A stretch of 57,497 nt of DNA from Marinisporobacter sp. (GTDB taxonomy: Bacteria > Bacillota > Clostridia > Peptostreptococcales > Thermotaleaceae): positions 1 through 57,497 of the forward strand of contig JAOARP010000001.1 in the NCBI GenBank assembly GCA_025210525.1. Reading direction: 5' to 3'. Below the pieces are notes generated by a model. It did not search any database, was not told the DNA's origin, and saw only the letters and a list, made by a program, of their open reading frames with translations. How positions within the stretch are numbered: the stretch's first letter is position 1; each line of letters opens with the position of its first letter. Both the position numbers and the translations under genes were made by a program. Below are positions 1 to 57,497 of the stretch, one piece after another.

Positions 1-1
1 A

Positions 2-244
2 GCATCAGAAAGTGATGAAGAAGTAGCTATGCCACCAAAGGAAGTGGTAACAGGTGCTATATCAGGAATTGACATTATGGATTTAGAAGATGCAGTAAAA
101 GTATTATGGAAAAATGGAATCTATGCAGAAAGTGGAATGGGTTGCACAGGTCCAATCGTTCTTGTGAATGAAGAAAAGCTAGATGAAGGAACAAAAGTAT
201 TAGCAAAAGCCGGTTTTGTTGCAGGTGAAGGAGACATTTGTTAA
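2..244 (+). CDS. grdD: Glycine reductase complex component C, alpha subunit (GrdD), 3' end only
   Basis: The reading frame is open from the first complete codon (base 2), so the gene starts outside the window and only about 80 C-terminal residues are visible. The tail contains VVTGAISGIDI, VLWKNGIYAES and GMGCTGPIVLV, which I recognise from the PlsX-like GrdD subunit. In glycine, sarcosine and betaine reductases, component C (GrdC/GrdD) takes the acetyl group from the selenoprotein as a thioester and releases acetyl phosphate. A strong terminator follows at 261-300, so this is the last gene of a grd transcript. It is a separate locus from the grd operon at the right end of the window. Its substrate class (glycine, sarcosine or betaine) cannot be told from component C, which is shared. 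The internal ATG at 29 is not the true start. Confidence 0.82.
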   Translation, partial: ASESDEEVAMPPKEVVTGAISGIDIMDLEDAVKVLWKNGIYAESGMGCTGPIVLVNEEKLDEGTKVLAKAGFVAGEGDIC

Positions 245-260
245 ATTTGTAACATCTAAT

Positions 261-300
261 AAGAGAATTCTTTTTATTGAAAAAGGATTCTCTTTATTTT
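261..300 (+). terminator. Intrinsic terminator after grdD
   Basis: Bases from 261 (AAGAGAATTC, then a T run) pair with 280-294 (AAAAAGGATTCTCTT), and the hairpin is followed by TATTTTTG. It ends the left grd transcript before the thioredoxin gene. Confidence 0.8.
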
Positions 301-379
301 TGTAGAATAAATAAGAAAAAAGGAAGATTATAGCATATTCGTTCTAAAATATTAAATTTCTATTAAGGGAGGCAAAAAT

Positions 380-697
380 ATGATAGAAGTTGGTAAAGAA
401 AATTTTCAAAGAGAAGTATTGGAAGCAAAGGGGTATGTCATTGTGGATTATTGGTGTGAAGGATGCCGACCTTGCATGGCTTTGATGCCAGATATAGAAG
501 CCCTTGCAGCAAAGTATGAGGGGAAAATTAAATTTACAAAATTGAATACAGCGAAAGCTAGAAGATTAGCTATAGTACAAAAAATTTTAGGGCTCCCAGC
601 AGCTGCTTTATATAAAGATGGCCAGAAAATTGATGAAGTAATTAAGGAAAAAGCAACAAAAGAAAATATTGAAAATATGATCAAGAAAATTTTGTAA
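380..697 (+). CDS. trxA: Thioredoxin of the grd type, second copy with a CEGCRPC active site
   Basis: This 105-residue thioredoxin-fold protein is a clear paralogue of the TrxA encoded at 52829-53149: same length, same numbering, and shared blocks such as ALMPD, KARRLAI and YKDG. TrxA in these operons passes electrons from TrxB to the glycine reductase selenoprotein. The active site is G28-C29-R30-P31-C32 rather than the common WCGPC, with an additional Cys at 26. The residue after the cis-proline is Ala (LGLPA) where the other copy has Thr (LGLPT). It has its own RBS (GGGAGG near 367-372) and is bracketed by terminators at 261-300 and 698-724, so it is probably transcribed alone. It may be a specialised reductant for the left grd locus, or a duplicate under relaxed selection. 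The family call is firm; the partner is inferred. Confidence 0.88.
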
Positions 698-724
698 AAC
701 TCCGGAATAGCCGGAGTTTTTGAT
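698..724 (+). terminator. Intrinsic terminator after the first trxA
   Basis: AACTCCGG (698-705), loop AATAG, CCGGAGTT then TTT. It starts at the base after the stop codon. Confidence 0.85.
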
Positions 725-826
725 ATGATAAAGAGCGGCAATAGATGTTATTTAAAAGAGGAAATTGTAAAATTATGAAGAATATAATAATAAAGTGAAG
801 GTTGAAATTTGAAAGAGGTGCGAAAG

Positions 827-2848
827 ATGACAGAGTCTACATTGGTCCAAATAAGTCCACATGAAGTTGTTTTTTCATTGGACATTGGAACAAAAAGTGT
901 CGTAGGAATTATTGCAAAGCAAGAAGGTGAAAAATTTGTAGTCATAGATGTTGAAATGATGGAATATTCAAGTCGTGCTATGTATGATGGGCAGATACAT
1001 GATATTGATAAAGTTGCACAGGTAGCAAATAAGGTAAAGGAAAAGCTTGAGAATAGAGTAGGCTTTAAACTGACAAAAGTAGCTATTGCAGCAGCGGGTA
1101 GAGCACTAAAAACATGTAGAGTGCAAGTTAGTAGAGAAGTTGATCATTCAAAAGAGATTGATCAAGGGACTATCAATAGTTTAGAGATTGAAGGAATACA
1201 AAAGGCACAAAAAATGCTAGACCAAGAGATGGAGAATAAAGGTATAAAATATTATTGTGTCGGATATACAGTAGTAAATTATTATTTAAATGATAGCATG
1301 ATGATTTCTCTAAAAGGGCATAAGGGCGATAAAATAGATGCAGATATTTTAGCTACTTTTTTACCACATATTGTTGTAGAGAGTCTATATTCCGTTATGA
1401 ACAAGATTGGATTAGAAGTGATACACTTAACGCTAGAGCCTATTGCAGCGATTCATGTCGCTATTCCTCCAAAGCTGAGATTGTTAAATCTAGCATTAGT
1501 AGATATAGGAGCAGGAACGTCAGATATAGCTATAACACAAGATGGAACTATTGTATCCTATGCTATGGCATCTGTTGCAGGTGATGAAATTACAGAAGCC
1601 ATCGCTAAGGAATTTTTACTAGACTTTAATACAGCTGAAAGGTTAAAAATTGAATTGAATAAGAAAGAAAGTCATCAATTTGAAGATATTGTAGGAATTC
1701 CTTATACTTTAACAACAGAAGAGATTTTAGAAAAAATAGCTCATGTTATTGAAAATCTTGCTTCGGAGATTGCAGAAAAGGTGATTGAATATAATGGAAA
1801 ATCCCCAAGTGCTGTATTTTGTATAGGTGGTGGGAGTCAAATTCCTACTTTAACGAAATATTTAGCTAATAAATTAGCATTAAGACCAGAGAGAGTCGTT
1901 GTTAGAGGGACTGAAATTATTGAAAATATTGAATTCTTATGTGAAAAACTTGAAGGACCTGAATTTATTACACCTATTGGCATAGGGATTATTAGTGTAA
2001 AGGAAGGCGATGATAATTTTATAGAGGTAAGTGTAAATAATGATTTGATAAAACTATTTAATGCTAAAAAGCTTTTTATATCAGATGCTCTCATTAGAGC
2101 AGGGGTAAATGCGAAGAAATTGATCGCCAGAAGAGGGAAAAATTTAAATATTTACGTAAATGGAGAAATGAAGAGCATAAAGGGAAGTTTTGGAGAACCT
2201 GCAAAAATTTATTTGAATGGAAAATGTAGTAGCCTTGATGAACAGGTTCATCATAAGGATCAAATCTATATTGAGGGAGCTATTGATGGCATAGATGCGT
2301 CTATTTTGTTAAAAGATTTAATAAAAGACATGAATAGGGTCAATTTTAATGGATTGGATATTAATTTAGTGAATAAATTATTGGTAAATGAAAAAGAAGT
2401 ATCTATGGATTATGAGATCATGGAGGGAGACTATATAACTTTTGTGGAAATTCATACAGTCGAAGATCTTTTGAAAAGATTTAATATGGATGATAAAAAA
2501 ACGAATGTGCGTGTAAATGGGGTAGAAGTTGAAAAAAACCATGTATTAAAGCATAAAGATGAAATTGTTACAGTACAAGAAAAGGAGAAAATATTATTTG
2601 ATGAAAAGAAAGTACATGAAAATAGAATGGAAGATAATAAAATTAAAATTATTGTAAATGAACAGGTTGTGGAGATTCCAAAGAAAGAAAGGCCTCTTAT
2701 TTTTGTGGATATTTTTGAATATTTTGATTTTGAAAGAACAAGAGCAAAAGGAAGCTTGATTACAAAATTAAATGGACAAAAAGTAGGCTATACAGACACT
2801 ATAAGAGATGGGGATAAGATAGAAATTTATTGGAAAAAAAATAACTAG
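827..2848 (+). CDS. FtsA-like actin/Hsp70-fold ATPase with C-terminal beta-grasp-like repeats
   Basis: A 673-residue protein. The first ~380 residues are an FtsA/PilM-type actin-fold ATPase: phosphate-1 motif DIGTKS (19-24), phosphate-2 motif VDIGAGTSD (about 225-233) and adenosine motif IGGGSQIP (about 333-340). True FtsA is about 420 residues and sits beside ftsZ; this one is longer and has no ftsZ or ftsQ neighbour. The extra ~280 residues hold several short segments of the form VNG...(15-20)...GD.I, the last being KLNGQK...DGDKIEIYW, like ThiS/MoaD/SLBB beta-grasp folds. I chose ATG 827 because AGAGGTG lies 7 bases upstream; a TTG at 809 is in frame but has no RBS. Members of this long family are usually annotated as cell division FtsA domain or Hsp70 family proteins. 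The exact role, in division or in a cell-envelope machine, is not known to me. Confidence 0.8.
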   Translation: MTESTLVQISPHEVVFSLDIGTKSVVGIIAKQEGEKFVVIDVEMMEYSSRAMYDGQIHDIDKVAQVANKVKEKLENRVGFKLTKVAIAAAGRALKTCRVQVSREVDHSKEIDQGTINSLEIEGIQKAQKMLDQEMENKGIKYYCVGYTVVNYYLNDSMMISLKGHKGDKIDADILATFLPHIVVESLYSVMNKIGLEVIHLTLEPIAAIHVAIPPKLRLLNLALVDIGAGTSDIAITQDGTIVSYAMASVAGDEITEAIAKEFLLDFNTAERLKIELNKKESHQFEDIVGIPYTLTTEEILEKIAHVIENLASEIAEKVIEYNGKSPSAVFCIGGGSQIPTLTKYLANKLALRPERVVVRGTEIIENIEFLCEKLEGPEFITPIGIGIISVKEGDDNFIEVSVNNDLIKLFNAKKLFISDALIRAGVNAKKLIARRGKNLNIYVNGEMKSIKGSFGEPAKIYLNGKCSSLDEQVHHKDQIYIEGAIDGIDASILLKDLIKDMNRVNFNGLDINLVNKLLVNEKEVSMDYEIMEGDYITFVEIHTVEDLLKRFNMDDKKTNVRVNGVEVEKNHVLKHKDEIVTVQEKEKILFDEKKVHENRMEDNKIKIIVNEQVVEIPKKERPLIFVDIFEYFDFERTRAKGSLITKLNGQKVGYTDTIRDGDKIEIYWKKNN

Positions 2849-2874
2849 AGAAAGAATATTCTCTAGATGTTTTT

Positions 2875-2875
<1 letters not shown>
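2845..2875 (+). terminator. Intrinsic terminator of the ftsA-like gene
   Basis: CTAGAGAA (2845-2852), loop AGAATA, TTCTCTAG (2859-2866), then ATG and a T run. The stop codon TAG is inside the left arm. The T run abuts the CCA end of the opposite-strand tRNA. Confidence 0.85.
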
Positions 2876-2949
<74 letters not shown>

Positions 2950-3254
2950 ATGGTTTACTTTCAGTAATAGTATATTATATGTAGATGGATCTAAAATATA
3001 CCCATATTTTAGAAAAGGAGGGATAAAAATCCCTCCAAGGATAAAAGGGGGAAATTTCGTTGTGGATCCATGTCCACTACATATTATGCATGTACGAAAA
3101 AAATGTGACAAAAAGGATGCTGGTAGTAAATGAAAAAAACTTATGGTACACTATTTAAGGAAATAGTGTGCATAGTAGGAATATGGGTTTTTATAATATA
3201 ATATAATAAAATACATTATAAGATTTTGTAATAAGATTTGCCAAAGGGGGAAGT
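2950..3254. other. Non-coding gap between tRNA-fMet and the vanW-like gene
   Basis: No believable gene here. It holds the likely tRNA promoter (minus strand) and a perfect 8-bp hairpin at 3017-3036 (GGAGGGAT, loop AAAA, ATCCCTCC). That hairpin is followed by TTTTCT only when read on the minus strand, so it may end a minus-strand transcript or a small RNA. A second hairpin around 3150-3170 (CACTATTT, loop AAGG, AAATAGTG) lacks a T run on the plus strand. Confidence 0.5.
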
Positions 3255-4787
3255 TTGTTGGATTCGAAAGGAAAAGAGCAAGCAAAAAAATCAAATGCTA
3301 GTATGGGATTGATCATTGTTTTATTAAGCTTTCTTATTTTTACGACAGCGATAGGATTTTTTTTCCTTTATAGAGATACCATTTATGATGGTGTGATGAT
3401 AGAAAACCTAGATATAGGAGGATTGTCTGTTACACAGGCACAGAAAAAGGTCAAAAACCATTTTGATGATTTAATTGTAAATGGAGAAATTTGTTTTAAA
3501 TATGGAAATCAAGTTTTTCATACAAAGAACAAGGATATCAGATATAGCTTTGATTATACTAATGCTGCAAATGAAGCTTATAAAATAGGAAGAGAGGGAA
3601 ATTATTTTGAAAGATTGCAAAAGATTCTTTCTTTATACACGCAACCATATAATATTACCTTAAAGCCTGCTTATGAGCATGAAAAGTTAGATGCTATTAT
3701 ATATAATATTCAAAAAAATATTGATCAACAAGCAAAAGATGCTACGATTATTAGAAAAAATGGAGAGTTCATCATTACAGATGAGAGGATTGGGCAACAA
3801 TTAAACGTGAATAAGACAAAAGCCCTTTTAGAAGAGGAATTAACAAAAAATAAGTTTGAAGATGAAATTACAATAGAACTTCCTGTTGAAACGGTTTCAC
3901 CTAAAATCACCTCTGAAAGTTTGAGTACTATTCATGATTTGACAGGGGAATATACTACAATATTCAATATTAATAGAAAAGGCAGAACACAAAACCTTAG
4001 ATTAGCATCAAACAAAATTAATGGATTTGTACTTATGCCTATGGAAATCTTTTCGTTTAATGAGGTGGTAGGACCAAGAACGAAAGAAAGTGGTTATAAG
4101 GATGCACCCGTAATACTTAAAGGAGAAGTAGTACCGGGACTTGGAGGTGGAGTATGCCAAGTGTCTAGTACTTTATATAATGCTATACTACTTAATAATT
4201 TAGAAGTGGTTGAAAGGTATAACCATACTCTTCCTTCTAGCTATGTAGCAAAAGGTATGGATGCAACTGTATCCTATGGTGTTTTGGATTTTAAATTTAA
4301 AAATACAATGAATACACCTATTTATATAGAGAGTTACATGATAAGTAATAGATTGATCGTTAAAATATATGGTCGAAAAATAGATAACAAAAAAGTAAGA
4401 GTGATAACTGAGCAAAATCAAGTGGTAAAAAGACCTTTAGAAATTAAATATGATGACAATTTGCTTGAAGGACAAGAAAAAATAGAACAAAAAGGAAGAG
4501 ATGGATATAAAGTAACTACCTATAGATTGATTTATGAAAATGGAAAACTTCTGGGAAAACAGAAAATTTCAAAGGATTACTATAAGCCACAAAAACAGAT
4601 TATTATTAAAGGCACAAAGAAATTACCTATATCCGATACAAGTAACATAGAAGGTGCCCCTACGGAAGAAGTACAAGTAGAAGAAGAGATCAACATAGTA
4701 CCCCATGAAATGGAACAAAATGCTACGGAAACAATAGAACATATAGAGGAAATAGATGATCTATTCCAAGAAGAAAATCAACTTTAG
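3255..4787 (+). CDS. VanW family membrane-anchored protein
   Basis: A 510-residue protein with one N-terminal membrane segment (about residues 17-41, no lysine-rich cytosolic domain before it) and an extracellular body. Residues ~45-240 look like two peptidoglycan-binding (PG_binding_4, YoaR-like) modules. The VanW domain follows, with RLASNKINGF, PMEIFSFNEVVGPRT and the signature GGGVCQVSSTLYNA (about residues 295-308), and then a G5-like region near 410-460. The acidic tail is Glu-rich. Family members are linked to the cell wall or to spore envelopes, but their biochemical activity is unsettled. The start is TTG at 3255 (or the next TTG at 3258) after AAGGGGGA. Confidence 0.85.
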   Translation: MLDSKGKEQAKKSNASMGLIIVLLSFLIFTTAIGFFFLYRDTIYDGVMIENLDIGGLSVTQAQKKVKNHFDDLIVNGEICFKYGNQVFHTKNKDIRYSFDYTNAANEAYKIGREGNYFERLQKILSLYTQPYNITLKPAYEHEKLDAIIYNIQKNIDQQAKDATIIRKNGEFIITDERIGQQLNVNKTKALLEEELTKNKFEDEITIELPVETVSPKITSESLSTIHDLTGEYTTIFNINRKGRTQNLRLASNKINGFVLMPMEIFSFNEVVGPRTKESGYKDAPVILKGEVVPGLGGGVCQVSSTLYNAILLNNLEVVERYNHTLPSSYVAKGMDATVSYGVLDFKFKNTMNTPIYIESYMISNRLIVKIYGRKIDNKKVRVITEQNQVVKRPLEIKYDDNLLEGQEKIEQKGRDGYKVTTYRLIYENGKLLGKQKISKDYYKPQKQIIIKGTKKLPISDTSNIEGAPTEEVQVEEEINIVPHEMEQNATETIEHIEEIDDLFQEENQL

Positions 4788-4825
4788 CACATACTAGTGA
4801 AGACAGGATTTAAAGAGGTGACGCA

Positions 4826-5548
4826 ATGAATAAAGCACTATATGACAAAGAGATACAATGTCCTGTGTGCAAAAATCTTTTTCATACTAAAAAAATGAGA
4901 AGTTCTGCTATTAGAATAGAAAAAAGAGATACAGATTTTTGCGTGTATTATAATGGAGAGAACCCTATATTTTATGGAGTTTTTGTCTGTCCTAATTGCG
5001 GATATGCTGCCCTTGAAAGTGTATTTCAAGAAATAAGTCCTTCGGGAAAGAAGATTGTTTTAGAGAAGATAGGTACTAAATGGACGCAAAGAGATTTTGG
5101 AAGTGAAAGAGATGCTTATAAAGCTATTGAAGTTTATAAATTAGCTTTATTAAATGGACAATTACTCAACCAAAAGAAAGGAATAATAGGAACTCTTTGT
5201 CTTAGATTAGCATGGCTATATAGATATATTCATGAAGATCGAGAATTAGATTTTATTGAACATGCTGCAAATTGTTTTGAAGAGGCTTTTCGATATGAGT
5301 CGTTACCTATTGGAAATCTTGATGAAGTTTCTTTGTTGTATTTACTAGGGGAATTGAATCGAAGACTTAAAAAATATGATGAAGCAATTGATTGGTTTAA
5401 TAAGGCAGTAAGTAATCCTAATATTAAGAGAAAAAGAAAGCTAGATATGTTAGCAAGAGATCAATGGAGTTTAGCGAAGGAAGAATATAAAAAGCAAAAG
5501 GAAAAAAATGAAGCTATAGTATATGCTGAAAATGAAGCTTTGATATAA
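4826..5548 (+). CDS. DUF2225 family protein (zinc ribbon plus TPR-like helices)
   Basis: A 240-residue soluble protein. Two cysteine pairs, C12-x2-C15 and C55-x2-C58, form a probable zinc ribbon. The rest is helical and repeat-like: LLYLLGELNRRLKKYDEAI resembles a tetratricopeptide helix pair. This arrangement defines DUF2225, common in Clostridia and Bacilli, with no established function. It lies 38 bp downstream of the vanW-like gene with an AGAGGTG RBS, so the two are probably co-transcribed. Confidence 0.82.
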   Translation: MNKALYDKEIQCPVCKNLFHTKKMRSSAIRIEKRDTDFCVYYNGENPIFYGVFVCPNCGYAALESVFQEISPSGKKIVLEKIGTKWTQRDFGSERDAYKAIEVYKLALLNGQLLNQKKGIIGTLCLRLAWLYRYIHEDRELDFIEHAANCFEEAFRYESLPIGNLDEVSLLYLLGELNRRLKKYDEAIDWFNKAVSNPNIKRKRKLDMLARDQWSLAKEEYKKQKEKNEAIVYAENEALI

Positions 5549-5549
5549 A

Positions 5550-5582
5550 AGATTATAAATTTATGATAATCTGTATTTTTTT
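5550..5582 (+). terminator. Terminator at the convergent junction of DUF2225 and gerAB-like genes
   Basis: AGATTAT (5550-5556) pairs with ATAATCT (5566-5572), followed by GTATTTTTTT. The right arm lies inside the last codons of the opposite-strand permease gene. Confidence 0.65.
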
Positions 5583-6643
5583 AAAATTGCAATGATTAGT
5601 GTGAGGACAGGTATGATGACCATAAATATGAAAGCATAATAGATCCATGCACTGAAAATATATTCATTAAATTCCATGACGCTTTTAAATTCAAAGGAAG
5701 TCACATTTATGATGAGTAGCGAAATGGGTGTAATAATGAATGCATAATCTTTACAGTTAAAAGTTTTACTAAAACCTTTGCAGGTGGTTAATAGATAGAC
5801 ACTTACTTTAATAAATCCACCTAAAATAAAGACGACAGCAGCAATTACTTCAATTCTTTGCAATAGATCAGATATATTTATTCGAGTAACCATTGTATAG
5901 GCAGGATAAAAATCAGTAGATGCAGTTTTTACACCAAGAACTAATAGGATGATAAATGAAGTGAGTAAAAGAGTGATCCCACCTAACAATAAGCCTCGTG
6001 TGTAGATTGTGTAGATTGAATTTTTATGTTTAGTAGAAAATAAGAAAGCAGAAAATATAACTGTTTCTCCAAATGGATATATAAATACTTCATAGGAACC
6101 TTTGAGTACAGGTTTTATGCCAGAAGATAATATAGGTTGAATGTTGTTTAGATTCATATTTGGAATTAATAAAAATATTGTAAAAATGATTAGAACTATA
6201 AGAATGAGCATAATAAATTGTGACCACCTGCCCATTACTTCAATTCCTTCTTTTGTGATTGATATGCATAAAAACATAAAGAAAATTGTTGGAACAATAA
6301 TGGGGGTATCAGGTAAACCAACGGCTTGAAAAAATTTAATAAAGTCTATTAAAACTAATGTAGCTAAGTCGAAGGAGTAAATTGCATATAGAAAGATAAT
6401 GATTTTTCCAATGGATTTTCCAAAGCAACATTCAATAATATCAAATAGATTGTTGCGAGGGAAAATTTTAAGGAGTTTTATATAGAGCATCATTAATGGA
6501 AAAGCTGCAATTCCAGCTAAAATAATAGCAATCCACGCATCTTGGTTAGCACTTAAGCCAGATACTAATATGGATGATTCTCCAATGATGAAAAGGAACA
6601 TAAGGGCAATTCCTTGTTGATCTGTAATGACTTCTTTTTGCAT
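5561..6643 (-). CDS. GerAB/ArcD/ProY-type spore germination permease
   Basis: A 360-residue integral membrane protein with about ten hydrophobic segments, of the length and pattern of the endospore germinant-receptor B subunit (APC superfamily). Recognisable parts are the opening ITDQQGIALMFLFIIGESSI and the later GGFIKVSVYLLTT stretch. B subunits sit in the inner spore membrane and bind small germinants such as amino acids. Full receptors normally have gerA- and gerC-type partners in the same operon; here neither is present, so this is an orphan B subunit. The start is ATG 6643 with GGAGGCAC upstream on the minus strand. The organism is therefore probably a spore former. Confidence 0.87.
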   Translation of the reverse strand: MQKEVITDQQGIALMFLFIIGESSILVSGLSANQDAWIAIILAGIAAFPLMMLYIKLLKIFPRNNLFDIIECCFGKSIGKIIIFLYAIYSFDLATLVLIDFIKFFQAVGLPDTPIIVPTIFFMFLCISITKEGIEVMGRWSQFIMLILIVLIIFTIFLLIPNMNLNNIQPILSSGIKPVLKGSYEVFIYPFGETVIFSAFLFSTKHKNSIYTIYTRGLLLGGITLLLTSFIILLVLGVKTASTDFYPAYTMVTRINISDLLQRIEVIAAVVFILGGFIKVSVYLLTTCKGFSKTFNCKDYAFIITPISLLIINVTSFEFKSVMEFNEYIFSAWIYYAFIFMVIIPVLTLIIAILKKYRLS

Positions 6644-6826
6644 GTAATGTGCCTCCGACTTTTTATATGATAGTAGATAGTATAGCCTTAAAAGAAGGAA
6701 AATATTTTAATAAGCTATTTAAAAAAGAAAACATAGAGTAGTAGGAGACAGATTTGTTAAAATAAAATTTATATACATGAGTAGAAAGAAAATAGAAAAT
6801 CTGATATAGTTATCTTTGATCAACAA

Positions 6827-6858
6827 GTCCCTAAAAATAGATAGGGGCATATTTTTTT
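6827..6858 (+). terminator. Terminator-like hairpin in the leader of cobU
   Basis: GTCCCTA (6827-6833), loop of 8, TAGGGGC (6842-6848), then ATATTTTTTTT. No plus-strand gene lies upstream because the neighbour at 5561-6643 runs the other way. It may attenuate a leader transcript of the cobU operon. No cobalamin riboswitch core is visible before it. Confidence 0.6.
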
Positions 6859-6895
6859 TAAAGACATGAGAAATAAGCTTAGAAGAGGTGAGCCT

Positions 6896-7456
6896 ATGAT
6901 AGGAAAAATTACCCTAGTTACAGGTGGGGCAAGAAGTGGAAAAAGCAATTATGCAGAAAGCCTAGCAAGAAATTCAGAAAGAAAAGTTGCATATTTAGCT
7001 ACGGCTATTCCTTTTGATGAGGGTATGAAAGATAGAATAAAAAAACATAAACAATCTAGACCAACGGTGTGGACAACCTATGAAGGGTATAAAAATTTAT
7101 ATGAAATGATTCCTAAAATAAAAGAAAAGCATGAAGTGATATTATTAGATTGTGTTACGATTATGGTAACAAATTTAATGTTTGAAGAAGATGTAAATTG
7201 GGATGAGATTGATCATGAAAATATTGATAAAATCGAAAAAAAAATTAAAGATCAAATCATAAAGCTAATAGAAGCTATTCGACAAAATGAACTTTGGTGT
7301 ATTATGGTTACGAATGAGTTAGGGATGGGAATTGTACCTGAAAATAGAATATCTCGTGTATTTAGAGATATTGCAGGAAGAATGAATCAAATGATAGCTA
7401 AAGAAGCTAATGAGGTGTATTTTACAGTTTCAGGGATTCCTATGCAATTGAAATAG
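6896..7456 (+). CDS. cobU: Adenosylcobinamide kinase / adenosylcobinamide-phosphate guanylyltransferase
   Basis: A 186-residue bifunctional enzyme of nucleotide loop assembly: it phosphorylates adenosylcobinamide and then makes adenosylcobinamide-GDP. The P-loop VTGGARSGKS is at the N-terminus, followed by a family-typical YLATAIPFDEGMKDRI segment; LLDCVTIMVTNLM and TNELGMGIVP are also characteristic. The start is ATG 6896, with AGAGGTG upstream; an earlier ATG at 6866 would add ten residues before the RBS. It is the first gene of cobU-cobS-cobC, separate from the riboswitch-controlled operon that starts at 9127. Confidence 0.95.
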   Translation: MIGKITLVTGGARSGKSNYAESLARNSERKVAYLATAIPFDEGMKDRIKKHKQSRPTVWTTYEGYKNLYEMIPKIKEKHEVILLDCVTIMVTNLMFEEDVNWDEIDHENIDKIEKKIKDQIIKLIEAIRQNELWCIMVTNELGMGIVPENRISRVFRDIAGRMNQMIAKEANEVYFTVSGIPMQLK

Positions 7457-7467
7457 GAGGGATAGAT

Positions 7468-8193
7468 ATGAAAAAATTTATTGTTATGCTTCAATTTTTA
7501 ACGCGGATCCCTATTAATATAAACTTACAAGTAGATGAAGATGATTTTTCAAATGGGATTATATACTTTCCTGTAGTAGGACTTGTAATTGGTATGTTTA
7601 TGGTAGTTTTTTATCATATAGGACACATACTAGGCGGAGCTTTTTTAGCTGCTGTTATGACGGTTATAGGGGGAGTTTTTATTAGTGGAGGATTGCATCT
7701 AGATGGTTTAGGAGATACCTTTGATGGGGTTTATAGTAATCGCCCAAAGGAACGTATATTAGAAATTATGAAGGATAGTAGATTAGGAACTAATGCAGCT
7801 TTAGCCATACTTTCCAATATCCTCCTAAAAATAGCCTTAATCAATAGTTTTTCTGTACCAGAAGTTTATGCAGTCATACTCCTTATGCCTGTTTTTTCCA
7901 GATTATCTATTGTGTATGGAGCAAGATTTTCTGTTTATGCAAGAAAAAGTGGTATGGGAAATCTATTTATAGGAAAGACAAACAATAAGCATTTGATTGT
8001 AACTGTAATAATTACATTGATTATAGCTTTAATGAATATACGAGCTATTCCTTTTATTTTAGTAGGTCTTTTATTTAGCCTTTGGTATGTAAGACATATA
8101 AGTAGTAAAATTGATGGCATGACAGGAGATACATTAGGAGCTTTATGTGAACTAACGGAATTAGTTTATTTGTTTTATTTTGCAATGATTTAG
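7468..8193 (+). CDS. cobS: Adenosylcobinamide-GDP ribazoletransferase (cobalamin synthase)
   Basis: A 241-residue membrane enzyme joining adenosylcobinamide-GDP to alpha-ribazole (or its phosphate). Family signs are LQFLTRIPI near the N-terminus, the acidic GGLHLDGLGDTFDGVYS segment (about residues 74-91), MKDSRLGTNA, and GDTLGALCELTEL near the C-terminus, with several hydrophobic helices between. It lies 11 bp after cobU with a GGAGGG RBS, so it is in the same operon. Confidence 0.95.
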   Translation: MKKFIVMLQFLTRIPININLQVDEDDFSNGIIYFPVVGLVIGMFMVVFYHIGHILGGAFLAAVMTVIGGVFISGGLHLDGLGDTFDGVYSNRPKERILEIMKDSRLGTNAALAILSNILLKIALINSFSVPEVYAVILLMPVFSRLSIVYGARFSVYARKSGMGNLFIGKTNNKHLIVTVIITLIIALMNIRAIPFILVGLLFSLWYVRHISSKIDGMTGDTLGALCELTELVYLFYFAMI

Positions 8194-8208
8194 AGAGTTG
8201 GTGATCTT

Positions 8209-8796
8209 TTGAAATTAATATTTGTAAGACATGGAGAAACAGAACATAATCATAAAGGATTATATTGTGGATGGAATGATTTAGATCTTACAGAAAAAGG
8301 AAGGGTTCAGGCAGAAGAAGTTTGTGAAAAATTAAGAGAAAAAGATTTAGATTTGATCATTACAAGTGATTTGAATAGAACCATTCAAACAGCTAGGATC
8401 ATTAATGAATGTCACAATATAAAGATCACTTTAGAGGAAAACTTAAGAGAAATGAATTTTGGACTATGGGAAGGCTTAAGCTATAAGGAAATAAAAGAAA
8501 AATATAAAAAAGAATTAAATGAATGGGAAAAAGATTGGGTGTATTATGCTCCTCCATCTGGAGAAAGTGTAAAAAATATGTGTGAACGAGTTACATCTGC
8601 AGTGGATAAAATAGTCAAACAACATCAGAATAAAAATATTTTGATTGTTTCCCATGCTGGTTGTATTCGAGCTATTTTAGCTTATTTAATCGGAAATGGA
8701 ATAGAAGATTATTGGAAGTACAAAATAGAAAATTGTGGAATTATTACGATTGAAATGGTAGATGATTTCCCAGTTTTAATTGGTTTAAATCAGTAG
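8209..8796 (+). CDS. cobC: Histidine phosphatase family protein, probable alpha-ribazole phosphatase
   Basis: A 195-residue phosphoglycerate-mutase-like phosphatase. The catalytic RHGE motif (FVRHGETEHN) is at residues 5-14, LNRTIQTA supplies the conserved Arg, REMNFGLWEG the Glu region and VSHAGCIRA the second catalytic His. The sequence alone fits several histidine phosphatases. The position 15 bp after cobS supports dephosphorylation of alpha-ribazole phosphate or adenosylcobalamin phosphate. It starts with TTG at 8209. Confidence 0.85.
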   Translation: MKLIFVRHGETEHNHKGLYCGWNDLDLTEKGRVQAEEVCEKLREKDLDLIITSDLNRTIQTARIINECHNIKITLEENLREMNFGLWEGLSYKEIKEKYKKELNEWEKDWVYYAPPSGESVKNMCERVTSAVDKIVKQHQNKNILIVSHAGCIRAILAYLIGNGIEDYWKYKIENCGIITIEMVDDFPVLIGLNQ

Positions 8797-8822
8797 TATG
8801 CATTTATACAATGTAAAAACGG

Positions 8823-8870
8823 TTGAAATACATGTCGTATTTTGATAGGATTGAATAAGATAAATAATAA
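8823..8870 (+). promoter_or_regulatory. Candidate sigma-A promoter(s) of the cbi-hem operon
   Basis: Two overlapping candidates exist: TTGAAA (8823-8828), 17 bp, TAGGAT (8846-8851); or TTGATA (8842-8847), 17 bp, TAATAA (8865-8870). The second would start RNA at the edge of the riboswitch. Confidence 0.45.
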
Positions 8871-8871
8871 A

Positions 8872-9022
8872 AATGGGTGTTATAGTGCTTAAAAAGGAAG
8901 TTCGGTGAAAATCCGACACAGCCCCCGCTACTGTAAGTGAGGATGAAATCAACAAATTGTCACCTAAATTTTAGGGAAGACGTTGAGAGTAAAGGGATTC
9001 ACGAGTCAGGATACTTGCCTAT
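8872..9022 (+). ncRNA. Cobalamin riboswitch
   Basis: The B12 aptamer core is plain: GGAAGTTCGGTGAAAATCC, then ACAGCCCCCGCTACTGTAAG around 8922-8940, and the 3' part AGTCAGGATACTTGCCT ending near 9020. It sits 5' of the cbiA-hemL operon and precedes a terminator at 9075-9111, so B12 binding should end transcription early. The exact ends are estimated. Confidence 0.95.
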
Positions 9023-9074
9023 TTTATTTATTGAAGTACCTTCGGCGGGAAGGGAAGAGAAAGATTTAATACTC

Positions 9075-9111
9075 ATGCCCTGGCCAGTGATGGTCAGGGT
9101 ATTTTATTTTT
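9075..9111 (+). terminator. Expression-platform terminator of the cobalamin riboswitch
   Basis: CCCTGGCC (9078-9085), loop AGTGAT, GGTCAGGG (9092-9099), flanked by AT/TAT pairing and followed by TTTTATTTTT, just before the cbiA RBS. Confidence 0.88.
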
Positions 9112-9126
9112 GAAGGGATGATTACC

Positions 9127-10530
9127 ATGAAGTTACCTAGATTCGTATTAGCAGGAACTCAAAGTGGGGTAGGTAAAACGACTATTTCTATTGGACTTAT
9201 GGCTGCTCTTAAAAATAGGGGAATGAATGTACAACCCTTTAAGGTAGGGCCAGATTATATAGATCCTGCTTTTCATACTTTTGTAACAGGAAATAAATCT
9301 AGAAATTTAGATAGTTGGATGTTAGATGAAGATATCATTAAAAAATTACTCATTAAGAATGGAAGAAATAAAGATATAGCTGTTATTGAAGGGGTTATGG
9401 GTCTATATGATGGCTATGGCGCTAAAAAAGATGAGGGAAGTACTGCTCATGTTTCAAAAGTAATAAAAGCACCTGTTATTCTAATCATTAATGGAAAGGG
9501 GATGTCATCTAGTGCAGCTGCTCAAGTATTAGGATATAAGTTATATGATGAAGAAGTAGATATAAAGGGTGTTATTATCAATAATATTTCAGGAGAGGTA
9601 CACTATGAGTTATTAAAAGAAAGTATTGAAAGAGATACAAATATAAAATGTGTTGGATATTTAAAACCTAACCCTAATATCGAACTAAAGAGCAGGCATT
9701 TAGGATTGATTCCTAGTGTGGAGGTAAACGGTTTAAAAAGAAAAATAAATGAAATTGCGAAGATGGTAGAAGAAACCATCGATTTAGATGAAATATTAGC
9801 TATTGCAAGGACATCAGATGAGATTGAGTATAAACCAGAAAAAATCAAAAGTGTTGGAGAGAATATAAACATAGGAGTTCCGTTAGATAATGCTTTTAAT
9901 TTTTATTATGAAGATAACTTGGATTTATTAAAGGACTTAGGAGCAAATCTCATATATTTTAGTCCACTAAAGGATGAAAAATTACCTCAAGATTTACATG
10001 GACTATATATAGGTGGAGGATTTCCCGAAGTTTTTGCAAAGGAATTAGAAGAAAATACTTCTATGAAAAGTAGTATAAAAGAAGGGATAGAAAAAGGTTT
10101 ACCTACCTATGCAGAATGTGGGGGGCTTATGTATTTATCAGATGCCATTACTACATTAGAAGGAAAAAAACATAGGATGGTAGGTGTATTTCATACAGAA
10201 TCGAAAATGACAAAAAGGCTTCAACGGTTTGGATATGTTCATGTGAATATGGAAGAGCCTTGTGTCATTGCTAAGGAAAAGAAATCTACAAAAGCTCATG
10301 AATTTCATCGATCCATGATAGAGGATCATGAAGAAAATGAATATGCATATAGGGTAGATAAAATAAGAAATGGAGAAAAAATAAAAAGTTGGCAATGTGG
10401 ATTAAAAAAATATAATGCACTAGGAGCTTATGCTCATATTCACTTTTATAGTAATATAAGTATTGCAAAGGATTTTGTTAAAAATTGTTTGCACTTTAAG
10501 AATAGGAGTCGTGAAGAATATGAAAAATAA
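9127..10530 (+). CDS. cbiA: Cobyrinate a,c-diamide synthase
   Basis: A 467-residue ATP- and glutamine-dependent amidase that amidates the a and c side chains of cobyrinate. The N-terminal P-loop is [20 protein letters not shown] is a family motif. The C-terminal class I glutamine amidotransferase domain begins near residue 245, with YIGGGFPE and the nucleophile region [11 protein letters not shown] prefer ATG 9127: GAAGGG lies 9 bases upstream, whereas ATG 9118 directly abuts it. It is the first gene behind the B12 riboswitch. Confidence 0.95.
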
Positions 10531-12046
10531 AAGCTTAATGTTTCAAGGAACAGCTTCTTCTGTAGGAAAGAGTCTACTAACAGCAGCATTTTGTAGAATT
10601 TTTCAACAGGATGGTTACAGAGTAGCACCTTTCAAGTCTCAAAATATGGCACTAAACTCATATATCACAAAAAAAGGAATGGAAATGGGGCGTGCTCAGG
10701 TTGTACAAGCGGAGGCTGCTAAAGTAGAGCCTACTGTACTCATGAATCCTGTACTTTTAAAGCCAACAACAGATAAAAAATGTCAAGTGATTTTGAATGG
10801 AAAAGTACATAATAATATGTCTGCCGTTGAGTATCATGAATTTAAACCCACTTTAGCGAAAATGGTGAAAGCCTCTTTTGATGAACTAGAAAAAAATCAT
10901 GATATTGTAGTATTAGAAGGAGCAGGAAGCCCTGCAGAAATCAATTTAAGAGATAAGGATATTGTCAATATGGGTATGGCAGAAATGGCAGATTCAGAGG
11001 TGATTCTTATTGGAGATATAGATCGTGGGGGAGTTTTTGCATCTATATATGGAACCATCATGCTTCTTACAGAAGAAGAAAGAAAAAGAGTAAAGGGCGT
11101 TATTATCAATAAATTTAGAGGAGATGTAGAAATTTTAAAGCCAGGTATTAAAATGTTAGAAGAATTGATAAATATTCCTGTTTTAGGAGTGGTTCCTTAC
11201 TATAACGTACAAATAGAAGATGAGGATAGTCTGGCTGAAAGATTTAGAAATCAAAGAAATAATAAAGGACAAATAGAGGTAGCCGTTCTTTATTTACCCC
11301 ATGTATCTAATTTTACGGATTTCAATGTGTTTGAAACACAAGAGGATGTAAATTTAAGATATATCATGAGAGGGGAAGCCATTGGAAATCCAGACTTATT
11401 GATTATACCTGGGTCTAAAAATACGATTGAAGATTTAGTTTATTTAAAAGAAACAGGTTTAGCAGAAGAGATTTTTAGGCTCAATAGAGATAAAAAGCTC
11501 ATTATAGGAATTTGTGGTGGATATCAGATGCTGGGTAAAAAGCTTAGTGATCCTTATGGAACAGAAAGTGATATTAAAGAAACCAATGGATTAGGCTTAT
11601 TAGATACAGAAACTATTTTTGAATTAGAAAAAACAACGACTCAAGTGGAAGCAGAAATTATAGCAGATCCTCAAAATAGCTTTGATGGAATAAAAGGTAT
11701 GAAAATTAAGGGATATGAAATTCATATGGGTCAGACTAAATTAGGAAAAGAAAGTACTCATCTAAATCATATAAAAAATAGATTAAATGAAGATGTTTGT
11801 ATTGAAGATGGAGCGATGAGTACATGTGGAAATGTAATGGGGACTTATATTCATGGGATATTTGATAATATTGACTTCACAAGGAAGATTCTTAACAATA
11901 TAAGAAAAGCTAAAGGGCTAGAGGAAAAAGAAAGCAATGTGGAAAGCTTTGAAGCATTTAAAGAAAAAGAATACAATAAGCTTGCAAAGATTGTTCGTGA
12001 AAATGTAGATTTAGATAAAATTTATAAAATTATTCAGGGTGAATAG
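10520..12046 (+). CDS. cbiP: Cobyric acid synthase
   Basis: A 508-residue enzyme adding four amides to adenosylcobyrinate a,c-diamide, yielding adenosylcobyric acid (also called CobQ). It opens with [14 protein letters not shown] (P-loop) and the family block [12 protein letters not shown]. It carries [11 protein letters not shown] and the glutaminase nucleophile [10 protein letters not shown] near residue 335, with a catalytic His in YIHGIFDN. The ATG at 10520 overlaps the end of cbiA by 11 bp, with AGGAG at 10504-10508. Confidence 0.96.
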
Positions 12047-12048
12047 GG

Positions 12049-12990
12049 ATGATTACAATAGGAATAGGTTATATAGCTGATTTAATATGGGGAGATCCTT
12101 ACTTTATCCCCCATCCTATAAGATTTATAGGGAGTGGGATAAGAAATACAGAGAAAGCTTTAAGAAAACAGCATGATAGTCCTAAGAAGGAAAAAGAATT
12201 AGGAGTTCTTTTAACATTGATAATCGTATGTAGTGCGTATTTGATAACCTTTTTAATGATAAAGGCTTTTTCATATGTACATCCTTTTTTAGGATATTTG
12301 GTGGAAGCTTTCTTGATCTTTCAGATATTAGCTTCAAAGAGCTTAGATATGGAAAGTAGAAAGGTTCTTAACCAATTAAATAAAAATGATATAGGAGAAG
12401 CAAGACGATTTTTATCTTACATTGTTGGAAGAGAAACAAGTGAATTGAATGAAGATGAGATTATTAGAGCTACAGTTGAGACTGTTGCAGAAAATACTAC
12501 AGATGGAATTATAGCACCCTTATTTTATATTTTTATAGGGGGAGCGCCTTTAGGTATGGCATATAAGGCAGCTAATACATTAGATTCTATGGTGGGATAT
12601 AAGAATGAAAAATACTTACATTTTGGATGGGCTTCTGCAAAATTTGATGATCTTTTAAATTATATTCCCGCAAGATTAACAGCATTTTTCATGATTATAG
12701 CATCCTTTTTGTTAAAATATGATTGGAAAAACTGTATATGTATCATTAAAAGGGATAGAAAAAATCATAAAAGTCCAAACTGTGCTTATCCAGAATCAGC
12801 TGTGGCAGGTGCACTTACGATACAATTAGGGGGAACCAATACTTATTTTGGGAAAGCTGTTTACAAGCCTACTATAGGAGATTCTTTAAGGAAACTTGAA
12901 AAAGAGGATATAGATAGAAGTATAAAAATTATGTATGCTACATCAACTGTGAGTTTTGTTATTTTAGGACTTATAAAAATTGGTATATAG
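12049..12990 (+). CDS. cbiB: Adenosylcobinamide-phosphate synthase
   Basis: A 313-residue membrane protein attaching aminopropanol phosphate to adenosylcobyric acid (CobD in the Pseudomonas naming). Recognisable blocks are DLIWGDPYFIPHPIRFIG at the N-terminus, VETVAENTTDGIIAPLFY, YKAANTLDSMVGYKNEKY and PNCAYPESAVAGAL. It starts 2 bp after cbiP and shows four to five hydrophobic segments. With the decarboxylase and threonine kinase that follow, it forms the aminopropanol branch. Confidence 0.95.
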   Translation: MITIGIGYIADLIWGDPYFIPHPIRFIGSGIRNTEKALRKQHDSPKKEKELGVLLTLIIVCSAYLITFLMIKAFSYVHPFLGYLVEAFLIFQILASKSLDMESRKVLNQLNKNDIGEARRFLSYIVGRETSELNEDEIIRATVETVAENTTDGIIAPLFYIFIGGAPLGMAYKAANTLDSMVGYKNEKYLHFGWASAKFDDLLNYIPARLTAFFMIIASFLLKYDWKNCICIIKRDRKNHKSPNCAYPESAVAGALTIQLGGTNTYFGKAVYKPTIGDSLRKLEKEDIDRSIKIMYATSTVSFVILGLIKIGI

Positions 12991-13000
12991 GAGGGGTATG

Positions 13001-14080
13001 ATGAAGAAAGTAAAGCATGGCGGAAATATATATGAAATTGCAGAAAAACTAGGAGTCCAAAAGGAAGAAATTATTGATTTTAGTGCAAATATTAACCCTC
13101 TTGGTGTACCAAATTCTTTTAAAGAAGCTTTAATAAAAAATATAGATATTATCGAAAATTATCCTGATCCAGAATACAATAGCTTGGTGAAAGCAATAGC
13201 TAAGGAGCATCAAATCAATCAAAATTATATAACTGTTGGAAATGGAGCAACAGAAGTGATTTTTTCTATGATTGCTAGTTTAAAGCCGAAAAAGTCACTG
13301 ATCCTTGCACCTACCTTTGGAGAGTATGAGAGAGCGTTAATACGAGTAGGAAGTAAGGTAGAATATTTTTATTTAAAAGAAGGAAATGATTTTTGTGTAG
13401 ATGATGATATTTTAAAAGTCATTGATGAAAGCTTTGATTTAGTGATTCTTTGTAATCCAAATAATCCAACAAGTCAGATCGTTGAAAAAAATAGACTTAT
13501 AAAAATTTTAGACCATTGTAAGAAAGATCATGTCCATCTCATGATGGATGAAGCCTTTATTGACTTTGTAGATGAACCTAAAAAGGAAACCATGCTTTCT
13601 TATGTAGAAGAATATAATCATCTTTATATCATTAAGGCCTTAACAAAATTTTATGCATTACCAGGTCTTCGTATTGGTTATGGAATTACTTCTAATAAAG
13701 AATTATTAGAGGAGATTAATAATCATAAAGAGCCTTGGACCATTAATAGTTATGCAGCTATGGCAGGAATGATTTTAGAGGATGAAACCTATAAAAAAGA
13801 AAGTAGACAATGGATTGTATCTGAAAGAAAAGCTTTTTTTAATGAATTGAAAAAAATAGATAAAATCAAAGTGTACAAGCCCAATGGAAATTATATATTA
13901 TTTAAGCTTTTAGAAAATAAAAAAGATATGAAAGAAGCTCTTCTAAAAAAGAAAATCTTAATAAGAAGCTGTAGTAATTATAATAATTTAGATGAAGCTT
14001 TTTATAGAATCGCTATTAAAGATCAAGTTTTAAATACAATTTTTATAAAAGCATTAAAAGAGGTATTGTATGAAGGCTAA
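13001..14080 (+). CDS. cobD: L-threonine-O-3-phosphate decarboxylase
   Basis: A 359-residue PLP enzyme of the histidinol-phosphate aminotransferase fold. It opens with HGGNIYEIAEKLG and IIDFSANINPLG, typical of threonine-phosphate decarboxylase, which makes (R)-1-amino-2-propanol phosphate for CbiB. LCNPNNPTSQ and the PLP-lysine region IIKALTKFYALPGLRIGY are present. ATG 13001 is 6 bp after AGGAGG; ATG 12998 is also possible. Its place between cbiB and the threonine kinase separates it from a true HisC. Confidence 0.93.
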   Translation: MKKVKHGGNIYEIAEKLGVQKEEIIDFSANINPLGVPNSFKEALIKNIDIIENYPDPEYNSLVKAIAKEHQINQNYITVGNGATEVIFSMIASLKPKKSLILAPTFGEYERALIRVGSKVEYFYLKEGNDFCVDDDILKVIDESFDLVILCNPNNPTSQIVEKNRLIKILDHCKKDHVHLMMDEAFIDFVDEPKKETMLSYVEEYNHLYIIKALTKFYALPGLRIGYGITSNKELLEEINNHKEPWTINSYAAMAGMILEDETYKKESRQWIVSERKAFFNELKKIDKIKVYKPNGNYILFKLLENKKDMKEALLKKKILIRSCSNYNNLDEAFYRIAIKDQVLNTIFIKALKEVLYEG

Positions 14081-14954
14081 AGCTATTTGTCCAGCTTCTT
14101 GTGGAGAACTTTTGCAAGGAGTTATTGGAAATGGAGAAAAATTAATATCTTATCCAGTCAATATGTATTCATCTGTCACAATTGAAGAGAAAAAGGATCC
14201 AGTTAGAAATCAAAGAAGAAAAAAAGCTATAGGTGCTATGTATAAAACAATTGATTATTTTGGAATTCCTAGAAATATTGGAGATACGCTAGAAGTTAAA
14301 GTAGTTTCTCATATACCTGTTGCTAAGGGAATGGCAAGTAGTACAGCAGATATTGCAGCAGTAGTAGGGGCAACGGCTAAAATAATAGGAAAAGAGCTAT
14401 CTCCAGAAATATTAGCTAAAATTTGCACGCAAATTGAGGCCACAGATAGTACGATATTTCAACCATTAACCCTTTTTGATCATTTAAATGGAGAAAGGAT
14501 CAAAAGCTTTGATTGGAATCCTAACTTAGGTATCTTGGTTTTAGAATCAGAGAAAAGATTAAATACACAAACCTTTAGAAAAAAGGATTATACCTATTTA
14601 AGGAAAGTAAATCAACCCGAAGTGGAAAAGGCTTATAAAACCTTTCAATTAGCTTATGAAAAAAAAGATTGTTCTCTTTTAGGAAAAGCAGCAACCATTA
14701 GCTCTTTAGCCAATCAAAATATTTTATATAAGGAAAAGCTAAAAGAGATTATAGAACTTTCTCTAAAGCTTGGGTGCTACGGCGTAAATGTTGCCCATAG
14801 TGGTACGGTTTTAGGGATTATTTTTGAAAAAAGAAAAGTAGATGTAGAAAAGCTTATGAATCAATTTAAAACAGAAGAAATTTATGAATATTATTATAAA
14901 TATTATTTTACAAAGATGGTACAAGGCGGAGTTCGCATTGTAAATGAATATTAG
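14070..14954 (+). CDS. pduX: L-threonine kinase, PduX-type GHMP kinase
   Basis: A 294-residue GHMP-family kinase. The glycine/serine-rich ATP loop is PVAKGMASSTADIAAVVG (about residues 87-104), and the N-terminal ICPASCGELLQGVIG is typical of PduX. It makes L-threonine 3-phosphate, the substrate of the decarboxylase whose gene it overlaps by 11 bp. With that neighbour and cbiB, the organism can make the aminopropanol linker from threonine. Confidence 0.9.
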   Translation: MKAKAICPASCGELLQGVIGNGEKLISYPVNMYSSVTIEEKKDPVRNQRRKKAIGAMYKTIDYFGIPRNIGDTLEVKVVSHIPVAKGMASSTADIAAVVGATAKIIGKELSPEILAKICTQIEATDSTIFQPLTLFDHLNGERIKSFDWNPNLGILVLESEKRLNTQTFRKKDYTYLRKVNQPEVEKAYKTFQLAYEKKDCSLLGKAATISSLANQNILYKEKLKEIIELSLKLGCYGVNVAHSGTVLGIIFEKRKVDVEKLMNQFKTEEIYEYYYKYYFTKMVQGGVRIVNEY

Positions 14955-14965
14955 GAGGAGAAAAA

Positions 14966-15586
14966 ATGAGTGATTATATAAAGGTGCCCCATTTGATTGA
15001 AGAGAGAAGTTTTGAAATTATTACAGAGGAATTAGGAGATAAAACTTTTCCAGAGGAAATAGGAAAAATAGTAAAGCGTGTGATTCATACTACAGCAGAT
15101 TTTCAATATGCAGATATTACGATTATTTCAGAAGGTGCTATTGATTCTGCGAAAAAAGCTATTCAATCAGGAGCACATATTGTTACAGATACAAAAATGG
15201 CTATGTCAGGAATTAATAAAAAAAGAGTTGCTGAACATGGTGGAGAAGTACATTGCTTTATATCAGATGAAGATGTAGCAAAATCAGCAAAAGAAAAAGG
15301 AACAACAAGAGCAATGGCAGCAATGGAAAAGGCTATAGGAGATGAAAAAAATAAAATATTTGTGATAGGAAATGCCCCTACTGCTCTATTTAAATTAAAG
15401 CAATTTATTGAAGAAGGAAAAGTAAAACCAGATTTAGTTATAGGAGTACCAGTAGGCTTTGTTGGAGCTGCTGAATCTAAAGAAGAATTTGAAAAGCTAA
15501 ATGTGCCATATATTGTGACAAGAGGACGTAAAGGTGGAAGCACTGTAGCTGCGGCTATTGTGAATGCAATTTTATATATGTTATAA
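14966..15586 (+). CDS. cbiC: Cobalt-precorrin-8 methylmutase
   Basis: A 206-residue precorrin isomerase that moves the C11 methyl to C12, producing cobyrinate. Motifs: RVIHTTADFQYAD with the conserved His, DTKMAMSGINK, FVIGNAPTALFKL, IGVPVGFVGAAESKE and TRGRKGGSTVAAA. Length and order match the family. The gene lies 11 bp after pduX with an AGGAGG RBS. Confidence 0.95.
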   Translation: MSDYIKVPHLIEERSFEIITEELGDKTFPEEIGKIVKRVIHTTADFQYADITIISEGAIDSAKKAIQSGAHIVTDTKMAMSGINKKRVAEHGGEVHCFISDEDVAKSAKEKGTTRAMAAMEKAIGDEKNKIFVIGNAPTALFKLKQFIEEGKVKPDLVIGVPVGFVGAAESKEEFEKLNVPYIVTRGRKGGSTVAAAIVNAILYML

Positions 15587-15610
15587 ACAAATTTAAAATG
15601 AGGGAAAAAG

Positions 15611-16732
15611 ATGATTGATCGATACATTGTAAAAGATGGAAAGAAAATGAGATATGGTTATACAACGGGCTCCTGTGCAGCGGCTGCTTCAAAAGCTGCT
15701 GTTATGATGGCTTTGACAAAAGAAAAGATGGATGTTGTAAGGATTGATACACCTAAGGGTTGGCAACTCCATATTGAAATAAAAGAATACAATATAGGAG
15801 AACAGTTAGTTAGTTGCTCTGTAGAGAAAGATGGGGGAGATGATCCTGATAATACCCATGGTATTTTAGTTACTTCTACAGTTGAAATTATTGATGAATC
15901 AAAGATTGAGATCAAAGGTGGAAAAGGAGTGGGAGTTGTTACAAGACCAGGTCTTGCTATAGCTCCTGGAAACCCTGCCATTAACCCTGTTCCACAAAGT
16001 ATGATCAAAAAAGAAGTCTTAGAAGTTTTACCACCTAATAAGGGGGCTATTATTACAATCTCTGTTCCAGAAGGGGAGGAAGTTGCAAAAAAAACATTTA
16101 ATCCTAAGCTAGGAATCTTAGGTGGAATTTCTATTCTTGGAACATCTGGAATTGTTGTGCCCATGTCAGAGGAAGCTTTTAAGGAGTCTTTAGCCCTTGA
16201 GGTAAAAATGGCTGTACAAGAAGGAATGGAAAAGCTTATCTTAGTCCCAGGAAATTATGGGAGAGATTTTGCTGTAAATCATTATGATTTTGATGAAAAG
16301 CATATTATGAAAACCAGTAATTTTGTAGGTTTTATGCTTGAACAATGTGTAGCTAATGGTATCAAAGAGGTATTGATGATTGGGCATATTGGAAAATTTG
16401 TTAAATTATCAGGAGGAATTTTTCATACCCATAGTAAGGTAGCTGATGGAAGAATAGAAATTATCGCATCAAATATGGCACTCCTAGGTGCACCTACTAA
16501 GATGATTGAAGAATTATTTGAATGTGTTACAACGGAAGCGGCTATTGAGGTCATAAAGAAAAATGAATATGAAAAGGTATTTGAAGTTTTATGTGAAAAG
16601 GCAGAAAAAAGATGTAAAAGCAGAGTACATGATGAATTAGAAGTTGGGATCATTATGTTTTCTATGGATCAGAAAATATTAGGGGTAGGAAATACGGCTA
16701 AAAAACTGTTGGAGGAATTTAAAAATGAATAA
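15611..16732 (+). CDS. cbiD: Cobalt-precorrin-5B (C1)-methyltransferase
   Basis: A 373-residue enzyme of the anaerobic route, methylating C1 after CbiG has opened ring A. The N-terminal MRYGYTTGSCAAAASKAA is diagnostic, as are KDGGDDPDNTHG, GIVTRPGL-like VGVVTRPGLAIAPG, GGISILGTSGIV and IGHIGKFVKLSGGIFHTHS. Together with cbiG and cbiJ it shows this is the oxygen-independent pathway. It overlaps cbiE by 8 bp. Confidence 0.96.
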   Translation: MIDRYIVKDGKKMRYGYTTGSCAAAASKAAVMMALTKEKMDVVRIDTPKGWQLHIEIKEYNIGEQLVSCSVEKDGGDDPDNTHGILVTSTVEIIDESKIEIKGGKGVGVVTRPGLAIAPGNPAINPVPQSMIKKEVLEVLPPNKGAIITISVPEGEEVAKKTFNPKLGILGGISILGTSGIVVPMSEEAFKESLALEVKMAVQEGMEKLILVPGNYGRDFAVNHYDFDEKHIMKTSNFVGFMLEQCVANGIKEVLMIGHIGKFVKLSGGIFHTHSKVADGRIEIIASNMALLGAPTKMIEELFECVTTEAAIEVIKKNEYEKVFEVLCEKAEKRCKSRVHDELEVGIIMFSMDQKILGVGNTAKKLLEEFKNE

Positions 16733-17354
16733 GGTATATGTTCTTGGTATGGGACCTGGAAGTAAAGAATATATATTACCTATTACAACAAAAACCATCA
16801 AAGCTTGTGATGTTTTAATTGGTGGGAAAAGAAATTTACAGTATTTTGAAGAATTGAATAAAGAAACTTTATATATTGGGTCTAATTTAGGAGAGCTAAT
16901 TCAATATACAAAAGAAAATAAAGAATGCAAAAAAATAGCTTATTTGCTTTCAGGAGATACGGGCTTTTATAGCATGCTTAACTTCTTAAAAAAGCACTTT
17001 AAAAAGGATGAATTGGAAGTGATTCCAGGAATCAGTTCTTATCAATATTTAACAGCAAAAATTGGAGAATCCTGGCATGATGCATATATTGGAAGCTTGC
17101 ATGGAAGGACTTTTGATTTTATAGAGGTTGTAAAAAAACATGAAAAGGTGATTTTACTAACAGACTATAAATATTCTCCAAAGGAGATTGCAAGACTTAT
17201 GGTGGAGCATAAAATAGACGGAAAGATCATGTTTGTTGGAGAAAATCTTTCTTATGAGCATGAGAAAATTACTAAAGGGAAGCCTCAAGAAATTATGGAT
17301 ATGCCAGACTTTGGTATGTCAGTGGTGGTGATAAAAGATGAAATGGAAATATAA
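16725..17354 (+). CDS. cbiE: Cobalt-precorrin-7 (C5)-methyltransferase
   Basis: A 209-residue SAM-dependent tetrapyrrole methylase. The N-terminal VLGMGPGSKEYI loop, the LLSGDTGFYS motif and VIPGISSYQYLTAKIG match the family, and CDVLIGGKRNL is typical of CbiE. It is separate from cbiT here (fused as CobL in aerobic organisms) and overlaps it by 17 bp, consistent with coupled translation. Confidence 0.93.
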   Translation: MNKVYVLGMGPGSKEYILPITTKTIKACDVLIGGKRNLQYFEELNKETLYIGSNLGELIQYTKENKECKKIAYLLSGDTGFYSMLNFLKKHFKKDELEVIPGISSYQYLTAKIGESWHDAYIGSLHGRTFDFIEVVKKHEKVILLTDYKYSPKEIARLMVEHKIDGKIMFVGENLSYEHEKITKGKPQEIMDMPDFGMSVVVIKDEMEI

Positions 17355-17922
17355 AACACCTGGAATACCAGACACCTTATTTATTCGTGGAAAGGTTCCT
17401 ATGACAAAAGAAGAGGTAAGAGCTGTTACTTTATCAAAGCTTAGATTAGAAGAAGATTCTATGATGGTAGATGTAGGAGCTGGTACTGGGTCTATTGCTA
17501 TAGAAGCTGCTCATATTTGTACGAAGGGAAAAGTAATTGCCATTGAAAGAAATATAGAAGGAATAGAATTAATCAAGAAAAATAGTGAACAATTTGGGGT
17601 GCCTTTAGAAATTGTTCATGGAAAAGCAGCAGAAAAATTAAAGGAAATAGAAGGTTTTGATAGAGTTATGATCGGTGGTAGTGGAGGAGAATTAGCAGAT
17701 ATTATGAGGCTTTGCTATGAAAAACTCTCAAGAGAAGGCATTTGTGTTATCAATTGTATCACCATAGAAACATTATATGAATCCATTGAAAATCTCAAAA
17801 AAATCGGATTTTCTCAGATAGATGTAGTATCAGTAAATATTGCTAGAGGAAAAGCTTTAGGAAGATATACATTGATGGAAGGGTTAAATCCAATATATAT
17901 TATTTCAGGGATAAAAGAATAA
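17338..17922 (+). CDS. cbiT: Cobalt-precorrin-6B (C15)-methyltransferase, decarboxylating
   Basis: A 194-residue Rossmann-fold methyltransferase. PGIPDTLFIRGKVPMTKEEVR at the N-terminus (here split by the window's own reading) and the SAM site VDVGAGTGSIAIEAA are characteristic, as is MIGGSGGEL. It methylates C15 and decarboxylates the C12 acetate. It lies between cbiE and cbiF in the operon. Confidence 0.94.
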   Translation: MKWKYKTPGIPDTLFIRGKVPMTKEEVRAVTLSKLRLEEDSMMVDVGAGTGSIAIEAAHICTKGKVIAIERNIEGIELIKKNSEQFGVPLEIVHGKAAEKLKEIEGFDRVMIGGSGGELADIMRLCYEKLSREGICVINCITIETLYESIENLKKIGFSQIDVVSVNIARGKALGRYTLMEGLNPIYIISGIKE

Positions 17923-17937
17923 AGGGAGGCAATAAAA

Positions 17938-18687
17938 ATGGTATATTTTATAGGAGCAGGTCCAGGAGATCCTGATTTAATTACAGTAAAAGGGAAGAAA
18001 ATTGTTGAAAAGGCAGATGTGATCATTTATGCAGGTTCCCTTGTGAATAAAGAAATTATTGGCTGTAGAAAAGAAGAAGCAGCTGTTTATAATAGTGCTT
18101 CTATGACTTTAGAAGAAGTGATTGAAGTCATGGAGGAAGCTGTAAAAGAAAATAAATTAGTAGCTAGGGTGCACACCGGAGATCCAAGTATTTACGGTGC
18201 TATAAGAGAACAAATCGATATATTAGAAGAAAAAGGGATTGATTATAAGGTTATTCCTGGAGTAAGTTCTTTTGTTGGAGCAGCAGCAGCCATCAATAAG
18301 GAATTTACTTTACCTGGAGTGACTCAAACGGTTATTTTAACAAGAATGGAAGGAAGAACTCCTGTTCCTGAAAAGGAAAGTCTTGAAAAATTAGCATCTC
18401 ATCAAGCATCTATGTGTATATTCTTATCTGTTCATATGATTGAAGATGTGGCAAAGAGACTTTCAACCCATTATCCTTTAAAAACACCTATTGCAGTAAT
18501 TCAAAAGGCTACTTGGGAGGATCAAAAAGTTGTAATAGGAACACTTGAAAATATTGCACAGAAGGTGAAGGAATCTGGTATCAATAAGACAGCTCAAATT
18601 TTAGTAGGAGATTTCCTGGGAAATGAGTATGAATACTCTAAGCTTTATGATAAAACCTTTAGTCATGAATTTAGGACTGCAAAATAA
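17938..18687 (+). CDS. cbiF: Cobalt-precorrin-4 (C11)-methyltransferase
   Basis: A 249-residue tetrapyrrole methylase. Diagnostic blocks: FIGAGPGDPDLITVKG, ADVIIYAGSLVN, RVHTGDPSIYGAIREQ, VIPGVSSFVGAAAAI, QTVILTRMEGRTPVP and IAVIQKATWEDQ. The last two separate CbiF/CobM from the other methylases. Its stop codon shares bases with the start of cbiG. Confidence 0.96.
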   Translation: MVYFIGAGPGDPDLITVKGKKIVEKADVIIYAGSLVNKEIIGCRKEEAAVYNSASMTLEEVIEVMEEAVKENKLVARVHTGDPSIYGAIREQIDILEEKGIDYKVIPGVSSFVGAAAAINKEFTLPGVTQTVILTRMEGRTPVPEKESLEKLASHQASMCIFLSVHMIEDVAKRLSTHYPLKTPIAVIQKATWEDQKVVIGTLENIAQKVKESGINKTAQILVGDFLGNEYEYSKLYDKTFSHEFRTAK

Positions 18688-19724
18688 TGGATAAAGCCAT
18701 TATCACATTAACAAAGGGTGGTATGAAGCTTGGACTAAATTTACTAAAGGCTATAGGTGGAGCTGTTTTATATGTACATCCGAAGTTTTATATAGCGGGT
18801 GAAAATATAAAGAAAATTGATGGAAAGATGTCCGAATTTACAGGGGAAATATTTCATCAATATAAATGTTTAATTTTTATTATGTCTACAGGAATTGTAG
18901 TAAGATCTATTGCTCCCTTTATTCAAGATAAAAAAACAGATCCTGCTGTAGTTGTATTAGATGAAAAGGGTAAAAATGTAATCAGTCTTTTATCAGGACA
19001 TATTGGAGGTGCAAATCTTCATACAAAAAAAATAGCACAAATATTAAATGCAAATCCTGTCATTACTACAGCTTCTGATGTGAATGAATTGATAGCGGTA
19101 GATACACTAGCTATGGCACTTGGTTGTGAAATAGAAGATTTTTCTGATGCAACCAAGGTGACAGCTCATATTGTAAATGGGGAAAGAATTGGACTCATTT
19201 CAGATAGAATGATTAATTTAGCATTACCTAAAAATATTATAAGAATAAATAGAGATCAGGTACATGAAGGGTTTAAAGGACTTATTTATATTACTGACAA
19301 AACAATGGAAAATGATATAATATATGATAGTGTGATTTTAAGACCTAAAAGTATTATATTAGGTATTGGGTGTAGGCGTGGAAAATCAGAAGAAGAAATA
19401 TTAAGCACTATAGAAGATAGTCTTACGGATTTAAAGGTTTCAAAAAAATCTATCAAGCATATAGCAACGGTAGATATAAAAAAAGATGAAGAAGGATTAA
19501 TAAGAGCAACAAAATCGTTAAAAGTACCCTTAATGATTGTAGAACGAGAAGACATAAAAAAAGTAGAAAATCAATTTAATCAATCACAGTTTGTGAAAAA
19601 GCAAATTGGCGTGGGAGCTGTATGTGAGCCTGTAGCATTTTTAACGAGTAAAAATGGGAAAATGATTCAAAAAAAGAAAGGCTATAACGGTATAACAATA
19701 GCGGTATTTAGAGAAGGTGAGTAG
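18687..19724 (+). CDS. cbiG: Cobalt-precorrin-5A hydrolase
   Basis: A 345-residue enzyme that opens the ring A lactone and releases the C20 carbon as acetaldehyde, a step unique to the anaerobic pathway. The N-terminal half has CLIFIMSTGIVVRSIAPFI and the LLSGHIGGANLHTKKI block. The C-terminal CobE-like domain starts near residue 215 with ILGIGCRRGKS and carries IGVGAVCEPVAFL. The order cbiF-cbiG is common. Confidence 0.95.
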   Translation: MDKAIITLTKGGMKLGLNLLKAIGGAVLYVHPKFYIAGENIKKIDGKMSEFTGEIFHQYKCLIFIMSTGIVVRSIAPFIQDKKTDPAVVVLDEKGKNVISLLSGHIGGANLHTKKIAQILNANPVITTASDVNELIAVDTLAMALGCEIEDFSDATKVTAHIVNGERIGLISDRMINLALPKNIIRINRDQVHEGFKGLIYITDKTMENDIIYDSVILRPKSIILGIGCRRGKSEEEILSTIEDSLTDLKVSKKSIKHIATVDIKKDEEGLIRATKSLKVPLMIVEREDIKKVENQFNQSQFVKKQIGVGAVCEPVAFLTSKNGKMIQKKKGYNGITIAVFREGE

Positions 19725-19727
19725 AAA

Positions 19728-21026
19728 ATGGAAATCGTTGTAGTAGGGATTAATCATAAAAATTCTCCTCTTGAGATCAGGGAGAGAGTATCTTTTTCAA
19801 AAAGTGAGTTAGAAAAAGCTTATGAGGTGCTTTCTAAAAAAGAATATGTGAAGGAAGTTGTTATTTTATCAACCTGTAATCGAAGTGAGATCACAGCAGT
19901 AGTTACTGAGACAGATGAGGGAATTAAGTGTTTAAAAGATTTTTATTGTGATTTTTTTCAAATAGAAAAAGAACTACTAAATATTCACTTCTTTGTAAAG
20001 GAAGGGGATAAAGCAGTAAAGCATGTATTTCAATTAGCTGCAGGTCTTGAATCTTTAGTATTAGGAGAAGACCAAATATTAGGGCAAGTAAGAAATGCCC
20101 AAAGCTATGCATTAGAAAAAGCATGTACAGGAAAAATACTCAATAAATTATATCGAGAAGCTGTGACTACGGCAAAAAAAATAAAAAGAGAGACGGCAAT
20201 ATCACAAAATTCATTGTCTATTAGTTCTATTGCTGTAAAATTTATTGAAGATATTTTTGATGAGTTAAAAGATAAAAAGGTTTTGGTCATCGGTGTTGGG
20301 AAGATGAGTCGTATTGCTATAGAAAACTTAATCTATAAAGGGGTAAAAGAAATATATGTTACGAATCGAACGGTAGGACATGCTATTAATTTATCTGAAA
20401 GATATGAAGAAATTCGAGTGGTTAAGTTTCAAGACCGATATGAAATGATCAAAGATGTAGATATTGTAATCACTTCAACAAGTGCTCCTCACTATGTCTT
20501 AAAGAAGGAAGAGATTGAAAAAAATCATCAAAAAGAAGATAGACTCTGTATTGTAGATATTGCAGTTCCAAGAGATGTAGATCCTGAAATAGGGAAGCTA
20601 GAGGGAATATCTGTTTATGAATTAGATGAACTAAAAAAGGTATCCCTTGAAAATATGGAAGTCAGATTAAAAGCTGCACAAGCGGCAATAGAAACTATTA
20701 TTGAGGAATGTATTCTATTTGAAAATTGGTACAATTGTCTTCCTGTATTTCCTGTGATTGAGGAAATACAAGAACATAGCTTCAATATATTAGAATCAGA
20801 AATAGAGAGTTTGATGAAAAGATTAGATCAAGCTTCCAACAAAGACAAGGAATTAATTGAAATTGTCATGAAAAGCATGGCAAAAAAATTAATTAAAAGA
20901 CCGATTCTCAATCTAAAAAGAGCGGGAGAAGATCGAAAAGGTAAGTTGTATGCAAAAATTGCTAGTGAATTATTTGCAACAAATATATATAGTTGTAGAA
21001 AGAAAGGGAGAAAGCAGAATGCATAA
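19728..21026 (+). CDS. hemA: Glutamyl-tRNA reductase
   Basis: A 432-residue NADPH-dependent enzyme that makes glutamate-1-semialdehyde from Glu-tRNA, the entry of the C5 route to 5-aminolevulinate. Motifs: VGINHKNSPLEIRERVSF, the catalytic Cys in LSTCNRSEI, GLESLVLGEDQILGQV, the NADPH loop VIGVGKMSRI, and VDIAVPRDVDPEIG. It lies between cbiG and cbiH, so synthesis of the trunk precursor is under the same B12 control as the corrin genes. It overlaps cbiH by 8 bp. Confidence 0.97.
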   Translation: MEIVVVGINHKNSPLEIRERVSFSKSELEKAYEVLSKKEYVKEVVILSTCNRSEITAVVTETDEGIKCLKDFYCDFFQIEKELLNIHFFVKEGDKAVKHVFQLAAGLESLVLGEDQILGQVRNAQSYALEKACTGKILNKLYREAVTTAKKIKRETAISQNSLSISSIAVKFIEDIFDELKDKKVLVIGVGKMSRIAIENLIYKGVKEIYVTNRTVGHAINLSERYEEIRVVKFQDRYEMIKDVDIVITSTSAPHYVLKKEEIEKNHQKEDRLCIVDIAVPRDVDPEIGKLEGISVYELDELKKVSLENMEVRLKAAQAAIETIIEECILFENWYNCLPVFPVIEEIQEHSFNILESEIESLMKRLDQASNKDKELIEIVMKSMAKKLIKRPILNLKRAGEDRKGKLYAKIASELFATNIYSCRKKGRKQNA

Positions 21027-21759
21027 TAAAGGGAAAATATATGTAATAGGGCTAGGACCTGGAAATAGAGAACATATGAGTAAAAGAGCGCTAGATGCTA
21101 TTATAGATTCTGAAGTAGTTATAGGATATAAGACATATATTCATTTAGTAGAGGATTTATTAGAGGGAAAAGAAGTTATTGATTCAGGTATGAGAAAAGA
21201 AATTGAAAGATGTAACTTGACCATTGATAAAGCGTTAGAAGGAAAAAAGACCTGTATTATCAGCAGTGGAGATGCAGGGGTATATGGTATGGCCGGGATC
21301 ATGCTTGAAGTAAAATATGACAGAAATGTGGATATAGAAATAGAGCTTGTTCCTGGTATCACTGCTGCTAGTGCTGCTGCATCTGTTCTTGGAGCACCAA
21401 TGATGCACGATTTTTCAGTAATATCTTTAAGTGACTTATTGACAGATTGGGAACTTATTAAAAAGAGAATTGAATGTGCGGCTATGGGGGATTTTATTAT
21501 AGCTCTTTATAATCCGAGAAGTAAAGGGCGTGTTCATCAAATTGAGGAAGCAAGAGAAATTATGATGAAGCATAAAGACAAGAACACACCTGTAGGAATT
21601 GTAAGAAATGCAAAAAGAGATGGTGAAGAAGTAATTGTTACAGATCTTGAAAATATGCTAAACCATCCTATTGATATGTTGACAGTAGTAATCATCGGAA
21701 ATGCTAAGACTTATGTAAAGAACGGAAAAATGATTACCCCTAGAGGCTATAAACTATGA
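21019..21759 (+). CDS. cbiH: Cobalt-precorrin-3 (C17)-methyltransferase
   Basis: A 246-residue tetrapyrrole methylase: VIGLGPGNREHMSKRA, VVIGYKTYIHLV, ISSGDAGVYGMAGI, VPGITAASAAASVLGAPMMH, FIIALYNPRSKGR and IVRNAKRDGE. These match CbiH/CobJ, which methylates C17 with ring contraction. The start is ATG 21019, inside the end of hemA and after AGAAAGGGAG. No ferredoxin-like or extra domain is fused to it. Confidence 0.95.
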   Translation: MHNKGKIYVIGLGPGNREHMSKRALDAIIDSEVVIGYKTYIHLVEDLLEGKEVIDSGMRKEIERCNLTIDKALEGKKTCIISSGDAGVYGMAGIMLEVKYDRNVDIEIELVPGITAASAAASVLGAPMMHDFSVISLSDLLTDWELIKKRIECAAMGDFIIALYNPRSKGRVHQIEEAREIMMKHKDKNTPVGIVRNAKRDGEEVIVTDLENMLNHPIDMLTVVIIGNAKTYVKNGKMITPRGYKL

Positions 21760-22520
21760 TCATGGTTTTAAGTGGTACAAAGGATGGAAGAGAACTTGTA
21801 AAAGATCTTTTAGATAAAGGGTATCCCCTTATTGTAACAACGGCTACTGATTATGGTGGAACCCTTATTGAAAAGAATGAGTTATGTACCATTGTTCCTA
21901 AAAAGTTAAACAAAAAAGAGATGGAAGAATTAATCATAGAAAAAAATATAAAAGTATTGATTGATGCAACTCATCCTTACGCAGTAGAAGTTTCTCAAAA
22001 TGCTATAGATGCTTGTGAAAATACAAACATCCTTTATTTTAGATATCAGAGAGAAAAGGCTAACTTAGACCAATACAAGGAATTGGTTCAATATGTTTCT
22101 GAGTATGAAAAAGCTGTAGAAAGCTTAAAGAAAATAGATGGAAATATATTGCTCACAACAGGGAGTAAAACATTAGAACTTTTTGCAAAAAATTCACCAA
22201 TGGAAAAATTATTTCCTAGAGTATTGCCAGTAAGTACAATTATCAAGAAGTGTGAGAGCTTAGGGATTAAGCCTTCTAATATAATAGCTATGCAAGGACC
22301 CTTTTCTACAGAAATGAATGTGGAAATGATTAAAAAATATAAAATAGATATATTGGTATCTAAAGAAAGTGGAGATATTGGAGGAACTATTCAAAAGCTA
22401 GAAGCGGCCCAAAAAATGAATATTCCAGTGATTTTAATTGAAAGACCAAAGATAGTTTATAAGAATGTATTTGAAGATAGGAACCTGTTGATGAAAAAAG
22501 TGAGTGAAGCATATGGATAA
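21756..22520 (+). CDS. cbiJ: Cobalt-precorrin-6A reductase
   Basis: A 254-residue reductase (CobK family). MVLSGTKDGREL at the N-terminus, IDATHPYAVEVSQNAIDAC, LLTTGSKTLELF, RVLPVSTIIKKCESLGI, IIAMQGPFS and LVSKESGDIGGTIQKLEAA are family blocks. It overlaps cbiH by 4 bp and the next gene by 8 bp. ATG 21762 is an alternative start. Confidence 0.94.
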   Translation: MIMVLSGTKDGRELVKDLLDKGYPLIVTTATDYGGTLIEKNELCTIVPKKLNKKEMEELIIEKNIKVLIDATHPYAVEVSQNAIDACENTNILYFRYQREKANLDQYKELVQYVSEYEKAVESLKKIDGNILLTTGSKTLELFAKNSPMEKLFPRVLPVSTIIKKCESLGIKPSNIIAMQGPFSTEMNVEMIKKYKIDILVSKESGDIGGTIQKLEAAQKMNIPVILIERPKIVYKNVFEDRNLLMKKVSEAYG

Positions 22521-23151
22521 GTATTACCCTATTATGCTAGACTTATGTGGAAAAAAATGTGTTGTCATTGGTGGAGGGAAGGTAGCACAAAGAAAAGTAC
22601 TTTCCCTTTTAAAATGTGGTGCAAAAGTTAAAGTAATAAGCCCTAAATGTACAAACAAATTAAAGGAACTACAAATAGAGGGGAAAATAGAACTAATCAA
22701 GAGACCTTATATCTTTGGAGATATAAAGGGAAGCTTTTTAGCATTTATTGCAACGGATCAGGAGAAAGTAAATAAAGCTTCCTTAGAAGAAGCAAAAGTC
22801 CAAGGGGTTCTTGTAAATGTGATTGACAATCCTTATGAATGTGACTTTGTTGTACCAAGTGTTATAAGAAGAGGAGATTTACAAATAACCATTTCCACTA
22901 ATGGAAAGAGTCCTATGCTTTCTAAAAAAATAAGACAAGAGTTAGAAGAGACCTTCGGAGAAGAATATAGGGAGTATATCAGTATATTAGGGGATTTAAG
23001 AGAGCTTGTTTTAAGAGAAATTGATGATATTCGTATAAGAAGAAAAGTATTTGAAACAGTTGTATATAGTGATTTACTAGAGAAGTATAAAAATAGAGAA
23101 ATTAAAGATATAAGAAAAGCAATTATGGAGCTATATGAAAATTATAGATGA
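22513..23151 (+). CDS. sirC: Precorrin-2 dehydrogenase (siroheme synthase N-terminal type)
   Basis: A 212-residue protein like the N-terminal domain of CysG or yeast Met8. YYPIMLDLCGKKCVVIGGGKVAQRKV holds the NAD-binding glycine loop, followed by FIATDQEKVN and VNVIDNPYECDFVVPSVIRRGDLQI with STNGKSP. It oxidises precorrin-2 to sirohydrochlorin. Some homologues also chelate metal, which would matter because no dedicated cobalt chelatase is in the cluster. ATG 22513 overlaps the cbiJ stop. Confidence 0.9.
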   Translation: MDKYYPIMLDLCGKKCVVIGGGKVAQRKVLSLLKCGAKVKVISPKCTNKLKELQIEGKIELIKRPYIFGDIKGSFLAFIATDQEKVNKASLEEAKVQGVLVNVIDNPYECDFVVPSVIRRGDLQITISTNGKSPMLSKKIRQELEETFGEEYREYISILGDLRELVLREIDDIRIRRKVFETVVYSDLLEKYKNREIKDIRKAIMELYENYR

Positions 23152-23164
23152 AAAGGTGAAAAGG

Positions 23165-24097
23165 ATGACAAAAAAGAAAATTGTTCTGGGTTCTAGGGCG
23201 AGTGAACTTGCCCTTAAACAAACTTATTGGGTAATTGATCGATTAAAGGAGAAATTCCCTCAGTATGAATATGAGGTAGTAAAAATCAAAACTATTGGAG
23301 ATAAAATTTTAGATAAAACATTAGACAAGATTGGCGGAAAGGGGTTGTTTGTAAAAGAAATTGAAGCAGCCCTTTTAAGCGGCCATATTGATTTAGCTGT
23401 ACACAGTATGAAGGATGTTCCAACAGAAATGGTAGATGATTTAATCATTGGAGCCATTACGGATCGGGAAGATACGAGAGATATTTTAATCAGTAAAAAT
23501 AATTTAAATCTTGAAGATTTACCAAAGGGTGCAAAAATCGGAACAAGTAGCTTAAGGAGAGCTGCACAGCTATTATATTATAGACCTGATTTTGTCATAG
23601 AGCCTATTCGTGGGAATATCAAAACGAGAATGGAAAAAATAGAAACGATGAATTTGGATGGAGTAATTCTTGCAGCTGCAGGGATTATGAGAATGGGGTG
23701 GCAAAACCAAATATCAGAATTTATATCAGAAGAGGTCTGTACCCCAGCTGTTGGACAAGGAGCCCTAGGGATTCAAATTAGAAAAAATGATCCTTTTATA
23801 GAATCTGTTGTAAAAACATTAAATAATTCAAGCATCGAGTATGCTGTAAAGGCGGAAAGAAGCTTTATGAGAACACTTAATGGAGGATGTCATGTGCCTA
23901 TTGGTGCCTATGCAGAGCTGAAAGAAGATCAGATTTTTATGACCACAGTGATCGCATCTCCTGATGGGAAAGAGATGATTAAGCTACAAGATTCTTGTGA
24001 GAAAAATAAATGTGAAGCCTTAGGGCAAAAAATGGCTAAGTTGAGTTTAGAAAAGGGCGGAGATATTATATTAAAAAATATTGAGGTAGGTGATTAA
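23165..24097 (+). CDS. hemC: Hydroxymethylbilane synthase (porphobilinogen deaminase)
   Basis: A 310-residue enzyme joining four porphobilinogens. Markers: LGSRASELALKQT, IKTIGDKILDK, GKGLFVKEIEAALL, DLAVHSMKDVPTE, GTSSLRRAAQLL, IRGNIKTRM and the dipyrromethane cofactor Cys in LNGGCHVPIGAYAE (about residue 239). ATG 23165 lies after AAAGG; the earlier in-frame ATG at 23135 is inside sirC. Confidence 0.97.
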   Translation: MTKKKIVLGSRASELALKQTYWVIDRLKEKFPQYEYEVVKIKTIGDKILDKTLDKIGGKGLFVKEIEAALLSGHIDLAVHSMKDVPTEMVDDLIIGAITDREDTRDILISKNNLNLEDLPKGAKIGTSSLRRAAQLLYYRPDFVIEPIRGNIKTRMEKIETMNLDGVILAAAGIMRMGWQNQISEFISEEVCTPAVGQGALGIQIRKNDPFIESVVKTLNNSSIEYAVKAERSFMRTLNGGCHVPIGAYAELKEDQIFMTTVIASPDGKEMIKLQDSCEKNKCEALGQKMAKLSLEKGGDIILKNIEVGD

Positions 24098-24098
24098 T

Positions 24099-25616
24099 AT
24101 GGCGGTAGGAAAAGTATTTTTGATAGGAGCAGGTCCAGGAGATTATAAACTTATTACCCTTAAGGGGATAGAATGTATTCAAAAGGCAGATGTAGTATTA
24201 TATGACCGATTGGCAAGTCCTCAGTTATTAAAATTTGCAAGAGGGGATGCTGAGCTGATTTATGTTGGAAAAGCGCCAAATAATCATGCTTATACTCAAG
24301 AAGAAATTAACCAGCTTCTTGTGAAAAAGGGTTTAGAAGGAAAAATTATTGCTAGATTAAAGGGTGGAGACCCTCTTGTGTTTGGAAGAGGAGGAGAAGA
24401 AGCAAAGGAATTAAGAGAAAATGGAATTTCATTTGAAATCGTTCCTGGGATTACTTCAGCTATATCTGTACCTGCTTATGCAGGAATCCCTGTAACCCAT
24501 AGAAATGTAAGTTCATCTTTTCACGTAATTACAGGAAATGAAGATCCAACAAAAGAAGAAAAGTCTGTAGACTATGAAGCTTTAGCAAAACTAGAAGGAA
24601 CCATTATTTTTTTAATGGGCATAAAAAACTTAGATAAAATTTGTCAAAGTCTTATAAAATATGGACAAAGCCCAGAAAGACCAGTAGCAGTCATTATGAG
24701 GGGAACTACTACAGAGCAAAAGAAGGTTATAGGAACCCTTAAAGATATTCATGAAAAGGTAATGAAAAATGGTCTTAAGAATCCATCTATTATTATTGTA
24801 GGAGAAGTAGTAAATTTATCTCCGATATTAAGATGGCATGAAGATAAGCCTTTATTTGGGAAAAAGATTTTAGTTACAAGAACAAGACAACAAGCAAGTC
24901 ATCTATCTAAAAAGCTTGAAAATTTAGGGGCACAAGCAGTAGAATTTCCAACGATAAAAATAGAAAAGCCGAAAAGCTTTGAGAAAATAGATGAAGCATT
25001 AGAAGCAATAGAAAAATATAAATGGATTATATTTACCAGTGTAAATGGTGTGGCTGCATTCTTTGAAAGAATGAAAAAATTAAATAAAGATATAAGAAGC
25101 CTTCTAAATGCAAAACTAGTAGCAATAGGTCCTGCTACTGCAAAGGTATTAGAAGATAAAGGACTTATCATTGAATATGTCCCTGAAGAATATAGAGCTG
25201 AGGGGATTATTGAAGGATTAAAAGATCAAATAAAAAAGGGAGAGCACATTCTTTTACCAAGAGCAGATATTGCTAGGGAAATATTAATTGAAGAACTGAA
25301 AAAATTAGGAGCAGTTGTGGATAATATTCCTATTTATTGTACAGTGATTCCAAAGAAGGATCAGGAAAAGCTTATAAGTATTCTTAAAGATGATCATGTA
25401 GATATGATTACCTTTACTAGTTCTTCTACTGTTAAAAACTTTATAGAGATTTTAGGAGAAAATAATAAAGAATTATTAGCAGATAAAAAAATAGCTGTAA
25501 TTGGGCCTATTACTGAAGAAACTGCAAAAGACTTAACCCTTAAGATAGATGTGCAGGCAAAAGAATTTACTATAGATGGACTTGTTGACGCTATTAATAA
25601 ACATTATAACAGTTAG
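24099..25616 (+). CDS. cobA-hemD: Fused uroporphyrinogen-III C-methyltransferase / uroporphyrinogen-III synthase
   Basis: A 505-residue two-domain protein. Residues ~1-245 are SUMT: FLIGAGPGDYKLITLKG, ADVVLYDRLAS, ARLKGGDPLVFGRGGEEA, VPGITSAISVPAYAGIP and IMRGTTTEQKKV. Residues ~255-505 are HemD: ILVTRTRQQASHLSKKLE, WIIFTSVNGVAAFFERM, LLPRADIAREIL and ITFTSSSTVKNF. The fusion closes hydroxymethylbilane to uroporphyrinogen III and methylates it to precorrin-2, the branch point to siroheme and B12. The fusion is common in clostridia. ATG 24099 follows GAGGTAGGTG. Confidence 0.96.
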   Translation: MAVGKVFLIGAGPGDYKLITLKGIECIQKADVVLYDRLASPQLLKFARGDAELIYVGKAPNNHAYTQEEINQLLVKKGLEGKIIARLKGGDPLVFGRGGEEAKELRENGISFEIVPGITSAISVPAYAGIPVTHRNVSSSFHVITGNEDPTKEEKSVDYEALAKLEGTIIFLMGIKNLDKICQSLIKYGQSPERPVAVIMRGTTTEQKKVIGTLKDIHEKVMKNGLKNPSIIIVGEVVNLSPILRWHEDKPLFGKKILVTRTRQQASHLSKKLENLGAQAVEFPTIKIEKPKSFEKIDEALEAIEKYKWIIFTSVNGVAAFFERMKKLNKDIRSLLNAKLVAIGPATAKVLEDKGLIIEYVPEEYRAEGIIEGLKDQIKKGEHILLPRADIAREILIEELKKLGAVVDNIPIYCTVIPKKDQEKLISILKDDHVDMITFTSSSTVKNFIEILGENNKELLADKKIAVIGPITEETAKDLTLKIDVQAKEFTIDGLVDAINKHYNS

Positions 25617-25630
25617 GTGGGGGAATTGAA

Positions 25631-26605
25631 ATGAATTTATTAAATAGACCAAGAAGATTAAGAAGAAATGCTGCTGTAAGAAGTTTGATACAAGAAACCG
25701 TATTAAATATAAATGATTTTATTTATCCTTTATTTGTAGTAGAAGGAGAAGGAATCAAAGAAGAAATTGAAAGCCTTTCAAATACTTATCACTTTTCTGT
25801 TGATATGTTAGAGAGAGAAATTAATGAAATTACAAATTTAGGAATAAAAGCAGTCATTTTATTTGGATTACCTAATAAAAAAGACAGCTTCGGAAGTGAA
25901 GCATATAATGATGAGGGAATTGTTCAAAAAGCAATAAGGGAAATAAAAAGAATCAATAAGGATTTATTAGTTGTTACAGATATTTGTATGTGTCAATATA
26001 CAGACCATGGTCATTGTGGCATATTAAGAAATGGTTATGTAGACAATGATGAAACATTAGGATATTTAGCAAAAATTGCGCTATCTCATGCAAAAGCAGG
26101 TGCAGATATGGTGGCTCCTTCAGATATGATGGATGGAAGAATTGGTGCTATTCGTAGTATTTTAGATGAAAATGGATTTACTGAAATTTCTGTGATGGCG
26201 TATAGTGCAAAATATGCTTCTGCTTTTTATGGACCATTTAGAGCAGCTGCCAATTCAGCTCCTGAATGTGGAGACAGAAAAAGCTATCAAATGGACCCTG
26301 CTAATAGTGATGAAGCATTAAGAGAAGTGGAGCTTGATATAGAAGAAGGTGCAGATATTGTTATGGTGAAACCGGCACTTTCGTATTTAGATGTGATTAG
26401 AAGAGTAAAGGATAACTATAATATGCCTTTGGCTGCTTATAATGTAAGTGGTGAATATGCTATGATCAAGGCTGCAGCAAAGCAAGGGTTAATAGATGAA
26501 AAAGCAATCGTTCTAGAAAAATTATTATCTATGAAAAGAGCAGGAGCAGATATTATTATTACATATCATGCGAAGGATGCTGCGAAATGGTTAAGGGAGG
26601 AATAA
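25631..26605 (+). CDS. hemB: Porphobilinogen synthase (5-aminolevulinate dehydratase)
   Basis: A 324-residue enzyme condensing two 5-aminolevulinates. It has the zinc-type cysteine cluster [14 protein letters not shown] (about residues 118-131), [13 protein letters not shown], the Lys in [16 protein letters not shown] and the Schiff-base Lys in [12 protein letters not shown] Zn-dependent rather than Mg/Asp-rich enzyme is predicted. It lies 14 bp after cobA-hemD. Confidence 0.97.
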
Positions 26606-26609
26606 AAAA

Positions 26610-27899
26610 ATGAACTTTCAAAAATCAAAAGCTTTATTTGAAGAAGCAAAAAAAGTTATTCCTGGGGGTGTAAATAGCCCTGTAAGAGCATTTTCATCTG
26701 TTTCTATGGACCCTCCCTTTATTGTAAAGGGGAAGGGAAGTAAAATCTATGATGCAGATGGTAATGAGTATATTGATTATGTAGGTTCTTGGGGACCTTT
26801 GATTTTAGGACATGCTCATGAAGACGTGACAGAAGCTCTTAAGAAAGTTATTGATTTAGGAACAAGCTATGGTGCTCCTACTGAGATTGAAACAGAGCTT
26901 GCAAAATTAGTTTGTGAGGCAGTACCTTCCGTGGAATTAATAAGAATGGTTAATTCTGGGACTGAAGCAACTATGAGTGCATTAAGACTTGCAAGAGGAT
27001 ATACTGGAAGAAAAATGATTGTAAAGTTTGAAGGAAACTACCATGGACACTCAGATAGTTTACTTATCAAAGCAGGTTCTGGAGCGTTAACCTTCGGCGT
27101 ACCTAATAGTCCAGGGGTTCCAGAAGATATAGCAAGAAATACCATTACTGCACAATATAATGATATAGAAACATTAAAAGCCATTTTCAAAGAGTACGGA
27201 GAAGATATAGCAGGCGTGATTATTGAGCCTATAGCGGGTAATATGGGTGTTGTACCAGCTACACAGGAATTTATGGAGGCTTTAAGAAAAATAACCGAGG
27301 AATATGGAGCTTTACTGATTGTAGATGAAGTGATGACAGGATTTAGAGTGTCTTTTAATTGTGCTCAGAGCTTATATAACGTGAAACCTGATATTACAAC
27401 CTTTGGTAAAATCATTGGAGGAGGTCTTCCAGTAGGTGCTTATGGTGGAAAAAGAGAAATCATGGAAAAAATTTCTCCAATGGGACCTGTTTATCAAGCA
27501 GGAACCTTATCTGGAAATCCACTAGCCATGACTGCAGGATATGTGACCCTTAAAATATTAAGAGATCATCCAGAGATTTATGAAGATTTAGAAAAAAAAT
27601 CTAAGATGCTAGCAGATGGATTAAAGGAAAATGTAGAAAAGCTTGGCGTGAAAGCGAGCTTTAATCGTGTAGGGGCTATGCAATCTATTTTCTTTACAGA
27701 AAAAGAGGTTGTAGATTTTAAAACAGCTATGAGTAGTGATACAAATAAATTCAGCATATATTTTGGAGAAATGCTAAAGCAAGGAATCTATTTAGCACCA
27801 TCGCAATTTGAAGCTTCTTTTGTATCCGCTGCCCATAGTGAAGAAGATATAGAAAAAACAATTAAAGCAAGCTTTAACGCTTTGAAAAAAATCGTGTAA
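26610..27899 (+). CDS. hemL: Glutamate-1-semialdehyde 2,1-aminomutase
   Basis: A 429-residue PLP enzyme completing the C5 route. Markers: [84 protein letters not shown] and the PLP-Lys region [17 protein letters not shown]. It is the last gene of the ~19-kb operon begun at cbiA. I see no strong terminator right after it. Confidence 0.97.
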
Positions 27900-27920
27900 G
27901 CTTTAAGATATATTAAAATC

Positions 27921-27950
27921 TTGAAATTATTGATCCATATATGGTACAAT
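27921..27950 (+). promoter_or_regulatory. Candidate sigma-A promoter of the SEC-C gene
   Basis: TTGAAA (27921-27926), 18 bp, TACAAT (27945-27950), then the RBS AAAGGAGAAGG before ATG 27988. Confidence 0.5.
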
Positions 27951-27987
27951 GCTAAAGATGAAACTATGATAAAAAGGAGAAGGATAG

Positions 27988-28485
27988 ATGAGTTTACTTG
28001 AAAATTGGAGAGATATGGCATATCAGCATGAAACACAACAAAGCTTTGATAAGTTTTGGGATGGATATGCGACTACAGAGAAAAAAATCTATGAGGATGT
28101 TTTAGAAAATCATGAGCAAGTGATTGAAGGAGTAGTAAAAGAATTAGCAGAAAAATATGAGACTGCTAATGAATATTTCATAGGCTTTTTAGATGGAATT
28201 AATGAAAGCTTAAAGGAAAAATTAGAGTTAGAAGAGATGACAGAAGAGAGTACTATAAAATTAGACATAGATTTTGAAAAGCTTTATTATAATATGCTAG
28301 AAGCAAAAGCTGATTACTTATATACTCTTTCACAATGGGATAAGATATTAGATGAAGAAAAAAGAAAAGAAATCACAAAAGTACAAAGAACAGCTAAAAC
28401 GGTTGTAAAAGAAAATAAGATCGGAAGAAATAATCCTTGTCCTTGTGGAAGTGGTAAAAAATATAAAAAATGTTGTGGAAAATAA
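27988..28485 (+). CDS. SEC-C metal-binding motif protein
   Basis: A 165-residue acidic helical protein ending in the zinc-binding SEC-C motif, [18 protein letters not shown], also found at the C-terminus of SecA. The rest shows no recognised domain. SEC-C proteins without SecA domains are widespread and their function is mostly unknown. It appears to be a single-gene unit with its own promoter and a terminator at 28496-28548. Confidence 0.8.
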
Positions 28486-28495
28486 TAAAGAAGAG

Positions 28496-28548
28496 AGCCC
28501 CTTTAAAATGATTTTTTAATCATTTGATAAGGGGCTTTATTTTTTTAT
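28496..28548 (+). terminator. Intrinsic terminator of the SEC-C gene
   Basis: Two-part stem: AGCCCCTT (28496-28503) with AAGGGGCT (28529-28536), and an inner AAATGATT / AATCATTT, followed by TTATTTTTTT. Confidence 0.88.
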
Positions 28549-28661
28549 TATTTTCCATGAATTGATTTAAATAGAATTTGAAGAAAATAGAGGAATTTAT
28601 AACTTAATGTAGAAATCATAAGATGGACAAAATTACTAAATATTACAAGGAGGAAATCAAG

Positions 28662-29588
28662 ATGAAGAAGTTAAAAAATTTGAGTATTGTATTAGCTTTT
28701 ATGATGGTGTTTACTGTAGTTTTGACATCACCAATAACAGTAAATGCAGAAGTAGCAACAGTAAGTGCAGAGAAAATAGTAAAGGCAGAGGAAATAGTAA
28801 ATGAGGTAAGTAAAGAAGAGTTTACTACAAAGAAGTTAAATGAACAATTAGTTATGGCTACTGCTTGGATGCAAGCTTCAGCAGAATATAGAGCCATATG
28901 TTATCAAACTTTTAATTGGTCGAAAATGGTTTTAGATAATGATTTAGCTAAGAATACTTCAAAAATGCCAAGAGCAATCATTGTTGACGCAGATGAAACA
29001 ATTATTGATAACACAGCGTATCAAGCTCATTTGATTGATAGAGATTATGGATATTCATCTAAGACATGGGCTGCTTGGATGCAAGATGCAGAAGCAATAG
29101 CTATACCAGGAGCTGTAGAATTCTTGAATTATGCAGCTGATAAAGGGGTAGAAGTATTTTATGTAACAAATAGAAAAATGGTAGGTTATGAAGGAACAGT
29201 TAAAAACTTAAAGGACTTAGGTTTTCCACATGTTGATAAGGAGCATTTAATGCTTAGAGTGGATACTAGTAACAAGGATGTAAGAAGAGAAGCAGTAAAG
29301 AAAGATCATAGAGTTGTTTTATATATGGGTGATAACTTAAATGATTTTTCAAGTGATTTTGCTAAGAAATCAATAGAAGAAAGATTCACATTAACAGATA
29401 ATAATAAAGATAAATTTGGAACTCAATATATTGTATTACCAAATCCAACTTATGGAGAATGGGTAGGAACTATGTATAACGGAAATTGGGGTGCTTCACC
29501 TCAAGAAAAATCAGATATGGCTAAGAATAGTTTAAGAAAATGGAATAATCCAAGAGAATTCGTTGAACAAAAAAGTGCAGAAAAATAG
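28662..29588 (+). CDS. Secreted acid phosphatase / 5'-nucleotidase, P4 (class C) family
   Basis: A 308-residue HAD-superfamily phosphatase with a cleavable signal (KKLKN, hydrophobic core, then VNA-E near residue 29). The catalytic DxD motif is IIVDADETIIDN, with VFYVTNR as the second motif and MGDNLNDFSS as the acidic metal motif. ATAWMQASAEYRA near the N-terminus is typical of lipoprotein e(P4) proteins. No lipobox Cys is visible, so it seems to be released rather than lipid-anchored. It probably dephosphorylates external nucleotides. ATG 28662 follows AAGGAGG; the ORF-start ATG at 28623 would put charged residues ahead of the signal. Confidence 0.88.
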   Translation: MKKLKNLSIVLAFMMVFTVVLTSPITVNAEVATVSAEKIVKAEEIVNEVSKEEFTTKKLNEQLVMATAWMQASAEYRAICYQTFNWSKMVLDNDLAKNTSKMPRAIIVDADETIIDNTAYQAHLIDRDYGYSSKTWAAWMQDAEAIAIPGAVEFLNYAADKGVEVFYVTNRKMVGYEGTVKNLKDLGFPHVDKEHLMLRVDTSNKDVRREAVKKDHRVVLYMGDNLNDFSSDFAKKSIEERFTLTDNNKDKFGTQYIVLPNPTYGEWVGTMYNGNWGASPQEKSDMAKNSLRKWNNPREFVEQKSAEK

Positions 29589-29596
29589 AAAATAAC

Positions 29597-29640
29597 AAAA
29601 AGGTCTATCTCACCATAAAAAGTGATATAGACCTTTTTTT
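29597..29640. terminator. Bidirectional terminator between the phosphatase and aminotransferase genes
   Basis: AAAAAGGTCTATCTCAC (29597-29613) pairs with GTGATATAGACCTTTTT (29622-29638), with one mismatch. T runs lie on both sides, serving the convergent genes; the minus-strand stop codon is at its edge. Confidence 0.88.
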
Positions 29641-30835
29641 ATTTTCTTTTAGAATATTTTTCAAGAGCAATTTTTAAGATATCCATGGCTCTTTTTAAAT
29701 CATTTTCATTTAATACGTAAGCGATTCTTACCTGATTTTTACCAGCATCTGGTGTAGTGTAAAATCCTTGAGCCGGTGCAAACATAACTGTTTCACCATC
29801 AAGATCAAAATCCTTTAATAACCATATAACAAATTCTTCAGCATCTTCAACAGGGAGAGTTGCAATGACATAAAAAGCTCCCTCTGGGTTTTGACAGATT
29901 ACTCCTGGTATTTCTTGAAGCTTACTATAAAGAATATCTCTTCTCTTTTGATATTCAGCGTGTACCCTTTTAAAGTAATCGTCAGAAACATCATAAAGGG
30001 CTGTAGCACCAATTTGTTCAAGGGTAGGACAGCATAGTCTACCTTGACAGATTTTTAAAATCTGAGCTATTAATTTTTTGTTTTTGCTTAAAATAGATCC
30101 AATTCTTGCACCACAAGCACTAAATCTTTTAGATACACTATCAATGATGATTACTTGATCCTTTATATCAGGAATGCTACCGAAGCTTTTGAATTTTAGA
30201 CCATTATAAACAAATTCCCTATAGACTTCATCAGAGATGATGAATAAATCATTTTCTCTAGCGATTTCAGCTAATAGATTCACTTCTTCTTCTGTAAAAA
30301 CAGCACCCGTTGGATTTCCTGGATTTGTGATGAGGATAGCCTTTGTTTTATTCGTAATTAATTTTTCGATTTTCTCTTTTTTAGGTAAATGAAAACCAGA
30401 AGAAGCTTCTGTTATAAGTGGAACCGTCTTTACACCTGCTACGGCATTGAATCCTGCATAGTTTGTATAGAATGGTTCAGGTATGATGATTTCATCTCCA
30501 TAATCGGCAATAGCTAGTAATGTAAAAAGAAGGGCTTCACTTCCTCCATTTGTAATGAGAATTTCGTCCTTTTTAAAATACATATTATATTTTTTGTAGT
30601 ATTTAATCACTGCTTCAATCAATTCAGGAATTCCTTGGGATGAAGAGTAGGCTAATACTTTTTCATCAAAATTCTTTATAGCTTCCATGAAATTTTTTGG
30701 CGTTTCAATATCAGGTTGCCCAATATTCAGATGATATATTTTTTTACCATTTGATTTTGCTTGATCAGCATAAGGGGCTAATTTTCGAATAGGTGATGCT
30801 TGCATAGATGTAATTCTTTGAGAAAAATTTTCCAT
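29639..30835 (-). CDS. PLP-dependent aminotransferase, class I (aspartate aminotransferase-like)
   Basis: A 398-residue fold-type I aminotransferase. Markers: HLNIGQPDIETP, LITNGGSEALLFTL, ITNPGNPTGAVFT, ISDEVYREFVYNG and the PLP-Lys region IIDSVSKRFSACGARIGS. The last Arg-containing stretch is NQVRIAYVLNENDL. It fits the AspB/PatA group; the amino acid used cannot be told. ATG 30835 follows AGGAGGCAC on the minus strand. It is a single-gene unit with a promoter at 30922-30950. Confidence 0.88.
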   Translation of the reverse strand: MENFSQRITSMQASPIRKLAPYADQAKSNGKKIYHLNIGQPDIETPKNFMEAIKNFDEKVLAYSSSQGIPELIEAVIKYYKKYNMYFKKDEILITNGGSEALLFTLLAIADYGDEIIIPEPFYTNYAGFNAVAGVKTVPLITEASSGFHLPKKEKIEKLITNKTKAILITNPGNPTGAVFTEEEVNLLAEIARENDLFIISDEVYREFVYNGLKFKSFGSIPDIKDQVIIIDSVSKRFSACGARIGSILSKNKKLIAQILKICQGRLCCPTLEQIGATALYDVSDDYFKRVHAEYQKRRDILYSKLQEIPGVICQNPEGAFYVIATLPVEDAEEFVIWLLKDFDLDGETVMFAPAQGFYTTPDAGKNQVRIAYVLNENDLKRAMDILKIALEKYSKRK

Positions 30836-30921
30836 AGTGCCTCCTAGTATATGCCATAATTCTTTTAGTCATATGTATTTGTTCATATTATGGCGAATTG
30901 TGTCAAAATTGTAATAATACT

Positions 30922-30950
30922 ATGTTAGCAGACAAAGAATGAATCGTCAA
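30922..30950 (-). promoter_or_regulatory. Candidate sigma-A promoter of the aminotransferase gene
   Basis: On the minus strand: TTGACG (plus 30945-30950), 17 bp, TAACAT (plus 30922-30927). Confidence 0.55.
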
Positions 30951-31039
30951 GTAGTTAATCAAAATATTTGACAAAAAATCACCACAATATAAGCAAAAAA
31001 CAAGCAAAAATATTTCAATTTTTTATAATGAGACAGAGA

Positions 31040-32017
31040 TTATTTTATCTGATGAATCGTTCGATACTCTTTAGGATTTATGCCATAGGTTTTTCTAAAA
31101 ATTCCTGCAAAATGTCCAGCATTCGTATAGCCTACCTTTGCGGCAATATCTTTGATGTTGTAATCTGAATTTTTTAATAGTAAAAGAGCATGGTTCATGC
31201 GGATTTCTTTTAAAAAATGATAAACAGTTGTTCCATAAGTTTGTTTAAAAGCCATTTGAAATCTTGTAGTACTCATATTGGAAATTTTACTTAATTGAGT
31301 AATAGAAGGATAAGCCGATAAATCTTTTTTTATAAAGTTAACTACTTTTCTTAGTCCTCTCAAATCTCTTTTATCAAGTCTTACCTTTAAAGGGGGTCTT
31401 TTTTGACTTTGTTCTAAATGATCTGTAACAAGGGATAAAATCTCTAATACTTTACTTTCAAAATATAATTGCTGAGAATTTCCCTGGGCGTTACAATCTC
31501 TAATTTGATGGAAAATATAATTTAGCTTTGGTAAATTTGGGTTTTGTGATAAAAAATGAATAGCATCTTTAGGATTGGTATAGCCATCTTCAAAACGTTT
31601 CTTTAAAAACCTATCGTAGTAAGTTTGTGTAATTAATATTTTAGTAAAACGGGTAGGACTTTGTGCTTCGCAGTGAGTATAGACAGTTTTACTAGTATTA
31701 ATATAACAGCAAATCCCTTTGTCAACATGATTTAATTTTTTTCTTCCTATTTTAAAAGAGCTAGAATCTGTTTCGAATTGACTGATTTCTAAATAATCTT
31801 CATGAATTTGAGAGACACGTACAAAATGTTCTTTAGGGGTAAAATCTGCAATGAGAACGAAGAATAAATTATTACAATTGATTTGACGAATAGTACCTTC
31901 TCCATAATCCGGCAACATTTTATAGATCCTATCGCAAGGGGATGATTTTTCAGGGATAAATATAAAATTAAGTTGTTCAAATGCAGTTTTATAATAGTTT
32001 CCAAGAGACTTAATCAA
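31040..32017 (-). CDS. AraC family transcriptional regulator
   Basis: A 325-residue regulator. The C-terminal ~100 residues hold the paired helix-turn-helix DNA-binding domain, with LSKISNMSTTRFQMAFKQTY and IKDIAAKVGYTNAGHFAGIF as the two recognition units, followed by the family ending YGINPKEYR. The N-terminal ~220 residues are an uncharacterised sensor region. TTG 32017 is the likely start, 8 bases after AGGAGG. It is divergent from the MATE transporter at 32441, and AraC-type direct repeats lie between them (32110-32146), so it probably controls that transporter. Confidence 0.9.
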   Translation of the reverse strand: MIKSLGNYYKTAFEQLNFIFIPEKSSPCDRIYKMLPDYGEGTIRQINCNNLFFVLIADFTPKEHFVRVSQIHEDYLEISQFETDSSSFKIGRKKLNHVDKGICCYINTSKTVYTHCEAQSPTRFTKILITQTYYDRFLKKRFEDGYTNPKDAIHFLSQNPNLPKLNYIFHQIRDCNAQGNSQQLYFESKVLEILSLVTDHLEQSQKRPPLKVRLDKRDLRGLRKVVNFIKKDLSAYPSITQLSKISNMSTTRFQMAFKQTYGTTVYHFLKEIRMNHALLLLKNSDYNIKDIAAKVGYTNAGHFAGIFRKTYGINPKEYRTIHQIK

Positions 32018-32109
32018 AAGAAGCTCCTCCTAGTTGAGTGTATTGTTATTAAAAAAAAAGATTTTTATCTCTATATTTCTAATTATAGCCCTTATTGAGC
32101 ACAAGGGGT

Positions 32110-32146
32110 ATCATGATATAACAAAATAATATCACGATATTACAAA
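32110..32146 (+). promoter_or_regulatory. Pair of direct repeats, candidate AraC-family binding sites
   Basis: ATCATGATATAACAAA (32110-32125) and ATCACGATATTACAAA (32131-32146) match at 14 of 16 bases and are 21 bp apart, two helical turns. The second ends beside a weak -35 for a possible TAGAAT -10 at 32168-32173, reading toward the transporter. Confidence 0.55.
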
Positions 32147-32440
32147 GAACTCGTCAGTCCATATGGCTAGAATATTGATTATATAAGGTATATAAGGGTG
32201 TCAGAGGCTTGAAGATAGATGATGTATGACCCTATTGATTAGATAGATATTATATCATAGAATAAACAAAGATAATAAATATTAAGTGATAAAAATAATC
32301 AATATCAAATAGAAAGGAGGATTTACTATGAAGAGTAACTTTAAATTTTTAGAATTATAGACTTTGAAGGAATAGGTATAGATTTTTTAGTTATATGTTT
32401 AATTTATGATGAAACAAAACTATGAAAGGAAATGATCAAT
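32147..32440 (+). other. Long leader upstream of the MATE transporter
   Basis: About 290 bases with no long gene. It holds the tiny ORF at 32328-32360 and AT-rich sequence. I see no known riboswitch. Confidence 0.4.
32328..32360 (+). CDS. Possible 10-codon leader peptide (MKSNFKFLEL)
   Basis: ATG at 32328 is preceded by an excellent AAAGGAGG at optimal distance and runs ten codons to TAG, ending 80 bases before the transporter start. A well-placed RBS before such a short frame suggests a translated leader, as in attenuation systems for efflux genes. I see no clear stem-loop pair to support attenuation, and it could also be a remnant. Confidence 0.35.
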   Translation: MKSNFKFLEL

Positions 32441-33805
32441 ATGGATGCAAATAGTAGAATTAAATTAATGCGTGAAGGAAATATTTCAAAAGTTTTAATA
32501 AAGTTTGGAATACCTATGATTGTAGCTATGCTTGTAACTGCATTTTATAATGTAGTAGATGCTTATTTTGTAGGAGGACTTGGAACAAGTGCAATGGCTG
32601 CAGTGTTTGTAGCATTTCCTATACAACTTATTTTTTCAGGAGTAGGGCTTACTTTTGGAAGTGGAGGAGGTTCTTATATTTCAAGACTTTTAGGAGCTAA
32701 AGATGGGGAAAAGGCCAATCGGGTTGCTTCTATTGCATTATTTAGTAGCGTATGTATAGGAATTATTTTGGCAATGGTTCTATTAAGCTTTATAGATGAA
32801 GTTTTGGTTTTTATGGGAGCGACTAAGACCATATTACCTTATGCAAAAGCTTATGCCATTATATTTATTGTTGCATCAATCGTGAGTACCTTTAATGTAG
32901 CTATGGGTAATTTAGCTGTATCACAAGGTGCTGCCAGTATTTCTCTTAGAGCAATGCTGATAGGTACAATTTTAAACATGATATTAGATCCACTGTTTAT
33001 CTATACATTAGGATTAGGCATAAAAGGATCAGCTATTGCTACTTTAGTAGCACAAAGTGTCACCATGTTTATTTATATTAGGTATATCTCAGGAGATAAA
33101 AGTTATGTGAAGGTATCCTTTAGTCATTTTCGCCTAGATAAGGAAATCTATGCTCAAATATTTAAAATAGGAATTTCTATGCTTGCATTGCAGGTACTCA
33201 CAAGTGTGGCTATGGGATTGATTAATATGGCAGCTAGTAACTATGGAGATGCTGCTGTTGCGGCTATGGGAATTGTTACTAGAATTGTTTCTTTAGGAGT
33301 TTATGTTGTATTTGGTTATATGAAAGGTTTCCAACCTATTGCAGGCTATAATTATGGGGCAAAAAATTATACAAGGCTAAGAGAATCCATAAAAGTTTCT
33401 CTTAAATGGACTACAGGATTTTGCATTATTTGGACAGTGCTTATATTTATTTTGTCAAAGGGGATTGTTTCCATGTTTAGTGATGAGGAAGCGGTTATTC
33501 GTATTGCAGATCATGCTTTAAAAGCAAATACTATCATGTTTATTTCCTTTGGATTTCAATTTGTTTATTCAACACTATTTTTAGCTATTGGAAAGGCAAA
33601 AGCAGGGGGAGCATTAAGCATGGCAAGACAAGGGATCTTTTTTATTCCTGTCATACTGATTTTACCAAACCTTATGGGGATGAATGGTGTCATTTATAGC
33701 CAACCTATTGCAGATTTACTCACAACAATCATGACAGCTATATTTGCTGTGAATATACACAAAAAGTTAAATGACATAGAAAGGTATGGGATATTAGAGG
33801 GATAA
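32441..33805 (+). CDS. MATE family efflux transporter
   Basis: A 454-residue membrane protein with about twelve hydrophobic segments in the MATE pattern: IPMIVAMLVTAFYNVVDAYF in helix 1, GLGTSAMAAVFVAFPIQLI and GFQPIAGYNYGAKNYTR. MATE proteins expel drugs or metabolites in exchange for Na+ or H+. ATG 32441 is 10 bases after GAAAGGA; ATG 32432 directly abuts it. The facing AraC regulator is the likely controller. Confidence 0.92.
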   Translation: MDANSRIKLMREGNISKVLIKFGIPMIVAMLVTAFYNVVDAYFVGGLGTSAMAAVFVAFPIQLIFSGVGLTFGSGGGSYISRLLGAKDGEKANRVASIALFSSVCIGIILAMVLLSFIDEVLVFMGATKTILPYAKAYAIIFIVASIVSTFNVAMGNLAVSQGAASISLRAMLIGTILNMILDPLFIYTLGLGIKGSAIATLVAQSVTMFIYIRYISGDKSYVKVSFSHFRLDKEIYAQIFKIGISMLALQVLTSVAMGLINMAASNYGDAAVAAMGIVTRIVSLGVYVVFGYMKGFQPIAGYNYGAKNYTRLRESIKVSLKWTTGFCIIWTVLIFILSKGIVSMFSDEEAVIRIADHALKANTIMFISFGFQFVYSTLFLAIGKAKAGGALSMARQGIFFIPVILILPNLMGMNGVIYSQPIADLLTTIMTAIFAVNIHKKLNDIERYGILEG

Positions 33806-33904
33806 ACGATATTTTCGAAAAAAATTATAGGTAGATGCTAAGGCGTATATTGGTTGAATGATAAATCTTTATATGTTATAACAAAGAGGAAAGGGGATAA
33901 AATC

Positions 33905-34297
33905 ATGACAAAAAAAAGAAATAGATGGATATACAGTACTTTGGTCATTCTTGTTATCTTTTCAGGATTAAGCTTAAGAGCCTTTCCTCAATATTTACCG
34001 AGATGGTTTGTAAATTATGCACCAGATACATTATGGGCATTGATGATCTTTTTATTAGTAGGAGGAATGTTAAACAATAAATCAACTAAGGCTATAGGAA
34101 TTTCCTCATTATTATTTTGCTATTTTATAGAAATCACCCAATTGTATCATACACCTTGGATTGACGCTATTAGAGAAACAACTATAGGAGGGCTTATATT
34201 AGGCTTTGGATTTTTATGGAGTGATTTAGTTTGTTATACAGTTGGAATTAGTATAGGAGTTTTAATGGAATCCTTTTATTTAAATTCTTTGGAATAA
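33905..34297 (+). CDS. DUF2809 family small membrane protein
   Basis: A 130-residue protein with about four hydrophobic segments. The blocks RAFPQYLPRWFVNYAPDTLWA, FCYFIEITQLY and the tail GGLILGFGFLWSDLVCYTVG are DUF2809. Function is unknown; some members lie beside resistance genes. ATG 33905 follows AGAGGAAAGGGG. It is 99 bp after the MATE gene and could share its transcript. Confidence 0.8.
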   Translation: MTKKRNRWIYSTLVILVIFSGLSLRAFPQYLPRWFVNYAPDTLWALMIFLLVGGMLNNKSTKAIGISSLLFCYFIEITQLYHTPWIDAIRETTIGGLILGFGFLWSDLVCYTVGISIGVLMESFYLNSLE

Positions 34298-34355
34298 TAA
34301 AGAGATATGGTAAACTGTAATAGAATTGTTATTTCCAAAGGAAAAGGTGAAAAAT

Positions 34356-35684
34356 ATGGATTTATTTGATATGATGAGGGAACAAAATATAAAAAAGGAT
34401 GCTCCTTTAGCGGAAAGGTTAAAGCCACAAAGATTAGAGGATTTTGTGGGGCAGGAACATATTTTAGGAAAAGGAAAACTCTTATGGAGAGCTATAAAGG
34501 CGGATCGAATTACATCGCTCATTCTTTATGGTCCTTCTGGCACAGGAAAAACTAGTTTAGCTAGAATTATTGCGAATACAACAAAATCAAATTTTGTTCA
34601 ATTAAATGCTGTTACATCAGGAATAAAGGATTTAAAGGAAGTAGTAAAACAAGCTGAAAATGCTTTAGGGATGTATAATCAAAAAACAATATTATTTCTA
34701 GATGAGATTCATCGGTTTAATAAGGCACAGCAAGATGGTTTATTACCTTATGTTGAAAATGGGACACTTACATTAATAGGCGCTACAACAGAAAACCCTT
34801 TTTTTGAAGTAAATAAAGCATTGATTTCAAGATCTATGCTCTTCGAATTAAAATCATTAGATGAAGAAGCTATGAAAAAGGTTATCCATAGAGCTATAAC
34901 AGATATGGAAAATGGATTAGGCATGTTTTTAGTAGATTTAGAAGAGGAAGCAATGAATTTTTTATGTAGTGCTGCCAATGGAGATGCAAGAAAAGTATTA
35001 AATGCCCTAGAACTAGCAGTTCTCACTACAGAAAAAAATCAAAAAGGAAAAATTCATATAAGCCTTGAGATTGTAGAAGAAAGTCTACAGAAAAGACATA
35101 TTCATTATGATAAAAATCGTGATGCTCATTATGATGTGATTTCAGCATTTATTAAAAGCATGAGGGGCTCAGACCCAGATGCAACCCTTCATTATCTTGC
35201 TAGAATGATTTACGGGGGAGAAGACCCTGTATTTATTGCTAGAAGAATTGTTATTGCAGCTGCTGAGGATGTAGGCAATGCTGATCCAAATGCATTAGTT
35301 ATTGCAAATAGTGCTGCCCAAGCAGTTCAATTTATTGGAATGCCTGAAGGAAGAATTATTCTTGCCCAAGCAGCTGTTTATGTAGCAACAGCACCTAAGA
35401 GTAATAGAAGCTATGTAGGAATTAACCAGGCTTTAAGGGACATTGAAAATAAAGATATCGGTGGGATACCTACACATATAAGGGATATGACTGCTAGAAG
35501 AATGGAAAATAATCATAGTAAGAAGAATGATCATGTATATTTATATCCTCATAATTATAAAGAGAGTTATGTAAAACAACAATATTTACCTGACCCTTTA
35601 GTAGGAACGAAATATTATGATCCTACAGAAAATGGATATGAAAAAAAGATTCAAGCTAGAATGGACTATTTAAAAGATAAATAA
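34356..35684 (+). CDS. rarA: Replication-associated recombination protein A (AAA+ ATPase)
   Basis: A 442-residue clamp-loader-like ATPase (RarA/MgsA, Mgs1/WRNIP1 family) acting at stalled replication forks. It has AERLKPQRLEDFVGQEHIL, Walker A YGPSGTGKTSLA, Walker B ILFLDEIHRFNKAQQD and sensor 1 LIGATTENPFFEVN. The C-terminal half has the family's IKSMRGSDPDATLHYLARM tetramerisation region. ATG 34356 follows AAAGGTG. It ends at a strong bidirectional terminator. Confidence 0.95.
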   Translation: MDLFDMMREQNIKKDAPLAERLKPQRLEDFVGQEHILGKGKLLWRAIKADRITSLILYGPSGTGKTSLARIIANTTKSNFVQLNAVTSGIKDLKEVVKQAENALGMYNQKTILFLDEIHRFNKAQQDGLLPYVENGTLTLIGATTENPFFEVNKALISRSMLFELKSLDEEAMKKVIHRAITDMENGLGMFLVDLEEEAMNFLCSAANGDARKVLNALELAVLTTEKNQKGKIHISLEIVEESLQKRHIHYDKNRDAHYDVISAFIKSMRGSDPDATLHYLARMIYGGEDPVFIARRIVIAAAEDVGNADPNALVIANSAAQAVQFIGMPEGRIILAQAAVYVATAPKSNRSYVGINQALRDIENKDIGGIPTHIRDMTARRMENNHSKKNDHVYLYPHNYKESYVKQQYLPDPLVGTKYYDPTENGYEKKIQARMDYLKDK

Positions 35685-35686
35685 AG

Positions 35687-35716
35687 TGGCAACAGGATAT
35701 CCTGTTGCCATTTTAT
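35687..35716. terminator. Bidirectional terminator between rarA and hom
   Basis: A perfect 24-base palindrome (35687-35710, arms TGGCAACAGGAT) followed by TTTTAT on the plus strand and a T-rich run on the minus strand. Confidence 0.88.
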
Positions 35717-36999
35717 TATAGGTTTTCTACTCTTAATATACTTGCAATTTCATTAACGAAGCCATTTTCTTTTATTTCTTCTAAAGCTTTATCTAATTGA
35801 ACACGATTTACTTCATGGGTGATAAAGATAAGAGGAACAGAAGCTTCTCCTCGAGCTCTTTGTACTACAGATTCTAAACTAATATCATATTTTGAGAATG
35901 TGGATGAGATTTTACCGAGTACTCCTGGTTTATCTTCAACTTCTGTATGAATATAATATTGGCTAATACCTTCACCAATAATATTTAGATGGGATTCTTT
36001 AAAAGAATCACTAGATGGAGATTTATAGTTTGTTTCCATCAGTTTACCAACTTCTAAAATATCTCCTACTACAGCACTTCCAGTAGGCATAGAACCTGCG
36101 CCTTTACCATAAAGCATTAATTCTCCTACAGCATTACCCCGAATAAATAAAGCATTAAATTCATTACTTACAGAAGCTAATGGATGATTCATTGGTATTA
36201 ATGTAGGATGTACATAAAATTCAAAATCATTTTCTTCTTTTTTAGCAGTGGCGAATAATTTTATTTTGTAGCCTAATTGAGAGGCATATTCTATATCTTT
36301 TTTCGAAATTCTAGTAATTCCTTCTCTTGGAATATCTTTAGGTTCAATTCTTATTCCAAAAGCTACAGAGATTAATATGGATAGTTTAAAAGCAACATCT
36401 TCACCTTCAATATCAGATGTTGGATCTGCTTCTGCATAGCCTTTTTCTTGGGCTAATTTTAAAGCTTCATCAAAATCCATTCCAAAATCACTCATTTGAG
36501 TGAGGATATAGTTTGTTGTTCCATTGATAATTCCTACAATTTCATCAAATTGATTAGCAGAAAGACTTTTTGTTAAAGTATTAATAATTGGAATTCCTCC
36601 ACCGACACTTGCTTCATATCTTAATATTACTCCATGCTCCTTTGCGAGCTTATGCAGTGTATCTCCATGGGTTGCAATGACTGCTTTATTAGCTGTAACA
36701 ACATGCTTTCCATTTTCAAAGGATTCTTTTATATATTCAAAGGCTGTATCAATTCCGCCTACTACTTCAACGATGATATCAATTTCAGGATCTTGAATAA
36801 TATCCTTTGGATTTGTAGTTAATATTTCCTTTGGCACAGAAATATCTCTGTTTTTGTTGATGTCTCTTACTAAAATTTTTTTAATTTCTATACTGCTTTC
36901 AACATAGTTTTCTACTTTATTTCTATTGTTTTCTATAATGTTCCATACACCTTTACCAATATTACCTAGACCTAATACCCCTATTTTTATATGCTTCAC
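35716..36999 (-). CDS. hom: Homoserine dehydrogenase
   Basis: A 427-residue NAD(P)-dependent enzyme of the aspartate family pathway (threonine, methionine). NAD loop GVLGLGNIGKG, VVTANKAVIATHG, YEASVGGGIPIINTL, GIINGTTNYILTQM, KGYAEADPTSDIEGEDVAFKL and the C-terminal ACT domain (PGVLGKISSTFSKYDISLES) are all visible. It starts with GTG at 36999, 8 bases after AGGGGG. It is a single gene; thrB and thrC are not beside it. Confidence 0.95.
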   Translation of the reverse strand: MKHIKIGVLGLGNIGKGVWNIIENNRNKVENYVESSIEIKKILVRDINKNRDISVPKEILTTNPKDIIQDPEIDIIVEVVGGIDTAFEYIKESFENGKHVVTANKAVIATHGDTLHKLAKEHGVILRYEASVGGGIPIINTLTKSLSANQFDEIVGIINGTTNYILTQMSDFGMDFDEALKLAQEKGYAEADPTSDIEGEDVAFKLSILISVAFGIRIEPKDIPREGITRISKKDIEYASQLGYKIKLFATAKKEENDFEFYVHPTLIPMNHPLASVSNEFNALFIRGNAVGELMLYGKGAGSMPTGSAVVGDILEVGKLMETNYKSPSSDSFKESHLNIIGEGISQYYIHTEVEDKPGVLGKISSTFSKYDISLESVVQRARGEASVPLIFITHEVNRVQLDKALEEIKENGFVNEIASILRVENL

Positions 37000-37190
37000 T
37001 TGTAATACCCCCTACTTTTATTATAATTCAATTGTACGCTATACAGATACAAATGTATTTCTGAAAAAGACTATGGCATAATACTACCACATTTTTATCA
37101 TGTATACAATATGTTTTGTGAAAAATAACTTACTGACATCAATGATAAAATATTTCAAATAATCTGAATGGAAGGCGTTCCTAAAAAAAC

Positions 37191-38939
37191 TTATTTATCA
37201 GGAGCTTCAAGGGCTTTTATTTTCCTATATAAAGTTCTAAGACCTATACCTAGTTCTTTTGCTGCTGCAGTTTTTCCTTTAACATGCCATCCATGCTTAT
37301 CTAAAGCTGCATGAATAGTTTCTATTTCTATATTTTTGACTTTTTTCCTCATAACTAAATCATTTTTATGTATAGAGTCAAGGTGTAGAAATTTTTCTGG
37401 AAGATTATTACGAGAGACGATGTTTTCCTCTTCCATATTTACAGCATATTCTACTGCGTTTTCAAGTTCTCGTACATTGCCAGGCCAACTATATGCTTTA
37501 AAAGATGATAAGGAATCAGAAGAAAAGTAAATGAGTCGTTTATCTAATTTTAAATTGTATTTTTTTAGAAAGTGCATAGCTAAAATTTCAATATCTTCCC
37601 TTCTTTCTCGAAGAGGAGGTAATTTTAAAGGAATTACATTCAATCGATAATAAAGATCTGCTCGAAATTCTTTTTTGGAGACCATTTCTTCTAAGTTTTG
37701 ATTGGTAGCAGCTACAATTCGTATATCAACAGGAATGGAGCGAATACCACCTACTCTTTCGATAGTACGTTCTTGAAGAACTCTTAAAAGTTTTGATTGC
37801 ATGAATAAAGGCATTTCTCCAATTTCATCTAAAAATAGGGTACCTCCTTGAGCTAATTCAATACGACCAGGCTTGCCACCTTTTTTTGCTCCTGTAAAAG
37901 CCCCTTCTTCATAACCGAACAATTCACTTTCAAAAAGACTTTCAGGAATACTTGAGCAGTTGATAGAAATAAGAGGAAATTCTGACCGATGACTATTATA
38001 ATGGATAGCTTTTGCTAATAATTCTTTTCCAGTACCTGTTTCGCCAGTAATTAGAACAGATGAAGTACTCTTTGCTATTTTTTGTACTTTACTTTTCAGG
38101 GTATAGATAGCTTTACTTTTTCCTTTGATATGATCTAGTGAAAATTTATCTTCTATTTCTTTTTTATTTTTCTTGTTTTCCTTTAAATTTTGATGTTCAT
38201 CTATTCGTACTACAGCGCCAATAAATTCATGATCATTTTTTATGGGTGAGGAAGAGATAAAAATATCAAATTTTTCCCTTTTTATATATTTTTTTTTGAT
38301 AGTATTTCCTTCTAAAATTTCTTCTATAGTTGCCTCAGGAAGAATATTAGATAATGAGTTTGTGTGAAGATTACAAAATGAAAATAGTTTAAGAGCAGAA
38401 TGATTACAGTAGGTAATAAAGCCATCTTTGTCTATGACGAATACGCTAGATTTGGATGTATCCATAACTAACTGGAGGGTTTTATTTAAATGAATCAATG
38501 TATCTTTTTTATGGTTTTGTATAGCTATCATGGCTACTAAGTCTGAAAACTCTTTTAAAATATTCAGATAAGTGTCTACATTTTCTGTAAGTCTGTCATG
38601 ACCTTCTTTGGTAAAGGAAGTTAAAGCTACTACACCAATAGATTCATTTTGAAATTTGATGCAATTTAATATTTCTATTGTTGCAGGGCAGTGATCTTTA
38701 AAACGACAACCGATACATGATTTCATATGACCAGGTTTATTTACCAATATATTTCCTAAGGAAAGAACTTCTTCTAAAGAGGGAGTATGTACAGTTTTTC
38801 CCTTTTGTTCTAAGTAGTTTGGTGTACAGGAAATCAACTGATATTGACTGTCAAATATAGCAACTTCAATATGAAAGGTATTGGATAGACCTGTAATGAT
38901 TTTTTGAAGATTAGGACTGACCGCCTTAAGTGAGATCAT
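37191..38939 (-). CDS. Sigma-54-dependent enhancer-binding regulator with Cys-containing sensor domain
   Basis: A 582-residue activator. Residues 1-150 form a sensor with a cysteine cluster C75-x2-C78-x5-C84; ~155-250 is a PAS-like domain (SSVFVIDKDGFITYCNHSAL); ~270-505 is the AAA+ module with Walker A GETGTGKE (299-306), the sigma-54 contact loop GAFTGA (346-351) and Walker B TLFLDEIGEM. The Fis-type helix-turn-helix is at the end (KTAAAKELGIGLRTLYRKIK). ATG 38939 follows GGAGAGGTG; the longer frame to 39047 lacks an RBS. It is divergent from the SDR-GcvP-like operon, whose -24/-12 promoter needs such an activator. The sensor ligand is unknown. Confidence 0.93.
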   Translation of the reverse strand: MISLKAVSPNLQKIITGLSNTFHIEVAIFDSQYQLISCTPNYLEQKGKTVHTPSLEEVLSLGNILVNKPGHMKSCIGCRFKDHCPATIEILNCIKFQNESIGVVALTSFTKEGHDRLTENVDTYLNILKEFSDLVAMIAIQNHKKDTLIHLNKTLQLVMDTSKSSVFVIDKDGFITYCNHSALKLFSFCNLHTNSLSNILPEATIEEILEGNTIKKKYIKREKFDIFISSSPIKNDHEFIGAVVRIDEHQNLKENKKNKKEIEDKFSLDHIKGKSKAIYTLKSKVQKIAKSTSSVLITGETGTGKELLAKAIHYNSHRSEFPLISINCSSIPESLFESELFGYEEGAFTGAKKGGKPGRIELAQGGTLFLDEIGEMPLFMQSKLLRVLQERTIERVGGIRSIPVDIRIVAATNQNLEEMVSKKEFRADLYYRLNVIPLKLPPLRERREDIEILAMHFLKKYNLKLDKRLIYFSSDSLSSFKAYSWPGNVRELENAVEYAVNMEEENIVSRNNLPEKFLHLDSIHKNDLVMRKKVKNIEIETIHAALDKHGWHVKGKTAAAKELGIGLRTLYRKIKALEAPDK

Positions 38940-38985
38940 AGGAAACACCTCTCCTTTATTAATTATAGAAAATATGTATATTTCT

Positions 38986-39014
38986 ATTATAAAATAATTT
39001 GAAATATATGACAA
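38986..39014 (-). promoter_or_regulatory. Candidate sigma-A promoter of the sigma-54 regulator gene
   Basis: On the minus strand: TTGTCA (plus 39009-39014), 17 bp, TATAAT (plus 38986-38991). The -35 lies within the left arm of the inverted repeat at 39004-39042. Confidence 0.6.
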
Positions 39015-39042
39015 ATTATTTGACACAATATTTGTCATATAT
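39004..39042. promoter_or_regulatory. Perfect 13-bp inverted repeat, candidate enhancer for the sigma-54 activator
   Basis: ATATATGACAAAT (39004-39016) and ATTTGTCATATAT (39030-39042), with a 13-bp spacer that itself contains TTTGACA. The centre is about 190 bp upstream of the -24/-12 promoter, a usual enhancer distance, and the left arm covers the regulator's own -35. Confidence 0.6.
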
Positions 39043-39209
39043 GGCAAGTGAATGGGATGAATTAACTAAAAATTCATTAAATTACAATTAAGACATTTCT
39101 CGTAAAGATGAAATTCAAGGGTGATTAAATAAATGAAATTCAGGAAAAACAGGGTTATTGTAAGAGAAGATAGTTAAATAACACAAGTTAATCACAAAAC
39201 GTAGAAAAC

Positions 39210-39226
39210 TGGCATGAGATATGCAT
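39210..39226 (+). promoter_or_regulatory. Sigma-54 (-24/-12) promoter of the SDR-GcvP-like operon
   Basis: TGGCATGAGATATGCAT: the invariant GG (39211-39212) and GC (39223-39224) are 10 bp apart, and the -24 element TGGCATG fits the TGGCAYG consensus. It lies 77 bp before the first gene of the operon and faces it. Confidence 0.8.
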
Positions 39227-39302
39227 CTTCTACAAGGTGTGAAAAACTATAAGGAGAATTTTAAGAGTCCAAGCATAAAAAAGACACAAGGAGGGGTTTT
39301 GT

Positions 39303-40097
39303 ATGTTACAGAAAAAGGATTTTTTATCATTAGAAGGAAAGGTAGCGGTTGTTTCAGGAGCAGCTGGGGGAATTGGATTGGCTACAGCACAACTTTTATC
39401 AGCCTATGGAGCGAAAGTAGCAATGCTTGATGTAAACCCACAGGGAGAAAAAGAAGCTGAATGTATTAGAAAAGAAGGAAGAATAGCTGAATTTTTAAAA
39501 TGTGATGTTACATCTAGTGAAAATGTAAAAGAAGTTGTTCATGAGATTAAAGAAAAGTTTGGACATATTGATATTTTATTTAATAATGCAGGGGTTACAG
39601 TTAGAAAAACTGTTGTAGGACTAGAAGAAAAAGAATGGGATTTTGTATTGGATGTAGGATTAAAAGGTACATATTTATTGTCAAAGCATGTGATTCCAAT
39701 TATGGCAGAAGGTGGTGGAGGGAGCATTATCAACACAGGTTCTGGATGGGGATTAAAAGGTGGAGACGATGCAGCTGCTTATTGTGCAGTAAAGGGTGGT
39801 ATTGTTAATTTAACTCGTGCTATGGCAATTGATCATGGAAAGGAAAATATTCGAGTAAATAGTGTTAATCCTGGAGATACAGATACAGCAATGCTTAGAG
39901 ATGAAGGTCGTCAAACAGGGATAGTAGTAGATGAGAAATCACAGGAGGAATATCTTGTTGATTGTGGGAAAGACAGACCTCTTGGAAGACTTGGAACTAC
40001 AGAAGATATTGCAAAAGCAGTGCTGTTTTTAGCAAGTGATCTTTCAAGCTGGATTACAGGTAGTGCAGTGGTAGTTGATGGTGGGGGGATTGCATAG
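39303..40097 (+). CDS. Short-chain dehydrogenase/reductase
   Basis: A 264-residue classical SDR. The cofactor loop is VSGAAGGIGLATAQ (residues ~18-31), with LDV at the end of beta-2 suggesting an NAD(H) preference. NNAG is present; the catalytic Ser is in NTGSGWG and Tyr/Lys in AYCAVKGG. The C-terminus ITGSAVVVDGGG is typical. The substrate is unknown; as the first gene of the sigma-54 operon it may interconvert an alcohol and a carbonyl in the pathway built around the GcvP-like pair. ATG 39303 follows AAGGAGGGG. Confidence 0.9.
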   Translation: MLQKKDFLSLEGKVAVVSGAAGGIGLATAQLLSAYGAKVAMLDVNPQGEKEAECIRKEGRIAEFLKCDVTSSENVKEVVHEIKEKFGHIDILFNNAGVTVRKTVVGLEEKEWDFVLDVGLKGTYLLSKHVIPIMAEGGGGSIINTGSGWGLKGGDDAAAYCAVKGGIVNLTRAMAIDHGKENIRVNSVNPGDTDTAMLRDEGRQTGIVVDEKSQEEYLVDCGKDRPLGRLGTTEDIAKAVLFLASDLSSWITGSAVVVDGGGIA

Positions 40098-40188
40098 TTA
40101 ATCTTTAATGTAGTGTGGTTCATAGGAATAGAGATATTTCAATTTTAAAAACTGTAAAAATAAAGAATTTATCTAGGAGGGAAAATAA

Positions 40189-41592
40189 ATGAGTATACAA
40201 GGATTTAAATCACACCCATATATTCCAAATTCGGTTTTAGAAGTACAACAAGAAATGTTAAAGGAAATAGGACTAAATAGTCTTGAAGAGCTTCATGCAG
40301 AAATTCCAGAAGAAATTAAATTGAAAGAGAATATGAATTTTCCAAAACCTTTTAAATCTGAATATGCCCTAAAAAGACATGTAGAAGGATTGCTTAAAAA
40401 AAATAAAACTTGTAATGATAACATTAACTTCTTAGGAGCTGGTTGTTGGCAACATTATGTGCCAGCTATATGTGATGAAATCAATTCAAGAGGAGAGTTT
40501 TTGACGGCTTATGGTGGAGAACCATACAATGACTTTGGAAGATTTCAGTCTTTATTTGAATACCAAAGCTTAGTTGCAGAACTTGTAGATATGGATGTAG
40601 TAAATGTTCCAACAATGGATGGGGCACAAGCAGCAGCTACGGCTATTAGAATGGCTGGAAGAATTACAGGAAGAAATGAAATATTGGTGCCAAAAGCAAT
40701 GGATGAAGAGAAATTCTTAATCATAAAGAATTATTGTGAACCAGATTTGATCCTTATTAAAGTAGATTATGACCAAGGAACGGGTCAATTGGATCTTGAT
40801 GATTTAAAGAAAAAGATTTCCGAAAAGACAGCAGCCGTATTTTTTGAAAATCCTTCCTTCTTGGGATTTATTGAAGAGCATGGACAAGAAATTTCTGATA
40901 TTGCACATGATGCTGGTGCTCTTAGTGTTGTAGGGGTAGACCCAAGTTCATTAGGGGTATTGACACCTCCGAGTCAATATGGCGCAGATATTATTAGTGG
41001 AGATTTGCAGCCATTAGGAATGCATATGAATTACGGTGGCGGTCAATCTGGTTTTATGGCTACTCGTGATGAAGAAAAGTTTGTTATGGAATTTCCATCC
41101 CGTTTATTTGGAATTGCTCCAACTAGTGTAGAAGGGGAGTATGGTTTTGGAGATGTAGCCTATGATAGAACTTCTTTTGGACACCATAGGCATGAAGGAA
41201 AGGAATACGTTGGAACACAAACAGCTCTTTGGGGAATTACAGCAGGAGTTTATCTAGCAACTATGGGACCTAATGGTATGTTTGAATTAGGGCAAGCAAT
41301 TATGCAAAAATCTCAATACGCCATAAAGAAATTGAATGAAATAAAAGGAGTAAAAGGTTCTTTATTTAATGGGGTAAACTTCAAAGAGTTTGTAGTGAAT
41401 TTTGATGGAACTACAAAAACTGTAAAAGAAATAAATAGAATGTTAAGAGAAAGAAATATATTTGGTGGTAAAGATTTATCTAAAGAGTTTCCTGAGCTAG
41501 GAGAAAGTGCTTTGTATTGCGTAACAGAGATTCATATGAAAGAGGATATTGATCGATTAGTAGTAGCTATTGAAGAATGTGTGAAGGCATAA
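40189..41592 (+). CDS. GcvPA-like PLP enzyme subunit, divergent from glycine decarboxylase
   Basis: A 467-residue homologue of glycine dehydrogenase (decarboxylating) subunit 1. Shared with GcvPA are FLGAG (81-85), HYVPAICDEI, the SLFEYQSLVAEL block (121-132) and MDGAQA. As I recall the family, the stretch after EF(L/Y)TAY in true GcvPA is YTPYQPEISQGTLQ; here it is GGEPYNDFGRFQ (109-120). The later REKATSNICTNQ block is replaced by EGKEYVGTQTALWGITAG. Both are near the active site of the glycine enzyme, so the substrate is probably not glycine, or the H-protein is not used. It pairs with the GcvPB-like gene 34 bp downstream. Automatic annotation will call it gcvPA; I do not adopt that symbol. 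Confidence 0.85.
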   Translation: MSIQGFKSHPYIPNSVLEVQQEMLKEIGLNSLEELHAEIPEEIKLKENMNFPKPFKSEYALKRHVEGLLKKNKTCNDNINFLGAGCWQHYVPAICDEINSRGEFLTAYGGEPYNDFGRFQSLFEYQSLVAELVDMDVVNVPTMDGAQAAATAIRMAGRITGRNEILVPKAMDEEKFLIIKNYCEPDLILIKVDYDQGTGQLDLDDLKKKISEKTAAVFFENPSFLGFIEEHGQEISDIAHDAGALSVVGVDPSSLGVLTPPSQYGADIISGDLQPLGMHMNYGGGQSGFMATRDEEKFVMEFPSRLFGIAPTSVEGEYGFGDVAYDRTSFGHHRHEGKEYVGTQTALWGITAGVYLATMGPNGMFELGQAIMQKSQYAIKKLNEIKGVKGSLFNGVNFKEFVVNFDGTTKTVKEINRMLRERNIFGGKDLSKEFPELGESALYCVTEIHMKEDIDRLVVAIEECVKA

Positions 41593-41626
41593 GATATCAT
41601 TTTGGAAATAGAAAGGAAGGATAATC

Positions 41627-43198
41627 ATGAAGAGAATCAATAGAAATTACAAAGTAAGAAACTTTCATCAAGCGAAATGGGATGAGCCAATTATATTTGA
41701 ATTGAGCAAAAAGGGAGAAAGAGGTGTGTTAGTGCCTCAAGCTGAAGAAGAAGTTGCAGCTCTAGTTGGAGATGGGATATCTAAAATTCCAAAGGGAATG
41801 CTTAGAGAGGAGCCTCCTAAATTGCCAGAAATATCTCAACCAAGGGTATTAAGACACTATATGCGTTTGTCTCAAATGACATTAGGTGCAGATGTGAATG
41901 TCGAAATTGGCCAAGGAACTTGTACTGTAAAGTATAGTCCAAAAGTAAATGAACAATTAGGGAAAATGCCAGAGATCACAGAAGTACATCCTCTCCAACA
42001 TGAAAGCACGGTGCAAGGTATTTTAGAAATCATGTACAAAACGGAACTTTGTATGAGAGAAATTTCAGGAATGGACCGTTTTACATTCCAGCCAGGTGGT
42101 GGAAGTCAAGCGATTATGGCAATGGCCGCTGTAGTAAGAGCTTACCATAAGGCAAATGGAAATGAGGATCAAAAGGACGAAATTATTACTACTATTTATT
42201 CTCATCCATCAGATGCAGCAGCACCCGCATTAATGGGATATAAAATTATTTATATCCATCCAGATGAGGAAGGGTATCCAGACTTGGAAGCTTTCAAAGA
42301 AGCAGTTTCTGATAGAACAGCAGCCTTTATTGTTGCAAATCCAGAAGATACTGGAGTATATAATAAAAGGGTACAAGAGTTTACACGCCTTGTACATGAA
42401 AAGGGTGGTCTTTGCTGTTATGACCAAGCGAATGCAAATGGCCTATTAGGTGTAACAAGAGCAAGGGAAGCCGGATTTGATATGTGTCATTTTAATTTAC
42501 ATAAAACATTCTCAACACCTCATGGATGCGGGGGGCCTGCTACAGGAGCTATGGGTGTGATAAAAGAATTAGAGAAATTTATGCCAGCACCCCTTGTTGA
42601 TTTTGATGGAGAAAAATATTTCTTAAATTATAATCTTACAAACAATCCATATGCATTAAGAAAAGTTAGATCCTTTAATGGGGTTGCACCAGTTGTTATG
42701 AAGACTTATGCATGGATTATGAATTTAGGAGCTGAGGGTTTATATGAAGCTGCTAAAATAGCCGTGTTAAATAACAACTATTTATTTAAAAAATTGATGG
42801 CATTAGATTGCGTAGATGCACCATATATTAAAGGAAGACAACGTATAGAACAGGTAAGGTATACACTAGAAAAATTGACAGAAGATACAGGCGTTAAAAC
42901 AGAAGATGTACAAAGAAGAATGATGGATTTTGGGATGCACTATTGGTGCAGTCATCATCCATACTATGTTCCAGAGCCAATGACACTAGAGCCTACTGAA
43001 ACACCTTCAAAAGAAGACTTAGATGAATATATAGGAACTTTAGAACATATTTTTGAAGAAGCTTATAAAACACCAGAAAAATTCAAGAATGCGCCATATT
43101 CTAGTTCGTGCCATAGAGTAGATGAATCTGGTATGGATGATCCTATGGAGTGGGCAATTACTTGGAGAAGTTATTTAAAGAAATCTACTGTTGAATAA
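41627..43198 (+). CDS. GcvPB-like PLP enzyme subunit, divergent from glycine decarboxylase
   Basis: A 523-residue homologue of the PLP-binding subunit 2 of glycine decarboxylase. The PLP lysine loop HFNLHKTFSTPHGCGGP (Lys at about 293) is well kept. Other signature positions differ from the glycine enzyme as I know it: GTCTVKYSP for GSCTMKYNP, HPLQHESTVQG for HPFQPEETVQG, FQPGGGSQAIMA for LQPAAGAHGE, YSHPSDAAAPALMGY for the DSAHGTNPASAAMAG block, and NPEDTGVYN for NPNTLGLFE. The fold and PLP chemistry are thus likely kept with a different substrate. No gcvT, gcvH or lpd lies in the window. Confidence 0.85.
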   Translation: MKRINRNYKVRNFHQAKWDEPIIFELSKKGERGVLVPQAEEEVAALVGDGISKIPKGMLREEPPKLPEISQPRVLRHYMRLSQMTLGADVNVEIGQGTCTVKYSPKVNEQLGKMPEITEVHPLQHESTVQGILEIMYKTELCMREISGMDRFTFQPGGGSQAIMAMAAVVRAYHKANGNEDQKDEIITTIYSHPSDAAAPALMGYKIIYIHPDEEGYPDLEAFKEAVSDRTAAFIVANPEDTGVYNKRVQEFTRLVHEKGGLCCYDQANANGLLGVTRAREAGFDMCHFNLHKTFSTPHGCGGPATGAMGVIKELEKFMPAPLVDFDGEKYFLNYNLTNNPYALRKVRSFNGVAPVVMKTYAWIMNLGAEGLYEAAKIAVLNNNYLFKKLMALDCVDAPYIKGRQRIEQVRYTLEKLTEDTGVKTEDVQRRMMDFGMHYWCSHHPYYVPEPMTLEPTETPSKEDLDEYIGTLEHIFEEAYKTPEKFKNAPYSSSCHRVDESGMDDPMEWAITWRSYLKKSTVE

Positions 43199-43222
43199 AT
43201 TCTCTAAAAAGGATGGGATAAC

Positions 43223-44332
43223 TTGAAAAAGCTAGGACTAATTATTAATCCCATTGCTGGAATGGGGGGCAGAGTTGGATTGAAGGGCACCGATGGCGTA
43301 ATAAATCAGGCCATAAAGCTTGGGGCCCTTCCCCAAGCTCCTAATCGTGCTATCATGAGTCTTAATGTTTTAAGTGACTTAAGAGAAAAAATGGAAATTG
43401 TCACTTGTTCTGGAGATATGGGAGAAAATGAAGCGAAAAAATGTGGTTTTAATACAAGGGTCGTTTTAGATACTAAAAATAGAAATACAAATCAGCAAGA
43501 TACTATTATTGCTGCGAGAAAATTATTGGAAGAAGAGGTAGATCTTATTTTATTTGCAGGGGGAGATGGAACAGCCAGAGATATCTATAAAGCAATAGGA
43601 GATGAAATAACGGTTGTAGGGATTCCAGCAGGTGTGAAAATTCATTCAGCAGTATATGCTAGTAGTCCTAAAAAAGCTGGAGATCTAGCCTATTTATATC
43701 TAGAAGACAATATAGGGAAAGTACAGGAAGTAGAAGTGATGGATATTGATGAAGAGGCTTTTAGACGTGGAATTGTAAAGACAAGATTGTATGGGTATTT
43801 AAAAATACCTTTTGAAAGAAGATTTTTACAGGGGAAAAAATCAGGAAGTGTTTTGAGTGATCAAGCTTCACAAAAAGTTATAGCCTATGATATTGTTGAT
43901 CATATGGAGGATGATGTATATTACGTTGTAGGACCAGGATCTACAACACGACCGATTATGGAGCTTTTAGAAATTCCATATACTCTTTTAGGAGTGGATT
44001 TAGTATACAATAAGAAATTAATAAAAAAGGATCTCACAGAAAAAGAATTATTAAAAGAGATATGTGATAAAAAGGCAAAGCTTATTATAACACCTATTGG
44101 GGGGCAAGGGTATTTATTTGGACGAGGAAATCAGCAAATAAGTCCGAACGTTATAAGGCAGGTAGGGAAGAAAAATATTATTGTTGTTGCTACAAATCAA
44201 AAACTTCGATCATTAGGAGGAAGACCATTTCTTGTAGATACAGGGGAGGATTTGCTAGATCAAGAATTAGGTGGATATATAAAGGTGGTTTCTGGATATA
44301 AGGAATTGGTTATGTATAAGATAGATAGCTAA
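43223..44332 (+). CDS. ATP-NAD kinase family protein (AcoX-like)
   Basis: A 369-residue protein of the NAD kinase/diacylglycerol kinase superfamily, COG3199-like. LGLIINPIAGMGGRVGLKG at the N-terminus, the FAGGDGTARD nucleotide motif (about residues 113-122), VVGIPAGVKIHSAVYA and ITPIGGQGYLFGRGNQQ are visible. Relatives (AcoX) lie in acetoin dehydrogenase operons with no settled role. Here it follows the GcvPB-like gene by 24 bp and may supply NADP or phosphorylate a pathway compound. It starts with TTG 43223 after GGATGGG. Confidence 0.85.
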   Translation: MKKLGLIINPIAGMGGRVGLKGTDGVINQAIKLGALPQAPNRAIMSLNVLSDLREKMEIVTCSGDMGENEAKKCGFNTRVVLDTKNRNTNQQDTIIAARKLLEEEVDLILFAGGDGTARDIYKAIGDEITVVGIPAGVKIHSAVYASSPKKAGDLAYLYLEDNIGKVQEVEVMDIDEEAFRRGIVKTRLYGYLKIPFERRFLQGKKSGSVLSDQASQKVIAYDIVDHMEDDVYYVVGPGSTTRPIMELLEIPYTLLGVDLVYNKKLIKKDLTEKELLKEICDKKAKLIITPIGGQGYLFGRGNQQISPNVIRQVGKKNIIVVATNQKLRSLGGRPFLVDTGEDLLDQELGGYIKVVSGYKELVMYKIDS

Positions 44333-44524
44333 GGGAAAAATAATTTTTTTTGCCAGAAATTTTCTGATAATTTTATAAATTTAGAATATAAATAAAAAAG
44401 AAGCAGGAGGTGGTTGCTGCTTGTACAACAGATGAAGACTATTTATTTGGATTAAAGAGAGGAGGATAGAGGATTTTATTAGTAGTATCATAATGAAAGC
44501 TATTAAAAAACAGGAGGGTGTTTT
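44333..44524 (+). other. Gap between the NAD-kinase-like and NhaC-like genes
   Basis: 190 bases. A short frame from GTG 44410 to TAG 44469 encodes 19 residues (VVAACTTDEDYLFGLKRGG), with AGGAGG too close to the start to be a good RBS. No terminator is seen, so the transporter is probably in the same operon. Confidence 0.4.
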
Positions 44525-45991
44525 ATGGGACTTTTAAAAATTTCACCGATTTTTGTACTTGCGGGACTTATGATATCGGGGCTTGATGTGTTATTGGCAG
44601 CACCTATTGCAACGATTGTTGCTGCAATTGTTGCAATGGCTACAGAAAAGTATAAGTTCAAACAGATTATGGAGTTTGCTTTAGATAATGTTAGAGAAAT
44701 TGTTATTGTATTTTTTATATTAATGTTTGCTTATGGTTTAGCAGAAGCTTTTATGGCTACGGGTGTTGGTGCTTCTATTATCATTGCAGCATTAAAAATG
44801 GGTGTTACAGCTAAAAGTGTTGCTGTAGTAGGGTTTTTAGTAACTTGTATATTATCTATTGCAACAGGAACATCTTGGGGGACTTTTGCAGCTTGTGCGC
44901 CTGTATTTTTATGGTTAAATCATATTGTTGGGGGAGATATTATATTAACAGTTTGCTCTATTGCTGGTGGAGCTTGCTTTGGAGATAATATTGGTCTTAT
45001 ATCAGATACTACAGTACTTAGTTCAGGACTGCAAAAAGTTGAAATCATTCATAGAATTAGGCATCAAGGAGTTTGGTCAGGATTATGTGCTTTAGCTACA
45101 GCAATTGTTATTTATTTTGTTGGTGTATCTATGGGGCTTCCAAGTACAGTTGGAAATGCCACTGAAGCTATTAATGCAATTCCACAAACAGCATGGGATG
45201 CTTTAGCTCAGGAGAGGGCGTCTGCCGTAACTTTACTGGAACAAGTTAAAAGTGGAGTACCTATGTATATGATTATTCCATTAATTATTGTTATTGGAAT
45301 GGCTATTAAAGGATTACAAACGATGATTTGTCTAGGTGCAGGGATTTTATCTGCATTAATATTGGGCTTTGGAGCAGGAACAGTTACAAGTCTTAATGCA
45401 TTTTTAAATGATCAAATTATGACTGGATTTGGTGATGCAGGTGAATGGTCTATTGTAATGATGATGTGGGTAGCTTCCTTTGGTGGAATTATGAATAGTA
45501 TGCATGCTTTCGAACCTATATCTAAAGCATTTGTAAGTATGTCTAGAAATGTAAGGCAGTTAATGACTTTTAATGGGCTACTTTGCTTATTTGGTAATGC
45601 AGCTTTTGGGGATGAAACAGCGGAAATCGTTACCATTAGTCCTATTATTAAAAATATTACTGATGAAAATGTTGAAGCAACTGAAGAAGATATGTATAAG
45701 TTAAGACTTAGAAATGCAACCTTTGCAGATGCTTTTGGGGTATATGGTTCACAATTAATACCATGGCATTGTTTTGTATTATTCTATGTTGCTATTGCAA
45801 AAGCTGTATATCCTCTTCATGATTTTGTACCAACAGACATTATTAGAATGAATTTTATGGCGTTTATAGCAGTAGGGTCTATGTTGATTCTTACGATTAC
45901 AGGATGGGACCGATTTGTACCACTATTTGGACTTCCAAGGGAACCTCAAGTAAGGTTAAGGAAAAAAGGAAGTGCAGTGAAGGATATGTAA
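44525..45991 (+). CDS. NhaC family Na+/H+ antiporter-like transporter
   Basis: A 488-residue membrane protein with about eleven hydrophobic segments. SIATGTSWGTFAACAPVFLW, AGGACFGDNIGLISDTTVLSS and GNAAFGDETAEIVTISPI are NhaC-family blocks. Some members exchange carboxylates or amino acids rather than only Na+ and H+. As the last gene of the sigma-54 operon it is a good candidate for uptake of the pathway's substrate or export of its product. ATG 44525 follows CAGGAGGG. The terminator is at 46017-46053. Confidence 0.88.
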   Translation: MGLLKISPIFVLAGLMISGLDVLLAAPIATIVAAIVAMATEKYKFKQIMEFALDNVREIVIVFFILMFAYGLAEAFMATGVGASIIIAALKMGVTAKSVAVVGFLVTCILSIATGTSWGTFAACAPVFLWLNHIVGGDIILTVCSIAGGACFGDNIGLISDTTVLSSGLQKVEIIHRIRHQGVWSGLCALATAIVIYFVGVSMGLPSTVGNATEAINAIPQTAWDALAQERASAVTLLEQVKSGVPMYMIIPLIIVIGMAIKGLQTMICLGAGILSALILGFGAGTVTSLNAFLNDQIMTGFGDAGEWSIVMMMWVASFGGIMNSMHAFEPISKAFVSMSRNVRQLMTFNGLLCLFGNAAFGDETAEIVTISPIIKNITDENVEATEEDMYKLRLRNATFADAFGVYGSQLIPWHCFVLFYVAIAKAVYPLHDFVPTDIIRMNFMAFIAVGSMLILTITGWDRFVPLFGLPREPQVRLRKKGSAVKDM

Positions 45992-46016
45992 TTATTAAAA
46001 AAAGAGATAATCGATA

Positions 46017-46053
46017 AAAGAGGAAATCCTTTTCAGAAGGATTTCTTCTTTTG
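46017..46053 (+). terminator. Intrinsic terminator of the sigma-54 operon
   Basis: AAAGAGGAAATCCTT (46017-46031) pairs with AAGGATTTCTTCTTT (46037-46051), with one G-T pair, and is followed by TT. Confidence 0.82.
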
Positions 46054-46188
46054 TATAAAGAAAGTCATTTGTCATGAATCTGATCTTGGAAAAAAGGATA
46101 TAAAAAACGTAACATTTCCAAAAAATGTATAAAAATAAAATATTTTTCTCATACTATGGATGAAAAATTTGAATTCTGAGGTGATCCT

Positions 46189-47121
46189 ATGAGAAAAGAT
46201 AGAAGAGTAAAAAAACCGATTGTTAGTATCATGAAGGATAAAAAGGAAGAAGATTCTGTTGTAAAAGCATTAGATTTATTACCTATAAGTGAAATGATAA
46301 AAAAAGAGGATGTAGTGGTAATTACTCCTAATTGGGTGAAATCAAAGCCTCCATATACAGGAACTGTAGTAGGACCTAATACACTAAGGGCTCTTATACA
46401 ATATATAAAAAGATTTAAGCCTAAAAGAATAGTTATTGCTACAGGCTCTGGTGGAGACTCTACTACTAAAGTATTAACTACTGTAGGATATGATAAGGTT
46501 ATAGAGGAAGAGAATGTAGAATTTATAGATTTAAATTATGGGCCTTATATAGAACTCCAGTTAGAGCATGATCAATTAAAGAGTACGAAAATCAATGAAC
46601 TAATTAATGAAGTAGATGTGCTTATTTCATTTACTCAATTAAAACAACATGAAGAAGCGACTATGAGTGCTGGAATTAAAAATATTGCATTAGCATGGCC
46701 TCCAGCAGAAATTCATGGCTTTCCTAAAAAGAAATTAGGGATTCATGAAGATTTACATGGGTTTATTGTAGCAATGGTAAAAAAAATACCTATAGATTTA
46801 GCTATTATAAGTGTGGATAAATCTATGATAGGAACAGGTCCTTCTGAGGGGAAGGCTGTAGATACACCAGGAGTGATTATTGCTGGTACAGATCCTATTG
46901 CCACAGATACAATAGGAGCTAGGTTGTTAGGATTTTTACCTCAAGGAGTGAGTTATCTTTATCAGCTTTATAGAGAAGGAATAGGGGTTGCAGAACCTGA
47001 AAAGATGGATTTGAAGGGGATTTCTCTTGAAGAAGCAGAAAGAGTATTTAGCAAAGCAGCTTTTCAACAAGAAATTATATTAGATAAGAATAAAATAAAA
47101 AATATACATGGAAATCAATAG
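46189..47121 (+). CDS. DUF362 domain-containing protein
   Basis: A 310-residue protein of the DUF362 family: VVVITPNWVKSKPP, GPNTLRALIQYIKRFKP, IATGSGGDST, INEVDVLISFTQLKQHEEATMSAGIKN (shown in part) and IIAGTDPIATDTIGARLLGF. Many DUF362 proteins carry a ferredoxin domain; this one has no CxxCxxC cluster. Function is unknown. It lies after a terminator, so it is probably independent of the sigma-54 operon. Confidence 0.82.
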   Translation: MRKDRRVKKPIVSIMKDKKEEDSVVKALDLLPISEMIKKEDVVVITPNWVKSKPPYTGTVVGPNTLRALIQYIKRFKPKRIVIATGSGGDSTTKVLTTVGYDKVIEEENVEFIDLNYGPYIELQLEHDQLKSTKINELINEVDVLISFTQLKQHEEATMSAGIKNIALAWPPAEIHGFPKKKLGIHEDLHGFIVAMVKKIPIDLAIISVDKSMIGTGPSEGKAVDTPGVIIAGTDPIATDTIGARLLGFLPQGVSYLYQLYREGIGVAEPEKMDLKGISLEEAERVFSKAAFQQEIILDKNKIKNIHGNQ

Positions 47122-47260
47122 GAGGGAAAAATGGAAGAAATTATCTAAATTTCGAGAAAATTGTATGGAAATTAATATAAAATTCATATAAGTATGATAT
47201 AATAATCACAATAATAATAGAACTATAGAACTATTTTAGGTTAAGAAAGGAGTGTATACA

Positions 47261-47722
47261 ATGAACGTAGAACTGATTAATCCTTTTATAAAAGCCAGCA
47301 AAGATATTTTACATCAAATGGCCAATATGCCTTGTGAGATGGGAAAGATATTTACGAGAGAAGGCTCTTTTGATGGCTCAGAGGTAATGATTTTCATAGG
47401 ACTAACGGGTGAATTGAAAGGACAGGCTATTTTAGGAATGCAGGAAGAGGTGGCCAAAAAAATTGTTTCGAATATGATGGGCGGCATGGAGATTGCAGCT
47501 TTAGATGATATTGCAAAAAGTGCTATTTCAGAGCTTGGAAATATGGTTTTAGGGAATGCAGCCACACTTATTTATAATAAGGGAATTACAATAGATATTA
47601 CCCCCCCTACTCTTTTGATCGGAGAAAAGTTATCTGTATCTACTAGCTCTAAACAAACAATTACTGTTCCATTGAATACAGATTATGGTATAATTGAATT
47701 AGATATTGCAATAAAGGAGTAG
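47261..47722 (+). CDS. cheX: CheX-type chemotaxis phosphatase
   Basis: A 153-residue CheC/CheX-fold protein. The phosphatase motif ExxN is in SAISELGNMVLGNAA (about residues 84-98), and MIFIGLTGELKGQAILGM forms the preceding strands. A single ExxN motif supports CheX rather than CheC. It would dephosphorylate CheY-P, or act on other response regulators. No chemotaxis genes are adjacent. ATG 47261 follows AAAGGAG; ATG 47252 overlaps the RBS. Confidence 0.85.
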   Translation: MNVELINPFIKASKDILHQMANMPCEMGKIFTREGSFDGSEVMIFIGLTGELKGQAILGMQEEVAKKIVSNMMGGMEIAALDDIAKSAISELGNMVLGNAATLIYNKGITIDITPPTLLIGEKLSVSTSSKQTITVPLNTDYGIIELDIAIKE

Positions 47723-47727
47723 ATGTT

Positions 47728-48198
47728 ATGGCTATAAATATAGTATTGTTTGAACCAGAAATACCGCCAAATACAGGGAATATTGCGAGAACTTGTGCGG
47801 CTACAGGAAGCAGATTACATTTGATAAAACCCCTAGGCTTTTCTATTGATGACAAACATTTAAAGAGAGCGGGATTGGACTATTGGGATTTATTGGATGT
47901 ACATGTGTATGAAAATATTGATGAATTGTTTGATCAATATAAAGATGCTAAATTTTTCTTTGGAACAACAAAAGGAAAGCATTTTTACGCAGATGTGAAA
48001 TATGAAGATGAATGTTTTATTGTATTTGGAAAGGAAACAGCTGGTTTGCCAAAAAGAATACATAATGAATACCAAGAGAGTTGTATAAGAATTCCTATGG
48101 TTAAAAATGAGCGAGCAAGATCTTTGAATTTATCGAATTCTGTAAATATTATATTATATGAAGCTTTAAGACAAATGGGATTTGTAAATTTGGTATAG
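47728..48198 (+). CDS. trmL: tRNA (cytidine(34)-2'-O)-methyltransferase
   Basis: A 156-residue SPOUT methyltransferase that 2'-O-methylates the wobble base of leucine tRNAs. Motifs: FEPEIPPNTGNIARTCAATG, LIKPLGFSIDDKHLKRAGLDYW (in part), FGKETAGLP and the knot ARSLNLSNSVNIILYEALRQ. Length fits TrmL/CspR, not the longer SpoU proteins. It lies 5 bp after cheX and is probably co-transcribed. Confidence 0.95.
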   Translation: MAINIVLFEPEIPPNTGNIARTCAATGSRLHLIKPLGFSIDDKHLKRAGLDYWDLLDVHVYENIDELFDQYKDAKFFFGTTKGKHFYADVKYEDECFIVFGKETAGLPKRIHNEYQESCIRIPMVKNERARSLNLSNSVNIILYEALRQMGFVNLV

Positions 48199-48220
48199 AG
48201 AGCGTATGCTCTTTTTTTTT
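48199..48220 (+). terminator. Intrinsic terminator after trmL
   Basis: AGAGC, loop GTAT, GCTCT followed by nine T, directly after the stop codon. Confidence 0.8.
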
Positions 48221-48353
48221 GACAAATTTAGATGAAATTTTAAAAAATTTAACACCATTCGATAAATTTAAATAAAGTTAACAAAAATAATGAAAAATAG
48301 TGTATTATATAAAAGGTATGCATTTATTACATAATTTTATAGGAGGGGCATAA

Positions 48354-49985
48354 ATGGAAATTTTCTTTGGACTAATTGGAGGACTCGGATTATTTCTCTA
48401 TGGAATGACCATTATGGGTGATGGCTTAGAAAAGTCCGCTGGAGATAAAATGAAAAAAATTATCGAGGTACTTACAAATCATAGACTTATGGCAGTAACT
48501 GTTGGAGCTGTGGTGACAATGGTTATACAAAGTAGTAGTGCTACTACAGTTATGGTTGTAGGATTTGTAAATGCAGGTATTATGACTTTGACTCAGGCTA
48601 CAGGGGTAATTATGGGAGCAAATATTGGAACTACTGTAACTGCTCAAATTGCCTCGTTGAAATTAAGTCATATTGCTCCAGTAGTGGTAGGCATAGGGGT
48701 TGGTGTTTGGCTTTTTAGTAATAATAAAAAGACAAAAAATGTGGCAGAAATTTTTATAGGTTTTGGTATTTTATTTATTGGTATGGATTTTATGAAAGAT
48801 GCTGTAAAACCGCTTCGTGAATATGAAGGTTTTAGAGAAATGTTGATTAGTTTTGGGAAACCAACTTTTACAGATTCATTAATGGCAATTTTCACAGGAT
48901 TTTTTATAACAGCAGCAGTACAGAGTAGTAGTGCAACTACAGGAATTTTAATTGCCCTTGCTAGTGAAGGATTATTACCTATAGAAGCATCGTTACCTAT
49001 TATATTTGGAACCAATATAGGAACTTGTGTAACGGCAATGCTTTCAAGTATTGGTGCAAATAGAACAGCAAAAAGGGCTGCCTTTATTCATTTTACTTTT
49101 AATATAGTAGGAACTTTGTTATTCCTTATATGCTTTAAGGATATTACAATTAAAATTGTTAAACATTTTTCGCCGGAGAGTGCAGCAAGACAATTAGCAA
49201 ATGCTCATACTTTATTTAATATAGGGAATACACTGATATTGTTACCATTTGCACCAATATTAGTAAGACTTGCTAATAAAGTTCTTCCTGTAAATGATTC
49301 TGAAAAAAGAGAGAGACGAGGAGTTAAATATCTTGATGATAGGATGTTAGAAACCCCATCTATTGCTATTGGACAGGTTATGAAAGAAATCCTTAATATG
49401 GGAAATTTAGTTTTAGATAGTTACAGAACATCTATGGAAGCATTTTTTGAAAAAAGTGAGAAAATAGCAAATGAAACCTTTCAAATGGAAAAGATCATCA
49501 ATACCATGGAGCGTGAAATTGCAGAATACTTAGTTAAGTTATCAAATACATCATTATCAGGTAAGCAACATGAAGTTGTTGATGAATTTTTCAATACAAT
49601 TAATGATATTGAGAGAGTAGGGGACCATGCAGATAATTTAGCTGAATTAGCTGTTTTTGCATCAGAACGGAAACTAGTATTTAGTGAAGGGGCTATAAAA
49701 GAATTAAAATTGATGCATGATCGTGTAATGAAATCTTATGATCAAGCAATACTTGCATTGAAAACAGGAGATGTAAATATTGCAAGACGAGTTGTAGAAA
49801 GAGAAGGCGAAATTGATCATATGGAAAAATCTCTTAGAACTAGTCATATCTCAAGATTAAATAAACAACAATGTTCAGCAGGTTCAGGAATAATCTTTTT
49901 AGATATTATTAGTAATCTTGAAAGGATAGGAGATCATGCTACAAAGATTGCTTTCTCAGTAATGGATGCGGCTGGTAAATTTTAA
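48354..49985 (+). CDS. Na+/phosphate cotransporter family protein with PhoU-like tail
   Basis: A 543-residue transporter. The two inverted-repeat signature motifs are VIQSSSATTVMVVGF (about residues 60-74) and AVQSSSATTGILIAL (about 186-200). About eight membrane segments are followed by a helical PhoU-like cytosolic domain (~340-540) with FNTINDIERVGDHADNLAEL and ISNLERIGDHATKIAFS. It is expected to bring in phosphate with Na+. The start follows TAGGAGGGGC. The terminator is at 49997-50040. Confidence 0.93.
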   Translation: MEIFFGLIGGLGLFLYGMTIMGDGLEKSAGDKMKKIIEVLTNHRLMAVTVGAVVTMVIQSSSATTVMVVGFVNAGIMTLTQATGVIMGANIGTTVTAQIASLKLSHIAPVVVGIGVGVWLFSNNKKTKNVAEIFIGFGILFIGMDFMKDAVKPLREYEGFREMLISFGKPTFTDSLMAIFTGFFITAAVQSSSATTGILIALASEGLLPIEASLPIIFGTNIGTCVTAMLSSIGANRTAKRAAFIHFTFNIVGTLLFLICFKDITIKIVKHFSPESAARQLANAHTLFNIGNTLILLPFAPILVRLANKVLPVNDSEKRERRGVKYLDDRMLETPSIAIGQVMKEILNMGNLVLDSYRTSMEAFFEKSEKIANETFQMEKIINTMEREIAEYLVKLSNTSLSGKQHEVVDEFFNTINDIERVGDHADNLAELAVFASERKLVFSEGAIKELKLMHDRVMKSYDQAILALKTGDVNIARRVVEREGEIDHMEKSLRTSHISRLNKQQCSAGSGIIFLDIISNLERIGDHATKIAFSVMDAAGKF

Positions 49986-49996
49986 TATAAGTATAT

Positions 49997-50040
49997 AATA
50001 GAGGATTTCTTCATTTATAGAGAAATCCTCTATTATATTT
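49997..50040 (+). terminator. Intrinsic terminator of the Na/Pi gene
   Basis: AATAGAGGATTTCT (49997-50010) pairs with AGAAATCCTCTATT (50021-50034), followed by ATATTT. Confidence 0.85.
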
Positions 50041-50195
50041 TACTGCTAAAAACAGGTAGCAATTTTTTAGAATAATGTAATCAAGTAACAAACTTCTAGG
50101 GGGCATATAAAAAAAGAAAATACAGTTGTAAAAATAATATATAGATAATAAAATAATATAGATAAGGTAGATCTATCGTGATAGGAGGGAATATA

Positions 50196-51044
50196 TTGAA
50201 GCCTATAAAAATTATGACAACCAGCTTATCGGATATCCCAAGGAAATTTATAGAAGAATATGATATTACTGTTTTACCTTTAACAATAAGATTTGGAGAC
50301 AATGAATTTAGAGATAGGGTAGATTTGAGTACAGAAGAATTTTTTGATAAATTAAAAGGAGATTATGAACTGCCTAGTACTTCTCAAATCACTCCAAGCA
50401 TGTTTATACGAGAAATAGAAAATATTCTAAGAAAAGGCTATCAAATAATGATTATTAATGGATCTTCAGGAGTAAGTGGAACTCATCAATCAGCTTTGAT
50501 GGCAAAGAAAGAATTAGAATCTGATGATATAACGGTAATTGATACACTAGCACTTTCATATACTTGTGGAATGATTGTAGTAGAAGCGGCGAAGATGGCG
50601 AAAGAAGGAAGTACTAAAGAGAAAATTATAGAGAGAGTACAAGATATGAAAGAGAGAGCGGAACATATTTTTTCTGTAGAAACTCTTGATTATCTTAAAA
50701 AAGGAGGAAGACTTAGTGCTACTAAGGCTACTATTGGAAAAATATTAAATGTGAAGCCTATTTTGACTATAAAGGATGGGAAGGTAGAACTTTTAGATAA
50801 AGTAAGGGGAAGTAAAAAAATCATTCCTAAGATGATTCAAATTGCAAAAGAGAAAGGATTAAAGAAGGGGTCTGAATATATTTGTATAGCTCATGGAGGA
50901 AATACAAAAGGTATAGAAAAGCTAAAAGAAGAAATAATCAATAGTTTTGAACCAAAGAAAATAATTATTACAGAAATAGGTTGTACCATAGGAACGTATA
51001 CAGGACCAGGGGTATTGGCAATTCTATATATGAGAGGAGAATAA
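50196..51044 (+). CDS. DegV family fatty-acid-binding protein
   Basis: A 282-residue DegV protein. IMTTSLSDIPRKFIEEYDI at the N-terminus, PSTSQITPSMF, GSSGVSGTHQSA, IDTLALSYTCGMIVVEAAKM and FSVETLDYLKKGGRLSA are family blocks, and the C-terminal GCTIGTYTGPGVLAILYMR is typical. DegV proteins bind long-chain fatty acids and serve fatty acid kinase (FakB role). The start is TTG 50196, 8 bases after TAGGAGG; a GTG at 50178 lies upstream of the RBS. Confidence 0.93.
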   Translation: MKPIKIMTTSLSDIPRKFIEEYDITVLPLTIRFGDNEFRDRVDLSTEEFFDKLKGDYELPSTSQITPSMFIREIENILRKGYQIMIINGSSGVSGTHQSALMAKKELESDDITVIDTLALSYTCGMIVVEAAKMAKEGSTKEKIIERVQDMKERAEHIFSVETLDYLKKGGRLSATKATIGKILNVKPILTIKDGKVELLDKVRGSKKIIPKMIQIAKEKGLKKGSEYICIAHGGNTKGIEKLKEEIINSFEPKKIIITEIGCTIGTYTGPGVLAILYMRGE

Positions 51045-51083
51045 TTCAAATAAAATAAATGATAATAAATTGTCAAAAAATCA

Positions 51084-51112
51084 TTGTAAAGACGGACTTT
51101 TTATACTATAAT
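51084..51112 (+). promoter_or_regulatory. Sigma-A promoter of the glycine reductase operon
   Basis: TTGTAA (51084-51089), 17 bp, TATAAT (51107-51112), about 45 bp before the riboswitch. Confidence 0.7.
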
Positions 51113-51157
51113 AAATGTATAGACAATTCAAATGATTATTAAAACTGCATAGAAATT

Positions 51158-51350
51158 ATGAATGATCTGGTTGAAAAATGCGGAAGAGAATCCTATGTGG
51201 ATCGCCGAAGGGACAAGCAAAAGGGTAATGCCTATCTTTTTGTGAAATTCTCAGGCAAAAGGACCGTATTTGGACAGAACTCTGGAAAGCTTTTAAAAAG
51301 CACCGAAGGAGCAATTCTATTGATTAGAAGAAACTCTCAGGTTCAAGACA
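51158..51350 (+). ncRNA. Tandem glycine riboswitch
   Basis: Two aptamers in a row. The first has GGAAGAGAATCC, ATCGCCGAAGGGACAAGC and TTCTCAGGCAAAAGGACCG; the second has GGACAGAACTCTGG, GCACCGAAGGAGCAAT and AACTCTCAGGTTCAAGACAG. It sits before grdX-trxB-trxA-grd and a terminator, so glycine binding probably permits read-through (an on-switch). Exact ends are estimated. Confidence 0.94.
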
Positions 51351-51395
51351 GAGGCGTATGGCAAACGTAAGTTTGACATGCGCCTCTATTTTTAT
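51350..51395 (+). terminator. Expression-platform terminator of the glycine riboswitch
   Basis: AGAGGCG (51350-51356) pairs with CGCCTCT (51381-51387), and an inner CAAAC/GTTTG closes loop GTAA; it is followed by ATTTTTA. Confidence 0.88.
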
Positions 51396-51445
51396 AAAAT
51401 TCTTGGGAAACGTTTTCCTAAAAGGGAAATGGGAGTGAATATGGG

Positions 51446-51835
51446 ATGAAAAAAATATTAATCACAAATAATTCGAAAGTTTATGAAGAAAATAAAGAAA
51501 AGATGGACATAATTTATTCAGAAGAGTATACATACTTAGACATTCTTGCTATCACTAGAGATAAGATTCATGAGGGGCACAAATTGATGACCCATCCTCT
51601 TTCGGGAAGTGTCAAACCTAATGAGACTCCTTTTAAGTCTACTATTGTTACAAAAGAAATGGGTCGGCTTCACATAGAATCACTTGAAATTATTGAAGGA
51701 AGTATTAAAACAGCAGAAAAGTTTATCAGTGGAAAAAAAACTCCTCTTTGGTCAGAAAAAATATTGGAGGATTTTAAAGTTATTGATTATTGTTTGATAA
51801 AAGGTGCATTAGAAAGCATGGATCAATTTCATTGA
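51446..51835 (+). CDS. grdX: GrdX family protein
   Basis: A 129-residue protein that regularly opens glycine reductase operons. KKILITNNSKVYEE, DILAITRDKIHEGHKLMTHP, SGSVKPNETPFKST and DYCLIKGALES match what I recall of GrdX. Its biochemical role is unknown. It is the first gene after the glycine riboswitch. Confidence 0.88.
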   Translation: MKKILITNNSKVYEENKEKMDIIYSEEYTYLDILAITRDKIHEGHKLMTHPLSGSVKPNETPFKSTIVTKEMGRLHIESLEIIEGSIKTAEKFISGKKTPLWSEKILEDFKVIDYCLIKGALESMDQFH

Positions 51836-51867
51836 TTATTTAAAATCATGAAGAAGGAGGCAAAAGA

Positions 51868-52815
51868 ATGAAAAATGTATATGATATAGTCATTATAGGT
51901 GCAGGACCTGCAGGTTTAGCAGCAGGGCTATATGCAGCAAGAGCAAAAATGAAAACATTGATTTTAGAAAGAGACAAAACTGGAGGACAAATTGTTACCA
52001 CAAATGAAGTAGCAAATTATCCTGGCTCTATTCAAAATGCCACAGGACCAAGTCTTATTGCAAGGATGGTAGAACAAACAGAAGAATTTGGAGCAGAGAG
52101 AAAAAAAGATACTGTAATAGATGTTGATTTTACAGAAAAAATAAAAGTCATAAAGGGAGAAAAAGAAGAGTATAAGGCGAAAGCAGTTATTATAGCGAAT
52201 GGCGCTACACCAAGACCTATTGGATGTCCTGGAGAAAGAGAATTGACAGGAAAAGGTGTATCTTATTGTGCAACTTGTGATGCAGACTTTTTCACAGATT
52301 TAGAAGTGTTTGTAATAGGTGGAGGCGATTCAGCAGTAGAAGAAGCCATGTATTTAACAAAGTTTGCAAGGAAAGTTACGATTGTACATAGAAGAGATGA
52401 ATTAAGAGCTGCAAAATCTATTCAAGATAAAGCATTTAAAAATGAAAAGATGAATTTCATGTGGGATACGGTAGTTGAAGAAATAAAAGGAGATGGCATT
52501 GTAGAGTCGGTTATATTTAAAAACAAGAAAACAGAAGAAACAAACGAGTATCATGCAGATGAAGATGATGGAACTTTTGGAATTTTCCCATTTGTAGGAT
52601 ATAAACCTCAAAGTGATGTTTTTAAAGAAAAAATAGAATTAAATGAAAGCGGCTATGTTATTACAGATGCTGATATGAAGACAAATGTAGCAGGTGTATT
52701 TGCTGCTGGAGATATTAGAGTAAAATCCTTAAGACAGGTAGTAACTGCTACAGCTGATGGTGCAATTGCAGCTGTTACAGCAGAAAAATATATTGAAAAT
52801 AATTTTGAAGAATAA
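51868..52815 (+). CDS. trxB: Thioredoxin reductase of the glycine reductase system
   Basis: A 315-residue flavoenzyme. FAD loop [18 protein letters not shown], redox motif YCATCDADF (about residues 133-141), NADPH loop [15 protein letters not shown] and the FAD-binding end VFAAGDIR...[10 protein letters not shown]. It reduces the TrxA encoded 13 bp downstream, which then reduces the selenoprotein of glycine reductase. The RBS is AAGGAGG. Confidence 0.96.
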
Positions 52816-52828
52816 GGGAGGAATTTAT

Positions 52829-53149
52829 ATGTTAGCACTTGATAAAAAAACTTTTCAAGAAGAAGTTTTGGAATCATCAGGATTTGTTCTTGTAGATTTT
52901 TGGAGTGATGGTTGTGAGCCATGCAAAGCTTTAATGCCAGATGTGGAAGAACTTGCAGCTCAATATGAAGGAAAAGTAAAATTTGCAAAATTAAACACAA
53001 CAAAAGCTAGAAGACTTGCTATATCTCAAAGAGTATTAGGTCTTCCAACATTGTTATTATATAAAGATGGTGAAAAGATTGATGAAGTAACAAAGGATGA
53101 TGCAACAAAAGGCAATATTCTTGCCATGCTTCAAAAACATGTAGGATAG
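52829..53149 (+). CDS. trxA: Thioredoxin of the glycine reductase system
   Basis: A 106-residue thioredoxin with active site G28-C29-E30-P31-C32 rather than WCGPC, and cis-Pro in LGLPT. Non-standard active sites are known in thioredoxins of glycine-reductase clostridia, where they match the partner TrxB. It lies between trxB and grdE. A diverged paralogue is at 380-697. The ATG at 52829 follows AAGGGAGG. Confidence 0.95.
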
Positions 53150-53216
53150 GTTATAATTCACACTAGTAGGTATAACCTACTAGATGTGGGTTAAAATAAA
53201 AAGGGAGGTGAATCAT

Positions 53217-54503
53217 GTGCGCTTAGAATTAGGAAAAATTAATATTACAGATGTTCAATTTGGGGACACAACCAAAGTAGAAAATGGAATATTATATGTA
53301 AACAAAGAAGAGATCATTAGTATGATAAAGGAAGATGATCACATTAAGAGCGTGCAGGTAGAACTTGCGAAACCAGGTGAAGAAACCAGAATAACTCCTG
53401 TAAAGGATGTTATTGAACCAAGAGTAAAAGTTGATGGACAAGGTGGTATATTCCCTGGAGTAATCAATAAAGTTACTACTGTAGGATCAGGTCGCACACA
53501 TGTATTAAAAGGAGCCGCAGTGGTTACTTGCGGTAAAATCGTAGGTTTCCAGGAAGGTATTATTGATATGAGTGGTCCTGGAGCTGAGTATACTCCGTTT
53601 TCAAAATTAAATAATGTTTGTTTGGTTATTGAACCAATAGACGATTTGAAACAACATGAATATGAAGCTGCTGTAAGAATGGCAGGATTAAAAGTAGCTA
53701 GTTTCATTGGTGAAGCAGGAAAAGAAATTACTCCTGATGAAGTAGAAGTTTATGAGACAAAGCCATTATTTGAGAGTGTTGCTGAGTATCCAGATCTACC
53801 AAAGGTTGGTTATGTTTATATGCTTCAAACACAAGGGCTACTTCATGATACTTATGTGTATGGTGTAGATGCAAAGAAAATAGTACCTACAATTCTTTAT
53901 CCAACAGAAGTAATGGATGGAGCAATTCTTAGCGGTAACTGCGTATCAGCTTGTGATAAAAATACAACTTATCATCATTTAAATAATCCAATCATTCATG
54001 ATTTATATGAAAGACATGGAAAAGATATTAACTTTGTAGGAGTAATCATTACAAATGAAAACGTATATCTTGCAGATAAGGAGAGATCTTCAAATTGGAC
54101 TGCAAAGCTTTGCAAGTTCTTAGGACTTGATGGTGCCCTTGTATCTCAAGAAGGTTTTGGTAATCCAGATACAGACCTTATTATGAATTGCAAGAAAATT
54201 GAAAATGAAGGTGTGAAAACTGTTATCGTTACTGACGAATATGCAGGTCGTGATGGTGCATCTCAATCTCTTGCAGATGCAGATCCAAAAGCTGATGCTG
54301 TGGTAACTGGCGGTAATGCAAATGAAGTCATTGTGCTTCCTCCAATGAAAAGAATAATTGGAATGCTTGATTATGTAGATAGAATCGCTGGAGGCTTTGA
54401 TGGAAGTTTAAGACCTGATGGAAGTATTGAAGCTGAAATCCAAGTAATCACTGGAGCAACAAATGAATTAGGTTTCAATAAGATGTCTGCTACAGGATAT
54501 TAA
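53217..54503 (+). CDS. grdE: Glycine reductase component B, GrdE proprotein
   Basis: A 428-residue substrate-binding proprotein of component B. The start is GTG 53217, which follows AAGGGAGGTG; an ATG two bases earlier is out of frame. In the family the chain is cleaved before a Cys that becomes an N-terminal pyruvoyl-type carbonyl; here the likely site is Asn241-Cys242 in LSGNCVSACDKNT. The carbonyl forms a Schiff base with glycine. VNKVTTVGSGRTHVLKGAAV-like and TDEYAGRDGASQSLADADP blocks are family-typical. It pairs with GrdB. Substrate (glycine rather than sarcosine or betaine) is inferred from the glycine riboswitch and gene order. Confidence 0.94.
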   Translation: MRLELGKINITDVQFGDTTKVENGILYVNKEEIISMIKEDDHIKSVQVELAKPGEETRITPVKDVIEPRVKVDGQGGIFPGVINKVTTVGSGRTHVLKGAAVVTCGKIVGFQEGIIDMSGPGAEYTPFSKLNNVCLVIEPIDDLKQHEYEAAVRMAGLKVASFIGEAGKEITPDEVEVYETKPLFESVAEYPDLPKVGYVYMLQTQGLLHDTYVYGVDAKKIVPTILYPTEVMDGAILSGNCVSACDKNTTYHHLNNPIIHDLYERHGKDINFVGVIITNENVYLADKERSSNWTAKLCKFLGLDGALVSQEGFGNPDTDLIMNCKKIENEGVKTVIVTDEYAGRDGASQSLADADPKADAVVTGGNANEVIVLPPMKRIIGMLDYVDRIAGGFDGSLRPDGSIEAEIQVITGATNELGFNKMSATGY

Positions 54504-54552
54504 TATAAAGGGCTTTAAAACAAAAAAATAAATGAGAGAAAGGATGGTAGCC

Positions 54553-55023
54553 ATGAGTATTTTAGATGGTAAAAAAGTCATCGTCATTGGTGACAGAGAT
54601 GGTATACCAGGTCCTGCTATGGAAGAGTGTCTAAAAGACACAGGTGCAGAAGTAGTATTCTCTTCTACTGAATGCTTTGTCTGAACCGCTGCAGGAGCAA
54701 TGGACCTAGAAAATCAAAACAGGGTAAAAACGTTAACAGAAAAGTATGGAGCAGAAAATATGCTAGTACTTTTAGGAGCAGCAGAAGCGGAAGCTGCAGG
54801 CTTAGCTGCTGAAACTGTAACAAATGGAGACCCTACTTTTGCAGGTCCATTAGCAGGAGTTCAGTTAGGACTCAGAGTATATCATATTGTAGAGCCAGAA
54901 ATTAAAGAATCCGTAAATGAAGAAGTATATGAAGACCAAGTTGGCATGATGGAAATGGTATTAGAAGTTGATGAGGTCATTGAAGAGATGAGTTCAATGA
55001 GAGAACAATTCTGTAAATATTAA
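54553..55023 (+). CDS. grdA: Glycine reductase selenoprotein A, with in-frame UGA read as selenocysteine
   Basis: One gene of 157 codons including the stop. TGA at 54682-54684 is codon 44, in the motif CFV-U-TAAG, the known place of selenocysteine in GrdA. The frame continues to TAA at 55021. GrdA carries the carboxymethyl group as a Se-carboxymethyl-selenoether and delivers acetyl to component C. A hairpin follows the UGA directly (54686-54703). The product is small and acidic, with [20 protein letters not shown] and [15 protein letters not shown] as family blocks. The stop codon is not a mutation. Confidence 0.96.
54686..54703 (+). promoter_or_regulatory. SECIS-like hairpin of grdA
   Basis: CCGCTGC, loop AGGA, GCAATGG (one mismatch, one G-U), beginning one base after the UGA. 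The position fits a bacterial SECIS element read by SelB. Confidence 0.6.
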
Positions 55024-55060
55024 AAAAATTTCCCGTTAAAAATACGAGAGGGGGGAAAAC

Positions 55061-56371
55061 ATGAGCAAGATTAGAGTTGTTCATTATATAAACCAATTCT
55101 TCGCAGGTATTGGTGGAGAAGAAAAAGCAGATATAAAGCCGGAAGTGAGAGAAGGCGTAGTAGGACCAGGAATGGCATTAAAAGGAGCTTTTAAGGATGA
55201 AGCTGAGATTGTTGCTACGGTCATTTGTGGAGATTCCTATTTCAATGAAAATATTGAAGAAGCAAAAGCTGTTATTATAGATATGGTGAAAGAGTATAAT
55301 CCTGACTTGTTCATTGCAGGTCCAGCTTTTAATGCAGGTAGATATGGTGTAGCTTGTGGAGCTATTAGTAAAGCTGTAAAAGAAGCTTTTGATATTCCAG
55401 TTGTAACAGCTATGTATCCGGAAAATCCTGGATCAGATATGTTTAAAAAAGATCTTTATATTATCGAGACAGGAAACTCAGCTGCTACGATGAGAAAAGC
55501 TATTCCAGCTTTAGCGAAATTTGCTCTAAAGATTGGAAAAGGTGAAGAAATTGGGGCTCCTAGTGTAGAGGGATATATCCCAAGAGGAGTAAGAAAGAAT
55601 ATTTTCAGAGAAGAAAGAGGATCAAAGAGAGCTGTTGATATGCTGGTTAAGAAGTTAAAGGGCGAGGAATTTGTTACAGAATATCCAATGCCAGACTTTG
55701 ATAATGTGACGCCGGGTAAAGCTATCCCAGATATATCAAAAGCAAAAGTAGCTATTGTTACTTCTGGTGGTATTGTACCAAAAGGAAATCCAGATCATAT
55801 TGAATCGTCAAGTGCATCAAAATATGGTAAATATGATATTGCTGATTTTAGTGATTTAACAGCTGAAACTCATGAAACAGCACATGGTGGCTATGACCCT
55901 GTTTATGCTAATGAAGATTCAGATAGAGTATTACCTGTTGATGTCTTAAGAGATTTAGAAAAAGAAGGAAGAATCGGAGAACTTCACAGATATTTCTATA
56001 CTACTACAGGAAATGGAACATCTGTTGGTAATTCTAAAAAGTTTGCAGCTGAGTATGCACAAGAATTAGTAGCAGATGGTGTAGATGCAGTTATTCTAAC
56101 ATCAACCTGAGGTACTTGTACACGTTGCGGTGCAACGATGGTAAAAGAAATTGAAAGAACTGGAATTCCAGTTGTTCATATGTGTACGGTTGTTCCTATC
56201 TCATTAACAGTTGGAGCAAATAGAATCGTACCTACAATTGCTATTCCTCATCCTCTAGGAAATCCATCATTGGATCCAGAGGAAGAGAAAAAAATAAGAA
56301 GAAAATTAGTTGAAAAAGCATTAAAAGCATTAGAAACAGAAGTAGAAGAACAAACTGTTTTTGAAGATTAA
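55061..56371 (+). CDS. grdB: Glycine reductase component B selenoprotein GrdB, with in-frame UGA
   Basis: One gene of 436 residues. TGA at 56108-56110 is codon 350 in LTST-U-GTCTRCGATM, the known selenocysteine place of GrdB. The N-terminal VVHYINQFFAGIGGEEKAD, PAFNAGRYGVACG and the later THETAHGGYDPVYANEDSDRVLP (seen in part) are family blocks. GrdB works with processed GrdE to form the selenoether of the substrate and pass it to GrdA. The start is 37 bp after grdA with GAGGGGGG. Two shorter frames on either side of the UGA would otherwise be called as a broken gene. Confidence 0.96.
56123..56137 (+). promoter_or_regulatory. SECIS-like hairpin of grdB
   Basis: CGTTGC, loop GGT, GCAACG: a perfect 6-bp stem starting 12 bases after the UGA at 56108. 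Confidence 0.6.
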
Positions 56372-56642
56372 ATCTTTGCCAGCTGTTTCAGGCAGCTGGC
56401 AGCTGCTTGACTATAAATGGGTGGTGGAAATCACCCATTTATTAAAATTATATAATGGTTTTATAGATTTATACATGTTTATTAAAACTTTTAATAAAAG
56501 AACAATCATCATAAATATTTTCTATATGTATGAAAGATATTTATATTTGTAATATACTAAGATAGATGATTGAATAGTCTGTAGCTGCGAGCTGCATAAA
56601 ACTTGCGGCAAAATTTTTTTGAAATTATATGGAGGTGGAAAA
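56372..56642 (+). other. Structured spacer between grdB and grdC
   Basis: A 270-base gap without a gene in an otherwise tight operon. Hairpin 1: TGCCAGCTG (56377-56385) with CAGCTGGCA (56393-56401). Hairpin 2: TAAATGGGTG (56414-56423) with CACCCATTTA (56432-56441). Neither has a T run. Near 56580-56620 a third, weaker structure (GCTGC with GCGGC) precedes AAAATTTTTTT. AGCTGC recurs on both sides. Confidence 0.5.
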
Positions 56643-57497
56643 ATGAGTTATCCAGTAATAAAAGGTGCAGGATATGCATTAGTGTATACACCGGATATGA
56701 TTATCCATAATGGAACAACCCAAACCACAGAAAGAATTACAAACCCTGATTCAGAATATCTTAAAAAGCTACCAGAGCATATTAGAAGCTATGAAGAAGT
56801 TCTAAATTATGCGCCAAACCAAGTATACATAGGAAATATGCATCCAGAAGACTTAAGAGAATACAATTTACCTTGGTGCAGTCAAGAGGCTAAGAGTAAA
56901 GACCGTTTTGGAAAATTCGGAGAAATTATGCCACAAGATGAGTTCATCGCTCTTATAAAGATTGTAGATGCATTTGATCTTGTAAAGATTGAAAAAGGAT
57001 TTACACAAATATTAAAAGAAAAAATAGAGAATCATCCATTGTTTAAAGAAGAGGTAGAAAAGCTAAAAGAGGGAGAAGAACTAGCTGAAATTGAGAAATT
57101 TATCAATGAGCAGCATGCAGAAGCCCTTTATCATGAAGGAAAATTAGTAGGTTGTGTAAAAAGAGCTCATGATGTGGATGTAAACTTAACTTCCCATATT
57201 CTTTTTGAAAACCTAGTAGTAAAAGCTTCAGGAGTTTTAGCCTTTAAGCATCTTGTAGATAAAAATAATTTAGATGTAGCAGATATTGATTATGTTATTG
57301 AGTGTTCAGAAGAAGCTTGTGGAGATATGAACCAAAGAGGCGGTGGAAACTTTGCGAAAGCTATAGCAGAGTGTTCAGGAGCTGTTAATGCAACAGGTTC
57401 AGATACAAGAGGATTCTGTGCAGCACCAACTCATGCTCTTATTCAAGCAGCATCTCTTGTAAAGGCAGGAACTTATGAAAATGTAGTCATCGTAGCA
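56643..57497 (+). CDS. grdC: Glycine reductase complex component C, beta subunit (GrdC), 5' part
   Basis: The first 285 codons are visible and the frame is still open at the end of the window. It is a ketoacyl-ACP-synthase (FabH-like) fold protein. PVIKGAGYALVYTPDMI, NPDSEYLKKLPEHIRSYEE (in part), QVYIGNMHPEDL, VIECSEEACGDMNQRGGGNF and the Cys region GSDTRGFCAAPTHALI mark it as GrdC. The Cys in that last block is the likely acetyl carrier before GrdD makes acetyl phosphate. The ATG follows GGAGGTGG. Confidence 0.95.
   Translation, partial: MSYPVIKGAGYALVYTPDMIIHNGTTQTTERITNPDSEYLKKLPEHIRSYEEVLNYAPNQVYIGNMHPEDLREYNLPWCSQEAKSKDRFGKFGEIMPQDEFIALIKIVDAFDLVKIEKGFTQILKEKIENHPLFKEEVEKLKEGEELAEIEKFINEQHAEALYHEGKLVGCVKRAHDVDVNLTSHILFENLVVKASGVLAFKHLVDKNNLDVADIDYVIECSEEACGDMNQRGGGNFAKAIAECSGAVNATGSDTRGFCAAPTHALIQAASLVKAGTYENVVIVA

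Follow-up and report, generated by a model that had tools for sequence, protein, structure and literature searches.

Layout and control of the operon

The window analysed here is the whole stretch of 57,497 nucleotides of Marinisporobacter sp. contig JAOARP010000001.1. A sequence-only reading had described in it five genes facing a sigma-54 activator; the order, strands and spacing were as claimed when the sequence was re-checked, and profile searches returned the same family calls for the SDR, GcvPA, GcvPB, AcoX/NAD kinase and NhaC genes. The features are the following:

37191..38939, minus strand: sigma-54 enhancer-binding activator (Pfam Sigma54_activat 2.1e-71, PAS, HTH_8)
38999..39047, no strand: inverted repeat, putative activator site (18-nt arms, 89% complementary, 13-nt spacer)
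39210..39225, plus strand: -24/-12 sigma-54-type site, TGGCATGAGATATGCA (comparable sites at homologous operons)
39303..40097, plus strand: SDR dehydrogenase (adh_short_C2 9.3e-65)
40189..41592, plus strand: GcvPA-like subunit of PLP enzyme (GDC-P 9.4e-61)
41627..43198, plus strand: GcvPB-like catalytic subunit, PLP lysine K293 (NF003346 556 bits)
43223..44332, plus strand: AcoX / ATP-NAD-kinase-like protein (NAD_kinase 8.3e-20, NAD_kinase_C 9.5e-20)
44525..45991, plus strand: NhaC/ArcD-type transporter (Na_H_antiporter 1.2e-19)
46023..46045, no strand: hairpin, candidate operon end (9-pair stem)

The activator more likely starts at the ATG at 38939, which is preceded by GGAGAGG, than at the TTG at 39047 given in the ORF list. 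A Cys cluster marks its N-terminal sensor region; with its PAS, AAA+ and Fis-type HTH domains it has a layout shared with the clostridial sigma-54 activators that govern amino-acid fermentation, PrdR among them. PrdR was also its top NCBIfam match, but the score of 421 bits is far below the PrdR cut-off of 795, and the window activator faces a different target operon.

The -24/-12 element claimed upstream of the SDR gene was recovered at 39210-39225. In a test with 200 composition shuffles per gap, which covered homologous activator-operon gaps, the top GG-N10-GC site beat the shuffles (p<=0.01) in 33 of 35 gaps, or in 30 of 32 once three duplicate loci were removed; the two gaps missing this level were L055 (p 0.04) and L056 (p 0.3). 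The top site lay 169-247 nt upstream in L037/L152, L150 and L078, where it may be an activator site instead of a promoter. Between activator and operon, the inverted repeat (arms 38999-39016 and 39030-39047) is predicted to be probably the activator binding site; it coincides in part with a sigma-70-like promoter match (11/12) for the activator gene (39014-38986, minus strand), a type of match counted 34 times in the region versus 41.2 in shuffles. With a divergent activator carrying AAA+ and HTH domains and a -24/-12 site, the prediction of sigma-54-type control is well supported. As to the terminator noted earlier, the 9-pair hairpin exists, but hairpins in the region were no commoner than in shuffles (4 versus 4.1) and this one was listed on the minus strand, which leaves an operon-ending terminator at 46023-46045 as a weaker prediction.

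The GcvPA/GcvPB-like pair and glycine cleavage

Both subunits of the window pair passed the NCBIfam equivalog cut-offs, with PA scoring 486 bits against NF001696 (GcvPA, cut-off 364) and PB scoring 556 bits against NF003346 (GcvPB, cut-off 441). The pair shares with GcvPA/GcvPB of Thermus thermophilus (1wyt; PB 288 bits, PA 217 bits) the two-subunit PLP architecture and the PLP lysine in PB. The PA-PB active site lies between the two chains.

However, the module differs from GcvPA/GcvPB in being linked to an alcohol dehydrogenase and AcoX, in its sigma-54-type control and in its phylogenetic position. In a 108-row tree, 35 module A-subunits formed one clade and 35 module B-subunits another, with support of 100 each, and both clades stood outside 19+19 ordinary GcvPA/GcvPB rows; the module pairs were picked from fetched loci holding 132 A and 142 B matches, and the tree was made by a quick method without a mixture model, its sister group is unsure and long branches were flagged. 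This is the opposite of the placement within the normal clades that the sequence-only reading had named as counting against its proposal.

The two sets also differ in their residues. H193, D266, H292 and K293 of PB, which we take to be the PLP lysine and PLP-site residues, were conserved at >=89% in both the 19 canonical and the 35 module rows. A further 7 positions in PA and 11 in PB were at least 89% conserved within each set yet differed between the sets, and R406, R411 and H443 were conserved in module PB only. In the A-subunit, the canonical YTPYQPE aligned with YGGEPYND of the module, and REQHIRRFKATSNIC aligned with RTSFGHHRHEGKEYVG at the presumed H-protein-contact loop; it is onto these stretches that we presume the numbering of human Y161/Y164 and R373/K376 to fall. 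The module A-subunit thus carries neither the YTPYQPE-type stretch nor the H-contact loop of glycine decarboxylase; as aligned, both its active-site stretch and the one presumed to contact the H-protein have been rewritten. Roles of those human residues are described in PMC7259800.

The same genome carries a separate canonical gcvT-H-PA-PB set, its genes standing together elsewhere, which makes the window pair an additional and divergent copy. GcvT and GcvH, reported as missing from the window by the earlier reading, are indeed absent from the operon genes, and both are present in the window's own genome. Among the 37 module-bearing genomes, no GcvT match was found in 12 and no full-length GcvH in 11, the same search finding full-length GcvH in the other 26; the genomes lacking these matches include the single-contig G035, of the same genus. 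On account of its own clades, the missing partners and the rewritten motifs, ordinary glycine cleavage was rejected, and we hold with high confidence that this is a distinct module and not the genome's glycine cleavage system. The NCBIfam equivalog assignment of the window pair is probably wrong. The pair passes those cut-offs, yet its family has clades of its own and is found in genomes lacking GcvH and GcvT; metagenome bins credited with "glycine cleavage" or a "reductive glycine pathway" on gcvPA/gcvPB alone may therefore be wrongly called as well.

Distribution of the module and its neighbouring genes

The module was found in Clostridia, Desulfobacterota, Spirochaetia, Bacilli and Asgard archaea, with cousins in Alphaproteobacteria, Actinobacteria and haloarchaea; seven plasmid records carry cousins under the annotation gcvPA/gcvPB. 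It is a cross-phylum module and not a local oddity. Neighbour genes came from a simple greedy ORF caller, and because this can pick antisense ORFs (e.g., at L080), locus counts were taken from tblastn. By this measure PA was present at 78 of 80 homologous loci, and the gene linkage goes beyond chance. What recurs as the core is an alcohol dehydrogenase with PA, PB and AcoX; the carrier is exchangeable.

At 68 of the 80 loci an SDR with 50% identity or more was present. Of the remaining 12, without such an SDR within 5 kb, 5 lie at contig ends and L096 has one farther off; at L123 a Zn-ADH replaces the SDR, nearest to threonine 3-dehydrogenase though below the cut-off of that family. Among 80 aligned SDR homologues, at least 95% retain the S..Y...K residues and the Asp that follows beta-2. 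An Asp at this position marks NAD preference, and from its sequence the window SDR is probably NAD dependent. It is probably also the first enzymatic step. Four Desulfobacterales genomes have no SDR in the operon, and in two of them SDR relatives elsewhere adjoin an amino-acid-type carrier: L183 has one (76%) next to a carrier of the NhaC type, and L184, with its 95-96% identical copy in L185, has one (~60%) beside a polar amino-acid ABC transporter; the ~60% copies may be paralogues. In the other two genomes (L186, L187 and L188) the relatives stand without a recognised amino-acid carrier alongside. Because Desulfobacterales SDR relatives adjoin carriers away from PA-PB, action of the SDR before the PLP enzyme is mildly favoured.

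AcoX was present in 35 of the 37 module genomes versus 9 of 210 others and lay beside PB at 59 of the 80 loci. It carries the NAD_kinase N and C domains and a GGDGT motif that place it by sequence in the AcoX/NAD kinase family, and at least 95% of 84 AcoX sequences retain GGDGTAR; no NCBIfam model scored above cut-off, and a search of solved structures returned no relative. AcoX was absent beside PB at all 15 Bacilli loci among the 80 and had no match in G035, which keeps SDR-PA-PB, and this argues that it is accessory. Among cultivable carriers of the module, Neobacillus drentensis, with an activator adjoining, lacks AcoX beside PB, and Terrisporobacter mayombei has AcoX. In acetoin catabolism operons AcoX is a protein of unknown function. 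Both there and here the genes adjoining that of the NAD-kinase-like protein include one for a cleaving enzyme and one for an alcohol dehydrogenase, but the partner in the window is a PLP enzyme and not the TPP-dependent acetoin dehydrogenase, no gene for which is among the operon's five. AcoX is conserved, yet has no place in the chemistry proposed below.

The NhaC-like transporter scored far below the NCBIfam cut-offs (63 of 370 bits for NhaC, 40 of 650 for ArcD) and had no PDB relative at E 0.1; it is probably a substrate importer or exchanger. Carriers beside module homologues are of amino-acid type (APC, NhaC) or carboxylate type (TRAP, TTT). Of the 314 operon-neighbour proteins, a part was compared with family libraries. 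Adjoining genes included APC permeases (L082), an ornithine-racemase-like gene after NhaC (L136; 458 bits, cut-off 480), an M19 dipeptidase (L122), an ArgE/DapE-type deacylase (L116) and a glycine C-acetyltransferase-like gene (L036); the racemase, Kbl-like, dipeptidase and deacylase neighbours each occurred at only 1-2 of 117 tabulated loci, some of which are the same place fetched twice. An APC permease, an amine oxidase and an acyl-CoA synthetase stand alongside the Gemmobacter module, an APC permease and an AMP-binding enzyme alongside that of Rhodococcus, and GH2 beta-galactosidase and sugar-type ABC genes near the module at Bacilli loci. None of the neighbours names the substrate, and the clues pull in different directions. 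An Amidohydro_3 hydrolase recurs near the module (at L047, L065, L144 and L043, the last being identical with L141); its solved relatives are uncharacterised hydrolases, so it offers no substrate clue.

An argument for threonine as the substrate from a Kbl linkage was dropped, as a clear Kbl-like gene adjoins the module at L036 alone, with a 26% match at L049; the sole match of an epimerase-family neighbour at L036 was D-erythronate dehydrogenase, at 94 of 325 bits. Glycine as a product gained no support from a glycine reductase link: GrdA occurs in 25 of 37 module genomes and in 114 of 210 others (p 0.15), although seven genomes of the family have it close to the module.

A proposed pathway and its alternatives

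The distinct PLP enzyme clade, its occurrence without GcvH and GcvT and its linkage to an alcohol dehydrogenase and a carrier are well supported, and we infer the substrate class and the cleaved bond. The substrate would be a hydroxylated amino acid, the likeliest candidate being a beta-hydroxy-alpha-amino acid like threonine or serine, or something closely analogous. From sequence and comparative evidence, the activator would sense the substrate or its state and fire the -24/-12 promoter; the NhaC-like carrier would bring in the amino acid; the SDR with NAD would convert its hydroxyl to give an alpha-amino ketone or amino keto acid; and the GcvPA/GcvPB-like heterodimer would form a PLP aldimine and break the weakened bond at the alpha carbon, either by retro-Claisen cleavage, giving glycine and an acyl product, or by decarboxylation. 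AcoX would be a helper. The neighbour genes hint at cleavage of an alpha-amino-beta-keto acid, as by the retro-Claisen PLP enzymes Kbl and kynureninase. By analogy, this logic would resemble the Tdh-Kbl pathway, in which oxidation of a beta-hydroxyl is followed by PLP cleavage of an amino keto acid, but the window PLP enzyme is of the GcvP family and not the oxoamine synthase family, and the dehydrogenase differs too.

Taken as a whole, a catabolic operon for a hydroxylated amino acid, built round an H-protein-independent glycine decarboxylase paralogue, is a reading that we put forward at somewhat short of even chances, and the chemistry as stated is itself tentative. Its fullest form is doubtful: the SDR would oxidise a hydroxy amino acid, after which a neofunctionalised glycine decarboxylase, helped by AcoX, would cleave a C-C bond without an H-protein. 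This would be an undescribed cross-domain pathway, reaching from Clostridia to Asgard archaea, in which one enzyme family handles several substrates by exchanging its dehydrogenases and carriers, and many gcvPA/gcvPB annotations would then not denote glycine cleavage. A literature search at title and abstract level, with most subscription papers outside it, returned no description of the module. If the proposal is true, a glycine-attacking enzyme that works by way of a lipoyl arm has turned into a free-standing C-C lyase, AcoX gains a setting besides acetoin catabolism, and anaerobes and Asgard archaea have an extra route of amino-acid breakdown.

The order given by the sequence-only reading, PLP enzyme first and SDR second, here with an amino-acid decarboxylase whose amine or aldehyde product passes to the SDR, is unlikely. 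Decarboxylation is the ancestry of GcvP, and an amine oxidase lies beside the Gemmobacter module; on the other hand, the carrier-linked SDR relatives apart from PA-PB in two of four Desulfobacterales genomes suit an early SDR step and so speak against it, though some of them may be paralogues, and no amine-handling enzyme was found among the shared neighbour clusters in the part of the neighbours scanned. A second glycine decarboxylase, served under special conditions by the GcvH of the genome, would account for the equivalog scores of both subunits, the kept PLP lysine and H193, and the presence of GcvH in this genome. We consider it very improbable, given the separate clades, the rewritten active-site stretch and presumed H-contact loop of the A-subunit, and the module genomes missing full-length GcvH (11/37) or GcvT (12/37).

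Kinase and phospho-lyase pairs are known for hydroxylysine and phosphoethanolamine, and AcoX could by that model be a true kinase of the hydroxylated substrate, with PA-PB as a phospho-lyase or a beta/gamma-eliminating PLP enzyme. The conservation of GGDGTAR and the presence of AcoX in nearly all module genomes (35/37) agree with this, but G035 has SDR-PA-PB without an AcoX match, AcoX is missing beside PB at all 15 Bacilli loci among the 80, and the alcohol dehydrogenase is left unexplained, making such a kinase improbable. It is also unlikely, to a lesser degree, that the substrate is an amino alcohol or amine (e.g., aminopropanol or hydroxylysine) in place of an alpha-amino acid with a nearby hydroxyl: the ornithine-racemase-like, dipeptidase and amino-acid permease neighbours and the carboxylate-type TRAP and TTT carriers point away from it, whereas the APC permease, amine oxidase and acyl-CoA synthetase of Gemmobacter and the APC permease and AMP-binding enzyme of Rhodococcus point towards it, and the GH2 genes of the Bacilli loci would fit an O-glycosylated amino alcohol.

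Layout and control of the five-gene unit

The sequence-only reading had described a five-gene unit facing a sigma-54 activator, and this placement was confirmed. Family searches returned the activator, the SDR, a GDC-P protein (PA), a protein matching GcvP2_C and the GcvPB model (PB), a protein with NAD_kinase N and C domains (AcoX-like) and an NhaC-type carrier, in agreement with the families proposed earlier (SDR, GcvPA-like, GcvPB-like, NAD-kinase-like and NhaC-like).

37191-38939, minus strand: sigma-54 activator
38999-39047: 18-nt inverted repeat
39210-39225: candidate -24/-12 element, 77 nt ahead of the SDR start
39303-40097, plus strand: SDR
40189-41592, plus strand: PA
41627-43198, plus strand: PB
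43223-44332, plus strand: AcoX-like
44525-45991, plus strand: NhaC-like carrier

A candidate -24/-12 element is present as claimed, and comparable sites were significant at homologous operons. When the best GG-N10-GC site between an operon and its neighbouring divergent activator was compared with 200 composition shuffles, a test run on homologous operons outside the window, p was ≤0.01 in 33/35 gaps (30/32 minus three refetched places), the two failing gaps being those of the homologous loci L055 (p 0.04) and L056 (p 0.3). The top site lay 169 to 247 nt upstream in L037 (the same place as L152), L150 and L078, where it may be an activator site; the inverted repeat of the window suits a putative site of this kind. 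As for the terminator read earlier, a hairpin in this role is plausible, but terminator-type hairpins around the operon were no more frequent than expected by chance in the region. A DUF362 protein (46189-47121) is encoded 3′ of the operon hairpin, as it is in L035 and L037, both close kin.

The PLP enzyme pair and the glycine cleavage system

The window pair is distinct from the glycine cleavage system, whose genes gcvT, gcvH, gcvPA and gcvPB are grouped together on contig C44 of the same genome; window PA shares 34% identity with this gcvPA. A joint tree was built from 54 A and 54 B sequences: 35 module pairs and 19 canonical ones, of which genomes of the order supplied 11 and plasmids (Bacilli, Legionella, Deinococcus, Sphingomonas, Ruegeria, haloarchaea) the other 8. 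In the A half, and likewise in the B half, a branch of support 100 set all 35 module rows apart from the canonical sequences; the phylogenetic check proposed by the sequence-only reading therefore placed both subunits in clades of their own rather than inside canonical GcvPA and GcvPB. Subclades were broadly alike between the two halves. The tree came from a fast procedure that used no mixture model, and some rows were flagged for long branches and unusual composition, so any sister group of the module clades read from it is provisional; the position of the haloarchaeal canonical PA beside the module is possibly artefactual. Window PA and PB, as members of this paralogous clade, pass the NCBIfam equivalog cut-offs NF001696 (GcvPA) and NF003346 (GcvPB), and plasmid-borne cousins of the module are annotated as glycine dehydrogenase.

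PB retains the PLP lysine K293 together with H193, D266 and H292. At 7 positions of PA and 11 of PB, residues at least 89% conserved in both the module and the canonical set differ between them. Module PB, unlike canonical PB, also conserves R406, R411 and H443. In the PA alignment, the canonical YTPYQPE stretch corresponds to YGGEPYND and the REQHIRRFKATSNIC loop to RTSFGHHRHEGKEYVG; we take Y161 and Y164 of human GLDC to fall in the former and R373 and K376 in the latter. The human GLDC study (PMC7259800) lists the two tyrosines as active-site residues, and R373 and K376 as predicted to touch the H-protein. Judged by the kept PB residues and the rewritten PA stretches, PLP chemistry looks retained and the glycine/H-protein apparatus does not. 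The module arginines presumably sit where other fold-type I enzymes hold the substrate carboxylate, which would suit retention of that carboxylate and hence C-C cleavage over decarboxylation.

PA homologues of at least 48% identity occurred in 37/247 genomes of the order. Within these 37, a GcvT match was absent from 12 and full-length GcvH from 11 (five without any match, six with fragments below 23 bits only), while the same search found full-length GcvH at about 1e-37 or better in the other 26. Completeness was at least 90% in 8 of the 11, and one of the 11 is G035, which belongs to the genus of the window and consists of a single contig. Most of the remaining module genomes, that of the window included, carry both systems, so by this absence test alone the module enzyme may share GcvH in them. 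The G035 locus (L142, G035:C1:2088000-2104000) is a natural minimal module that keeps SDR-PA-PB and lacks the activator, AcoX and NhaC; AcoX, GcvH and GcvT had no match anywhere in this genome.

Conserved core and neighbourhood

Loci were compared for the best 80 of 216 relatives, all in named genomes. PA stood beside PB in 78 of these loci, both misses being at contig ends. In 68 loci there was an SDR with 50% identity or more within 5 kb, and 5 of the 12 loci without one are at contig ends. AcoX was present in 59; of the 21 loci that lack it, 4 are at contig ends, and the other 17 are 15 Bacilli, which is every Bacilli locus, and 2 Aminicenantes. The activator was counted in 26/80 and a window-type NhaC in just 6/80. 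The parts of the five-gene order that recur are PA-PB, the SDR and AcoX, with carriers differing between loci. Across the order, AcoX occurred in 35/37 module genomes (one, G126, with a fragment) versus 9/210 others (one, G103, a marginal match; Fisher p 1e-31, kinship ignored); besides G035, it was missing from module genome G085. AcoX is a conserved module component without a place in the chemistry proposed below.

Carriers at the module were of the NhaC type in Clostridia and Spirochaetia and TRAP in Desulfobacteraceae, with sugar-type ABC and GH2 genes in Bacilli and APC permeases, TTT and DUF819 at other loci. The dehydrogenase of L123 belongs to the Zn-ADHs; its nearest family is threonine 3-dehydrogenase, whose cut-off it does not reach. 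Several Zn-ADHs lie near the module in L117. A GH2-type gene overlaps or abuts the SDR gene in L066 (Pfam), L097 and L113 (clustering with it), the latter two with ABC permease genes upstream; a glycosylated precursor of the substrate is possible. An Amidohydro_3 hydrolase recurs at the Clostridia-type loci L043, L047, L065 and L144 (35-57% identity to the L043 copy). In Rhodobacterales (L119, L120, L121), the module lies near a common sugar ABC transporter and dihydrodipicolinate-synthase-like, SDR and FAD oxidoreductase genes, a set that may or may not belong to the pathway.

Proposed pathway and order of its steps

We tentatively propose, at somewhat below even probability, that a hydroxy amino acid would be taken up by the carrier, oxidized at a hydroxyl by the SDR, and cleaved as the resulting amino ketone by the PLP enzyme. 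This is supported by amino-acid-type neighbours, each rare, from a family scan that covered part of the 314 neighbour proteins: an ornithine-racemase-like gene (L136), an M19 dipeptidase (L122), a deacylase (L116) and permeases (L082). Different substrates, or further ones, are suggested by neighbouring GH2, amine oxidase and acyl-CoA synthetase genes.

The sequence-only reading had the SDR act on the product of the PLP enzyme. Four Desulfobacterales loci (L053-L056) have the operon without an SDR, and relatives of 57-76% identity lie elsewhere in these genomes. The 76% copy (L183) adjoins an NhaC-type carrier, and a 59% copy in the same genome (L184) adjoins a polar amino-acid ABC transporter; a 60% copy in the genome of L055 (L185) has this same transporter beside it. 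The transporter families were read in L184, to which L185 is 95-96% identical. This linkage to uptake in two of the four genomes mildly suggests that the SDR acts before the PLP enzyme, although the ~60% copies may be paralogues that serve a different function. Neighbours in the other two genomes did not help on step order: a cyclase and an XdhC gene (L186), an EamA carrier and a thioesterase (L187), and an activator gene, tail to tail with the SDR copy, and a Kelch protein next to that copy (L188).

Homology ties the module genes to a known enzyme, and it is their setting that is new; no description of the module was found in literature searched by title and abstract, with most subscription journals beyond its reach. 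Glycine as the product gained no support from co-occurrence with glycine reductase (p 0.15). Positions 51446-56110 of the window take in the start of a glycine/sarcosine reductase cluster, which encodes GrdX, thioredoxin reductase, a subunit of GrdG/GrdE type (720 bits versus the GrdG cut-off of 780), the selenoprotein GrdA, whose gene contains an in-frame TGA, and the beginning of GrdB. The PA-like gene lies ~9-41 kb from GrdA in G000, G011, G035, G052, G061, G078 and G096, seven genomes that belong to the family.
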